Source: Aspergillus flavus (Eukaryota; Ascomycota; Eurotiomycetes; Eurotiales; Aspergillaceae). From it: DNA of 64,000 nucleotides. The translations under genes and the position numbers were made by a program. The notes under the pieces were generated by a model. That model had not been told where the DNA came from and ran no database searches. It saw only the letters and a list, made by a program, of their open reading frames with translations. Where the stretch lies: the NCBI RefSeq assembly GCF_009017415.1, contig NC_092408.1:2666001-2730000 (forward strand), given 5' to 3'. This document shows positions 1 through 64,000 of this stretch, in pieces. How positions within the stretch are numbered: the first letter of the stretch is position 1; every line of letters starts with the position of its first letter.

Positions 1-615
1 TGTTCGACACGAATGTCACTGGCCTGATCAACATGACACAGACCATTCTGCCCATCTTCAAGACCAGACCTGATGGTGGGCGAGGGGATATCATCAACAT
101 TGGCAGTATCGCCGGCCGTGATCCATACCAGGGTGGGAGTATCTACTGCGCGACTAAAGCAGCCGTTCGCTCGTTCACAGACGCCCTGCGTAAGGAACTT
201 ATTGCCACACGCATCCGTGTTATTGAGATTGACCCGGGTCAGGTGGAGACGGTAGGCCCTACCCATAAAATTTGTGGCGATTGGACATCCGGGGGTTGAT
301 TTGGGTGATAGGAGTTCTCTCTTGTGAGATTCGATGGTGATAAGGCGAAGGCGGATGCTGTTTACAAGTAAGTTGCCACTATATGGGGTGTGTAGTATAA
401 GCTGATGGCTCGCAGGGGAGTTGAGCCTCTAACCGGCGATGATATCGCTGAGATCGTGGTATTTGCTGCTGGGCGGCGTGAGAATGTTGTTATTGCTGAC
501 ACCCTAGTCTTTCCCAATCACCAGGTAAGCTTCTGACCAGGGTCGATACCATTCATTGGAACTAATACAAGGGGATCTCCAGGCTGGCGCAGGAATTATG
601 CATCGCAAGGTGTGA
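1..615 (+). CDS. NADP-dependent SDR oxidoreductase (YdfG/YMR226C-like), 5' truncated
   Basis: This is the C-terminal part of a classical short-chain dehydrogenase, cut by the window edge. Exons are 3-251, 312-367, 416-524 and 583-615, giving 148 residues in frame. The introns are 60, 48 and 58 bases with GT...AG ends. Visible motifs are the NIGSIAG segment with the catalytic Ser, followed by the Tyr-x3-Lys pair (YCATK), and the proline-glycine turn in IDPGQVET. The tail ends MHRKV. The match to the YdfG/serine 3-dehydrogenase subgroup (NADP-dependent oxidation of L-allo-threonine, serine and 3-hydroxy acids; cytosolic) is from family knowledge. Without splicing the frame appears to break after GQVET, so an ORF-only view would wrongly call it truncated. 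The Rossmann NADP-binding N-terminus lies outside the window. Confidence 0.85.
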
Positions 616-1167
616 GTATTCTGGTGGGCGCAGTCTGAGTACGTCACCAGCAATCGTGAACTTCGGAATAAATAACTTGCAGTGACCACCCATCTTTCTT
701 TACTGTGGCTTGGGCATATATGTTCCTGGGAGATCCATCAACGAGAGCACGACCAATCTCTGTTGGTCTTGTGCTAAAAATTCCTACACAGTAGAAGAAC
801 AATAAACGGACATGTGCTTTGCAAGTTTGAGAAGATGCGGCGCTAACGCTCCCTGGTGTACCACTCATGCTTCTATTTCGATGTTTATCTTAGTTACGAA
901 CTTTTTTTCCTTTTCTTTTTCCTTCCTTTTCAGAGATGAAGATAGATTGGCTGTTGCGTGGAAACCAGCGTTGGAACAAGAAGCGATATGTTTGAATACC
1001 ATATAATTTGACAGCATGATGAGATTGTGGTGTCACACAATTGCTAATTGACAACATACATATAAGACTCAGCTGTGGACCCTAGCGTTCATTACCCAGG
1101 CGACTCGGCAGAAGCGAGCAGGGTAGTAAAGACTAAAGAGAGGTATCGACAATGCATCGCAGATACC
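616..1167. other. intergenic, 3' flanks of two convergent SDR genes
   Basis: No supportable gene is present. The two SDR genes converge here, so this is mostly 3' UTR and terminator sequence. A T/C-rich tract lies at about 900-935. Small ORFs show no recognisable domain. Confidence 0.5.
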
Positions 1168-1926
1168 CTACCAGCCAATATCCTCCACGCGGTATTCCTC
1201 CGCAACAATTGTACCAAGCAGGGTCTTCGGATCTCCCTCGGTAGCAGCACGAACGATATTCATAGCACCCTGGCTTGCATCCTTGACACCATGACCGCCC
1301 GTGAAATTCGTCCGACAATATCCTGGTGACGTGGAAACGACCAGGATATTCTCCTTCTCCAAGGTTACACCCTCCACGGCCGTAAGCATATTCAGAGCTG
1401 CCTTACTACTCCGATACACGGGCAGAGGCGTACGCCGTGCACCGTACTCGGATGTCGGAGAGTAAGCGACACTCATCTGAGCCAAGCCTGTGGTCACATT
1501 AACAATACGGCGGTCATGATACTTAGAAGCCCTCAGGAGCGGCAGAAAAGTGTCGACAATAACAGCGACGCCGAAGACATTGGTCTCGAAGACGGCGCGG
1601 AAGTTGTCACGAAGACTCAAGTTGGGATCTTGGGGTTTAGAAATGGCAGCATTGTTGATCAAGATGTCGAGACTCCCGAACTGGTCAGAGACAGACTTCG
1701 CCGCTGCGGTAATGGAGGTATCGTCATTAGCATCGATGACCAAGGGTGTCAATGTTGAACTGTCGATCGTGGGATCCGATGCCAGTTGTTGGATCGCGGA
1801 TTCTGCCTTTGATTTGGTTCGCGCGCCAAGCAGAATATGATATTTGCCTGTTTTGGCGAGTTGCTCTGCTGTGGAATAGCCAAGGCCTTGGTTGGCACCG
1901 GTGATGAGGACTAATGTTTGGGGCAT
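1168..1926 (-). CDS. short-chain dehydrogenase/reductase (carbonyl-reductase-like)
   Basis: This is a single-exon, 252-residue complete SDR. The dinucleotide motif TGANQGLG sits at residues 9-16, ARTKSK after beta-strand 2 suggests NADPH preference, and the NNAA motif is at 91-94. The catalytic Tyr171-x3-Lys175 (YRSSK) is intact. The usual catalytic Ser about 25-30 residues upstream is a Thr here (NVTTG, residues 143-147). Thr can occasionally substitute, but activity may be altered. The protein is probably cytosolic because no signal or membrane segment is seen. Length and layout fit the CBR1-like group that reduces aldehydes, ketones and quinones; the substrate is unknown. The first ATG follows an upstream stop and is the natural start. 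The neighbouring SDR at 1-615 is of a different subgroup. Confidence 0.85.
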   Translation of the reverse strand: MPQTLVLITGANQGLGYSTAEQLAKTGKYHILLGARTKSKAESAIQQLASDPTIDSSTLTPLVIDANDDTSITAAAKSVSDQFGSLDILINNAAISKPQDPNLSLRDNFRAVFETNVFGVAVIVDTFLPLLRASKYHDRRIVNVTTGLAQMSVAYSPTSEYGARRTPLPVYRSSKAALNMLTAVEGVTLEKENILVVSTSPGYCRTNFTGGHGVKDASQGAMNIVRAATEGDPKTLLGTIVAEEYRVEDIGW

Positions 1927-3470
1927 TATCTTGGGTGTGTCTGCTATCCTAGATCCGCAATCCGATGTGTGTTGTCTTGCAACGGCTACATATCGGCTTC
2001 TTTCAGACCTGAGTATTTAAATGCATAAGGATTATAAATCAAGAATACTAGCATGCGTAACGCTCCCCGGATTTAACGGCGAACCCTCTACCAAATTCCG
2101 CTTTATGTCCTTGTTCGGTCTCTAAGAATGAAAAATGGCCCCAAATAGCTAGTTCCATATGCACTAAGCTGAAGATTATTGGTCCAGACCTAGGATGTAT
2201 ATTTGCCTACATCGGACTTTAGAGTCACAAATTACTTCCGTCACTATCTGGGTATAAAATGATCGTGCAGTTGAAACTCTAGGTTCGAGGCCTTCTGGAT
2301 GAAATAGGGCTAAGTAAATCACGAGTGCTCCAGTCTTGTAAGCTTTCTCCTGTGCTTTGTACTCCCAAAGTACGGCTCGTCAACCTATCCTGACGGCCTT
2401 CAGGCGGCAGTTACCGTCTGCCCGAGATCCATGGGCCACTTTCTTTAATACCTCTCCCATGTGAATAAAAGAGAAATCTAACATTTTGAATGCATCGCTA
2501 TCTAAGATCTATGGAAAGACGAGTCGGTCTGACGAAACGCCAGGACATCCCGTGGAAATAGAACAGCTGACCGGCCAATGCGCGCCAGTCAGACTCACTC
2601 TCCCCAGACCCGACTCTCTAATATCTAATGTCTTCTATTAGAAGCATGGAAAAACCGAAACAGTTCCTGGACTGGGGTAAAGTCGAAGGAGATTATGACT
2701 GCTAGGCTGCAGGACGCGCAGACTTGAATCCCCGGGCCCATGATGGAAAGATTATCCACTTCCTTGGTGGTCAGCCATCAAAAGACATTTTGGCTGCGAC
2801 TCATCCCTCAGCCATGGCGATCTCTTAAGATCTAAGTGTACTTCGTGTACTGGAAAAATAGGATCGTTCTCCAAGTCCTCCAGCAGCCTCTCAAGATGGG
2901 ATAGCCGACGAAGGCGTCTTTGATAACACCGATAACTGTAACTTTGGTGAGATCGATGACAGCGATATATTGGATGAAATGACTGCAGGGTCCATATGTG
3001 CTGAGTGCAGTGGAAGGCGGACGACAACACATCTAGTGATGACGGTACGAGTCGAAAAATTGCTATCGGTAGCGATGATGATGACGATACTTCCAACTCG
3101 GTGATAAGGGCTAAATATAACGGACAGCGATGGAGCGCGACGAATGCTCGGATTGATCCACACGGGGATCGAGTTCAACACTCTCCACTCTAGCTTCGAT
3201 GGATGTCGGTCGGCAGAGTACTTGCTTCTGCTTTTCTTGCTTTTTATTGTTCGCTTTTGGTTTACCGGCATAACGTGGACATTGCTATCATATGCCGAGA
3301 TTTCACAGGCGTCTTTGTCCCATGTTGCTTTCCTCAACATCACTTAGCTTATGCTCGAATTTATTTCTTAATAAAGAGACATCTCCATGAGTCATTGAAA
3401 GGTGTTCTATCGCTGGTTCTGGATGAACTGTATTTGATTTGACAAGTGACAGGTAGAGCCTTACTCGAAA
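1927..3470. other. long intergenic region with a weak coding-like relic
   Basis: The stretch holds the promoter of the minus-strand SDR (1927 upward) and the 3' side of TyrRS. Between about 2840 and 3190 both strands have open frames. The plus strand encodes an acidic Asp/Ser-rich stretch that switches frame near 3000, which may be a decayed coding fragment, but no family is recognisable. Nothing else is supportable. Confidence 0.4.
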
Positions 3471-4854
3471 CTACTTCTCCGTGGAATCAGCACCATTCGT
3501 TTGGGCCTCCTGCGCCTTGGCACCCGGGTAACGAGTGCCCTTGCTCTTGACCTTCTTCTGCTTCTTTTCCACAACGGGAGGCGGGTAGGCCTTCAAAGTA
3601 ATCTCCTGCCATTCTGGAGAGGCTTGGTAGGCGGCTTGGATAGGAGCCATAAGGTCGATAAGACCCTGCGCTACAGCAGGCTTAAGCAGTTGTGGCGTTA
3701 ACTATAAAGTATTTAGGTTAGTTTCCTCTGAGGCACAGAATGACACGGAAAGACAAACGTACGATATCGTTCTTATAATCTTCCTCAAGTTGCTTGATAT
3801 CGGTGTAGATCAATGGCTCCTCATCCCTTCGCTCGACTCGGAACTCCTTCTTACCCTTGAGGTCGGCAGCGGGTAGGAGAACATATTCCACGAGTGCGAT
3901 GACTCCGTTATCTTCGACGACCTTAGGGGCTGCCTCCGCTTTGCGAATCTTCTTCGAGATGCTCTCGGCTGGGTCTAGCAGATCAATCTTGCTATCTGTT
4001 TCAGAATTAGCATCAATAGCGACCTTTAGCGAACTTTGGTGGGCTAAAATGAGAATTACCTTCAACACTAGAACTCATCTTGGCGCCCTTCAATCCGCTG
4101 ATCATAGGGTTGATCAGATGTGCGCGCTAGATAAGGATTCGTTAGCTTTAAGAGATTTTCGCCAATAGTAATGGCAGACATACCTTCCGGTAACCGATCT
4201 TAGGCAGCCATTCCGTGGCAGCGGTAAAGAGCTTTCTCTGGTCCATACCTCCCAGCTGAACATCAACCTTCAGGTGCTCTTCGTCAAGGACCTGAAGCAC
4301 CGGGTACAGAAGACCACTCAAAGGAGCATTCTCGGTCTGTTTGACAACCTCTGCGCCAGCCTTTTTAGCATCTCCCTCAGAGATCAAACTAGACAAGCGA
4401 TACACATCCATGACATATTCGGGGCTTTTTTGGTAGGAGCTGCCAAGAACAAACTCAAGCTTATCGGTAGGCACGCCGACAGACTCGAGAATTGCCGTAA
4501 TGATCTTTCTATAGTACTGAGCACGGTTCTCCACAAGCTCAAGCGGGGCCTTCAGGTTGTCAAGGAAGGCATGGACATCGGCGAGCAGGACGACGACGTC
4601 GCATTGTGCACGGAGCAATTGGGCGATTTTGAGCGCAGCGAGGAAATATCCGACATGTGGTCTTCCTGTCGTTGCCGTACCTAATACGAAACACAGGTTA
4701 GCTAGTGCATGACTGTGTATGTAACGTGACTCTTACCCCAATAGATTCTAGGATTTCTCTTTTCGATTAAGATGTTTTCGATAATCTCGGGGTTCAAGAT
4801 CTCGGCGAGATTCTCGCTGATGAGATTAAACCGTGCTTGTGCTTCCGAGTCCAT
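3471..4854 (-). CDS. TYS1: tyrosyl-tRNA synthetase, cytosolic
   Basis: This gene charges tRNA-Tyr with tyrosine for cytosolic translation. Five exons on the minus strand, 4854-4737, 4680-4184, 4126-4060, 3995-3763 and 3701-3471, give 381 residues. Four introns of 56-61 bases all have GT...AG ends. The class I signature is PHVGYF around residues 47-52, the form of the HIGH motif seen in eukaryotic TyrRS. The second class I motif KMSSS is at 221-225. The catalytic core contains [11 protein letters not shown] and GGMDQRK, and the C-terminus is lysine-rich with no EMAP-II appendage. Length and motifs match fungal cytosolic enzymes rather than mitochondrial or bacterial types. The start [10 protein letters not shown] is the first ATG in the exon-1 frame. 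It is a single-copy housekeeping gene and a good anchor for synteny. Confidence 0.97.
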
Positions 4855-5298
4855 CGCGACGAGTCAAAGCCAGAAATGAGACTTGTAGGGAGATGCGCAG
4901 GAAAAGGGAAAGGCGGCGCTGGCGCTGGTGGGATGGTTTTCTTTAGGTGGGGGAAAACCGTCGGATAAACATTTGTTCCGTTGGCATTTTGAGTCAGACA
5001 GATTTAATAGGCGGTCAGGGGTGGCAGATAGCCATCTTGGTTAAAGAGTCGTCTACGATTGTCAGACAAGTCTACTAGATTCAAGGTTTAACACATTGGA
5101 TTCCGACAAGAGTTTAACTGAGAGCACTTTTTGTAGGCAAAGTTTAATATGCGCCAAAATGCCAACCCATGAGAGATGTGGGCAGAACTACGACTCAATA
5201 CAAACGGGGTACCATATCGTAAAGCTGTCTGTCATAGGCTCGACAACACAGTATATAGCCACAGTCATCGAGTTAAGTGAAACCATTCCAAACAGAGT
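4855..5298. other. intergenic, TyrRS promoter and 3' end of membrane protein gene
   Basis: The region upstream of TyrRS lacks coding signals. A short purine-rich stretch lies just before the start (about 4880-4930). Nothing else is identifiable. Confidence 0.4.
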
Positions 5299-6336
5299 TT
5301 AAAATGGTGACCGCGGCCGCTCCAAATCCCTCGGGCTATTATTATTCACGGGACTCCCGAGATCCCGATAAGGTGCAATCGGTGACGCCTCCATGGTTGT
5401 CATGGTGTTCCGATCACCAATATGGAACTTCTTTGAAGCGAGAATGTCCGTTCTACGCAGTATAAGCTTCTCGCACTGTACAAGAAGAGATAAGAAAACT
5501 TACACCATAACCAGCGGAAACAAGCATTCCATCGTATACGCAAACCGATCAAATTGACCTGCCACCGTCGTGGCTGTTTGCGATGTGACTTGCAACGAAT
5601 ATGTGACTGCGCGGGTGATACCGATCACGCAGAGGCTAGCGACGCGCATCTCAGTGGTGCGGAGCATATGCCGGAAGACTAGTCTCGTGCAGGAAAGTTT
5701 AGGAGAGGCACGGTATGCCTTGTGCAGGAGGCGAATGAGAAAGAAAGAGCTGCACGTTTCGACCAATGCGATAGAAGCGAAGTAGCCGACGTGCAGGTAG
5801 TCGATTCGGTGTTGTAATGGGCCGGTGGAATGCGAGGACACGCCTTCTTGAGTGATTTCGAGGACTCTGCTGGCGAGTATAGTCATTCGGATGGCGCCAA
5901 TGGCAACCATGAAAAACCAGAAAAGGGAAAGGAAGATTATCCGGGTCGAGTCACGGAGAGTGTGTAGTAGTATTTGGTAACTGTAAAATGAAAGGCCGGC
6001 TTCTTGGACCTAATGTCTGGTTAGTAAGGCATCCGGTTGCCAGAGTTGACCGAGTGATGGGCTCACCAGCCAGAGAATATCAGCAATGGCACTGGCGGCT
6101 GCTCGGTCCCCCGTAGGATATGATGTGTAGAAGGAAAAGTAACAGAGTCCGTTGGCCACGGCACCAGCTGCGGAAACGATGATGGGGATGAAGCTCAAGG
6201 GACTGGGCCGTGTGATGAGCATGGCCCAGATACTCAGGAGTGTTGTGAACAGACCAATGCTGCTTAGAATCGACCAGCTTAACTCATAATAGCTGGCGGC
6301 CTCTGCAGAGGTACCAGATGAGGGGTGGGTATCCAT
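5299..6336 (-). CDS. fungal seven-transmembrane protein of unknown function
   Basis: Exon 1 is 6336-6067 (90 codons). After a 57-base intron, exon 2 runs from 6009 to about 5506. Seven hydrophobic helices are visible in order: SWSILSSIGLF, SFIPIIVSAAG, ADILWLVQEAG, IIFLSLFWFF, YFASIALVETC, CVIGITRAVTY and the segment ending ECLFPLVM. The frame reaches a stop at 5500, but a strong donor (GTAAGT) overlaps it. Splicing to an acceptor at 5476-5477 restores a frame through a polar tail containing SPIAPYRDLGSP and ending ERPRSPF, stop at 5299. That intron would be only 30-36 bases, below the usual fungal minimum, so the C-terminus is uncertain (259 or about 316 residues). The topology suggests a plasma-membrane or vacuolar protein; no family is assigned. 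Confidence 0.7.
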
Positions 6337-7065
6337 TGCTTTGCTTGTACTCTGCCAGACGAATTCTTTAACGGCAACAGACTGCTAAAGCCCTCCCTCC
6401 CCCTCGGCATTCCGATGAAGCAGGCTCACGAGTGTAATTAATTTCCTCTGACATAAAATAAGAAGCTGGGGGCTTCCAGGTAATTATATTTTTCGTATTC
6501 TTCAGAAAATATTGCTAAAGAGGACCTGCGTTGGACACCAACGGCGTGCGGTTCATCCCCCGCATTATCCACACTTCATGAATAGGGCGTCCGCGATAAT
6601 CTGGGGAAAAACTGGGGTCGATCCATACTATACGGATGAAATGCCGCGTCCCAATATTAGCCTTAGCCACGGATAATTTACTCTCAAGAGGGATAGCGGC
6701 CGTGCTTTGACGAGAATTTCTTCCGTCAATCTCGTCCGTTTCTTACCCGCTAGCCCGGTTGATCGAACTGGTGGGCTGTGCGTCGTATTCCTTACGAATA
6801 CACTAACCTGGCTTAGAATCATTGAACTTAGGATGGTCACTACGAAGTAGTGAGGACGTTGATACAGTGGCCTAAGTCGGACAGTACCTCGCGAGCAATT
6901 TTACCGAAATCTCACCGTTTTACCTTCGGCCACGACTGCCACACACTCCTAGTTTTAAGTTCTAGTAAAACCATGGGGAATACTATTTTAAAATCTTATG
7001 GCATGTTTACTACGATCTTGATTCTTGAGCTTATACCTCAACTGAATCATATTAAAAATCACTAT

Positions 7066-7096
7066 TATAGTAGTAGCAGCAGCAGTAGTAGTGCTG
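7066..7096. repeat. trinucleotide microsatellite (AGT/AGC)n
   Basis: Tandem AGT and AGC units run through about 30 bases within an intergenic stretch. It does not lie in any gene model. Confidence 0.7.
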
Positions 7097-7292
7097 ATGG
7101 TGGTGGGGGTGTAGACCTGGAGATTAGGCCCTAAGCTTAGGGGCTACAGCGCCTAGGGTTAACAGTAGCAAGGTCTAAACTTAGGGACCACAGGGTCTGG
7201 AAATTGAAGTTCAAAAGCGGTAAAGTACTCCGTACTGCTGGCTTAAGCCTTAAAGTATAAAAGCGGTCGGAATCGAACTAGATGATATTCCA

Positions 7293-7326
7293 CAAAAAAA
7301 AAAAAAAAAAAAAAAGGGGGGGGGGC
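7293..7326. repeat. poly-A followed by poly-G homopolymer tract
   Basis: An uninterrupted run of about 22 A is followed directly by about 10 G. It may be an eroded poly-A end of a retro-element or simple slippage sequence. Its exact length is prone to sequencing error. Confidence 0.7.
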
Positions 7327-7572
7327 TAATATTATTGGTAGGTGATCTACCAACCTTGGTAATATTTTATATTGTCTGGAAACTTGCCGTACGTGGAGTT
7401 CAACTTGGGTTCGGTGGATATACCTGTTTTGGTTTGTAAGCCGACCCAATATAGCCGAGCATAAAATAGGCCCTAGGGTAATAACATAGGTCAAGGTTTA
7501 AACGAAATACGAGACATGCAAAAGGAAAGGTTTAACATTCAGATATACTGTTTATTCCATTTGCAACCATAC

Positions 7573-9785
7573 TCAATGAGCAGCAAGAACACCCACCGAC
7601 CAAGCCGGCAGCGTGAAAGTGAACTTGCCATTCGTCGCCTTCACATCCGACTCACTGGGTGTAACCAGAGTCTGGGTATCAGAATTGAACGCCTTCGGGT
7701 CACTGTCGGCAAGAACTGTCAATTTGCCGCCCGTCTTCCCGGAGATGGTAACGGTGATCTCCTGGGTATCAGCTCCGTAGTTGGCCAATTTCACGTAATA
7801 CTTGTCGTCAGCACTGGAGGCAACCCAGTAAACAGGCCCAAAGGCAGAATCAGACGTCACGTTGTGGATAGTGTCTCCACGGTTCACAGAGAACATCTGC
7901 TGCACATAGTAGCTGGTAGTTTCAATGACCGTGCTGGGGTTCTGTGTGAAGGCAATGAGGTTCGGCTATAGTCAAGTCAGCTTTCCATTTTACCCTTTTG
8001 TTTCCGTGGGTGCTATTGAGATACCGTCCATTGGGTAGAGTTCACCAGTTGCAAAAGAGGGGCATATGCCGCCATCTTAACCACATCGCTGTTCCTCTCA
8101 ATACCGATCATGTACACGGCCTCAGCAACGGATCCCTGCATGAAGGGCCACGCGTTGTCCTGCTGGCACGAATACTCCCCGATGAAGTACGGGACGGATC
8201 GATCCTTGTTATCGAATTGACTGAATTGCTTCACGAGGTTATCGGCGGTATTGTAGTTATGGTAGTCGACCCAAGCGCCTTCTGGCAGCTTACTGGGAAG
8301 ACATGATGATTGGTCGGTGCTAGCGATGATGGTAAGATCCGGATAGGCAGCGTGGATCGCATCGTAAAAAGCCGTGAAGCGCTCCACATAGGATTCACAA
8401 CCGCCGCCTAGCATGTCCTCATTACCGATCTCCACCATGGTAAGTTTCCAGGGTTCCTTGCGCCCGTACGATGCACGAAGGGAGCCATATTTCGTGCTTG
8501 CGTCACCAAGAACGTACTATGATCCTGTCAGTGCTGTTCCTGGACGCAGTGGGGTAGACGGAGTACCTCAAGCTCATTCAGTACATCATCGATGTAAGGC
8601 TTCAGGGCGTCGCCAGTGATCGGTGTGTTGCCACCGGACTCCAAAGCAAAGCCAGCCCAAACACCCAGGACAGGGGTAAGCCCCATATCCTCGCACCAGT
8701 AAAAGTACTCATCAAGGCCTAATTAGCCGGTTAGGTTCGGTCTAGTAGCATATTTGAGGTGCACTTACCCAGCCCGTCTGTGTTGTAGTATGACCAGTCG
8801 CCTTGGCGTCCGGGACGGTTTTCCACGGGACCGATCGTTTCATTCCACTTCCATCTCCTGGCTTCGCTTGCTCCCTCACTGGATCTGTCAGTTCGTGTCC
8901 ATCCAGAGTACCTGATCCAGGAATATGAAGACTCACAGATTGTTACCTCCAGGGAATCGCAAGAAAGATCCCTTCATGTCTGCCAATGGCTGAGCCACCT
9001 GAGGCTTGAGCCCATTAGACCTACAAACGATGTCAGTACCACTCATCTCGGTACAGGAAAGCTCATACTAACCGTGACTTGTAAGTCTGAGGGAAAAGCT
9101 CAAAGAGCCCAAAGTTCAATGAGGAACCACCAACCGACGCTCCGTCAACGGTGAGCTCATAGAGAACAGCACCATCAGGAGCCTTCTTGGTAGGAATCTT
9201 TGCCAAAACTTTGGTGAAGTTGCTTGAGTTCGAGGATTGCGAGATCTTCGTCGAGCCATACTCGGTACCAGTGTTGTTGCCCACCAGTCGAACCGTGATG
9301 TCGCCGGAGAAGTTGCCCTTGATCCAGAACGTGTTCAAGAACTCGCTTCCATCTACCGGGACTCCCCAGTAACCTTCGTTGGTGAATCCAACAGCACCGG
9401 AAGCACCCTGTTTGACGTCGAGCTTCAAACTATGCGGGATCGCCTCGGTCAAGGGATTCTGTGCGTCAACGGCGATGGTGGCATCGCCAACGGCAGCCCA
9501 CGCAGTTAGGCCAGGCTTGCTTCCCTGCAGGCCATTATTGCGCAGCAACTGTCCGTAAATACCTCCGTCCCCAGAGTGGTTGATATCCTGATTTTTCTAT
9601 TAGTTATGAGGTCCACTGTCCGGTGTGCCAGGGTCGCATACTTCGAACATGAAGCCATACAAGATAGGGCTAGACGAGTTTCCTTTCTCTGTGGAAACTT
9701 CAAGAGAAACACCATACACATTCTGAACCAGAGAAAACAGAAAGGGAAGGGCACTGAGCCCCGAAAGAGTTGATAACGCCACCAT
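7573..9785 (-). CDS. abfA: secreted alpha-L-arabinofuranosidase, GH51
   Basis: This enzyme releases terminal alpha-L-arabinose from arabinan and arabinoxylan. Seven minus-strand exons, 9785-9642, 9587-9073, 9020-8937, 8878-8769, 8718-8567, 8516-8025 and 7965-7573, give 629 residues, matching the length of Aspergillus AbfA. A signal peptide is visible (hydrophobic core LSALPFLFSLVQ, cleavage after VYG). The N-terminal carbohydrate-binding-like half contains GYWGVPVDGSEF. The (beta/alpha)8 domain contains FLRFPGGNN, YFYWCEDMGL and the acid/base Glu in MVEIGNEDMLGGGCE, and the nucleophile Glu is in PYFIGEYS. The C-terminal beta-domain ends in AWSVGVLAAH. Six introns of 50-59 bases all have GT...AG ends. 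Expression of this family is usually XlnR/AraR-controlled; I did not find a convincing XlnR box upstream. Identification is by motif and length against family knowledge. Confidence 0.95.
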
Positions 9786-11353
9786 TTTGCAATTTCTGAT
9801 GTGATACCTGAGACTGGGAGCATCATTAGACGGTCATACTCCATGATTTTATATTCGCGCTTGAAGAGATAATTAACCGTCCTCGGGTGTCGAAAACTGG
9901 AGAACAAGGCAGGATGCCGTGCGGGAGTGAAAAGGGCATTCAACCGAGAGTGGAGAGAGTATGGAGAATGCGGAGTGCCCGATCATACTGTGGTGTGCGA
10001 TACCCACACAGAAGCATGCAGTGCGGCATTCTACAATGACAGCCAAGGCTATCGCGCTCTGAAGTCTCAGTCACAATACCTGTTTTAGCAACCCTTTGGG
10101 CCCTCTAGTTTCTCAGCATAGCCCATCGCCGTATCCGGATCGTATCCCAGGTATATCAATAGCTCCTGGATGGACTACGTATAGTGGACCATACGACATG
10201 TCGATCTTTGTCTATTTACAGTGAGACAACGAGTTATTTCAGGTACCTAAAGATTCCAGAGCCAGGTACCACTGTAAAACCTCGGAGAAACATAACTTAC
10301 ACCCTCTGTGGTACAAGGAACCTCGCGCCCACCGCCACCCTAATTTCTTAGGACGAACCAAGCTTTATGGCTGCCATTATACCACTGCCCAGCAATTTCT
10401 TGTATTGAGAAGGCGTCGGGTGGGCCGCATAAGGTACTCCAAGGGTCTCCAAGATGATGAAAATATCAGGCATCAAGTCAATTCTGTGGTACTCCACTAT
10501 CGCGACCACAGATCATATGAAGCAAAGCACCGATCTTGGCACAACCCACAGGCGATTGGCTCGGCCCCTTTCGGACCAAAAATGGTCACAGCTTAGGGCC
10601 GGAGAATAATATCATTAGTTCCTGAGTCCATGCACGATGATGTCGGTTTTGCATTCCCCCTCTTTGTTCGTCTCCGCATGGGTTCTGCAGGGCGACGCTC
10701 AGGGCAAAACCCCGGCGGGGACGGGGTACCCTGTCGATCATCTCGCGGAACTACGAGTCGCGTGTCTTGAGAGTCTCGCTCGGCTATTGAAAAGCGCATG
10801 TTGGCTGACGTTATGCAGGAACTGAACCTACACTGAAGTGTCTTAATTGGTCAATCTGTATTTCTCGTGGCTATTAGCTAGCCGAGTCCGGGGTGAAAGA
10901 GGGGAGCGACAGGCATCAAAGCCATCGTGCAGGGCCTGCAACATGTTGCATGCGGTATCAGTGGAAGGCGAACTTCGCGTGGCGCATCCCTGGGGAAACT
11001 TATTAGCATGCTAACGAGACTTTAGGATCCTGCTGGGTTAGTATGGGCTGTCAGCTCCAGAGAGAAGTAACACATATCATTCGCGAACGATGTACAAAGA
11101 TATATATTGGTCCCAGGTGCTGCACATCATTAATAACTACTGGTTGACTTTATATCAAATCTAAAGTAGCATAAATAGCGGATATAGAGTACTTGATGGC
11201 AGTGATACGATAATTTTGTAATGAATTATGAATAGGTGTCAGATCATTGTTCAGTAGATGAGCGCAGAGGACGGCCAAGGGTTGCCTGAGGAACTCTTTG
11301 TTCTTTATTGTTTTTGTAATATATTTCAAAATAAGACACTGACTTTCAACAAG
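9786..11353. other. intergenic, abfA-like promoter and spacer
   Basis: About 1.5 kb lies between the arabinofuranosidase start and the tRNA. The proximal few hundred bases are the presumed promoter. Small ORFs on both strands have no domain and no codon bias. Nothing else is supportable. Confidence 0.4.
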
Positions 11354-11442
11354 TCCTCGATGGTCTAACGGTCATGATTTCCGCTTGTCATCTCATACGA
11401 GAACAAGCGCGGGAGACCTGGGTTCGACTCCCAGTCGGGGAG
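11354..11442 (+). tRNA. tRNA-Asp (anticodon GTC) with intron
   Basis: The cloverleaf folds by eye. The 7-bp acceptor stem pairs TCCTCGA with TCGGGGA and has a G discriminator. The anticodon stem pairs TCCGC with GCGGG around a loop that reads TTGTCAC once a 17-base insertion is removed. The insertion (about 11392-11408) lies immediately after A37, the canonical eukaryotic tRNA-intron position. The T arm is CTGGG-TTCGACT-CCCAG. The mature length is 72, plus the 3' CCA added after transcription. The anticodon GTC reads GAC/GAT codons. Confidence 0.93.
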
Positions 11443-11455
11443 ATTTTTTTTCTTT
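11443..11455 (+). terminator. RNA polymerase III terminator of tRNA-Asp
   Basis: A run of eight T begins two bases after the tRNA 3' end, followed by CTTTT. This is the expected Pol III stop signal on the non-template strand. Confidence 0.8.
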
Positions 11456-11962
11456 TGGTTCGACTACCATATAATATAAGTTGCCAGCTATATACCACTT
11501 CCTGTATGTATATTTTGCCTTGTCCTTTTCTTCTTTCGCCATGACTTTCTGGTTTTTTTTTTTTGATAAAGGGACAGAGCATATGCACTTGTCACTTTAA
11601 GGTACTATATAAATAGTCTAACACCTCTTTATCTACTCTATGTCTTCTCACGACCTTTGTCGTGGAGCATCACATCCGTCTTGGCAATTTCTTTTCTACT
11701 GCTGGGAGCTAATCAGTTTCCTCTGTATAACTCATGAATAACTGTTACTAGACATACACCCCGCTAGTATGGACGCTTCATACATTAGAATAGGAGGATA
11801 TGGTCAAAGCAAAGCTCACATACCAAAGAGATTCATAGAACAACAATGCATAGTAGTCACACGGTCCACACAAACTATCTTGCATTCCATTTTCATCTCT
11901 CTCAAGAGAAAAAGGAAAAAGAACAAAAGAAACCTCACAACAAATAGAATCATGAATCATGA
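11456..11962. other. intergenic between tRNA-Asp and F-box-like gene
   Basis: It contains T-rich stretches (about 11550-11562) and the 3' flank of the F-box-like gene. No coding region is supported. Confidence 0.4.
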
Positions 11963-12817
11963 TCACCACCACCGCCGAGGATCACGCCTAATCGTAGAAT
12001 AACAGCCCTCCAGCTGCTCGAACAGCATGTCCATTACACTCACTGGCTCACCTTCGACCCAGGATAATTGGCGAGGATTGTATTCAGGATCATACACCAT
12101 CAAGTCACACTTTTCACCTGCATCAGAAACCGACCCGTCATTGAGCAAGATTACAGGGTATACTGGGCGATGTAAAACGGTAGAAGAGAACTTCCGTATG
12201 CCGTAGAGTACTCTGGCCTCATAAGATCCCATCGCATCGGCAAGATGTTGCATCCGTAATTCCTCAACCGGCGTAGTCTCCACCACGTCATTTTCGTCCT
12301 CTGAGCGCGCGTGGCGTATTTTGATAAACGACACGGGCGGCTGCTGTGGCAGCATCCTGCGCCAGCTGGCCTCTAGACGAAGCAAACAAGGTTCCGCCGT
12401 GTGTGCAGCGAACTGGAAAAGAATTTCACTAACAAATGGGTTCTTGATCCTTGGATGATGCAGGTTCATGGACGGGTTGAAGAAGAGCGCGCTCTGGATA
12501 CGAGGCGACCACTTGATGACCTTGTGCCATTTGTGACACACGAGCTGAGCGGAGGTTAACAGGGTTCGTGTATGTGTTTCCAAGAGGATTTGCCCAAGAA
12601 TCTCGATCAGGTGAAAGATCATGTGTGGCTCATTTTCCTGCTCCATGGTTATTCTTCTGCGAGGAATGAGTGGTTGTTCATAAAGTTCAGGTGTTAACAG
12701 ATGCTGCTGAGAATGTGGAAAAGGGTTGGCCCTAGCTGCCAGCGGATGTGGACATGGCATAGCCATAGTGAAGATGTTTCCCAGGCGATAGGTTTGTGAT
12801 GATGTGCCTTTCAACAA
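11963..12817 (-). CDS. F-box-like domain protein
   Basis: This is a single-exon protein of 284 residues. Residues about 66-112 form an F-box-like helix bundle with the hallmark pattern ILGQILLETHTR...LLTSAQLVCHKWHKVI, followed by SPRIQSALFF, as in fungal F-box proteins that bind Skp1 in SCF ubiquitin ligases. The remainder is alpha/beta with no clear substrate-binding repeat, and the C-terminus ends in DPRRWW. The role as an SCF substrate adaptor is inferred from the domain; the substrate is unknown. An alternative in-frame start at Met18 (about 12766) would remove a basic leader, and both fit. There is no signal peptide. Confidence 0.8.
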   Translation of the reverse strand: MLKGTSSQTYRLGNIFTMAMPCPHPLAARANPFPHSQQHLLTPELYEQPLIPRRRITMEQENEPHMIFHLIEILGQILLETHTRTLLTSAQLVCHKWHKVIKWSPRIQSALFFNPSMNLHHPRIKNPFVSEILFQFAAHTAEPCLLRLEASWRRMLPQQPPVSFIKIRHARSEDENDVVETTPVEELRMQHLADAMGSYEARVLYGIRKFSSTVLHRPVYPVILLNDGSVSDAGEKCDLMVYDPEYNPRQLSWVEGEPVSVMDMLFEQLEGCYSTIRRDPRRWW

Positions 12818-13273
12818 CTACATTGTTACCTAGTATTTATATGGCACGCGAGCTCTGAATAGCATGAACAAAAGTAGGGTTGCACAAGAAAGACTTTCAC
12901 GTCTACCCTGTCCAAATAACAGATATGTGTATCAATTCCCATCCTGTTATATCACCATGAGAACTTAAGTATCCGCTTGACAATATAGACTAATAGACAA
13001 TAACCTCCAGATCATCTTCCTGAAAGGTGCAAGGCTGCAATTTTCAGAAATATCCTCTCAAATTGAAGCACTAATAGGTCACTGTGCGAAACGTCCGTTT
13101 CTCATGTTTTATCTAGGATCATATTTGTCACGATATAGTGAAAATAAAACATACAGAGAAAGATATTTCCCTTGTATTATTCTAATAATTAGTAGTTGGG
13201 GCCTCTATCATTAACTAAGTCGTAAGAATACATGTTGAATGTGAAATGTTAATGTCAAGTCACTCAAGGTTCA
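12818..13273. other. intergenic, AT-rich
   Basis: Promoter side of the F-box-like gene and 3' side of the UNC93-like gene. It is AT-rich from about 13080 to 13260. No gene is seen. Confidence 0.4.
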
Positions 13274-14845
13274 TCAGGCGCGTGATTCTGGATGATAGTC
13301 CAGATCATCTGCATGCTCCTGTATTTGCGGCAATTTCGGCGGCAAATCTCTTTCAGGATCGTCTTGTATGTCCTTGTTGATGGGATCTGCTGAAGCCGGA
13401 TTTGGCTCCCTCACTAGGCAGGAGGCATACGTGGTGAACGGTACGCTGAGCCAGAACACCACGAAGGCGACGATCAGGTTAGCCATGAGGGAGACGTTTG
13501 AGCTGGCGCCAATGCCGAATGCGATGGCAAAGCCTAGACTCTCGAATGATCGAAGAATTCCGGTGGTGTATGCGAGGACATCGACGTGGATATCATATGT
13601 TCCCAGAATCCAGTATGTCCATACCACTGATGCTTGGCTTCCGACGCTAAACCATCCAGTACGTTAGTAAAGAGTCCCTGACTCCACAAGAAGATGCACA
13701 TACCCAAATAGACAATACGCGGCGATCGCCTTTCCGTATCCCGGGTCATAGATATCCAAGGATGGGGTAGGACTTTGCTTCTGCAGGTCCGTCTGCATGA
13801 CAAAATTCAAGACCCATTGCGGGATAAACACAGCGACCATCGTCAGCCAACCAGCAAGCGCCGTTCCCCGCCTCGTTCTGAAGATCTTATTCGAATCCAA
13901 CAGCCAGCCCCAAAGCACCGTAGCGACAATCCCAACCAAGGTTTGGACAAATCCCGCGAGTGTCCGGCCTCGGACCGAGAAGTACTCCGTCAGATAGTTT
14001 CCCTGGTATGTTTGACTCCACCGCACAGTCATGAAGATCGGAATCAGAAGCAGCATGTACTTCTGCTTTGTCGCTCTCCAAAACCCCTTCAGTCCTTCCT
14101 TGAGTGAGATACGATTTTCGTCGGAGCTGAAGGTCGGTTTGGTTCCGTCTTTGCGGATCAGCTTGTGCGCGGGAGCGACGGTTAACGCGAGAGGGAGACC
14201 GCCGCAACTGAGGCCGATGAGAACGAGGTACGTCTTAGGGCTGATACTGCCCTTGCTGGATGCGTCTATGTTGAGCGCGAGTTGAACAGCGTTTCCAATG
14301 ACCGATCCGAGCTTGTTCAGGGCCATCCAGATACCGACTATCAGCCTAGTGAGCAACTGTGTGTCTTGCTGGAAGTCGCGATTATAGAGAGATAGCACTT
14401 ACTGTAGGTACCGCGGTTTTCAGGCTCGGGGTAACCGACAGCAATAGCAGCCTCCGAGACCCATAGTGCGGCTGCCTACATACGAATTAGCATTTATACT
14501 TCTCCTCTAACCAGCCAGAACGATCTAGTAGCATACCGAGAAACCACAAGTCACCGACCCAAGGAGCAAAAACCATTGGGTTCCGTAAACACTATTGCAA
14601 TACAATGCCGCGAAATAGGGCACATAGCCGATAGTACCGGCGACCAGCACCCACTTCAGGCTGAATCTGTTTCCGGCGATCGCGAATAACGGACATGTCA
14701 CGATCATGATCACATACGTGATGACATTGGAGGCATTGACGAAATACGGGGTCGCTAGACCACCAGCTCCCAGTCCTATCGCAAGATCAGTTTCTGTATA
14801 CCCCCTTCTCTTCCCTCTTTTTCTTTCTTTCTTTTTTTTTTTTTC

Positions 14846-14880
<35 letters not shown>

Positions 14881-15018
14881 CCTTCCGATAGCGATAAGAA
14901 ACTAACCGTTCAATGCATCCCAAATACCGGGCTGAGTAAAGCTGATCAGACCCAAGGCAATAGCCTGATACAGGGTCCCGCGATACCAGCGGTGCAACGT
15001 CTCCCAAAGCTCAGCCAT
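13274..15018 (-). CDS. UNC93-like (DUF895) MFS-fold membrane transporter
   Basis: Five minus-strand exons, 15018-14907, 14775-14537, 14475-14403, 14337-13704 and 13646-13274, give 476 residues. Hydrophobic helices run throughout: GLISFTQPGIWDALNG, VITYVIMIVTCPLFAI, WMALNKLGSVIGNAVQ, LVLIGLSCGGLPLALTV, LLIPIFMTVRWSQTYQG, FVQTLVGIVATVLWGW and LIVAFVVFWLSVPFTTYA. The LGAGG segment with ALWVSEAAIAVGYP and YPEPENRGTY is typical of fungal UNC93/DUF895 proteins. The acidic C-terminal tail is cytosolic. The substrate is not known for the family in fungi. Intron 1 (14776-14906, 131 bases) is unusually long and filled by a purine microsatellite on the coding strand. Intron 4 has a perfect TACTAAC branch site. 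Start MAELWETLH fits family N-termini. Confidence 0.88.
14812..14890. repeat. (TTTTC)n pyrimidine microsatellite inside intron 1
   Basis: Runs of T broken by regular C form a polypyrimidine tract of nearly 80 bases on the plus strand, so the transcribed pre-mRNA carries a purine (GA-rich) tract. It lies wholly inside the first intron of the UNC93-like gene. Confidence 0.85.
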
Positions 15019-15935
15019 GGTCACAACCCAGAGAACTCTGACAGCGACATGGCAATGGCGATCGGAGTCGATATTTAGTATGCAGACAGGCTTATCCTCA
15101 GCAATTGCCAGCGCCCCACTCCGATGTCGTGATCGCGACGAGCGCTCTGCGATAAGAAGACATTAAGGCGCAGATTGATACTATGTGTCATGAATACCCA
15201 CTTGGTGTGAGGCCGTTGGACGCAATTGCCGGCGCTGGCAATTAAGCGATGAGGAGCCCCCATTCGGCTCCCCCAACTTTCTTTTCAACAAGCCAATCAG
15301 TTCGCTTCTGCACAGGCTTAGTCGTTGTTTTCTGATGGATACGCCTGGGCCTGCCCTGGATCGTGACTCGTGAGTCATTTCCTTTTGTATTTTATTTCCT
15401 TTCTGGGCATTTTATTCGATGGTTCCCCGACTAATGGGCTATGGATGTTCTTATATTCTGCGCGATCGGATGGGTTGACGGCACGTGTGGATAAGGGCAT
15501 TGCCCTATCAGCAAGAACTATGACCTTCTAGAAGGACTTTAATCATCCAACGAACTGTCATCTGCCGTGGAGAAGTATCAGCGCCCTCAGAATCATTGCT
15601 GGGACTGGACCAAGGTAAAGATTCACTATCAACATTGAGTTGAGCCTCGGACTCAGCTCTAGACTCAAGTTCACGCCAAGACGTAAAATTTCAACCAAAC
15701 GGAGAACAAGAGGGTTTTAGTCCCCTACGGACACAATCGGCGGACTAAAACGAGTCAGAGATAGCGTCGATCCCCTCACCTGAAATAGGTATAGGAAAGG
15801 GCTTCCTAACTTCTTTGCCCGAGTGATACACCAAGAGCCTCGTACTTGCGCTTACCTAGAACAGACGCCCCCACATGTGGACGCGCTTGGAGAACTATGC
15901 ATGGGAAGCTGGATACATTACCAGACTCTGTCATG
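15019..15935. other. intergenic
   Basis: Promoter of the UNC93-like gene and 3' flank of the ASCH relic. Short ORFs show no domain or codon bias. Nothing else is supportable. Confidence 0.4.
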
Positions 15936-16459
15936 TTACTGTGGAGGTACGAAGGGTGGTGAACCATAGTGGTTCATTACCTTGGGTTCTTCTGGATCAT
16001 GTTGCTTTTTCTTTTCAACAGGGCGTTCTTCGGGTACACTTGAGATGATATGATCTTGTCTGTCCAGTGGACAGCTCTCTAGGAGAGCCACTGGAACCCA
16101 ACAATATTTTTGGGGCGCACCCTTCAAAAACCCCTTTGAGATGGCTGATTCCAGGCTGATTCCCTCCCTCAACTTCCACAGATCAAGTATCTCATAGCCG
16201 TATTTCGAGACCTTTTCCCCCGCATTGAAGTCCTCATTACCAATACCGCCGTTCTCTGGGACTTCACCAGGGACTTTACCATGAGAGATACGGGTGACGA
16301 CGTGTAGAACCAGATGCGACGAACGCTGGATGGGAGGAGGTAGCGGCGGTATTCGTGGTTCTTTACACCAGTCGCGATATTGTGCATATGTTCGGGCTTG
16401 ATGCTCATGAAGATGTCATTACGTCTGGTTCTGTGGGTTATGGACTTTTCCTTGGCCAT
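15936..16459 (-). pseudogene. ASCH/PUA-like domain protein, frameshifted
   Basis: Two overlapping frames together encode one ASCH-type protein of roughly 170-175 residues. Frame A (from 16459) begins MAKEKSITHRTRRND and contains IFMSIKPEHMHNIATGVK, EYRRYLLPSSVRRIWFY and TSSPVS, the N-terminal half of the ASCH fold. At about 16284-16293 the reading must shift to frame B, which continues RISHGKVPGE, then GNEDFNAGEKVSKYGYEIL, DLWKLREGISLESA and APQKYCWVPV to a stop at 15936. No plausible intron explains the jump; the candidate would be about 30 bases. ASCH proteins are thought to bind RNA or act as co-regulators. The protein is probably inactive unless the shift is a sequencing error. Confidence 0.7.
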
Positions 16460-16988
16460 TATGATAACTGATATGTTGAGTTGTTTTTTTCTTGTTCAAT
16501 AGGAAACGCGACTATGGGGTCCTAAGGCATCGCACACTCATCCTATATGAGCTTAATTCACGCCTCACGCGTCCACTTTGTCCTGTTTTGACACTGAAAT
16601 ACTCTGTGTTTTTACCACACTACAGCTGCATGAGGCCTAGAACTTGTAACTACAGTACGTCTTCAATACCAGCAAATACATAGCTTTCTATGCTATCTAC
16701 ATATTCAATGTCTGGAGAAGAGGCATCGGCTAATGTTTATAAATCCGACTTATCACAAAGGCGAAGCAATGTAAATATGGACTTAAGCATAATTCTAGCT
16801 ATTATAGTCTTAATTAAAGCACTATAGATAGACATGATAATAGAAAATATGCGGGTTTCCATAAAGCCTAATGTCTTGCCTTGTTCTATCCTGATCTATT
16901 ATCAATATAAATAGCACGCCCGTCTCTCACTCTAAACTTCTCCCCTTTCTATTAGCACAACTCCAACGTAATCAATCAAGAAAAACAT
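16460..16988. other. intergenic, AT-rich
   Basis: AT-rich sequence lies between the ASCH relic and the 3' end of the urea symporter gene. No coding signal is seen. Confidence 0.4.
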
Positions 16989-19311
16989 TCAAGATCTTCT
17001 CTTCGCAAGATAATCATTCGCCGTTTTCCAAATCCCCTTCACACCCTTCTCGATCTCAAACCGCCCATCATAAAGCGGATACACAACAACCGCCAAGAAA
17101 GCAAAGAACTGCCAAATAATAGCAACAGTAACCCACCCGGAGAAGAAAGACTTCGTGAAGATATAGTTCCGGTAAAGCGGCATAGGCCAGAGGATAAACG
17201 TGATAAGAACAAGGACCACGAAGATGGCCCACGCGATCCGCGACCAGCGATATAGCTCTTTCAACGTCTCGTCACTGAAAGGGTGACGGATATCGTCTAG
17301 ACTTAGTTGTGTTGGTGAGGCAATAGCTGGTGTTGCTGAAACGGTCATGACCTTTTCGTCTGCGCCGATTCGCTCTGGGTCGTTGGTGGAAGCTGTTTCG
17401 GATGGGGGAGATTCGGGGGTAGGGCTGGTTGATTGTTCGATGGCTTTTTCGCTCGACTGGTTTTCTTGAGAGGTTGTTGTGATGGATGGGTCGGAGGCAT
17501 GGAGTTGTGCCTCGTCTGCGAGCTCGATGCGGAGGAACTCGCGCCAATCGAACTTGTAGGGCTTGTAGAGGGAGATGATGACGGAGTAGAGGGCTGGGGA
17601 AAAAAAGGATCCAATGGCACCGTACAAGGCCGGTAAGCCCTCGCCAGTGGTGGTCATGTTGACAGCACCGTACAATGACTTTGCGCTGGCAAGCCAGATA
17701 GCAAGACCGGTAAAGAAGCCCAGAACGGGCGAAACAATTGCTGCTAAGCGGGTTTGGCCAGACCAGAAGAGTGTGAGAGCCAGAGGAATAATTCCCGGGC
17801 AGGAGAGGATAGGCCGGAAATAGCCAATCCAGGTCATATTTGCACCGCCGTAGTTCAGAGCAATCGAGATGCCGGTGATGAAGACGGCGTGGAAAACGAC
17901 CGAAATGTGACTTACATGAAGCAGCCTTTTGTCTGACGCCTTTGGATTGAAGTATGTTTTGTAGAGATCAAATGAGAGGATACTGCTGACCGCAATCATT
18001 GAGGAAGAAACTGTACTTGTCAAAGCCATGAATAGCAGGATGAAGAAGGCGACAATGCCTGAGTCGCCTATCAGAGCCTTGACTAGATATGGCATGACCA
18101 TACCGGCATTTACCTCGGCACTGGTAAGCGGGCCTGGGTAGGTAGGGAAAATAGGCGTGTTATGCAAAGCGCGTGCGGACAGTCCAATAACTGTTCCCAG
18201 ACCCCATGGGATGCCGAACACAGCTACCGCCGCTAGGTTGTAGGCTGGCACAGTTGAATTAACCTCGCTGGCAAAGGACTTTTGCCAGAATGCTGTATCC
18301 TATTGACCATATGTTAGCATAGCCCCATTTTTGTACTTCTGCGTCGTCTGAACCATACCATGACAACAAGAGCCAGGTTGCCGAATTTCAACACCAGTCC
18401 CCAGATAATGGCATCTTTTGACTTCATCGTAAGGAGTGATCCTTCAAAGTTCCCGGAGATATAGTTCTCGCTCGCTGTGGCCACCACCTTGTCATAGAGA
18501 CCCCCAAGTCCACCCACTGCGGGATGGGTCAGAACCGACAAGGTAAAATAGATGATGAGGATCAAAGCAACAGTCGTGTGAAGGAAATCCGTAAGAAATG
18601 TCGCCTTGAGACCTCCGACTGCGGTGTACAGAACCACTATAGGGTGGTTGGTAAACTGCACTTCAACTTTCATGAGCTACTGAAATAACCCCAACTTACC
18701 TCCAAGCGGGATAAGAATAGTAGCTGCGACGAAATGCATGCCGGACACTCCATAAATCAGTTGCGAGCCTGTCAGAATCATGGATGCACATCCGAAAACA
18801 TTGTTGGTGAGATTCAGCACGATAAAGACGAGGTGCCCGATCCAGCCATATCGCATCTTGATAATTTCAAGCGATGTATGGGCGTAGGGCACTCGGATCT
18901 TCGCCATGACACCCAATGCGGCCATCAATGCAATCTGGAAACAAAGCCCAGATCCCCACCACTATAATCTTGTTAGCATTATTGACTTAGTGGAAGCCTG
19001 AAGGAAGATCATGAGTTTACCAGAGGAACTGCCAGACCGTAGCGATAGCACATGGCCGCGGACAACACCGTTTCGTTGATCCACATCCATGAGGAAAACA
19101 CCGCTGACGCTGTTAATCCTGTCCCTACTGATCTATTCGCTACCATGAACATCTCCGAAGTGGCCGAGTCTTCGGAAAGATAGGCCTTCTGGACTTTGAT
19201 CGCGACCAGAATCACCCCGCAAAAAAGCACACCCAGCCCTATAAGCAAGCCATAGGCTGTGCCTTGCGGGATCAAGTCTATCCCCGCAACACCTAATGTC
19301 GCTACAGTCAT
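16989..19311 (-). CDS. DUR3-type urea / sodium:solute symporter family transporter
   Basis: Four minus-strand exons, 19311-19021, 18961-18700, 18636-18359 and 18299-16989, give 713 residues; introns are 59-63 bases. The protein belongs to the sodium:solute symporter family, subgroup of fungal DUR3/UreA high-affinity urea (and polyamine) permeases at the plasma membrane. Diagnostic stretches are ANRSVGTGLTASAVFSSW, MWINETVLSAAMCYRYG, LEIIKMRYG, VVLYTAVGGLKATFLTDF, WQKSFAS and FMALTSTVSSSMIAVSSI. About 14-15 hydrophobic helices are visible, with a Ser/Thr/Glu-rich loop (residues about 540-600) before the last two. In Aspergillus, ureA is under AreA nitrogen control, and GATA motifs lie in the shared upstream region. 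The exact substrate (urea versus a related amide) cannot be read from sequence. Confidence 0.88.
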
Positions 19312-20024
19312 GATGGTATGGAATGATCAGGAATGTAGTAGGAAGAGAGAGGACATTGGTGAAACAATGTCGAAATAAATATATGAAAGAATGTCTAGTA
19401 ATAAAGCTTCCTGCGACCGTGCCGATCGGGAACAGACAACCCACTTAACTTCACGTTAATAAGGACTCCTACATCGGCTACTCCATTTTTTTTCTTTTGT
19501 TTGTTACTCTTCTTCTTGTTCAATTGGCGATTCCATTCGGACTCTGGCCGACAGAATAACCAATGCCATATGGTTGAGGTGTCACGCAGTCGGTGGTAGA
19601 TATTGCGTTATGCGGCACGAAATGCATGAATGCCGGTAGTAAAACCTGCGTAGGGTCCAGATTAAAGGAACTCCAAATTCCGTTGACTTGATACGAGAGT
19701 GTGGATTAGGGATAGTGCAGAGCTTATGCGAGCTTAGCCAAAGAAAGGGCAGATTGAAGTGAGCAATGCATGGATGAGATTGCGTGCCTGCAGGACGCTA
19801 TGACGACTCGTGCGGCACCACCCGATGCATCGCGATAACGGCAACGGCCCCAAAATGACACGAGAAACAAACAATAAGATAAAACAAGAATGTGTACGGC
19901 TCATTTCTCTCGCAGAGTATTGCTCGTATGTGGTACTTTTAGTGGGTCCTTTACGTTAGGTTGCCCATCACAGCTCCTGTATACCGGCTGAACAGACGCG
20001 CAAAGATACCTTAACCCAACCAAA
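19312..20024. promoter_or_regulatory. shared divergent promoter with GATA motifs
   Basis: About 710 bases separate the divergently transcribed symporter and flavin monooxygenase. HGATAR-type sites readable by eye include CGATAA at 19833-19838 and AGATAA at 19877-19882, both closer to the monooxygenase. GATA factors such as AreA activate urea-transport genes in Aspergillus. That they act here is inference. Confidence 0.45.
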
Positions 20025-21479
20025 ATGACAAACAGCGACAATAATAAGAAGCAGATCATATTGAATGCGTTCGTGATGAACACCCCGGGCCATCTGGCGC
20101 CGGGGCTGTGGAAACACCCGAGAAACAAGACCGACCAGTACAAGAAACTGTCCTTTTGGACCGAACTAGCACAGTTGCTGGACAATGCCGGATTTCATGC
20201 CATGTTTATCGCCGATACTCTGGGCCCATACGACGTATACAAGGGCCCTGCCAATGTGGTTCCTACATTGGCATCAGGAGCGCAGTTTCCGGTCAATGAC
20301 CCATTATACTTGGTCCCTGCCATGGCGGCAGTAACAAAAAACCTCATCTTCGGCGTGACTGCGAGTGTAACATACGAAAAGCCATATGCACTCGCTCGTC
20401 GACTATCCACAGTAGACCACCTCAGTGAAGGGCGTCTCGCCTGGAATATTGTCACCTCTTATCTCGACAGTGCAGCTCGCAACCACGGCCTCAAAGAGCA
20501 GATTCCTCATGACGAACGGTATGCGATCGCGCACGAGTATATGGAAGTTCTCTACAAGCTTTGGGAAGGCAGCTTTCGAGACGACGCCGTCGTAGATGAT
20601 CGAGAACAAGGGGTATACATCGCCAGCGATGCTGTGCGACAGATACACCATAAAGGGAAGTACTTCGAGGTGCCTGGACCCCATTTCTGCGAACCATCAC
20701 CACAACGCACTCCATTTCTCTTTCAAGCCGGTGTCTCTGAAGCTGGAAACGGATTCGGAGGGAAGCACGGGGAAGCGATCTTCGTCGGTGGTCAGACACC
20801 CGAAGGCGTTCGGGTGACTGTGGACAATATCCGCAAAGTGGCAGCAGAGGAAGGACGCGATGCCAACCACATCAAGATTATTGTTGGGATTAACGCCATT
20901 GTCGCCGCGACAGATGAGGAGGCGAAAGCCAAGCGGGAGGAGTATCTCAGGTATGCGGACGAAGAAGGGGCATTGGCCCTATTCGGTGGGTGGACAGGAG
21001 TTGATCTCTCAGGCTACACCGACGACGAGGACTTCAGATTCAGCGAATCACCACGCGTGCAGTCTATTGTAAGGCGATGGTCTGCTACCGTGCCCGGCAC
21101 GGAGAATCTTCCTTGGACTAAGAGGCGAATTGTGGAGTACTTAAGTGTTGGTGGACTTGGAGCGAAAGTCGTCGGGAGCCCCACAACAGTCGCTGACGAG
21201 CTGGAACGATGGGTAGAGGTGGCAGGAGTAGATGGCTTTAACCTGGCTCATATTACCAACCCGGGGACGTTTGAGGACATTATAGAATACCTACTCCCTG
21301 AGTTGCGACGAAGAGGACGTTTCCGAAGCGTGGTAGGAAAGGAAGGAGCGACAGCTAGAGAAGTTTTCATCGGATCCCGAAGGCTTCCAGAAGATCATCC
21401 TGGAAGCAAGTATGGGTGGCATGTGGGTGAGAAACTACCCAAGTATCAGCTGGAAGAAGAGAATAGAGAAGAGGCATGA
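20025..21479 (+). CDS. NtaA/DszA-family flavin-dependent monooxygenase
   Basis: This is an intronless 484-residue protein of the bacterial-luciferase-like (LLM) superfamily, subgroup NtaA/SnaA/DszA. These enzymes use FMNH2 from a partner reductase to oxidise nitrilotriacetate-like or sulfur compounds. Seen in sequence: N-terminal IILNAFVMNTPGHLAPGLW, FIADTLGPYDVYKG, EKPYALARRLSTVDHLS, the flavin-site segment GRLAWNIVTSYLDSAARN, FLFQAGVSEAG and the late GFNLAHITNPGTFEDIIEY. Length is normal for the group (about 430-490). There is no targeting signal, so it is probably cytosolic. The lack of introns among intron-rich neighbours fits acquisition from bacteria, but many fungal members are intronless. 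It is divergent from the urea symporter, suggesting a nitrogen-scavenging role (inference). Confidence 0.9.
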   Translation: MTNSDNNKKQIILNAFVMNTPGHLAPGLWKHPRNKTDQYKKLSFWTELAQLLDNAGFHAMFIADTLGPYDVYKGPANVVPTLASGAQFPVNDPLYLVPAMAAVTKNLIFGVTASVTYEKPYALARRLSTVDHLSEGRLAWNIVTSYLDSAARNHGLKEQIPHDERYAIAHEYMEVLYKLWEGSFRDDAVVDDREQGVYIASDAVRQIHHKGKYFEVPGPHFCEPSPQRTPFLFQAGVSEAGNGFGGKHGEAIFVGGQTPEGVRVTVDNIRKVAAEEGRDANHIKIIVGINAIVAATDEEAKAKREEYLRYADEEGALALFGGWTGVDLSGYTDDEDFRFSESPRVQSIVRRWSATVPGTENLPWTKRRIVEYLSVGGLGAKVVGSPTTVADELERWVEVAGVDGFNLAHITNPGTFEDIIEYLLPELRRRGRFRSVVGKEGATAREVFIGSRRLPEDHPGSKYGWHVGEKLPKYQLEEENREEA

Positions 21480-24400
21480 TAGAGAAGGACTGATGACGCG
21501 TGTAGGACATGGAAAATAACTTGCAAGAAAAAGAGGAACTGCATATACCTCACTTCGGTTGGATGCTAGAGACAAAAAGAATAAAATGCCTGCAGCAAAC
21601 CCTATGCGGATAGCGTAGTAGTAGGATCGTTTATTTGGAATGCTGTTTTTAGTCTGCACAACTTAATCGAATGTGGATGAGCCACCTGGAGAAAGTCCAC
21701 TGTGCTTAGTATTGGACAGAGTCTTAGGTGTTGATAGGTGAAGCGCTATGCCCATAAGCAGTCAGGTATTTGCTCCGAAGGTTTTGTTCAGGCTGGGCTA
21801 ATGGCGAATGCACTGTGGTACACGCGCAGCAAAAGTCCACACTTGTACGTCCACTAAACAGCCAGAGACATCGTAGACCGAGTCAGAGCGAGTAATTTAG
21901 AGAATCTGGCTGCGATCGAGCGACTAATAAGTCCAGGGTGTAGGTTTCCTGTAAACTGACGCCAGCTCCATGTGCCACACATACCAGTCCCTGGTCACAC
22001 ACGCGCGCGCTTTGGGTAATCTTAATCCATTTTTAAAGGGACATAGCTTGATATACATACCATGTAACCTAATAATAAGACGGTCATAAGTGCATCCAAC
22101 AGGACCAATAATACCACGACTCGTTTGGGAATCCCAAAACAGGCATGTAGTTTCTGATACCCCAAAGACAATGTTATCCTCGGTGAGACGCGGCTTTCCC
22201 ATGGACACAGCCCAATGTTGGGCAGATATTTCAGGAAAACCTTCATGTGTTGTCGTGGTCTAGCGCTAATGCTAAGCGCCTAGGCCACCAGCCATTCTGT
22301 TCAACACCGATGGCGACTATCCACGTAAGGGAGCCACTTTCAGGCTAGGAAAATAGCCAATCTGCTCTGTAGTTGCGGGAAGGATTGACGATTTAATTTG
22401 CTTTCCACCAATGAAGCTATCCAGGTAACACTAGTGTTGGGGGTCGCACTGTGGGGTATAAGGTGCACCCAGTGCATTAGTTAGCCAGTGAACCGTGGAG
22501 GGACAAATGAGAGATGCATAACAAAACAGATTAGTTGAGTGATTTTGAGCCATTTCATTCTTAGAGTAGTTGCATATTGAGTTGGCCTAATACAAAGTAA
22601 CTGCTCTACACGGCTGCAATGGTGATAGAGGCCAGGCGGTGACAGTTGGTAAGTATCCCTAGTGATGCCATAACCAAACTGAGCAGTCCTCTATCGCAGT
22701 TGACCTAAGATATAGCCACCCAAGTATAGACCAGCTGGAGTGAATATGTCCCATCAATCAAAGGGAGGCGCATATTTGAAGGTTCGAACGCTATAACGAG
22801 GCCGAGTCAACTATGGCTTTCTGTAGATCGGGAGAACAATCCTAACCACGGTAGAGGCCAGATAAGCCTTGCAGCGGTTTGGGCGATGATTGCCAAGAGA
22901 TGCCACTGTCGCTTAGAAACAAGGGGTCCAACATGCTCCATGTAGAGTACTACAGTACAGTTACCCCTGGGTAGGTGGAAGTGATTTCCGGATCTACGTT
23001 GACGTCTAGTCAGTGCGAGCGGAAAAGTGAGGCGGACTATTATTGGATATCCGACGCGGTACATAGTAAACCTTAGTGTGTGCATTCAACGGCTACATAC
23101 AGGTCAAGTCGCGGTTGAGAGCACGCTTGTGGTACCGCATAGGCGAGAATCCGTTATCGTTTTTATTTTATTTATTTTTTAAACTCTCTCTCTCCTTGCC
23201 ACTGCCTTCTGGTATGAGGAATGCCATAGAGATTCTACTCATAGATATTGGGCTGCGATAGGCGGGAGTAGGTTGCCTTAACATTGAATATGCTCCCAAT
23301 GACTGGAATGCTAGATAGGCCCCTAGTAATTCCATGGACAGTCAAACCTTCTCAGTATCGTAAAGAAAAGGACAAAAACACTAAAATACTGGGTGGGAAA
23401 CAGCCACTTGGAGAAAACCGACTAGAAATGTTGAGAAACCACAGAACACTAGCTATGGATTAGCCTTTTACCACCAGTTTAGCTTATTTAGGCTTGAACA
23501 CCTGTCAAGACAAGCTCCCCAAGGTACGGTAGTAACTGTACCCTATGTACCGTCTCACGAGGGACGGGACATGTAAGAAAGTACAACGATCAAGACCCAC
23601 CGTCTGATACATACCACGCCGGAAAAACCCAGCCGCGGTACAATCACTATTTGGGACTATTTGCCTACTATTTTGGATCATTATTATTGAGATCAACTGT
23701 TTTAGACATGTGCAACCATCGTTATATGTCAGGTTCCGCTTGCGGATAATCTGATCCGTTTTCCAGTTCGAAGTCTATGTGGAGATCGTACGAATCGTTG
23801 CGGCGGAAGCAATTCCAATTGGACAATATGCCATGTTTGTGCCGTGGGAAAATATTTCCATCAAGCCCTTCCTGCCACTCAGATTTCCGAGTCCTTCACG
23901 GCTTTCTCACTTTTGAGCTCTTGCGTTGAGAGAACCAAATAACATCGGGAAGAAATTTTCGGAGTGTGGAGGGGTAAAAATGGAAAAAAAAAGGTAAAAA
24001 AAAAGGAGACACCCTAGGAAAAGAAAGAGAGGTAAACAGAAACAAAGAAACCCAGAGAAAAGTTCAGTCTCAACTATGCTGGGTCCGTCTAAGTGGATCA
24101 CCTACAGGTCATTCATGGATTGATCCACCTCGGACCCGACACCTAGGGCCTGGAACCTACATACTCCCACTAAGCAGGGGTGTATTTGATTTGGGATGCA
24201 GCGCAAAGATCTATCGGTTCGATATTTTACCTGTACCGATAGATCAATTGTGGCTCTGTGGCTTGGATTTCCGCTATGCTGGGTTCGATGATAGGTATGC
24301 TAGCAATAGACTAATAGCTTGCGGAATATATAATTATATAGGTCTGGCCGACCTAATGGGTCCCGTTTCAATTTATTTTCGGCCGTGTTTAATTTTAGGG

Positions 24401-27400
24401 ATGAAGTCTTGGACCCTCAGCCCAACAAATACGCCGACTCACGGATAGAGTACAGGATAACCTAAAAAAGAAGGGAAAAAATGTAAAAAACAAATAAAAT
24501 TAACAGTTAAAAATGCGACAATAACAAAAGAGCAGGGAGGGCACCCTACGAAATCGAGAACGTTTTCTGCCATAGTTATTCTTACCCACCTTTTGTAATA
24601 CTCCTAGCAACGTTATGAGCCGTTCTCGCAGCAAAGAACAATCAATGGATATTACGAGTACGTAGAAGCCAACCAGGAGAACGTCTGGAATGTAGAAGTG
24701 GAATCAACTCAAAGTATTATTTTTGATCAATGAAAGGCAACATCCGTATCAAGTAAAGAGAGTTCCAAAGGCACCGATACCACGGTAAATAAAACATGGA
24801 AGATGGGATATCAAAATTTCGCCCTGCAAACGCCATAAAACTATGCAAATTTCGATGGCTCGGTAGCAATCAAATCCAAGCACCAGTACGCGCCACGCTA
24901 TGATTGATGTCTTATTCCAATCGGCACAGAATGCCATCGTAAGAACGGTTTTCGTGAAGAGAATCGCGTCGTGGTGGATCGTCAGCTGGGAGACTGATTC
25001 GAGGGAGATCTTTGGGACCCTGCTCCCGTGACCTTTCCAGGTTGTCCGTTTGCTGGGAGGCGTCAGAATGTTTTAATACTAACCAAAGCTCTGCCAGGGA
25101 ACTATGCGTACCTTTAAGCTGCTCAAGCTGCCGGACTGTGTTTTCATGAATCCTAGCCCATTCCGCCTGGTACTCCGCAAGGTCCAGATGAGTTGGCTCT
25201 TGAGCCGAGGACGTCGTCCTACTTGTAGATCGCTTGTCCATGACTTCCGTGAGAGAGGATCTTTGCCGCGGGTACAGCGAGGAGAGGTATATTGTGAATC
25301 AGAGTCGGAAGAGAGAAGTCTAAGAAAGTACCAAGACGAGAAAGTTGACAGCTTCAGATAAAGTTCAAGGGTGAAGGTTAAAAGTTAATTAAAATATCCT
25401 TTTATTCTCACTTCAGCTGCAGGAGAGTCGGATGGACAGTAGAAGGCTATTTATCAGTTTGTGAAAGTCGCATTCTTGACCGTCAGGAGACCGTCTCAGG
25501 CCACTTGGTGGGATCCATTGACACCAAAGTGAATCAATCAACCAGGTCAGGATTAGTTTTATTTTTTAATATTATTATTATTTTATTTTCTTAGACCATG
25601 TGCCTGCCTGTCCGTTGGAAATTTTAATTACTTTTTATTTTATTTTATTTTTTCGGGCTCTCACTTTTCGTTATGTGGTTAAAGTTACTTCATCGGATGT
25701 GTTCTTTAACAATTCCCTTGCATTCCGTAGGGAGAAAATAATAATATTTTTTTTAAAATAAAAAAGACAGACCCTAGTGAAAATGGTCCGCTAGATTGGA
25801 ATGAACCCATCAAAAAGATGGAACCACTAGAAGTGTCCCCGAAACAATGCCCCGTTCAGTCTCCCGATTGGCCGGGGAAAGCTATTGAATCCAACAGACG
25901 AGCTGCCGAACATCAGGATCGCCGTCAGATTCCGTTTTGTGGCTTAAGTCTAGTCTCCCACAGTGAATTTTGAGGATGTTTCTCCTTTCTTCGGTTGCTG
26001 TGTAGCGGAATATCGGAATCCAGGCGTCCGGTCCTGATTGGCCTCTTAACTCTCCGATCGTTCACGCGGATGAATCCCCATCTCCTTCAGGCAAAAGTAC
26101 GTACTTTTGTCCTTCCTCTGATTGAGGGACATCCGGAAATTGGGCATCGATCCATCGTGGGGGTTGGTCCACGATAATATGCTTGTTATCTTCCTGGTGA
26201 CTATGAACAAGGTTTTCTCTTCGACAAGGAGGAGCAGGGAGTATCAAAAAGCAAGTTAGATCAGAAATCTTCTTTCTGGGCCTAGAAGGAGTCAACCGAA
26301 AAAGCAATTGCTGCTGTTCTGACACGAAAAGGCAACTTCTATACAGCAGGGGTTCCTCCACGGGCAGGGCATATTGACTTGCATCTCGTTTTCAGCCGCG
26401 GTCAATCACAGCATTCTTGCATTTTTCGATGGGAATTCCAAGGTATTACTGCAAACGGAAAATAGAGAGCGTGACGTCAAGACTGACGACTAGTCGCGAT
26501 ACTAGTACCATCGAACTATCGTAGTAGTCCCGCAATGGTGGGCTTCGGGGAACCATAAACAACTTCCGCGATCTGGCACGATCCATCTGCCAAAATGACC
26601 TAATGTTTCGCTGCAGCAGTAGTGTCGACAATTTGCAAAGAAAGGATGGCGCATCCACCTCGTGGTGGGTTACTTTCTTTAGTGTTCGCTCTGCCCTCGA
26701 CTCCATCACTCACTCCCTTGCCGGACTTGGTTAGTTAGGGTTCCGCCCCTACGTTACCCTCCCGATCACTACCTCAAGGCAGTATAACCTTTCAATGCAC
26801 CGCGGTAGTATCGCCACTGTCCATTTAAACTACACGGAAATAAGTTTATAGTGGAGTACCGCTTGGCTCGAGGATCGCCATTGGTAAAGAATCCTTTTCA
26901 CCGCCACTTTAATCAACCGATGTCAGCTGGCTTTTCACCGCTATGCCCTCGTACAGGAAGTTGGACCCTATCAAGCGCCCTGGGGATAGCCGCCCTTTCC
27001 GACGGTTAAATATCAGGTACGCAGAGCCTGGGAATCTTCCAGTCGTTCCTATTGCTCAACCTTTGTTGGTGATGCAGGGCATCATATGACAGGCTGCTTG
27101 ATTCCAATCATCCATGCTTGTAAGTACATACCATCTCACCAGCAGCATTGTCCAGCAAAGCAGTCCCAATGTCGCACAAACAGGCTGAACCGTTGCTCGG
27201 TTCCTCTCACCGCCACTGATGCTTGGTCCCGATGTGTTCGCATCTTGGCTTTTCTACCTTTCTTTGGTCTTCCTTTGTTTCTCGATCATCACTGCATGAC
27301 GACCCCTGGCCGTTACGCCCCTCAGTCACTGCAGCCATCCAACCTCACTGCCAACACTAATTATCGCTGCAACTAATGGTCCAAGAAGCATGGTTGTCAG

Positions 27401-29710
27401 ATGATTGACTGGTACTGCATTAAACCACAGCTTTATATCAAACGGGCCCATAACTCTAGAGGTCTTCTTCAGGCTGGGCACACGTACGGACCATGCGAAA
27501 TCACATCCCTGTAGGGCGATGTCAAAAGTACGACTCAACTTGCAATCTTACTAGGGCCCATTGCGATCCAAGGATTGGTATAATGCGGCTGTTAAAGGTT
27601 TCACAAGGGCAGACCAACTTCCAAATATCAATACGACACGACTAAATGGCCCCATAGGTATAGGCCAAAAGTGAAGCCAGATGCGATCATGAGCAAACAG
27701 TGAGGCAGCCGATGTATAATCGTATCCCACAGTTGACCCTCAGCCGCGCGCAGGCAACCATGTCATCAACGTTCTAAATCCGCTTCTATATTACGCTTGG
27801 CTCATGACTTCTCAGGGCATAGGATTAGGCAACTGAGACTAGCACCATCTATGCCCAACTGTATGCAGATAATCTAGAAGCGACATTTTTCGGGCGGATG
27901 CTACGCGGACATCGTCGGCTTTGAGTTAAATGATCTCACATTACCGCTGCAGACTAGGGGATGCTCGGGTTGGACTTTCTGAACATAGTTACGTCGACAC
28001 AGCAACGGGGTTGCCGATAGCTCGCCATCCGACTGATCAACATGGCTAGTAGTTGCGATACATATCGCCGGCGATACGCTCCGATATCCCTACACTCTTT
28101 GCAGCAACAGACTTGAGACACACTGAAAATCTCTGTGGATTCTCTGGCTTGCTTAATCTGGTAACCTTTCTCGACGCACCCAATAAGTATCTTGCATAAG
28201 AAAAAAGCCACCCTGCAACTGCGATGTATCATTGATGTTGGCAGCGCGATCGTCTGCCCATTGGCTACAGCCGTGTTTTCTTTTTCCGGATCGCGATCTA
28301 CATCCATCGCAAATTCGATCCTGCGAAGGATCGGCCTGCTGCGGTGCCTAATCACCCTTAACGGAAAGTTGAATCGTATCTTGCAGGTTCTGCGAGCATA
28401 TCGAGCAATTATGTAGGTAGGAAGCACTTTCTATCTCTCCTCGATTACTGTGACCTGTCTGAAAGCTCGTCTTTTGCATAAGCTCTCGGTAGTATCTTGC
28501 CGTCGTTAAATTCTAGAAGATGATAAACAACACCGACAGTTAGACTACCGTGTCTCTGTCCTAAGCAAGGAGTCAAGCGGGTAACCAAGTTTACGGATAC
28601 GTAGTCTATTCAGTCGACTTTCTCTTCCCTCGCCCCACAAGCTACTAACCTCGTGTAGTTACTACTAACTAGTATCATCGCCACAATAGACTCCACTTCC
28701 AGCATACTATATTAGTTCATCAGCTCTTCCCCGGGGACTTGACGTCATGGCGTGATGGTTAGTGAGATATTAGTTGGTGGCCTCAATCCTGCCTAACCGG
28801 GACAGGTAAAATGGCCAATTATCGAAGATCGCATAGACACACACCCGTTTTATATCGCATTCTATTGCGCTGGATGTGTCCATCAATAGGCCAGGAGAGA
28901 CACCATCCTAGACGTCAGTCCACAAATCCCATCAACTTGAAACTTACGCATGACTCAGATCCGCCCGAGCGAATATCTGGGATTCGTAGGCATATTTTCT
29001 TTTCCATAGAAGATAATTCCTTATCAGAAAGTACAATTGCCCGGCCGAAGCAAAGTGGGGAACCATCATCCTGAACTAATATAGCACAGACCCATACACA
29101 ATAGATCAGCCCGGCCACTTATTGGTTATTGTTCTCTGAAACGACCCAACCGATAACGTGGGAATGACTTAGCGTAGAATGAAGATAGCCGATTGGACTC
29201 CGGACTCAGTTTGTACGCTCGTCAATGGTTGATTATCCCTCCCGTTCCCCCGAAACACGAAAGTATTGGGCTCGGAGGAATATCCCCCGGGACTAGTTGA
29301 TGCCTTGGAGAGTGGGAAATGGATATACCGTTGCGTCTACGCTTTGCGGTTGGGTATACATGGTGTGGGGTGTCGGGCGATGCTCATGGATGATTGATGT
29401 CATTTAGGGTGATATGGCCAATGTGACCTTGAGGTCTTAGTATTGGTTTCTAGGATAGAAAGCACAGCCCTTGTCATCTATCATGTGCACATGATGTTAC
29501 AGATGGTAATAGCGCAATAACGAAATCAATTATTCCGGATGTTACCTAGTATTATTGTATGATAGTTAACTTATATTAGTAAGAGACGTCTAAGCACGTC
29601 ATCTGGATAAAGCAAAGACAGGAATATCAGACAGGATATTGGCCATCGCGAACCGTAGTAGGAAAATAACACCATCCCAACAAGGAAAAACAGAAAGCCC
29701 TAACACAGCC
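21480..29710. other. 8.2 kb gene-poor stretch
   Basis: I find no gene with recognisable domains here apart from one possible small ORF at 24912-25241. Other open frames, such as 26062-26361 and 27954-28427 on the minus strand, have some coding-like composition but no family. AT-rich simple tracts occur at about 23970-24010, 25555-25650 and 25740-25765. No terminal repeats or transposase motifs could be recognised by eye. The stretch resembles an old, eroded accessory region. Confidence 0.5.
24912..25241 (-). CDS. possible small hypothetical protein
   Basis: This open frame of 109 residues starts MDKRSTSRTTSSAQ, with a helical, charged segment YQAEWARIHENTVRQLEQLK that looks like a genuine coding region and could form a short coiled coil. 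A GTACGC donor follows QLK. Splicing to a CAG about 60 bases on would replace the C-terminus with a shorter Gly/Ser/Gln-rich tail, so the C-terminal half is uncertain. There is no signal peptide or known domain. It is isolated in a gene-poor stretch. It could be a lineage-specific gene or chance. Confidence 0.35.
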   Translation of the reverse strand: MDKRSTSRTTSSAQEPTHLDLAEYQAEWARIHENTVRQLEQLKGTHSSLAELWLVLKHSDASQQTDNLERSREQGPKDLPRISLPADDPPRRDSLHENRSYDGILCRLE

Positions 29711-30505
29711 TCAATCCAACAACTCCATAGGAATCTTCTCGGTATGCTCCAAACGCTCCCACCAATCCTCCTCGAAAAGCTCCATCTCCTCCGTCCTATC
29801 AATATCCCACCACGGATGAGGGATCATCCTCCTGGGCAACTGTCTATCGGACGGAATCTCCAAGAGTAACAGCCCAGCCGGAATATCGCCCTCGTCAGTA
29901 TTCAACCGCAAGCGTTCATCAAGATTCCGCAGTTGCGACGCATGCGCATCGAAAATATTCCTCAACCGCGATATCCCCTCCGGCGTGCCCTTAATCTCAA
30001 ACGCAACCTCCTTCAACTTCGGACACTCAGCCAACATCCCCAAAACACCCTCGATGGTAGCTTCCGGATCGTCCTCACCGAGCCCAAACTCTACAAGCAC
30101 ATCCCATTCGAACCCGAGAGTCAAATGCTGCACGTGCAACTTGGGATCGAACCCCTCGTCCGGATCGGAGTGTCGATCGTCCATGTACACCAGCAGCTCG
30201 GCCAGGTAGGGCGCATTCCAGACCTGGAAATGGTTCTTCTCGTAGTAGGTTTCTAGCGCTTCCTTTGTGACGGCGCTGTCGCGCGTGATGTATTTCTGGC
30301 AGAGGAGGATTGCGTCGCCGAGGACGGCGTCCCGGACATCTGTATCTGGCATGATGAGGAAGGTATCGGTGGTAAGAAGCTGATCGAAGATTTCCTCGCG
30401 GAAGATGGGCGGCACGGATAGGAAATGCGCGTAGGAGGAGAATCCGGTATGTTGTCGGAAGAAATTATCCAGACGTATTCGGAGCTCTTGTTCGAAGTTC
30501 AGCAT
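29711..30505 (-). CDS. hypothetical protein, 264 aa, acidic alpha/beta
   Basis: This single-exon frame starts MLNFEQELRIRLDNFF and ends TEKIPMELLD. Codon use and a strongly amphipathic composition indicate a real gene. Visible features are a helical N-terminal half (FREEIFDQLLTTDTFLIM), a middle beta-like segment LHVQHLTLGFEWDVLVEF, then LAECPKLKEVAFEIKG. That pattern resembles the leucine-rich layout of fungal F-box-associated proteins. The tail is rich in Trp/Glu (MELFEEDWWERLEH). No catalytic motif, signal or membrane segment is seen. Function is unknown. A role similar to 2EXR/F-box-type fungal proteins is only a resemblance. Confidence 0.8.
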   Translation of the reverse strand: MLNFEQELRIRLDNFFRQHTGFSSYAHFLSVPPIFREEIFDQLLTTDTFLIMPDTDVRDAVLGDAILLCQKYITRDSAVTKEALETYYEKNHFQVWNAPYLAELLVYMDDRHSDPDEGFDPKLHVQHLTLGFEWDVLVEFGLGEDDPEATIEGVLGMLAECPKLKEVAFEIKGTPEGISRLRNIFDAHASQLRNLDERLRLNTDEGDIPAGLLLLEIPSDRQLPRRMIPHPWWDIDRTEEMELFEEDWWERLEHTEKIPMELLD

Positions 30506-33333
30506 GGTTGCTGGGTGCAGGTGGACTGCTGGGAGAGCCTTTGAGAAATTGAAGTCTGCAGTAGGAGAAGGGGCGGTGAGCTTCTGTCTATTGGGATATC
30601 CTTTTTTCTGTCTTCTGAGCTTTGAACCGGGTGGTTGCCTCTTACTTATAGCTTTCGGATGTTGTGGTCCCTGGTCTGTGTTGGAAGGATTATATCGATA
30701 GCATCAAGCTACCTGTCAGTCGTGACAGAAGACATCGAATTGTCAAGTGAGGGGTAAGCCCAGTGGGGTAAACGAGAGGCGTTTGCTTTGTGCTTTTAAT
30801 GGCTGCTAGGGTGCCGCGGCGCTTATGGAGGGCGTCAAGGCTAGGGTTCTCATACTGGGATAAACGGTCATGAATGACGGATTGGGAAGGGTAACTGCAT
30901 GGGTATCGATTCACAACCAACTTCTACAATGCATCGTACTAAAGCTGGAAGATAGAACATCAAGTGATAGAGGTGTGTAAGTTGTATGGTGCCGTACAAT
31001 AGAATTCCTATCCTCTATAATCCGCACCAATGGCACCCACCTCGCTGAAAATTCTTTCCTTGCAATATTAAGACAGCTCAGACCTCATACTGTCCAACAA
31101 ATCTCCCTATAGGCCATGCACCTACGCGCTGGAGGTGCGAACAAAGAAAAAAGGGCGCCTACAAGTCCCAGGAAAAGGCTAGGTGCTTCTAAAGATAATG
31201 CGCGGCACTGTATAACCAAGATCAGCCGCGTACATGTTCAAATCCGTGATAATAATACCGCACGAGGTATTTTTAAGCATCGTGGATATGGTGCCTAGTC
31301 GCAAAGCGAAGCGCTGCACCCACATAAATCGGAATACCGTACCCATAGCAAGCTCCATTTTAGCCGCCGGGGAAGCACATCTCGTCTAAATGCGGGGACA
31401 CAACTGAGACCCAACATTCCATTTTCGTGCTCAAAGACAAAAGAAAAAGAGTTGCAGCTTGTGGCCCACTTGGTGGGAAATGAATGGCTCGTCTAGCGGC
31501 GCTATCGTATTCAGCGCTTAACGCGGCCAATCATCAGCTACGGAAAAGGCCAAGGGACGGAAGTCGAGCGGATTAGACCCCGTTTAAGTCCTAATAGGTA
31601 CTAGATAGGTTAAGACTAAGCTATGTGGAGGAATTGAGCCGATTCCATTAATAACCCTAAGTGTGGTCGGTACATCCATTGACTAAAGAACCCTAAAACA
31701 ATAGTCAGGTGAGCTTCGCCACTCTTGGCCAGTTGAATATATTTGGCCTTCTCACAGCCACTCCTCAATACCTTTTTGGAAATGTAAACGTCTTTTGCTT
31801 GCCTCCATACTCGATACGCAGTAAAAGTGGATTCGCAGAGGCAAATTTACTGATTCTTTCGATATGTCGAAACCGTGAGATGGATGACCTGTATTAAACT
31901 ACTAAGTCTACGATTAAGCTTGAAGCGCTTTAGACCTTACTACGTCTACTGTGACCGAGGCTAGGCCTCGAGTTCGTTTCAAGTCTCTAACATGATAGCT
32001 ATTTGTAAAGTCACCTAGTACAGATTGGTGGAATCTACGTCAGGACAATGATGCCGACTCAAGCGAGCGTTGCATGGTCATGTGAGCAATATTGCATCTC
32101 CCAACAGAGACTATTGATCACTAGTCTGGTATAATAAAAGATCCGAACCGGAGCTCCTAAGCGCAATGGAGATATGCCCCACTACTTAATTTGGATATAA
32201 CGAGACGATGCGCAACTCAGCTACCGTCTGTGCATCGACAATCGTTCCATGCATAATTCCATCGTCCCCACCTCTCTTCTCTATCCCAGATTAGTATGGA
32301 CTGTTCCCTGGAATTGGAAAGTTCCACTCGACCATTGATAAGACGTACTCTATCGGATGAGCCATCCTATTCTATAGCAGTACTTCCGGCTCTATTCAGG
32401 GGCTCTCACGGAAGTGATATGTCTGACACACCCATCACACGCAAGGGGTTGTGTGGATCGGAGAGTCCCAATCTCATTATCTCTATGATCATATGCCAAA
32501 TATGTAAACAGTCAATTGTTCCATAGTTATCCTCGGTTAATTATAAAGAGATCATGCTGACCAGTATACTAGGTAGGCTCATGGTAATAGCGCCGAAAGC
32601 AATTAATCAATGCTATGTTGCCCCAGTGTAGTCAACACGGCAGCCCGGATCATTTTGCTGTTTAGACATGACATAATTATGATATTCTATTAACCTATAT
32701 ACAGTGCTTGCACGGCTACATACCAAGAATGCCCAATAAATATACAATGGCTGGCTACATTCTTGCGAGAGCCAGAAAATGAACCATATCGAAGGAGCTT
32801 GTCGTTCCGATCACATCTTCAAACCACCGACAGCAACTCTTCTAGATGTGTCCAGACTAAGCTGGACGATGATGCCTCGATGATATCAAGTTCAACTGCT
32901 TTACATGTGCCAGATGAAGGGAGCGGAGATTTGTTTCCAATTCCACCATCTCCAAAGCACTTGTTGGATGGGGAAGAGTTTGAGTGCCCGTATTGCTTCA
33001 CTCTATGTCCGCGCAAAACGCTGCGTCAAGAGGCCTGGCAGTAAGTCAGATGAATCCTTTGCATGCGGAATATAGATAGCCACAGAAGGTGATGTTTTTG
33101 AGTAAATGCTCCGTAACTTGGAGTACTACAAGTCTTCCGTTTTTTTCAGGGCTGTGGTTGCTGATATAACCATTTTTCCTACTTAAGCTTTGTCATTTCT
33201 ATATATCATGTATAAGTTGGTTGGTTGTTGAACGACCTCGATATAATGAGGCATAGGAACCAGGTGTTTTTGCCTTGGGTAATCTTTGATAGGAACAACT
33301 AGAGAGGTCACTTCAATATCCAGCCCGCACTTA
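30506..33333. other. gene-poor intergenic stretch
   Basis: The only recognisable coding remnant is the C2H2-type fragment at about 32751-33043. The rest has scattered short ORFs with no domain. The first 400 bases upstream of 30505 serve as promoter of the 264-residue gene. Confidence 0.45.
32751..33043 (+). pseudogene. fragment of a fungal C2H2-type / NACHT-ankyrin-associated protein
   Basis: An open frame encodes FLREPENEPYRRSLSFRS, then DDDASMISSSTALHVP, FPIPPSPKHLLDGEEFEC and PYCFTLCPRKTLRQ before a stop. The block FECPYCF...R preceded by a Pro-rich segment is typical of a zinc-finger-like module in large fungal proteins with N-terminal helical domains, where it is normally followed by a W-K-H-V-type finger end. 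Here the frame stops right after RQEAWQ and neither flank continues the protein. I read it as a truncated remnant. Family assignment is by pattern memory. Confidence 0.5.
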
Positions 33334-33780
33334 TTATTTCCCAGCCCACCAGTCAATCTTCTTCAAAGCCTCTTCAGACCACTCGTCCACCTTCATCTCA
33401 AAGTCGTGGATATGACTCTGCGAGTTTTGTGACCAGTCACTCGCATTGTCTTGAGCCTGCTGCAACCACTTGACAGCAGTCACTATAAAGCGCTGAAGCA
33501 GACCAAGCATCACCTGATACAACTCGGTCGCTGTATCAGCGACATCTCCCGATAGCTTATCGATCTGATCTAGACCGAATTGCTTTTTATTTTCCCACAG
33601 ATCCCCCGTTTCGCGTTTTAGGGTATTGATCTCCTCACCAAGTTGAGCGTCCCAGTTGGTGTCAGATTCGTGCTCCCGCAATCGTTCTATAACCTCGGTA
33701 CAATCGGAATAGACTGTGTTCACCGCATTTTTAGCTGCTTCGTGCAAGCTATCAACGATTTCTTTAGTGTCATTTGCCAT
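33334..33780 (-). CDS. small helical hypothetical protein, 148 aa
   Basis: This single-exon protein is MANDTKEIVDSLHEAA... to KKIDWWAGK. Nearly the whole length is predicted by eye to be amphipathic helix, with repeated heptad-like spacing. A moderately hydrophobic stretch YQVMLGLLQRFIVTAVKWL lies near residues 90-108. The composition (Asp, Glu, Gln, Trp) resembles stress-type or late-embryogenesis-like helical proteins, but no family is assigned. No signal peptide is seen. T- and G-rich sequence lies upstream. The compact start context and consistent codon use argue for a real gene. Confidence 0.7.
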   Translation of the reverse strand: MANDTKEIVDSLHEAAKNAVNTVYSDCTEVIERLREHESDTNWDAQLGEEINTLKRETGDLWENKKQFGLDQIDKLSGDVADTATELYQVMLGLLQRFIVTAVKWLQQAQDNASDWSQNSQSHIHDFEMKVDEWSEEALKKIDWWAGK

Positions 33781-35454
33781 CTACAGCTTGGTATTAATAT
33801 ATTGAGCACTCCTGAGGGGTCCAAACCTTGCGGGAATCGCTTTCCGAATTTGTAAAGAATAAAGAAAGAAAGTGAGTGCAGGTTGCCAATCTGTTGTGGT
33901 AGTCGAGGGGATTATGAAAAGCTCTAGGTTGAGGGATGGTATTTAAATCTTTTGGCTCGGAGAGGGAGTTGGAGGGTGGGGTGGGGGGTTTAGATGTTGA
34001 TTTTTTTCAGCTTCGGCTGTGAAGTTCGCCCTACACTATGTAGAACCTCAGCTGAACTTATCGCTATATAAGTTAAAATTTACTACAGCCCCACTGGGTA
34101 TTTTCTTAAACCTCTATAGAAAAGGGTTCCAGCTTCCATTACTCTGGTAGGGCGCGCTTAGTGATCGTGAGGGGTACTTCGTACAGCTGGCGAAATCAGT
34201 AAAAGGAAATGATATACAATATACCCATAGGGTTCCACACGATCTTTAAGGAGGCTATGGAAGCCCAGTTATCCACAATGCGCACAGGCTGTCGGCTTCA
34301 CTATTCGAAGTCACAACTTCGACTATCTCAGCTACCCAGCTGCCAGGCAGCTCAAGCTCTGCCTCATTAAAGATAACGAGAAACCTCTCCCCACCCCGCG
34401 GTGACCACTTTCTACTAGATCCCAACACCCCTTACACGCCCCAGTAGGTTCGAAATGAACATGTTTGGCTTCTACCGACAATGGCTCGAAGCAACACCTC
34501 TAGTAAGCTAGTATATATGCTCGTTTCATAACACAATAGAGAAGGGATCCCTACTCTGGATTGTATATATAAGATATAGTTTCCTTTCATATCATGATAG
34601 TGTTGCAGGTAGGAATACCGTCGAGGTATGACTACTATACAAGGGCTCACGTCAAGAACATTCCCCGCCCGTTAAGAAAACAAATCGCAGGCTAGACTGC
34701 ACGACAATAATTTTCCATAATCGGAGAGGCACCGATACGTACGACACCCTGGCAGCTAGTCAAGGCTAGGCAAAACAAGGCGTGCGCTGCGTATACTCTA
34801 GTTTATTGTTGATCGGAAACTTCCTAGACTCAGCCCTATGGAGGGTAAAAGGCTGTGGAGCGCAGGACAAGAACTTGGGTTACCAATGCCGACCCAAGGT
34901 AGCTAATATCAGAAGCCTTAGTACCCGTTTCACATACTACGGTATATGCATTTCGAATCAGCTATCCGAGAATTCTAGATGATTGGTGCGGATGAAGCGT
35001 TACGGGGACACTAACCCTTCTAAAAACGCCCGTTACAATCACTCATGAGATTAATAACTCGGGATATAAAAGGACATCACTGTCCTGATCTATGAATCGA
35101 ACTATACTATCTTGGCTGTCAAACACATTCTTTTGATATCTATACAGACCCGAACAACATGTCTAGTAGGCTCAATAGCAGATCTTATCAAGGCTATTCT
35201 AGATTGCAGTACGAGACGTGTTGAATAGACTCTCCAATAGTAAGGCAGGGAAGTTGTATGATGTTATGGATAGGCCCGTTATGAGATGAATTAGGCTGTC
35301 GTACAACCCATGCATTCTTATCTCTCCGATCTGTCCAACTTTAGCCGCACTTAAATGATTCCTTGAAGGAGATTAGAAAAGCCTGGAGCGGTAATCATTA
35401 TTGATATAACCTTCTTGCAGGCCATGCATGTAGCTAATTATAATGTTCACGAAT
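33781..35454. other. intergenic, no recognisable gene
   Basis: The first 200 bases are the promoter side of the small helical gene, including a G-rich run near 33975. The rest has only short ORFs without domains. Nothing else is identifiable. Confidence 0.4.
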
Positions 35455-37031
35455 TCATTGATAAGTGACCTCCACCGTTCTTTGCACTGTAATATCCTCT
35501 AAGCGGCGTTGTCGCTGACCCAATTCCACATCGGGGCTGATTGAAGCCCGACGGTCCCTTTCTCCAGCAGTAGTCAAGGATAGCTCATGTGCATCGGCAG
35601 TGCCATGCATCTGGCCGTCTGTATCGCGTATAATGGACTCGACAGAGCTACCCTGATGGGTTGTAAATCCTGTAATGGTTCGGATTGCTGCTCGCGCTCG
35701 CTGTGGTGCACTTCGGGGTGTGGCTTGTCCTCGCTCAGGGTAGCTTGAGGGATTCGGAGTCTGCAAGTGGAAGACCACACGAATGAGTGGCCACATTAAA
35801 GGTAGATTTGCGACGTAAACGGCTGTGGATATCTCAGCCGCATACCATCTCTACGGTAGATAGTCAGTACAAAGTCCAAAAGGAAATGAGGTGACTGACC
35901 ATAAAGACCATAGAACCGACAGTGCTCAGGCTGTAGTATCGGTTAAGAACGGCCATTAAAATCTAGACTTGTCAGAAAGAGAGCAGTATGGGAGATGACT
36001 ATGCGTACAACAACAAAACCAAGACCGAACACTCCACACACAGCAAGTTTCCTATGGCAATTAGCTCTGGTAGTAGATGAGCTTGGGGCTACTTACTTGC
36101 CCAGGCGAAGATGGGATCGAATGAACAGCGGTAATGGGATGCACAGCATTACCAAGTCAGAGGAAATGTTGAAAACGGCGGATACAATCATGTGGTTGAA
36201 GTAAGTCGAGCATTGAACTAGCCAAAGAATCAGTGGAATTCAAAGGTGTCGGTATTGGCCGGGCTTACAATCGTCGTTCACGTTCGGAGCCCCTGTTCCT
36301 CATCAGCATCCTCGATTTCGTGGTAGTGATCCAACGACGTACAATATGCTTCAATGGGTCGACACCACACCGCGCAAAGCAGAATCTCGATCAAAATATA
36401 CGAGAGTCCGACGTATATTGCCACTATCTGGACTATGGTATGCTCTCTCAATAAACGTCTTGATCACGATAGTTAGCTCCTTGTCGGTATTGTGTTTAGA
36501 CCGACGTACGTTAAACGACTGTATATAATCAAGAGGCAGCACTTGACCAGCCAGGTCGTCGCAGTGCAGAATTGCTCCATGGCAAAACACATTATGTTCC
36601 CCCATATCAACAACTCTTCCGCATGTGGAGTTATTTCATCCGCATGCACCTCTGGTCGGCTATTGACCCATCCCACTTGATTGATGCTGACCATTGCTCC
36701 AGTATATGTGATCTATTCAGCGAATTAACCCGGCTTCTCGAGGTGTTCGTGCTGGGCCTTACCGCAGTAAAGCACATAATGTAGTCATCGATTTGCAGTC
36801 TCTTCCATGATCCCTTGGCGATCCGTTGCGATATCCTAAGTTCGTGAGTATACGATTCGAAAATAAATCTCACAGTGTAACGAACAGGCGACACGCAATT
36901 ATTAGTATCCCTATGACAAGTGATATTAGGAAGCAGCTACAATATTCCGGTAGTGTTGAATTACCAACGACATATAGAATCCATGTTTCAATCGCGAGAT
37001 CCCTTGAGAACTTCGTGAAGGATTCGCCCAT
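35455..37031 (-). CDS. SAT4/Pth11-like rhodopsin-domain integral membrane protein
   Basis: Ten small minus-strand exons, 37031-36965, 36910-36874, 36835-36763, 36712-36510, 36458-36343, 36292-36269, 36217-36097, 36051-36009, 35962-35900 and 35850-35455, give 380 residues in frame. It has the fungal rhodopsin-fold (SAT4) pattern: ETWILYVVGILIIACRLF, LQIDDYIMCFTA, TWLVKCCLLIIYSRLT, VGLSYILIEILLCAVWCRP, QCSTYFNHMIVSAVFNISSD, CIPLPLF, KLAVCGVFGLGFVV, MAVLNRYYSL, WYAAEISTAVYVANLP. Seven membrane helices are followed by a polar cytosolic tail rich in Arg, Ser and Gln that ends VQRTVEVTYQ. Family members are plasma-membrane proteins, some (Pth11) acting in surface sensing. Introns are 38-54 bases, several with CTAAC/CTGAC branch sites. 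No frame break is present. Intron 2 (38 bases) is the weakest call. Confidence 0.85.
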
Positions 37032-37875
37032 GATAATTACCACGAATCATGAGTGTTAACCCACGCAATATAGCAATGCATCCATGACAAAGTGTTCTAC
37101 CGAAAAAGAAAAATGGCCATTGTGGATATATAGGGGTTTTATCCATTCTTCAATGTGCCGCGTCTTTGCCTATCTTCAATTAGATCCGACTGATTAAGCT
37201 TCACGCTAAGTTAGACGTGATAGTAGGCTCTAACTAGCAATTAAATTAGCTGTCTCGGCCAAAATAACCTTTCCCCGAGTCGATCACTGACAATTACGGA
37301 GGAGCCCTAGGCAGCGTTTGGCAACATGTTTCACTTGTGCCGACATTGTCTAGGGAAGTGGGTCGAGAAACAACGTTATGGCAAGTGTATCCCGAGATGC
37401 AGGTGCAAATGGGGACTTGGCCTCCTGAGATCGGCGTCGCGCCATATCTTAGTGGGTGATAAGATGGTTTTTTCCTTGTGATATTTCCTCACAATCACCG
37501 AGGAGTACAAAGATTCTCACAGGTGTGGCTTTGTGTACTACTTGGTCCTCGGTTCTGTTGGCAGAGTGCCTGGTAGAAGGCCACCATACCAGGCTTGGCA
37601 AGCGAAAGTGAGGCGACAGACAGAGTAGATCCAGTGGTGATCATCGGTTTATGAAAGTCAGTATTACGGATGAGTGGGTCGCAACGGTCGCGCAAATCTC
37701 TTCTTCCATCTGTAATATATTCTCTGTCGAAGCAATGGCCATACATGACATGCCTAAATTGTGAGAATCAGAGCAATACGACAGTTGGAGGACAGAGTGA
37801 CAGAGCCGTTATCATATATTCATAGTAGAGCTAAATCTCGAAGTGAAATTCTGACTGATATTATTACAAATAATA
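37032..37875. other. intergenic with one unassigned open frame
   Basis: An 83-residue frame at 37495-37746 (minus) and an overlapping alternative frame have coding-like composition but no domain, and neither joins to a neighbour by obvious splice sites. Otherwise this is promoter sequence of the SAT4-like gene. Confidence 0.4.
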
Positions 37876-38645
37876 CTAATAACCAGCTTTGCGTGGCGGG
37901 AAACAAGTTATATCACCGTCTTCATTAACAAGATGTCCTGTAGTATTCCTGTCAGTAAGTAGTCCGATATACTATTCAGTAGATAGTTACGTACCTATCG
38001 GAAATGTGCTCTTGGCTACATATGCCCCCGTCACAGGATTTGGGACTTTCGTTCTACAAGTGCATTGGACATCATGTCTTCTGACTGCCATGTCGAAAGG
38101 TTCTTGTATCAAGGTGCACCCATAACAATCACCACGTCGAAAAGCGCCCCCGCTGTGATCATTAGCCCTTATACTCTATAGTGCTTGATAGAGGAAACAT
38201 ACTCCCATTGGCGGATTAAGGCGCCTTGTGCCTTATCGTACCCGAGGCAATTGTTGAGATCTATACACGAGTTTCTCTTAATTCTACCGTTGAATTTAAT
38301 GCAGTCGGCGCAGAACACTGGTGCTGATGGATGGTGATTTGCCATCTGGTACTCTTTCAGATATGCGTTGGTGCATTGTCCCACGTAATCGACACGCCTG
38401 CCGTCCCAAGTCAGCGGCCTGGGATCGCGTTGAGGTGGTAATTGCTGTGCAGGCTGCATTTTCTGAGCGGGTTGCATTTGCTGAGCGGGTTTCGATTGTT
38501 TTTGAGGGCTTTTGTTCCCGCTAGGTCGACTTTGCCTCTGTGGCCGTCCATTATCAGGTCTTTTTTCCACAGAAAGCCCACTGCCCTGACTGGACACCCA
38601 GCCAAACAGATATACTGCAATAATCATGATCCATAGTTGACGCAT
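37876..38645 (-). CDS. secreted cyanovirin-N homology (CVNH) lectin-like protein
   Basis: Exons 38645-38203, 38152-37995 and 37937-37876 give 220 residues. Only the first exon is open on its own. The predicted protein has a signal peptide (MRQLWIMIIAVYLFGWVSS), then a Pro/Gln/Lys-rich linker with tandem MQPAQ-type units (residues about 52-78), then a CVNH domain: FCADCIKFNGRIKRNSCIDL followed by NNCLGYDKAQGALIRQWDGG, AFRRGDCYGCTLI, VQCTCRTKVP and a last strand GHLVNEDGDITCF. CVNH domains bind mannose-type glycans. The paired Cys (C-x2-C, C-x-C) and the two-sector layout N-C-x-G...G-x-L are visible. Introns are 50 and 57 bases, the first with a GCTAAT branch site. The last intron has two possible acceptors; the later one restores the conserved end. 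A glycan-binding, defence or interspecies role is inference. Confidence 0.82.
38420..38500 (-). repeat. short in-gene tandem repeat encoding the MQPAQ linker
   Basis: Fifteen-to-eighteen-base units coding Met/Leu-Gln-Pro-Ala-Gln with Gln/Lys spacers recur three to four times in the first exon of the CVNH gene. They form the flexible linker between signal peptide and lectin domain. Confidence 0.65.
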
Positions 38646-40785
38646 TTCGATTCCACGAACAGGCTGGCTGGTACGCGTGGGCAACTAATTGAACACAGGC
38701 CGAGCAAGAGGTCCTGGCAAGTAAATATCTCTTCCATCGGGATCCACTATACTTGCTGCCCGCCAACCCCATTCCACATTGTGCGTTCTATATAAAGCGC
38801 TTCTAGGTCCTTTAATTACTGTCACGTAAGCCATCTCTTTATGCTGTCTTTGTTCAGTGTGGTCGGGCAACAGTCCAGAGGCCGGAGGCTGTTCTTGGCA
38901 AGCAGAGGCAGATTCGGGCGCATAAACTCAGTATAGCCAAGCCCTCTATTTGTAGAACAAGGCTTCACATCAGTGAGAGAAGGTATAATCACCTGTGCGT
39001 CCTTCTGGACAGGTTACCACTCAGCGATGTACTCCGTTATAGTGTAACCTCCGCCACCAGAGTGATCATCACTAACAATTAGACAAGTCGTGACATTGAG
39101 AGAGTTCACATAATGTATCAGGTCAGGTCTATCAAGGACTCTGTGCAAAGAAGACGCCCGATACCTAAATTCTCCCTCAAACAGCCACTTTCTTCACTTG
39201 TTTCTTAACTTAGAAGCAGAACAGGTTTCCCCTGTCTGGGCGCAGTGATTGAGCGCCTTGTTCAAGGCTTAACCCGCCATCAAGGTTCACACAGACACCA
39301 TTCACGGCACGCGGGCCATGATTGTCTAGGCAGAGACCCACAGCGCCACAGCCAGCATGCAGATTCAGGGCCAAAGGAGCTTATATTCGGGCTGCAGCGG
39401 CCGACCCCGCTTGCGGTTCTACGTGATGGTCTGCAGACTGCAGATCTAGCAACCGGAGGGGTTCTGTCAGTACCAAACTCCTAGTCACAAATCGAGAGGA
39501 TACCGTTCTTTACACTACGCCTGATGAAGCTTTGAATGCATATACTGTGTACGTAGAATAATACCTTGCTACTCAGTCCGAGCCAGCGGCAATCTTGACT
39601 TGCTGTCACCGAATACCAGGTAGATTTGGACAAAGTATTTGCAAAACGACTAATCACATATGTTATTGGCCGACTCCTAGTGTTTGAAAGCAGATGGCAA
39701 GTGGTCCATGCCTGGTCAACTAATGCAGCAATACCATTCTCGGTATCATTTACAGGAAATATAATGAGTAGATTAGGTAGATCCAATTCAGGGAAGACAT
39801 AGACGCGTTAGAGTCATGATCCTGTTCCTCTCTCCTTATCGCCCATCTTACACTGGCAATATCTTCACCGAGCCGCATCTAGAATTTTTGGAATGTCGCA
39901 GACCCGTTCAGATATCAGTAGAGAATCATAGAGCCAGTGCACTTCTACGACTAGTGCAAATAAGTCGTAAGATCGTGCCAGGAAAATGATTTATAAGCGA
40001 TCGCTTTCGGACCCACCACGATTCCCTACTGGTTTCCAACAACCGGCCGTAAGTTGTATCCGTGGGTTCAACTGTCTTGCTCACACACGCCTAGTTGTGC
40101 TCCTTGAGGGAATACTTTAGCTTGGGTGAATTTACAGCTAACAAAGACGCTGAAAATAGATGTTCAAATACGAACTTCTGGACGCCTAAATTTATTGGGT
40201 AATTTCACACCATTGGAGTCAGACACTCATCAGGCTGAAGGCTGACTCGCTGCTTATTGGGGGCTGAATTTGTTGTAGTAGTCGTTGCTGGTAGAAGTAT
40301 CGAGTTTATTCCAATGTACCTGGTAAGTATATATAAAGCTGAGAGAAAAATATCGACTTCTGCAAGTACACGGTAGACTAAACTGGTGCTTAAGATGCGA
40401 GTCACGGGAGGCTCGGAGCCCTGATCCAGTACACCGTTGTTGCCTCGACTAAAGATCAATCACACCATCAGCTTTAGTACTTTCGAGACCCACCCAAAGA
40501 ATATGGCTGACTGCAACAAGCATCTGTAGGCGCATCTGCAGGCAAGGAGCTATCATCTCTTGGGGCTAGTCTCACCGAACGAGGCCGACTGATCCGGGCT
40601 TTCCGACGGAGTTTCTCCACCTATTCTACGAAGTTGTATGTCATCCCGCTGCCCTCCCATTGGCGCGATCAGCTATTCTAATCGCTTCCTATGGCTGTAA
40701 GCATAATAAACAAATATACTTAAGCTGCTCTTTTTCCGTGGTTCCATGAGCTTTTCACCGTCTCCCCATCCCACCCCTGCACGCC
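38646..40785. other. intergenic with several decayed coding fragments
   Basis: On the minus strand, 38685-38870 encodes a peptide ending in IVDPDGRDIYLPG that resembles the end of a VOC/glyoxalase-type domain. Frames at about 39000-39150 encode LHRVLDRPDLIHYV-like text reminiscent of fungal F-box proteins but hit a stop at once. About 39200-39300 encodes AVNGVCVNLDGG-like text similar to an SDR end. None can be joined into a gene. I regard them as possible relics only. The last 250 bases are the lipase promoter. Confidence 0.35.
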
Positions 40786-42054
40786 ATGCTCTCCCCTGTC
40801 CGTCTACTCCCTCTTATTGGGAGTCTTCTATCTTTAGTCTCCGGGTTGCCTACCACCAACCCATCGTCTGTAGTTCTCCCTCCCAGTGCAGATCCCTTCT
40901 ACAGCGCCCCAAATGGCTACGAGAGCACCCGTCCCGGCGCCATCCTGCGCCTACGACCCGTTCCAGGCAATCTGACAGCGCTGGTCGGTAATGCTTCAGC
41001 AGCATACAATATCGTCTACCGCACCACGGACAGCCAATATCGCCCTTCGTGGGCCGTGACTACTGTCTTCGTTCCCTCCAACCCTCGTCCCGGCAACACT
41101 TCCGTACTCTCATATCAAATCGCATATGACTCGCACAGCATCGATGCCAGCCCCAGCTATGCCATGTACAGCTCGCCTCCGATCGATGTCACCCTCGCGC
41201 TGAGCCAGGGCTGGTACGTCAATGTCCCGGACTACGAAGGCCCTCTCGCCTCCTTCACGGCGGGTGTCCAATCGGGCCACGCCACACTAGACTCCATCCG
41301 CAGTATCCTCAACTCCAACACCACCGCCTTCAACATTAAAACTTCATCCTCCCGCACAGCTCTATGGGGATACTCCGGCGGCGCCCTCGCCAGCGAATGG
41401 GCCACCGAATTACAGGTGCAATACGCGCCCGAACTCTCTCTCGCCGGAGCTGCACTCGGCGGTCTCACACCCAACATCACGAATGTAATGAACACCGTCA
41501 CTGGGAACCTCAACGCAGGACTCATCCCAGAAGCAGTCCTCGGTCTAGCCAGTCAATACCCAGCTACCTACAAATACCTGGTAGATCAATTAAACCCGGA
41601 GGGAAAGTATAACCGCACGACCTTCCTCCTATCACAAAACATGACAATCGCCCAGGCGGAGGCTTTCTTCGCAGGACAGAACATATACGATTACTTCGTC
41701 AACGGCAGTGACACCTTCAAGGCTCCTGTGGTGCAGTATGCGCTGAACCGGGACGGGTATATGGGATACCATGGCGTGCCGCAGATCCCTATCTATGCGT
41801 ACAAGGCGATCCATGATGAGGTCAGTCCTGTCGGCGATACGGATGCGCTGTTGGAAAGGTACTGCGGTGTCGGCGTGAATATCTTGTATGAGCGGAATTC
41901 TATCGGCGGACATTCTGCGGAGGGTACAAATGGCCATGCTAGGGCGCTGCAGTTCGTTTCCTCTGTCTTGGATGGGTCGTATGCTAGTGTGTATCAGACC
42001 CAGGGGTGCACGTTCAGGGATGTTGCGGTGAATATCACTGATTCGGCGCTGTGA
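40786..42054 (+). CDS. secretory lipase (LIP family, Candida CalA-like)
   Basis: This is an intronless 422-residue secreted protein. The signal peptide is LLPLIGSLLSLVSG with cleavage near residue 20. The family-typical N-terminal block DPFYSAPNGYESTRPGAILR is followed by an alpha/beta-hydrolase core. The nucleophile elbow GYSGG places Ser197, with Asp344 (in IHDEVSP) and His376 (in GGHSAEG) as the other triad members. The lid-like segment before it contains YEGPLASFTAG. Eight to nine N-x-S/T sequons fit a glycosylated extracellular enzyme. The family hydrolyses triacylglycerols and other esters; members are used for nutrient acquisition. An in-frame upstream ATG does not exist; the start precedes an ideal signal peptide. 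The last Cys pair (C360, C408) may form a disulfide. Confidence 0.92.
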   Translation: MLSPVRLLPLIGSLLSLVSGLPTTNPSSVVLPPSADPFYSAPNGYESTRPGAILRLRPVPGNLTALVGNASAAYNIVYRTTDSQYRPSWAVTTVFVPSNPRPGNTSVLSYQIAYDSHSIDASPSYAMYSSPPIDVTLALSQGWYVNVPDYEGPLASFTAGVQSGHATLDSIRSILNSNTTAFNIKTSSSRTALWGYSGGALASEWATELQVQYAPELSLAGAALGGLTPNITNVMNTVTGNLNAGLIPEAVLGLASQYPATYKYLVDQLNPEGKYNRTTFLLSQNMTIAQAEAFFAGQNIYDYFVNGSDTFKAPVVQYALNRDGYMGYHGVPQIPIYAYKAIHDEVSPVGDTDALLERYCGVGVNILYERNSIGGHSAEGTNGHARALQFVSSVLDGSYASVYQTQGCTFRDVAVNITDSAL

Positions 42055-42842
42055 AATGCTAAATATGAGCCATGTTTGGACGAATGTGTTGTATGATGCA
42101 AATCATAGGTTGATGATTACTATACGGTTAATACTACGTCATGATGTATATATATAGTGGAGGTTGTTTTTAGTCTGTATAACTTACTAAATCTAGACAA
42201 AATGAGCTATTTTATCTCTCTGAAAATTTCCTCCATTGAATAATGTACTTACTCGTTCTTGTTCGTGTTCGTGTAATATTCCAACAGTCTAGTATTTATT
42301 CTATATCTTTAGAGTTGCTGCCAATATACTTCGCTTTGTGTTCATATAATGTTCGGATTATCATTACTCCGACACCGATGCTTACCTTTTACCTAATTCT
42401 ATCAGTAGGCGGTCAAGGATCGTCGATTCAACTGCCCATTACGGAGTGACAGGAATGAATCAAATTGCCCGAATACGGGACAATGGAACAACAAGCGAAA
42501 ATGTTGCCTAAACTTTATTCGAAACTGTAATCCACGTCAATCAGTCACGCGAGGTTGGTCTTTTACTTGGGGTTTCTTGTTGATGTGTTGGTATTCTCCA
42601 GACTTGAGTTGGTAGTAGATGCTGGTATGGTTTTGTACAGTTGCATTGGGAAAGTTCGATTTCTACTAAATTATGAAATTATTTACGATCCGAAAATGTA
42701 TTGCTCGACTGAATAATCAATCTGGTCATGGCATGTCGTTCATATCAAAACCTGAATGCCCAAGAGAAACAAAGCCCCATGTGGTCCATTATGTTCATCG
42801 CTAAAGAGAAGAAAAAGAAAGAACTGAATGCTCATGGTCTAC
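42055..42842. other. intergenic between lipase and P450 (convergent 3' ends)
   Basis: Both genes end here. AT-rich sequence with no coding signal. Confidence 0.45.
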
Positions 42843-44427
42843 CTAATGTCTCAAGGCGACCTTTGTTCCATTTCTCGAGCACAATGTCAAGGTCAAGTTC
42901 TCCTCCCACGGACCTGGATCCCGACTTTCAAGAACGGAGAATTGTTGTGCAAGACGCACGGTGACGTAGCCGGCCTCGGTAAGTGCATACTGTTGGCCGA
43001 CGCAGATACGGGGCCCGCCGTTAAAGGGCAGGTACTCCCATGACGGTCGGAGATCGGCCCAGCGCTCCGGGCGGTACTCGTTCGCATCGGGGCCGTAGAA
43101 GTCTTCGCGACGGTGCATCGAGTATACGCTGTAAGCAACGATGGAGCCCTTGGGGACGAAAACAGGCGCGTTGCCAGCGGGGCCGCCGCCGACGGGAAGG
43201 ACGGTATCGTTGATGGCGAAGCGGGCGTTGGAGGGGACGACGGGGTGGAGACGCAGGGCTGATTGGTTAGCCGATGGAAGAACAAAAAAGGGGTCTTATT
43301 CCTGGAAACTCACATTCGTTCATGCAGTACTTGAGATAGGTGAGATTGCGCAACTGCTCATAAGTCGGGGCGCGACCTTCCAACGAGGCGACCTCCTCGC
43401 GCAGCTTGTTCCAGATGCGGGGGTTCTTCGCCAGCATGAAAAACATGTTACTCAACAGCGATGCCGTAGTATCCCGACCAGCGAGAAGCACATTCATCAG
43501 CTCATCCCGAATCCGCTTAGGATCACCGGTTTGTTGCGCCAACCCTTGCAGAAACAGGTACCTCTGTTTCTTGTCGTCATCTGTCGCGGCCTTCTCCTCG
43601 TCGTAATTGGCACGGTATTTCAACGCCTTCTCGACAAACTGTTCGACCAACTTGTGGCACACCTGATTGCAGTGTTCCGCCTTGGTATCTCGGAAAAAGT
43701 GTCTCAGCGGGCCCAAACGTGTATTTTTTGCAATCGCGTCCTGCGCATAATTGAACGAACTGGCGAAGTCGTTGTCGTCCAGTTTCACACCCGAAAGGCG
43801 TTTCTTGAGGGACTGGACGCTGTGTCCGAACAGGAATTCCGTAGCCGAATCAATTGTGTAACAGAAGAACAGGTCCTGCAGGTCAACCGTGGTGCCGTCG
43901 GTCGGGATCAAGGCCAGTAAATCGGCCATGAGCTCCTCGAAGATGTCCAAATGCGCAACCTGGTCCTTGACGAAGTTCGGACGGATCATGGCGCGCGACT
44001 GCGCCCAGTGGTCACCATCCGTCGTGAAAATGCCATGGCCGAGCAAGGGGCCGAAAGCGTCGATGCGATTGCCGAGTCCGTAGTCTTTGAATTTGAGGGA
44101 CAAGATCGTTTTGATGTTCTGGGGCTCGCACGTGACGATGATGGGGGTCCGCAGACGTCTGGCACGAAAGGTGTTGCCAAACTCACGGAAGCGAGACCGC
44201 GAGCGCTCGAGGAGGACGTGTTTTTTGGCGGCATCGAGGTTGTTGTGAATGCTGTCGAGGCCCAGAAATGGGTCTTTGTTGACTTGACAATGTACCGGTT
44301 GACAGTTGTTCGCGCGGGCTATGCGGTATTGGATATATTTCCGCTGGAGAGCGGTCACAGTATAAACAAGGAAAACCACAGCGCCTGCAAGCAGGGCTAC
44401 TGGGTAGTGAGAAGAATTCATGATCAT
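42843..44427 (-). CDS. cytochrome P450, CYP52-like (alkane/fatty-acid hydroxylase type)
   Basis: Two minus-strand exons (44427-43314 and 43258-42843, 55-base intron) give 509 residues. An N-terminal membrane anchor ([18 protein letters not shown]) tethers it to the ER. P450 signatures are the I-helix AGRDTT (316-321), the ExxR pair Glu371/Arg374 spanning the splice site (ESLR), PERW at about 435-438, and the heme loop [10 protein letters not shown] with the axial Cys457. The motifs [20 protein letters not shown] and [16 protein letters not shown] are typical of the CYP52 clan, which hydroxylates terminal carbons of alkanes and fatty acids with NADPH-P450 reductase. The exact subfamily (CYP52, CYP539, CYP584 and so on) cannot be assigned without comparison. 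It faces the PLP enzyme gene in tandem orientation. Confidence 0.93.
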
Positions 44428-45079
44428 GGTGGTTGAGTCGCCCGCGAGATCAAGGAGGTGGGTGTGGACCGGGGTGGTGGGGAAGCTTTTATATACCTTC
44501 GATGTAAGTAGACAAAGAGTTCAGGGCAAGGACCCGCACCAGCAAGTGTAACCTTCGCAGGAGCATTTGCCGAATTTCAACCATAGAACTCTTCAGCTTT
44601 TAAGTAGGCGGACCCGCAAACAAAGAGGGCCGAGGCTAATGATGTAGCAGATTCAAAGTTCTCTCGCAAGGTTTACCAAATGGGAATAGTCTCACGTTAT
44701 GCCGAGTCCTATGAATAATCATTAATCACAGAAACCCGGACTGAAAGGTATTCGTTCATGTCTTAGTTATATGATATCACTGTAGTGTCACCCCGAGGAT
44801 TATCTCAGGGCTATCCTATAGTACTCAGTTCTACTGGATAAAATAGTAGAAATAGAGATATAATATTCTAGGATAGTAAAGGTTGAATAATCATCGTCAT
44901 CATCATCATAATTTCTGCATGTGAGTCCGACTAGTACTCGATCTGTCAGAATCTAAGCAGTTTCGAGTTAGAGGGGGAGGTTTAAGCCTTAACCTAAGGT
45001 AGGAAGTGCACCGCCTCTCGGTCTGACCGTCATGGCGAACGCCACACCTCTCAAGCATTACCCAATCTAGTCTAGTGGA
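44428..45079. other. intergenic, P450 promoter
   Basis: It contains a short (CAT)n/(ATC)n run at about 44891-44910 and AT-rich sequence. No gene is seen. Confidence 0.4.
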
Positions 45080-46643
45080 TTATGCGAGGTATTCTCCCTT
45101 CCTGACCCTCTCAACCAAACCCCTCAACACTCCTCCTAACCACTCAAAGTCCTTTGGCTCCAAATATACTTGAGCACACAGACGCGTCCATAACCAATCA
45201 CCATGTTGGAAAACTGGAACGAAGGTTCCAAACTCATCGTTCAAAGTTACCTGCAGGAAATGCACCACCTTGCTGACATCCTCAGCAGCCACCGGAGGAT
45301 AAGGTGACGACAACTTTCCATCCTCCTGTCCACCAACAGGAATCGGTAATCGGACTGTGGACATTCCGCACCGACGGAGCTTGCTCTTATCCCCGGCCCG
45401 AAGATCGGGCTCCTGCAGGACGTCCGTGCCGAGTGCAGCTGCGACAATGTCACCGCCTTGGATGGCAAGCTCCTCAAGGTATTTAAAGATAGCGTCATGT
45501 CCGCCGCACACGTCAGTTCGGAAGCGGACGGCATCAGGGACAGTCAGATAAGCCGCATCATCGCTCGTAGCCACAAATTGGAAGAGCTCTTCAAAGGCAG
45601 ACCGTTGGCTCCCAACCGGCGTCAGAATATTCGGCTTGTCCGCCGTGGATGACGTGGGATCCGCAATAAAGCCCCAGGATGTTGGAAGCGTCGTCCGGAT
45701 CAGATGTTGATGGCGCACAGGAACGTAGAGAGCTGCACAACCACGGGGGACATAGAGCCATCTGTACAACATCGTTAGTTTCATTGCGATCTATTCCCAG
45801 GATTCGTTGAGCCGTACTTGTGCAAATTACTCGTGAAAAAGTCGGGCTGCAATTCCTTTAGGTCCAATGGAATGTGCCCGATTCCATGGGCACCATCAAT
45901 AACACTAAAGATTCCTTCATCCTTGCAGACTCTGGTCAACTCCTCAAAAGGAAACCTCATACCGGGAAGACTAGCCACAGTATCGAAGACCGCCACTTTC
46001 ACGTTTAATCCTTCGGATCGAGCTTGTTCCACAACATCTTTGAACATCTGCACGAGCGTCTCGTGGGTAATAGGGCAAGTATAGTCAACTTTTCTTGCCT
46101 GAAGCGGGGTGGTTTCGGTCAACGAAGTGATTGTCTTCTCGATTGCCCCGTATATGGTCGCGAAGTATATAATCACATCTCCCTCCTTATAGCTGAGATT
46201 TCGGAGGATAGTGTTCACTCCGGTTGTTGCATTCTTCACGAACACCAGTTCTTGTACAGGGACGTTGAGAATTTTGGCAGTTGCCAGACGCGACTCATCA
46301 AGCAATTCATTATGGGTGTAGCGAATGAAAGCATCTGGCCTCGCTTCGATTTCGTCCTGGTACTTACGGAGCGCATGTTTTACCTGGGCTGGATATGTAC
46401 CGAAGGATCCTGGTGTATGGTGTAAGCATTTATATAGGAATTGACAAATAAAAAAGAACCGAAAATGACAAAATGACAATATATACTTCCATAGTGCCCA
46501 GGCACTCAACTATATATATAACAAGGTCATAGTATGATATTGATGCGCTTACCATGGTTGAGATTTTTATATTTGGGATCGAACAGGAAATGCTTCAACA
46601 TGGGTGCTCCAAATGGAGTTCGTTCGTATGAAGGAGATGCCAT
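45080..46643 (-). CDS. class V PLP-dependent enzyme (isopenicillin N epimerase-like)
   Basis: Three minus-strand exons (46643-46553, 46409-45818, 45761-45080) give 454 residues. It is a class V aminotransferase/desulfurase-fold protein. NLNHGSFGTYP (28-37) is the N-terminal signature of the isopenicillin-N-epimerase-like group, NATTGVNTIL (90-99) binds cofactor phosphate, IDGAHGIGHIPLDL carries Asp202 and His205 that contact PLP, and the Schiff-base Lys228 lies in SNLHKW. There is no cysteine-desulfurase active-site Cys loop that I can place. The related fungal enzymes include epimerases, desulfhydrases and hercynylcysteine lyases (EgtE-like), so the reaction is open. It is divergent from an MFS transporter across about 380 bases, suggesting co-regulation. 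Intron 1 is long (143 bases). Confidence 0.9.
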
Positions 46644-47023
46644 ATTTCCTAGGGTCTATTGAACCAAGTATGGTGACTGGTTATTACGTGACATACGGAG
46701 TACTTAAAAATACTGCTCAGGTTCGACAAGGATGGAGATTGAAAGAAAGAGGTTATTTCACTGAGACTACTCCGCCAATAAAACCACCTGGAATCGTCAG
46801 TGACAAACCCCACTTTTCACGCCCTTAACATGACCGTCGGAATCTCATCCCGAATACTTGTTGTGGTCTGTGCACATGACCCAAGGGTCTTCACTCCGAT
46901 CCCATTGCTCATTTGGAGACTGCTTCTTACAGACTCCTCCGAATAGTCGTGTTCATCCCATCTCTGTATGCACGTGGATTCTCTCTTCAAAGAGAACATT
47001 ACTATTCTGCCTAGCGACTAATT
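46644..47023. promoter_or_regulatory. divergent promoter between PLP enzyme and MFS transporter
   Basis: The 380-base interval between two divergent starts must carry both promoters. ORFs inside are short and lack domains. I could not identify a factor-binding palindrome with confidence. Confidence 0.5.
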
Positions 47024-48517
47024 ATGGAATTAGAAACACGCCATTCTGCGAGAGAGGAAGACCCCACCGGGTCCAGTCTCTTAACGGACGAACGGCACAA
47101 TGAACTTCAACTACCCCCTGTGGATGGTGGCAAAGATGCGTGGTTGTTCTTGGCAGCAGGCTTCGTGATGGAGGCTCTTGTTTGGGGTAAGTTTCTCAAC
47201 TCTTTCCACTCGGGTTATCACGTTCTCACGGCTCGTTTCAGGTTTCGCTTTTGCATACGGCATTTTCCAGGATTTTTACAGCACACATGAGCCTTTCAAG
47301 AGCTCAGGTAACACGGCCGTGATTGGAACATGCATGATGGTGCGCTATTGATTCTCGCTGAAAGACTGTCGAGGTTGTATAGCCTAACTCTATCTTAGGG
47401 TGTAAACTACATGATCTCTCCTTTGACTTTCGCCCTACTACAGGGATTCCCCGTTCTTAAGCGGTGGTGCTCTCCTGCAGGGCTTCTCATTATGTGTCTG
47501 GCTCTCGTTCTGAGCTCTTTCGCGTCGAATACTACTCACCTAATTTTAACCCAGGGCATTGCCTACGGGATCGGGGGAAACCTTGCTTACTCACCCATGA
47601 TTATCTTCATGAATGAATGGTTTGTGCACAAAAGAGGTCTTGCATTTGGAACCATGTGGGTAAGCGCTCCTTAGATACCCTCAACTTGCCTATCCTCGTT
47701 ATGACGTTAGCTAATCCACGTATAGGCCGGAACTGGTGTCTCTGGTGTGGTGCTTCCCCTGGTGCTTCAATGGCTCCTGAATGCTTACGGCCACAAAACT
47801 ACCCTTCGAATCTGGGCTGTGACTCTGTTTTTATTGGCTGCTCCGCTACTCTATTATGTGAAGCCTCGCTTGCCCATCTCGCGTGCGTCCAGCGTCCGAG
47901 CGTTTGACTTGAGTTTCCTCTGGTCGCATACTTTCCTCATTTTCCAAATGGGTAACATCGTTGAGGCCCTAGGATATTTCTTGCCGACGATTTACCTACC
48001 TACCATCGCACGCACTCTGGGTGCCAGTAGTATCTTGGCGTCTCTGACAGTCATCTTATGCAACCTTGCATCGGTCTTTGGATGCATCGCCATGGGTCAT
48101 CTGGTTGATCGGTACCACGCGACTACTTGTATCCTAGTGTCCACTATCGGTAGTACCCTTGCTGTGTTTTTCCTCTGGGGATTTTCCGTGTCGTTGGCGC
48201 CCCTTTACATGTTCTGTGTTGTCTATGGCCTTTTTGCTGGGTCCTTCACCTCAACCTGGCCGGCCATCATGAACGAGGTGGTGAAGAAGAGCCAACTAGC
48301 GGATCCCTCAATTGTCTTTGGTTTCTTAGCAACTGGCAGAGGAATCGGAAACATTGTCAGCGGACCGTTGAGTGACGCCCTGATCAAGGGCTCATGGAGT
48401 TATGACCCTTCAGCTTTTGCCTATGGCACCACTTACGGCACCCTCATTATCTTTACGGGAATAACTGCGCTGTTTGGTGGATTAAGCGTAGTGGGAAGAC
48501 CCTTTAAACTGATCTAA
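47024..48517 (+). CDS. MFS transporter, monocarboxylate-porter (MCT) type
   Basis: Four exons (47024-47186, 47242-47339, 47399-47659, 47726-48517) give 437 residues. The order of features fits fungal MCT/MCH-type transporters. An acidic cytosolic N-terminus is followed by helix 1 (DAWLFLAAGFVMEALVWGFA), FAYGIFQDFY, GIAYGIGGNLAYSP, the conserved MNEWFVHKRGLAFG loop, AGTGVSGVVLPLVL, a central loop, then WSHTFLIFQMGNIVEALGYF, GCIAMGHLVDRYHAT, FFLWGFSVSLAPLYMFC and FGFLATGRGIGNIVSGPLSD. About twelve helices sit in the plasma membrane. Members move small carboxylates or efflux metabolites. The exact cargo is unknown; its divergent partner is a PLP enzyme. A short exon 2 is bounded by canonical sites. 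Confidence 0.9.
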
Positions 48518-48948
48518 GCTCAGGAATGGCAAGTCCGGCATCTAGGGCTTCATGGTGTCCAATACCTATCTGTCACCATTTGTCTCACTTAGAATTATTT
48601 CATTATGTGGAACCAATGATGTGCTCACGATTGCATGGCGCCAGAAGATAGAACTCGCATTCGCGCCCCACCAATAGAAAAGTGATGGAATGGAAAAAAG
48701 GGAAAGGAAAAGCAAATTACGGGGTTTTACAAAAGTTTCTACGACATCTATCACATCCACACATTATACACACCGAATATAATGGTACCGGTCCCTCGGC
48801 TCTCAATCAGCTTTAGCTTCTCGGGATTATGCATCAAAAAGCGCTGTTTCACTGAAAAGCATCTACATTAACCCAGAGTTAAGTATATCTTAATAACAAA
48901 CCAATTCCTTTCATTCTGATATATCACGAACAATTCCTAGCACATGTC
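48518..48948. other. intergenic, 3' ends of MFS and cofilin genes converge
   Basis: No coding signal. AT-rich 3' UTR sequence. Confidence 0.45.
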
Positions 48949-49598
48949 TCAAGCCTTACCCCCACTGGCCACGCTTAGCACGGTCTTCCATTCGATCTCA
49001 TCAGGTGTATCTGCGTGGATGGATAATTTGACATCAAGCGCGCTCCGCAGCTGCTCTTTGGTGCTCGCGTAAAGCATGCACAGCTATATCCTCTGCTCAG
49101 ACTTGGCCTAAATATGTAAATAAATGAAGGGAAGGTGAACCCACTTTCAGAGGTGTGCTAGCAGGCACCCAACTTATAAACACTGTCTTGCAGCGCTTAC
49201 CATCGTCTCCAAGGTCATACTCAACATCATAAACCGCATAACGTGGGGCTGGGTTGCCACGGCTATCCACCGTGGAGCATAGTTTGTGACGGAAGGCCTC
49301 GAAATCCTGTTCTGCAGATGAATCTTCTACTACAACAGCGGTTTGGTCGTCTGAGATCCGGTAAATCACGAATGTTGGCTTTTTCGCCCCTCTTCCGGAA
49401 CGGACTTGCTTGTAGGTGGTGATGCATTCATCCGCTATGGAAACGCTGTTAATAGCTCAGTTAGTAAGGAGCCGGGAATGTGTAATCTACTAATAAGGGG
49501 TGGTATATATAGCAACATACCCCGATGGCATCTACAAGAGTCAAGACGGACCTGGGTAAGCGAAAGTCTTCAGGGACGAGGACGATACATACCGACAT
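48949..49598 (-). CDS. cofilin / ADF (probable accessory paralogue)
   Basis: Four minus-strand exons (49598-49593, 49531-49521, 49445-49145, 49083-48949) give 150 residues, all junctions in frame. The first exon is only ATG plus one codon and the second only 11 bases, so ORF scanning misses the true start. The single ADF-homology domain is complete: MSMPSGVSIADECITTYKQ at the N-terminus with the regulatory Ser region, RISDDQTAVVVED, APRYAVYDVEYDLGDDGKR, VFISWVPASTPLK, the actin-binding long helix MLYASTKEQLRSALDVK, and EWKTVLSV. Cofilin severs and depolymerises ADP-actin filaments. From memory of the family it is well conserved but not identical to the usual Aspergillus cofilin. It shares a 540-base promoter with the divergent actin gene. 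Confidence 0.93.
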
Positions 49599-50138
49599 AT
49601 TGATCGCTAGAAACTGAAATAGGTCAAAGACTGATAAAGTGCTTGTCTGGCAATCACTGAATCCGATAAGTGACTCTCACTTTATATGATGGTTCTGGTT
49701 AGGCTGCTTTATTCCATAGAAAAATGAATGCCTAAGGAAGGCTGCGCTGATTTGCTTGGCGGATACCTGCGGCCGCGCAATCCGGGATGCCGAGCAGATA
49801 TAACGACCATGAACCCTAACTCATCCTCATTGCGACGCGCAATCAATGTTACGAAGGGTCTGTTGCCTGGAGATGTTATTGCGTATTCACATTCATCTAC
49901 GTCGTGAATTCATGATGCTATCCTGAGTATTTGGGCAGCCTAGACTAAACCATTTAGGCATTTACGTTATTTTATCTATAAGTACGTTGTAGCTATCGCC
50001 ATATTTGCGAGGAAGTTCGCATACCGTGGCTACCTCTGATCTCATCATTTGGTCTATCGTTCTTATAGTTCAGTGTCGACAGACTCTATCTGTATTCGAA
50101 GCTCCCTGATTCGGTAGGACGATCACATCAAATCCATC
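49599..50138. promoter_or_regulatory. bidirectional promoter of the cofilin/actin pair
   Basis: The 540-base interval between the divergent ATGs of cofilin and actin is the only space for both promoters. It holds AT-rich sequence and pyrimidine stretches. No open frame with a domain is present, and no specific factor site was identified with confidence. Confidence 0.6.
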
Positions 50139-51706
50139 ATGGACGGTAATAAACCATAATTTCTTTCTCTTGGCCTAGGGCATACTACATACGTACTTTT
50201 GTACGTCTATATCACTCACAGAATGCTAATGTGACTCATGAGCTTACAGACGAAACTGCTGCCATTGTTATTGATAATGGGTATGATGGTCACATCCGAA
50301 AGCTGATCGTATATGCTAATTCAATCCATTCAGTTCCGGAATGTGCAAAGCTGGCTTTGCTGGCGATGATGCTCCCCGCGCTGTTTTTCGTGAGTCACTT
50401 ATTTCCTCTCTCATGGATTCTAGTACATGTAAAGAGCTGACAAAATTTCGGACAGCTTCCCTTATTGGACGTCCGCGTCACCATGGGTAATCCTTTCCTT
50501 TTTTCTTTTCCCAAACGAGCACAGCAATCGAAGCCCAACTAGCATGATAGAAATTATCCCAGATCGTCTACCACTTCGGGTTTGATCAAGCTGCTAAAGT
50601 TTGCCATAGGATCATAATTGGCATGGGCCAAAAGGACTCCTACGTCGGAGACGAAGCACAGTCTAAACGTGGTGTCCTTTCACTCCACTACCCGATTGAG
50701 CACGGGATCGTTAACAACTGGGATGATATGGAGAAAATCTGGCATCACACGTATTTTAACGAGCTCCGCGTGGCATCTGAAGAACACCCCGTTCTGCTGA
50801 CGGAGGCGCCCATTAACCCGAAATCTAATCGGGAAAAGATGACTCAGATCATGTTTGAAACTTTCAATGTGCCAGCCTTCTATGTCTCTATCCAAGCTGT
50901 GTTGTCTTTGTACGCCTCTGGCCGTACTACTGGTATCGTTCTTGATTCCGGCGATGGAGTCACACACGTGGTTCCAATCTACGAAGGTTTCTCTATGCCA
51001 CACGCTATCGCTCGGATGGACCTGGCGGGCCGTGACTTGACAGAGTACTTAGTGCGAATCTTAGCAGAGCGCGGCCATAGCTTCACCACATCTGCCGAGC
51101 ACGAGATAGTGCGCGACATCAAAGAGAGACTCTGTTATGTGGCGCTTGATTTCGAACAGGAGCTCGAAACAGCCGCTAAGAGTTCCAGTATCGAGAAGTC
51201 CTACGAGCTCCCTGACGGACAAGTGATTACAATTGGAAATGAGCGCTTCCGGGCACCCGAAGCTTTGTTTCAGCCGAGCTTGCTTGGCATCGAACAAGGT
51301 GGCATTCACGAGACTACGTTCAACTCGATTCAGAAATGTGATGTCGACGTTCGCAAGGACTTGTATGGTAATATCGTCATGGTATGTGTCTCCAGCCTTC
51401 TCCCCTCCCATCTTTGCTTCTGCTTTCTGGAATGGGATGAGTAGTACGCGAAACTTACTGTCCTTTGCCATCCAGTCTGGCGGCAGTACTCTCTATCCAG
51501 GCATTGCAGACCGACTGCATAAAGAGCTTGTAAACCTATCTCCTTCGTCGATGAAAATCAAGACCATTGCTCCACCGGAACGGAAGTACTCGGTTTGGAT
51601 CGGTGGCTCGATTCTTGCCTCGCTCTCTACATTCCAGCAAATGTGGATCTCGAAACAGGAGTATGATGAGAGTGGCCCCTCTATCGTGCATCGGAAGTGT
51701 TTCTAG
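50139..51706 (+). CDS. conventional actin, divergent paralogue
   Basis: Six exons (50139-50145, 50250-50280, 50334-50389, 50456-50486, 50610-51381, 51476-51706) give exactly 375 residues, the normal actin length. Intron positions (after codon 2, after Gly13, after Phe31, after His41, after Met299) agree with those I know for Aspergillus actin, so the copy arose by DNA duplication, not retroposition. Nucleotide-site motifs are intact: [50 protein letters not shown], and [17 protein letters not shown]. His73, the D-loop and the C-terminal Lys-Cys-Phe are kept. Differences from typical fungal actin recalled from memory are spread through the protein, including the swapped Tyr90-Phe91, Ser98, Ser170-Met171 and several lysine/arginine changes. 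Housekeeping actin is expected elsewhere. It is followed by a Zn2Cys6 regulator. Confidence 0.95.
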
Positions 51707-52236
51707 ATAGTCATGTGGTGGTCACGGTGGCAGGGGAAATTTGCGGGAACCGAGTCTGATATTAGTAGCAGTAGCGTGAAATAGGTCAATGTCATATATT
51801 TATTCATACTCTGTAAGCATTGGAAATTCGTGATATATAAAAGCAGCAGAACAGACAAGAACATGCGATATCTTGGACAAACTACTGGGGTTGCATGTCG
51901 TAGACACGGAGTCCGTCGCAGTCTTGGCAACGTGATTTTCGGTCTCAAACACTAGGTCTGTTACAGAGACAGTCTAAAACAGGAAAAGAAACAAACAAAT
52001 GAATGATCTCCACAACATAGAGCTTAGAAACTGGGCCCCATACTAGTAGCCATACTATATTGAAATGCGGATGCCCTGGATCTTCCAACCAATCGACGAC
52101 GCGGATACTAATGACAAGCCGGAAGCCGCGGGCCCAGGCATCCGAGGGGAACCGGATGCTTCTTCAACTTCTCCTTCTCCTCCATTTTGCACATTGTCTC
52201 CATCTTCCGGGATAAACCCTTCCAAAAAGTGCACCG
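51707..52236. other. intergenic, 3' of actin and promoter of Zn2Cys6 gene
   Basis: Contains the 3' flank of actin and the upstream region of the regulator. The open frame at 52065-52274 is a shadow, overlapping the regulator's start in another frame. No other gene. Confidence 0.45.
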
Positions 52237-54686
52237 ATGACTGGGCCAGAGAGAAGAGAAACGATCCAAGCTAGACAGCACCGGCTTTCCGTGATCCCTC
52301 GTGCAGTATGATCTATGGACCAGGAAAATAGTCCTAAGTATGCTAGCTAACGGATTTACAGTGCGAGGGGTGCAAGATACGCAAGGTACCGACCTCCCAG
52401 TAGAGCCGGAGACCACGAAGCTAAAGAGAAGGTATTGAGGTTCGCTGTGATCGCTGTGTCCCTTGTTCGAACTGCCGGACGTCCGGCATTACCTGCGAAC
52501 AGGCCAGCCCGAAACCTAGGTCGGAGACCCGGTCTAGATCGGAGCGAGATTTGTAAGCTTTTGAAAGGCAGTATGGAGCTAAGAACTAATTGTGTGTCAG
52601 GCAGCGACAAATCAAAAGTCTAGAAGAGCGACTTGTTTCGCTGGAACAGGAGTTGAAAACTCAGCGTAGTATATCGGAGCATCGCAGAGATGATACACCG
52701 GATGAAGTCTCGGCTGGCAGTGAGAAAGTTGTCCCGCAACCGACCTGCATTGCTCCTGTGTATGAAGGTATCTCTTCGTTTACCGGCCAATCTATCCTCG
52801 CAAGCGATGTAGCTCAGAAGACAGCCAATTCTGAAGGCGCCGGGGAACAATCGGATCTCAAGACTTCGTTAGTTCATCTGAAGAAATTGCTCCAGACCCC
52901 AACAAGATCCTCTTTCGGAACAGGATATCGAATGTCTCGTGTTCCTGCGGCACGGTCTTTGCCCACGCTGGACCATTTGTTACCCCTCGACCTAATTATT
53001 GCTATTCTACAAGAAATAAAGAGTAAGTAACTAGCATGAGAGATAAAAGGGCCATTTTTTTTTTCGCTTGATATATGGACTCGGATTGATATTCATAGTT
53101 AATCGTCCTATATTCCTTTGCTCATACACGATAAACGATCACACCTTGGTCGAGCGACTTTGCCAGAGGGTTTATTTCCCAACAGAGCCAATTTCAACGG
53201 GTCACCTAGCCAGTATGCACGGAATACTTCTTAGTCTCCTGAAAGAGTTTACGATTTTGGGAAGCCCCTTGTGTCAAAAGTTTGATCTCAAGGCGCATAT
53301 GTCCACGTGTGAGCAAAACTTCAATACATTGGTCGAGTCGTACGATGTTTTGGCAATCCCTAGTTTTGAAAGTATATTCGCACTGATCATGGGGGTAAGT
53401 TGTCTAATAAGTAGAAAAGTATTGCTAACTGACTTGTTGGCCCCTTCTGCCACTGCGGCCAGTTTATAAAAGCGCAGGATGAAGCAAAGCCATTGCTGTG
53501 TTCCACCTTCATCTCTGCAGCTGCTAGTCATTGCCAGATGCTCGGGTACCATCGCGAGATAACCTATCGCAGTGATAACACAGGCAATTCGAAAAACATG
53601 CGGCGATTATTTTGGACTACATACGTATTTGAAAAGCATATGTCTTTATACTTTGGGCGAGCTTCAAGTATGCAGGATTTCGATATTGATGCACAGTACC
53701 CGGCCATCACCAGAGACCCTGCGGTTAGGCCGTGGGATGAGTCCTTTGTCATGGGTATTCGACTAGCCAAGCTTCAAGGCGAAATATATGACAAACTATA
53801 TTCCGCAGAGGCCGCCAAGAGCTCTCATCCGGAACGGATGCGACGAGTACACGGATTAGCACTTGACATCCAACAGTGGTATGCCGAATTCAAGGAGGTG
53901 AGCAAGCGCATCATACCCGACCACGAATGTGTCTTAGTGACAGTAATTCCTCCATGTGTTAGATCGACGCAAGTAAAGTAAACAACCATCACATATTCAA
54001 AATAAGCCGAGATAGCTGGGACATACTATACTATTCGACTTTCACGTCGCTATTGCGCGCACCGATCACCTCAGGTTCTGCATGTGGCGAGCTCAGCTCA
54101 CAGTGCTTTCGGGTTGCGCGCCTTAGCTTACAGAGCCACTTACGCTGTTTTGGAAATTTCCAGACCTCTGGTTTCCACACTAAAGCTGATTACGCTAATT
54201 GGTATGTTCCCTACGACGTCCCCTAAGGTGGGTAATATAATTGACATACGCAGGGTTCTGCTGTTCTCTTCCTTCACACCCTTCATCGTTATATTTTTGC
54301 ACGCTATCGCAGCGACCAGCTCGGACGATATCCAACTTCTTAATGAAGTAGTTGAAAGTCTCCAGCACATCCGATATGTATCACCTAGCTCAGAGCGTCT
54401 GTATCAAATCTGTTCTACTTTCTTGCAAATTGCCAGGGAGTTGGTTAAAACAAGACAGTCATGTGTGGGAGCCTACAACCAACTAGAGGACAGCCTACAG
54501 TTTGCGACTGATGCAGGTCCGATGTCGATCTTTGAGCCCGATTGCCTACAAAGTCTCTTCGGAACGGATACATCAGAATACGCTCCTTTCTTAGCGGATC
54601 ACGATATGTGTGCAATCTTTGACTCTTGGGCAACTGGGGTGCCCGCTGGGGTGAATTTATTTGGAGGTGATGTCGGGGGTATATAG
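52237..54686 (+). CDS. Zn2Cys6 fungal-specific transcription factor
   Basis: Eight exons (52237-52290, 52362-52385, 52440-52552, 52601-53022, 53099-53394, 53463-53897, 53963-54201, 54254-54686) give 671 residues. The binuclear zinc cluster is Cys19, Cys22, Cys29, Cys35, Cys38 and Cys45 (spacing C-x2-C-x6-C-x5-C-x2-C-x6-C), split by an intron after Lys26. A dimerisation coiled coil follows (LQRQIKSLEERLVSLEQEL). The fungal_trans middle region contains ERLCQRVYFPTEP, LGYHREITY and RRLFWTTYVFEKHMSLYFG. It is a nuclear activator or repressor binding CGG-type half sites. Introns are 48-76 bases; the first donor (GTGATC) is weak but the frame and branch site (GCTAAC) support it. Its position directly after the actin gene suggests it may regulate the actin/cofilin locus (inference). 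Confidence 0.9.
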
Positions 54687-56753
54687 TGACCTAGTTGGTA
54701 TTAGCATTACTTAATCTACTGAGCTCAAGATGGCAGATGACCAACACTAGGTACTGACAGCTATGGGTTGCACAGAAACCATCACAATGCAGGGAGTGCT
54801 CAATAAGAAATATGGTCTTAGTAAACATATAAATTGCACGGCATCAACTCAATATCTCACCCAGCCGACTGCGAATACATTTCCCTGGCCTGAAAATTCT
54901 GGTCCTTAGCTTCTAGCCACTTGACACATCATCAGACCTCTCTAAGCTCCACTCACTACACAAAATGAAGAATTGGACTTTGTCACTTTCACTATCTTGG
55001 TTCTATACGCCTCTACAATAGAGGATTCCGAGACGGCCCAGTTCGTTCAGATTAAACAGGCTGCCGAGACACCATGTCCAGCAAAGTCAGACGAATGCAA
55101 GCCAGTTGGAAGTGTATGTTTGTACCTCGATACATTTATTACATGCTTCAATGAACCGAGAGCAATTAACCGATACTTATTAGGTTCCCATGAGTGTGGA
55201 TGTCGTTTGGAAGGGCGAAAAGCGAGAATCCCCGACATGCGATATATGGTATGGAATGTCTGATACAAGGGTTTGCCGACATTCTCGAAGGGATTTGCAA
55301 TACCGGTACCGTATTTTTGCTGGCACGTCCAGCCGTGGAAGCAGTAACCTGTGCAATGAAGGTATTACTGACCAGATTGGGAGTATCAGGTGCTTTTCTG
55401 CGCCCTGAAGGGTGTCTGGATTAGTACATTTTGTCCGTTCTCAATAAAGGAACTTGGAAGAATTGGTCACGCCAAGTAAGGGAACTACCGTTAACTCCCT
55501 TGCGGGGGATTACCCTGATTAATTCAGGCTCAAGGGACTGAATGTGGAGATATACGTATTGCCTGCTCGCCAATCGAAAACACCGTAAACTTAAAGGCCC
55601 ACATACCGCTGTCGATGTGGGTTTCCGACCCTCCTTCGCATAAAGCGAAATCGCAACTGTTGAACATGCTAGCGGGGGACGTACACCGTTACCTTTCTTC
55701 AGAAAAGCTATTTGATCGTAAGAATCCCAAGAATTGCATTCACATACGAAGTACACGCCTTCTGAAAGTCATTGCTATATTCCGTGTAGATTTGATGTAT
55801 CTGGTCTACGTAACGCCGGGAGGTGGTTCGCAGTAATGCGACAATCCTTATTTACTTTAGAAGACGACAACCAATCATGACATGTACATATTCTACACAA
55901 GCCGACTAGTCAATACTATGATTCACTTATTTCGTGACGATCGGATAGTCGACCCACGTTTAATATACAAAACTGTTTGTCTAGAGCCAAACGGTAGCAT
56001 GGTATTGCTGTGGGGGAACGGGTGAGAGAGAGACAAAGCAATGAAAAAGGAAACAAATGGGGATAGTGGTAGAAACGAGTAATGATTTTCGTTAGTTTCA
56101 GACACTCAGAAGAACCATTCTGCAAACAGACAAAAGATATGGGAACATCGCGACGAACACGACATCTTGTGCTGCATGTAATATGTTAGACTTCGGCTAA
56201 GAGGAAGGCGATGCTTGTTAGCACTCACGCCCCCACTCCGTCCGCCCTTGTTGCTCCGCTCATCCTTCAGTCCGGCAATGCCGCAATAGATGTTTCTCGG
56301 GACATGTTATGCCGCAGCTTGAATATCTTAGGAATGCCACAGGCTTCGTTGGTGGAATTAAGCATATAGTCTTGCATTCAATATATTGGCAATGCCCGTT
56401 AGGGGTATTATGGCCCCGTAATATGGCGTAATGTAGTTTCTCAAAGCTTGCCCTAAGCTCGTTCTTCATAAGATCATCGTTCAGTAAGTCTATCGTTACG
56501 CACGACATTGGATCATGGCCGCCAGTTAAACAACATTCGATTCTGGCCCGGGGTATTACCGAAAAGGCTAAGAGAAGACAGCCCGGCGGCACGAATCCTT
56601 CACTATGTTCTCCTCTTTACTAACTTGGACGAGACCTAGTTTGCATGAGAGCAGCCAGACTCGCGTGCACAGCATATAAATACACGCATATGCCCCCCAC
56701 CGTGGTAATCTTTCCATTCAACGTGTGAGTACGAGCAAATGCACGTTGTCAGT
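54687..56753. other. 2 kb intergenic with a possible decayed secreted-protein gene
   Basis: From an ATG at 54965 a short hydrophobic leader (MKNWTLSLSLSW) is followed, one frame away, by a Cys-containing stretch (ETPCPAKSDECKPVGS) with a possible donor at about 55111 and downstream Cys-bearing frames to about 55430. A frame slip of one base separates leader and body, so if it is a gene it is broken or mis-sequenced. The rest of the interval has nothing supportable; the last 300 bases are the rhamnogalacturonase promoter. Confidence 0.35.
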
Positions 56754-58289
56754 ATGCGGTCGAAAACATTCTCCGTTCTTTCCTCCTGTTTGCTCCTCAT
56801 TGCTACGGTGCAGGGCCAGCTATCTGGCTCTGTCGGTCCCTCAACCTCCATTTCGGACAAGAAAGCAGTGAAGACTTGCAATGTCCTCGACTATGGCGCA
56901 ACCAACGACAATAAAACTGATGTTGGGCAGCCGATCATGGATGCCTTCGAGGATTGTGGATCCGGAGGCGTCATATATATACCGGATGGAGACTATCTCA
57001 TACAAGAATGGGTTTCTCTCGAAAATGGCACCGCTTTCGCAATCCAGCTGGACGGGGTAATCTACCGAAACGGAACCACGACCTCTCAAGGGTATATGTT
57101 TGGTATCTCTGGAGGTAGTGACTTTGAGCTGTACAGCAGCACGTCCAAGGGAGCAATTCAAGGTAGTGGGTATCTGTATCATATGAATGGGGAGTTTACG
57201 GCACCAAGACTGCTACATATATCTGACGTGTCTCATTGGTCGGTTCACGATATTGCTTTGGTTGACGCACCTATGTTCCATTTCGTCATTGATGATGCGA
57301 GCAATGGAGAGGTTTACAATATGGCTATCCGCGGAGGGAACTCCGGTGGTCTTGATGGAATTGATGTGTCTGGGGATAACATTTGGATTCACGATGTGAG
57401 TTATCTTTCGTGGTGAGACAGAGTGGTGAGACAGAGAATGGATGCTGACCTCCGTCTAGGTCATGGTGACAAACAAGGATGAATGTGTCACAGTCAAGGT
57501 ATTGCGCCTATTGCTGGTACAGGAACAGAAAGAACGCTAACATATAAAATTCAATCTGATAGACCGGCTCCCACAACTTCCAGATCGAAAACATATACTG
57601 TAACTGGAGCGGTGGATGTGCCATGGGCTCCTTGGGCAGTGGAACAAATGTTAGTAACATTGTCTATCGCAATATCTATACGTGGAACTCGAATCAGATG
57701 TACATGATCAAGAGCAATGGAGGCGACGGTGAAGTGTCAAATCTTCTGTTTGAGAATTTCATTGGTCCGTATATTCAGAATTGCCCCAGAAGGCCCTGGA
57801 TGACTCTAAGAGGACACTATAGGACACGGAAATGCCTATTCACTTGACCTTGACAGCGAGTGGAGCAGCATGGATACCGTTGACGGTGACGGTATCTTCT
57901 ACCGTAACATAACCTTTAAGAACTGGAAGGGTACCGAGACAGATGGCGAATCACGACCGTCAATTCGGGTCATTTGCCCAGAAGCCACACCCTGCACAGA
58001 TATCACCATTGAGGACGTTGACCTCTGGACAGAAGAGGGGGACTCTGAGACCTATGTCTGTAAAAATGCATTTGGCTCTGGTGCGTGCCTCAAGAGTGAT
58101 TCTTCTTCTACCGCTACATACGCCACTACAACTACAGTGACCTCTGCACCTAGTGGTTATTCGGCTACGACAATGGCAGCGGATTTGACCAGTGCTTTCG
58201 GAACTGATGCATCTATCCCCATCCCCACTATCCCGACTTCATTTTACCCCGGAGCGACGCCATACAGCGCTCTCGCGGGGAGTTCCTGA
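56754..58289 (+). CDS. rhgA: rhamnogalacturonase A, GH28 (secreted)
   Basis: Four exons (56754-57395, 57460-57498, 57563-57764, 57823-58289) give 449 residues. It hydrolyses galacturonic acid-rhamnose bonds in the rhamnogalacturonan I backbone of pectin, outside the cell. The signal peptide is [16 protein letters not shown], cleaved before Gln-Leu. The family start [11 protein letters not shown] and the parallel beta-helix follow: [79 protein letters not shown] and [17 protein letters not shown] Ser/Thr-rich linker and the conserved tail ([22 protein letters not shown]) match known Aspergillus RGase A closely. An in-frame upstream ATG at 56739 would add five residues before the signal peptide; the Met at 56754 gives a normal leader. 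Exon 3's donor (GTCCGT) is non-consensus but restores the frame. Confidence 0.93.
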
Positions 58290-58723
58290 GTGCTATGATG
58301 TGCATTCTAAGAGGCCAGGCTTGCTGAGCAGGGGAAATGTTAAAGCTTGGTGATTTGCGCATCTAAGGTGAGGATGGAAAGCAGGGGATCAGATAGATTG
58401 TGCAATTAGGTACTCTAGCTTCAATCGAAGACATATGGAAAGAGAGAAGGAGAAAACCTGTACAATATTACCCCGAACTTGACTACTACTTTCCCGAAGT
58501 CCTCCAATTGAATGTTAAAGCCTTTCTTATAGAGCCTCATTACCTCGAGAAAGGGGGTGGTAAGGGTTGATTAGAGATGGCGTTCGGTGTAGGGTTTCGT
58601 GCCAATTTCCCTATTGGGTCTAGTGTGACACGTGGATCCCTAGCGGCGAAACGCCAATCAGGAATGGTCCAAGCGAACCTCACCTCCTCCTCCACCAATA
58701 CAGTTGTGCGAACCTTCACAAAA
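58290..58723. other. intergenic, thioredoxin promoter
   Basis: No gene. The ORF starting at 58577 is a shadow that overlaps the thioredoxin's first exon. Confidence 0.4.
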
Positions 58724-59249
58724 ATGGAGCTGAAATACTACCTTATCCTCGCAGCCATTTATATCTGTATGACTTCACTTGATATCCTGCTTTGAATTGG
58801 ATCTTACTGACCACTTTAGTTTTCCGCATCCTCAAGAGTCGTGCCTCTGACCCCGCCGCCACCATGCCCCACGGAAAAGTCGTCGAGGTTGACAAGTACG
58901 CGACGACCCTCATGCTATGTCCATTGAATTACAACAACTAACCCCCAACCTCTATAGCCCTGTCATCTTCAAGGCCCTCACCTCTTCCGGTCCCGTCGTC
59001 GTTGACTTCTTCGCTACCTGGTGCGGTCCCTGCAAGGCCGTCGCGCCCGTCGTCGGAAAGCTTAGTGAAACCTACGAGAACGTACGCTTCATTCAGGTGG
59101 ACGTCGATAAGAACCGTCAGGTCGCACAAGATATGAAAGTGAGGGCTATGCCGACGTTCATTGTGTTCAAGGATGGCAAGCCCCATGGAGAGCCGATTGT
59201 GGGCGGAAACATGAAGGCCCTGGAGGATAGAATCAAAGAAGTTGCTTAG
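58724..59249 (+). CDS. thioredoxin with N-terminal membrane anchor
   Basis: Three exons (58724-58766, 58820-58895, 58958-59249) give 136 residues. The C-terminal 100 residues are a complete thioredoxin: VVVDFFATWCGPCKAVAPVV with active-site Cys62/Cys65, VDVDKNRQVAQDM, AMPTFIVFKDGKP with the cis-Pro, and the final helix. The first 20 residues (YYLILAAIYIFFRIL) form a single hydrophobic helix flanked by basic residues, a signal-anchor or mitochondrial-type leader absent from ordinary 105-110 residue cytosolic thioredoxins. If the internal Met30 is used, a conventional cytosolic form would be made, so two isoforms are possible. It reduces protein disulfides using thioredoxin reductase. Introns are 53 and 62 bases. 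Confidence 0.9.
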
Positions 59250-60039
59250 ATATTGCATTGAGAGATGGGATCACAACAGCGTTGACGGTTAAGCGCATAT
59301 TGTGCCCCAGGAAATCGCAATGATTACGAACAGTTGATACACCAATGTACCGTATAGACTCCGGTGCCATTGAGAATTGCAAAGATACCCGTTCGGTCAT
59401 GTTCGGCCTGCACGTTACTCCGTCGTAACTGGCCTGTTTATGTACCGCCATTTCCTCCGCGTCTGTACTATACGGCTCTTTCATTAATATTCCTTTGACT
59501 GGTACATACGACCATAGGGTTGGAAAACAGGGCTTCCCGTCCGCTATGCCGTTGGGCATACGGTAAAGTGTCCCGCCAAGTGGAGCACCCTGAATTTCAA
59601 ATGAGATCTAGCCTTGAATGTGGCCTATCACCGCCGCTCAGTACCTTATGAACTGTTTCTTTGGGAGCAAAAGGGATGAGTCAGTGATTAGAAAGGCAAA
59701 ACATGAATGAAATAACAATACACGTAATCCTTTTACGGTGGATGTGGAAATTTACATATCATACCCCTTTTTATATTGGTCGAGAAAGAGAAAATCAGGG
59801 AATGGTTTTGACTGTGGGTTGTTCCACGGGCCTCTGTATGATACCGGTATTCTTAAACCGGTGCAACCTTCGGGATGAAGACAAAGAGCATTGCAAATCA
59901 TGGTTACATGAAAGGGTGAGTTGGACGTGGGCGCTCCACGCAGTCCATAAATGCTCATACAGCCCTTCCCTCTGACTCGCAACACGATCTTTCCCTCCCC
60001 CACTGGTGATCCTCTCAATGTCTCAACAGTGTGAGCCCG
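59250..60039. other. intergenic
   Basis: 3' flank of the thioredoxin gene. Short ORFs in several frames have no domain. Nothing supportable. Confidence 0.4.
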
Positions 60040-60923
60040 CTAGATCTACCCCCAAACTAGGTCCTCTTCTAGTAACGGGGGGTAACGGCTTCATGCGTCT
60101 CATATAATCCATAAAATCCTGGGAGGAGACCCCAGCTGCGAGGTCCACTCCCTGGACATCAACACAAGTCGCAACCGCCATCCCAATGCGCACTATCACC
60201 AGGGAAATATCTCTTGTCTGGCTGACGTACAACGCATAATGCGCACTGCAAACCCGTCACAGTCTTCCATACGGCCGCACCTGAGTTCTTCGATCTCCCT
60301 GACTCAGCCTACCAAAGCATCATCGTCGACGGCACAAACAATTTCATCAACGCTGCAGTCGATGTCGGTACAGTCCATTGCCTGGCAACAAGGGTTTTCT
60401 CACCTGCTCGCTCCGCCCATGCTTTACGATTGGCGAGCGTTTTATCGACGGTCTAGGTAGAATAGTTGCCTCTGCACAAGGCGGATGGGCAAAGTACCAG
60501 CTTGGAAACAGCGAGAATCTGTACGACTTTGTCTATGTGGGTAATGTAGCCGATGCGCACGTCCTGGCGGCGCAGCCCCTCCAAGCAATCCTGACTCACG
60601 TGTCGACGGCGAGGTCTTCTATCTCACTAACGGCAGGCCCTGGCTTTTCTGGGACTTTCAACGCGAGGTCGCAGCACAGACAGGGAACCCAATCCGGCAG
60701 AGGACATTATCGTTGTACCGAAGTGCTCGCCTTGACTATTGGGCTTTTAATAGGGTATCTAGTATGGGCTGTCTCGCTAGAGTCGAGGTCTCCTACTATG
60801 ACCAGGGATGGAATCCGTTTTAGTACTATCACACGTACTATTAGTGGTGATAAAGCAATGAGGGTGCTTGGTTATCAACCCAGGGTTAGTGTACAGGAGG
60901 GCATTGAGAGGGGTGTGAAGTAG
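60040..60923 (+). pseudogene. Erg26/3beta-HSD-like NAD(P)-dependent dehydrogenase, decayed
   Basis: Pieces of one extended-SDR protein lie in order but in different frames. PLLVTGGNGF (nucleotide-binding Gly motif) is at about 60060. CEVHSLDINTSRNRHPNA is near 60140-60190 and VTVFHTAAPEFFDLPDSAYQ near 60255-60320. GERFIDGLGRIVASAQGGW then LYDFVYVGNVADAHVLAA spans about 60435-60570. GEVFYLTNGRPWLFWDFQ is near 60610-60665. IRFSTITRTISGDKAMRVLG runs to the stop at 60923. Frame changes occur near 60095, 60370 and 60600-60720, and the segment that should carry the catalytic Tyr-x3-Lys is missing. Intact relatives are sterol C4-decarboxylase-type (Erg26) or related 3beta-hydroxysteroid dehydrogenases. 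No splice scheme repairs it, so it is most likely a pseudogene. Confidence 0.75.
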
Positions 60924-61724
60924 ATTCTGGAACACCAGAAGATGGTCTGATACGACGGACTAGTTTGATATACGCTCTTTACTGCTTTCGTGAAGTTCCA
61001 TTCCCATCGGGCTTTGTGGTTGTCGCGCAGATTATCAACATCTATAATTATTTTATTCTACTTCATACTGTAATCTGTCTCATGGGATGGTAGTATTTCC
61101 TCGTCAGTCTTGGAAGTCCACGGAGCTTTCTGTAGGAGTAACAATCTCAATACCTTTGATTTTACATTAATGGTCCATGACCTATCTCTAATTAACGGGC
61201 ATATGTCTTTGGACACAGTGGAAGAGTTGTCCTTATAAAGAGACCTTGCTGACATAATACATAGGCCGTGCGAAAAAATACACGTAACAATCGTGACCTG
61301 ATTTATTGGGCTCGTAGCAGGGGAAGCGGTAGTGAGATGAATATGCCGTAACTTAAGGGAGCTGTAGGACTATCCCAAAACAACCGGCAAGCCCGGGCCC
61401 TTTCAGAACAACCTTGACCTGACGCCAAAAGAAAATGTAGTCCCGAGGCACCTGCTTCGATTCATGTTAGGATAATTGATCAAGAAGGAAGTTGATAGAG
61501 ATGGAATGTGGCCAAGGAAATATCCAATCTCTCGTACGGGGTGACAGTAGCTTCTCCAATAGTAAGAACCTATTCATATTTGATCAAGGGGGCTTACCTA
61601 GCCATCAGATGCGTGTACAAATAGTAATAACGATAACAAATATATCAAACTGGGTTGTATGGCATTGCCTCAATCAATAGGTGACATGCTAAGGTTTATT
61701 CTGAAATACTTATTGTCAGGTAAA
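60924..61724. other. intergenic
   Basis: No gene recognised. It contains 3' flanks of the Erg26-like relic and the unassigned 631-residue gene. Confidence 0.4.
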
Positions 61725-63926
61725 CTAGTCGACCAAGTTGCTGGCAGGGTTCTGTAGAGATTGAAATTGCAGCACTATTATGTCCATTTTGCCCAAAAGA
61801 AATATGAAACTATGAGATGACAGCGACCTACAGAATGAACTACACACTCGCATTGGTCCTGTTACCCGGTTGAGAGACCTCCTGCGATATCCGAATATCA
61901 GACAGAGCGCAGGTGACGTTTCCTCTGCTTTGGAGGATCGGCACTGTCTATGGTCAGTAACACAGATGATCTGGTCGAGGAAATGAACACTATACCCATT
62001 GAAATGCAAATCGACTAACAAATCCCCCCTAGAGTTGAAGATGGGATTCTTCATCAGATAGCTGCCCTTTCCGGGGAGGAAGAGTCGTTGCTGATCAGCC
62101 AAGCCATATAGGAGGTAGTTCCCAACCCCTGAGAGTGCGCTTTCCATGCCACCCTGGACCCTGTTCTTGAAAGTTTCTGCGATCTGTTGTGGTGGTGGGC
62201 TCCATGACATGTTTCCAGATGAGTTTTGGGAGACGTTCACCTTGTCAGACCCTTGGACGATTTTGAATTGCAGCCCACCGTCTTCAACCGATGCCATGGC
62301 GATGGACATGGACCAGCTGATTCCAAATGTCATCTCCGTCCTGTTGACTCATTGTCAATAATTAACTTAAATGTTTCTTTATAGTTGAATTGTGACGAAT
62401 CTAACACCCACCATGTACTGAACTTCCGCGTAGAATGATCTGCTCGGAAAACAAAGGTAGTGCTGCCACTCAAGTCTACTACCTGTCCACCAGGACGGAA
62501 CCCGAGACTAGCGGTGGTGCTTTTCGCTGTCAGAGACATGTGTTAATCAATTTCCAATCATCATTGAGAGTAGGGGAGATGTACTGTCTTCCTGCAATTT
62601 CATGGTGTCACGGCTATCATTAGGATTCGCGACTTGAATTTCGCTATGACGCGATGGGCCAATCAGCCACCAAGTGTTTGGCTTCCACCATTGAGGCGAA
62701 AACTGGTACTGGCTATCTTCAGCAGCGTCGTCTCCGGTGTGGTACTCGATTCTGGACCGGAAAGGATGGTCCGGGTCATTGCTATCATCCCAATAACACA
62801 TGGGTGTGTCAGGATAAGGAACCATGTCAATGACTAATTTTCGCATCAGGCCTTGCATCCAAGGCCAAAACAAATCACAGTTCATGACGAAGGTACCCTC
62901 GCGATCACCATTATCAACCCAAGGACCAGTGTACTCAATAGCCCCACCGGCCGGGGGAGAGTCGAAGTTGCACATCATCAGATACGAGAGAGCGTTGAAC
63001 TCTATGTTATCCTTTGGGGCCTGAGAACCATCGGAGCCTTTCCAGGGATAGCAGTAGTAGTCAATGCTAGTCGGAGGAAACGTGGGCGCGTATTCATTCA
63101 CTGCCAGAGATGCTGGATGAGTACTGCGAAGTGGGCAGGGATACAGCAAGAACCTTACGCTCGTCATCTTCCTGGCGTTCTGCAGAATAGCCCAGAATGT
63201 TTTTGCCTTTTTCCTTCATTACATTTAGCCAGCGCTGGATAAAACTGTCAAATGTGGCACGGGCCTCAGGAGTCAGATTCCTGAATGCATCATTCTTGTC
63301 TCCAAATTCACTAAGGTCGGGCTCCCATTTTGTTGTCGCTGTTCAGCAAGGAGGTTAGTCCAGTTCTAGGAGAATACCAAGTGGGGTTCACACTCACACG
63401 ATGCATCAATAAACAACGCAGCCAGGGTGAAGTTGGAATTAGGCAGTCCCGCACGTTCTTTGAACTCTTGGTACTCCTTCGAATCTTTGGTGACCTCCTT
63501 TCGAGCTGTCTACTGGGTGAGCGATGACATTCAATAGAGAAGCTGCAGGTAGCCCCTACCAATCGTTACCGAGAAAGCAAATATCCAGTTCTTGATATCC
63601 CAATTGATTTTGCTGTCATCATCAGGGTCATCAGTCAGGTAAAGAAGCACCTCACCCTCAGTCATGCGCAGCTGAAAGTATAACATGGGATCTTCCGTAG
63701 TAACCTGTAAGCTGACGGTGGGCCGTCCGACCTTGAATTTGAGGAAGTCTCCTCCCCTAACAGTATAAGAAAAATACTTCAAGGGGTTATCTTCATCGCC
63801 CTCCCGCTGGGCCGCGTCCCACATTGCACTGAAACCATTGTTGATTATCTTCTGCGACAGGAAGATAGCCTGGGCATAGGGATTGGGGTTCGTCTTATCA
63901 ATGAAATTGTCGCCTGTAGTCGCCAT
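61725..63926 (-). CDS. unassigned multi-exon protein, about 631 aa
   Basis: Six minus-strand exons (63926-63570, 63509-63398, 63338-63159, 63100-62585, 62526-62412, 62340-61725) join without a stop to give 631 residues; five introns of 58-71 bases. It starts MATTGDNFIDKTNPNPYAQ with no signal peptide. Notable stretches are YFSYTVRGGDFLKFKVGRP, MTEGEVLLYLTDDPDDD, the helical FQRWLNVMKEKGKNILGY-like segment, WPWMQGLMRKLVIDMVPYP, SPQWWKPNTWWLIGPS, RPGGQVVDLSGSTTFVF and FGISWSMSIAMASVEDG. A beta-rich, Trp/Asp-rich, probably cytosolic protein is suggested. I recognise no family or catalytic motif. The exon 5/6 junction and the last about 45 residues (after FLDQII) are less certain and could contain a further intron. 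The gene is too long and too consistently coding to be chance. Confidence 0.72.
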
Positions 63927-64000
63927 GGGGAAAGGTATGTTTCTCCAGTGTCAATGGAGCTGTGTTTGTTTTTGATTAGATGGCGGGAGTGGATTTATCT
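63927..64000. other. promoter start of the unassigned gene, window end
   Basis: Only 74 bases upstream of the last gene's ATG are visible, so its promoter is mostly outside the window. Confidence 0.3.

Follow-up and report, generated by a model that had tools for sequence, protein, structure and literature searches.

A head-to-head pair of accessory actin and cofilin genes in Aspergillus flavus, with orthologues in other Aspergillus species

The window studied here, i.e., the whole stretch of 64,000 nucleotides at C5:2666001-2730000 of the 37.7-Mb Aspergillus flavus genome in eight contigs, carries a cofilin gene and an actin gene that run in opposite directions from the two ends of one intergenic region. 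These genes and their neighbours are as follows (positions within the window).

42850-44427 (approximate, 3' part read by eye), minus strand, cytochrome P450 gene (PF00067, E 1.4e-34, for 43270-44520)
45080-46600 (approximate), minus strand, PLP enzyme gene, Egt2-like C-S lyase / class V aminotransferase
47024-48517 (approximate), plus strand, MFS transporter gene (PF07690, E 1.6e-22, for 47726-48514)
48949-49598, minus strand, accessory cofilin gene, four exons (49593-49598, 49521-49531, 49145-49445, 48949-49083), 150 aa
49599-50138, divergent intergenic region, 540 bp, with CGG/CCG-type repeats at about 49760-49792 (motif scan)
50139-51706, plus strand, accessory actin gene, six exons (50139-50145, 50250-50280, 50334-50389, 50456-50486, 50610-51381, 51476-51706), 375 aa
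52315-54686 (approximate), plus strand, Zn2Cys6 / PF04082 transcription factor gene (PF04082, E 1e-12, for 53433-53978)

The first-pass annotation had described a 150-residue cofilin on the minus strand and a 375-residue actin on the plus strand, placed head to head in 48949-51706 with 540 bp between the start codons, and the spliced models reproduced these coordinates exactly. All five introns of the accessory actin are of the GT..AG type, and the accessory cofilin model, with three introns, contains no internal stop. The Pfam domain Actin (PF00022) covers residues 3-375 of the accessory actin (E 4e-148), and the alignment with yeast actin (1yag) extends over 1-375; this end-to-end alignment with conventional actins at 375 aa places the protein in the conventional actin subfamily. 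The accessory cofilin has one stretch matching Cofilin_ADF (PF00241, E 2.8e-29), and its closest solved relative is yeast cofilin (1cfy, E 2.1e-21, residues 5-148). With a single ADF domain, a length in the range of about 130-150 aa and matches to solved cofilins, it belongs to the ADF/cofilin proteins.

Both genes have conventional counterparts elsewhere in the genome. A six-frame actin-family search located a conventional actin at C5:2225266-2227052 on the minus strand, about 0.49 Mb from the window actin on the same contig, and a cofilin-family search located a conventional cofilin at C8:1045216-1045954. The alternative that the window pair represents the housekeeping copies is thereby ruled out, and the window genes are extra copies, as had been supposed. 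A third, distant cofilin lies at C1:1094 kb, so the general statement of the first-pass annotation that filamentous ascomycetes normally have one cofilin gene fails in the present genome with its three, and the corresponding statement on a single conventional actin has exceptions in the diverged second actins found for A. wentii and Diaporthe. The top-scoring actin-family match lies on C2 and was read as Arp4-like, and further cofilin-family matches were taken for putative twinfilin, Abp1 and GMF-like genes. The accessory and housekeeping actins differ at 52 of 375 residues (identity 86.1% in protein and 74% in DNA) and have identical exon lengths (7/31/56/31/772/231), with the five intron positions common to both. 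The accessory and housekeeping cofilins are 57% identical, and the latter has four introns vs. three. The accessory genes have lower GC3 values than their housekeeping counterparts (0.549 vs. 0.667 and 0.540 vs. 0.632). When the housekeeping actin was compared with 10 named ascomycete sequences, identity was 97-99% in six; the other four were Beauveria (91%), the yeast Yarrowia (90%) and two Diaporthe sequences (86%).

Protein searches recovered orthologues of the accessory actin in A. flavus AF70 (98% identical), A. bombycis, A. pseudonomiae, A. alliaceus (two sequences) and A. bertholletiae. A second actin search was dominated by housekeeping actins, its new sequences being those of Diaporthe and A. 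oryzae P0243, which is 100% identical to the 218-residue piece of the accessory actin that was searched. Orthologues of the accessory cofilin, with 83-99% identity, occur in A. parasiticus, A. flavus (98-99% for these two), A. pseudotamarii, A. bertholletiae and A. alliaceus, and A. oryzae also has it in the form of two shortened models. The species bearing orthologues are presumably all members of section Flavi. In A. alliaceus the actin P0198 and the cofilin P0005 are both listed on a contig of 268789 bases, and in A. bertholletiae the actin P0202 and the cofilin P0004 are both listed on a contig of 167599 bases; these identical contig sizes indicate linkage of the two genes in both species, which is linkage alone and says nothing of distance or orientation. 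The model P0190 of A. pseudonomiae is an actin fused to a PF04082 regulator, and four segments in its tail align with the window regulator (52599-52766, 65%; 53281-53394, 95%; 53463-53852, 89%; 55021-55113, 68%), so the order of actin and regulator is kept in that species. In A. wentii, a diverged actin and a diverged cofilin are both present, and the longest contigs given for them differ (2796016 for the actin, whose entry stands for two contigs, and 966603 for the cofilin). Restriction to one strain would have spoken against the first-pass reading, and the pair is not such an oddity: its genes are intact, additional to the housekeeping copies, orthologous to genes elsewhere and linked in at least two other species.

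The cofilin tree comprised 79 sequences, i.e., 76 hand-picked of 120 listed proteins and the three cofilins of the present genome; two short A. oryzae models, sequences without names and some other named sequences were left out. The housekeeping cofilins formed one clade of 24 (support 96/99), and the accessory cofilin formed another with its orthologues, the A. oryzae models excluded (99/90). Outside the housekeeping clade, the C1 cofilin aside, fell the window cofilin and 53 others from Aspergillus, Penicillium, Paecilomyces, Talaromyces, Fusarium, Ilyonectria, Diaporthe, Boeremia and other genera, with few branchings resolved. The cofilins P0011, P0012, P0017 and P0018, which we take to come from kin of A. 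uvarum, A. violaceofuscus, A. japonicus and A. aculeatus, were likewise outside the housekeeping clade.

In the actin tree (33 sequences), the window actin and six full-length sequences formed one clade (99/96), hereafter the A. flavus kind, which was placed outside the 13 Pezizomycotina housekeeping actins (81/92) and near the diverged actins of Diaporthe (88/47) and A. wentii. A second, diverged actin is present in Diaporthe and A. wentii, and perhaps in Beauveria (P0235, P0239, P0339, P0209, P0218), and no linkage of these actins to a cofilin was seen. Those of Diaporthe and A. wentii have substitutions in common with the accessory actin, whereas a single clade of the A. flavus kind, Diaporthe and A. 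wentii received support of 45/11 only; the Beauveria sequence grouped with the housekeeping actins. A recent duplication inside Aspergillus was rejected without A. wentii in the group (p-AU 0.018) and not rejected when A. wentii was held with the group (p-AU 0.116); a single clade of the A. flavus kind and A. wentii was not rejected either (p-AU 0.374). F90Y and A319N were present in all seven sequences of the A. flavus kind and I64V in six of them, and among 33 other actins these occurred only in two Diaporthe sequences; I64V, T66S, F90Y, L171M and M305L are common to the A. wentii and window actins. The sharing of F90Y, A319N and I64V with Diaporthe hints at an old accessory actin, although horizontal transfer or convergence might also account for it.

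For the comparison of substitutions, the window actin was set against the housekeeping actin, the six other sequences of the A. flavus kind (seven sequences from five species, two of which are represented twice), A. wentii and 33 other actins (P0207-P0240 without P0209); the remaining listed actins, largely animal fusion proteins, were left out. D11, S14, K18, Q137, D154 and H161, which we take to be the ATP-site residues, are all kept in the accessory actin. None of the 52 substitutions falls on the 86 sites of residues 130-169 and 330-375 (P 4e-7, for stretches chosen after looking), which presumably make up much of the face for profilin, cofilin, WH2 proteins and cytochalasin. In sequences with 30-60 differences from the housekeeping actin, those with fewer or more being dropped, the same stretches had 0-4 changes in the window actin and seven accessory sequences (A. 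wentii included), three in each Diaporthe sequence and 4-8 in 23 other actins (33-60 differences). Judging from the retained ATP site and these two stretches, we infer that the accessory actin should still polymerise and bind the common partners. Residues 187-206 were enriched for change (8/20, P 0.003, again for a stretch chosen after looking). Relative to 52 changes in 375 residues, phalloidin contacts were changed no more than expected by chance (4/16, P 0.17), and enrichment was not supported for the hydrophobic loop 263-275 (3/13, P 0.26) or for subdomain 4, residues 181-269 (16/89, P 0.13).

Individual sites at the interstrand and toxin-binding region that rarely vary in other actins are changed, namely Y198H, R206H with S271Q, and M305L. 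R206H, M305L, M283Q and the replacement of S271 by Q or R were found in all seven sequences of the A. flavus kind and in none of the 33 other actins, and Y198H in all seven and in two of the 33; M305L is also present in the A. wentii actin. I34L, T77N and D187E occur in fewer than seven of the seven. The actin numbering of the papers cited below was taken as equal to that of the 375-residue protein. Y198 is listed among the phalloidin contacts (PMC7360965). R206 is described as touching S271 of an adjacent monomer and, when latrunculin is bound, as pairing with D187 (PMC3990709); with R206H and S271Q, both sides of this lateral contact are changed in the accessory actin. R68H and D187E are changed as well, and Y69 is kept. 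This residue, equated here with Y71 of a review, is the latrunculin-contact tyrosine that is altered in NAP1 of Chlamydomonas, and the accessory actin does not have this NAP1-like change. V75, present in many ascomycete actins, blocks phalloidin staining, which V75I restored in one species (PMC12444908); position 75 is I in the accessory actin and V in the housekeeping copy, a difference that by analogy would, if anything, restore phalloidin binding.

In the intergenic region, the 13-mer TGAAATAGGTCAA occurs at 49615, and it recurs at 51777 (51777-51789). Two matches were obtained in 1 of 100 shuffles, which is weak because the 13-mer had been picked for being repeated. Together with the CGG/CCG repeats it is only a lead to a possible shared promoter motif of the pair, and the motif comparison found no 10-mer shared with the MFS/PLP and P450 gene promoters. 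Proceeding outward, the cofilin is followed by the MFS, Egt2-like PLP and P450 genes, and the actin by the Zn2Cys6 regulator gene, which lies downstream in the same direction (its Cys motif CEGCKIRK, read by eye, is at 52362), and then by a pectate-lyase-fold gene. The PLP enzyme matches PF00266 for 45784-46509 (E 1.7e-19) and has Egt2 (5uts, E 1.3e-55) as its best PDB match; the piece 45083-45790 had no Pfam match. No match to ketoacyl synthase, condensation, terpene synthase (one Pfam class), UstYa or DMATS was found within 70 kb of the pair, in a search that scored 83 of 87 condensation and 14 of 158 AMP-binding candidates. The nearest DMATS is 74 kb off (C5:2791924), the nearest NRPS condensation domain 80 kb off (C5:2797415) and the nearest ketoacyl-synthase match, FAS-like by reading, 181 kb away, and the nearest terpene-synthase (one Pfam class) and UstYa matches are >0.9 Mb away. 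A classical metabolite cluster around the pair is not supported.

Based on these results, we tentatively propose, as a possible rather than a probable reading of the sequences, that several species of the A. flavus kind possess a regulated accessory actin-cofilin turnover pair that tolerates actin toxins. The first-pass annotation had offered a self-contained turnover module or an accessory pair made under special conditions. This was upheld insofar as the genes are intact, additional to the housekeeping copies, accompanied by orthologues and linked in two other species, and of its readings the accessory pair for special conditions appears to fit best. The pair would be low or silent during normal growth, and both genes would be switched on together when ordinary filaments are poisoned, probably via the adjoining Zn2Cys6 regulator. 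The variant actin would then form filaments with little affinity for the toxin, whose turnover would be sustained by the additional cofilin, by analogy with NAP1, the latrunculin-resistant second actin of Chlamydomonas, with a depolymerising factor of its own added. Since both genes would be needed at once, two diverged interacting parts lying head to head beside a regulator would be expected, and changes at sites where toxins and neighbouring strands touch, with the partner face kept, favour a conditional spare set. Several results count against toxin tolerance, however, namely the kept Y69, the phalloidin contacts without enrichment, V75I and the incomplete sharing of I34L, T77N and D187E. 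In addition, the housekeeping actin of A. fumigatus reportedly no longer binds phalloidin or responds to jasplakinolide (PMC4640809). A spare actin against such stabilisers would thus be needless and only other toxins fit, which weakens the proposal of toxin tolerance and slightly raises that of a developmental isoform pair. The latter would serve a particular structure or stage (sclerotia, conidiophores or sexual bodies), with the regulator as a stage-specific activator and Y198H and R206H/S271Q tuning filament dynamics, in parallel with the tissue actins of animals and plants. It explains the same facts about as well: orthologues are present in several species, the general actin constraints are kept, and the GC3 values fit low or restricted expression. 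A Y198 change in Leishmania actin was read as loosening the filament and making it more dynamic (PMC9200798), so Y198H need not concern toxins. On the other hand, cofilins that fall outside the housekeeping clade come from a scatter of genera that differ in how they develop, and an isoform pair seems to us possible but doubtful.

A self-sorting second actin cytoskeleton, in which R206H with S271Q or R would favour assembly with its own kind and which would have a dedicated cofilin and a linked regulator, derived from an old accessory family spread over Pezizomycotina for toxin escape, appears unlikely. Actin and cofilin are essential, and the pair provides an extra diverged copy of each, as is characteristic of self-resistance genes for metabolites that attack an essential target. 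The P450, Egt2-like PLP, MFS and Zn2Cys6 genes lie on either side of the pair in a stretch of about 12 kb, and their products might make and export an actin poison, with the variant actin and cofilin shielding the producing fungus. A comparable role has been raised for an extra cofilin (ADF) in Aspergillus: in A. uvarum, A. violaceofuscus and A. japonicus it is located in a putative PKS cluster that also contains a P450 gene and two genes of the Zn2Cys6 type; A. aculeatus has a reduced version of this cluster, and the authors raised the possibility that it confers resistance (PMC10734572). Those genomes, too, reportedly have two further ADF genes. In contrast to the present locus, which has an actin gene and no PKS nearby, those clusters contain a PKS and an HMG-CoA reductase, and actin is unmentioned in the extracts of that paper. 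As in the duplication of IMP dehydrogenase in mycophenolic acid producers, an extra copy of an essential target lies near a P450, an MFS and a regulator gene, but two interacting targets are present here instead of one, and no core biosynthetic enzyme was found within 70 kb among the candidates scored. Self-resistance is quite unlikely. Least probable, in our judgement, is that the genes are decaying duplicates, i.e., old paralogues under relaxed constraint with no function that matters. Residues 88-115 are missing from two A. oryzae cofilin annotations, and in the AF70 actin the substitutions A220V and L221F hit positions at which 33 other actins do not vary. The frames and splice sites are intact, however, dN between the two actin copies is 0.08 (dN alone, without dS), the constraint pattern is that of a working actin and orthologues are kept in several species.

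Diverged actins, extra cofilins and an extra Aspergillus cofilin as a candidate resistance gene (PMC10734572) are already known from the literature. NAP1 is a diverged actin that latrunculin induces and that resists this toxin, and NAP1 and the diverged actins of a sponge and a nudibranch have been described or proposed as means of countering actin toxins (PMC12444908). The present locus is like NAP1 in having a second, diverged actin alongside a conventional one, and unlike it in the retained latrunculin-contact tyrosine and in the linked cofilin. Among the matches listed from open-licence titles and abstracts, no description of a linked actin-cofilin pair or of a second Aspergillus actin was found, and to that extent the accessory pair linked with a regulator is undescribed; the whole words actin and cofilin are absent from the main text of the resistance-gene survey PMC6517689. 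Because the housekeeping actin hardly varies in filamentous ascomycetes, a linked diverged pair is a natural experiment on actin change, and the locus could be used to ask if two actins are able to assemble into separate filaments within the same hypha. If the pair is a toxin-tolerant spare set, it would point to actin-directed chemical warfare around crop-associated moulds and give a handle for finding the compound. Finally, actin primers used for barcoding or as an expression reference in the A. flavus group might hit two loci.

The diverged actin P0218 of Beauveria neobassiana (26 members), which differed at 34 positions from the housekeeping actin of the A. flavus genome, was placed among the housekeeping actins in the actin tree, and Y198H, V75I and V266L were also found in this protein. 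The accessory actin of A. flavus AF70 (P0186) carried the neighbouring substitutions A220V and L221F, at two sites that were invariant in the 33 other actins compared from outside the A. flavus kind.

The window cofilin had two models in A. oryzae, P0007 and P0014, and residues 88-115 were missing from each; the gene may be damaged in this domesticated species, or else it was mispredicted twice. A third cofilin was present in the A. flavus genome:

C1:1094.0-1094.4 kb (stretch L009), minus strand, third cofilin of 149 aa

It was far removed from the other two cofilins of the genome in the cofilin tree, with an end branch of 3.8, and it contained the RSKM motif of yeast cofilin.

An exact 13-mer occurred twice at the locus:

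49615-49627, TGAAATAGGTCAA, immediately upstream of the cofilin start
51777-51789, TGAAATAGGTCAA, between the actin and the regulator

A scan of the 64-kb window allowing at most one mismatch revealed no further copies. Two large open frames, one in the window and one in the DNA stretch L017, gave no Pfam matches when five pieces were scored, and a DMATS gene and an NRPS gene were located downstream of the pair:

Window 61725-63950, minus strand, large open frame
L017 3378-5860, plus strand, large open frame
C5:2791924-2800453, DMATS gene adjoining an NRPS gene, about 75-80 kb downstream of the actin-cofilin pair

The DMATS and NRPS genes probably constitute a metabolite cluster separate from the pair.
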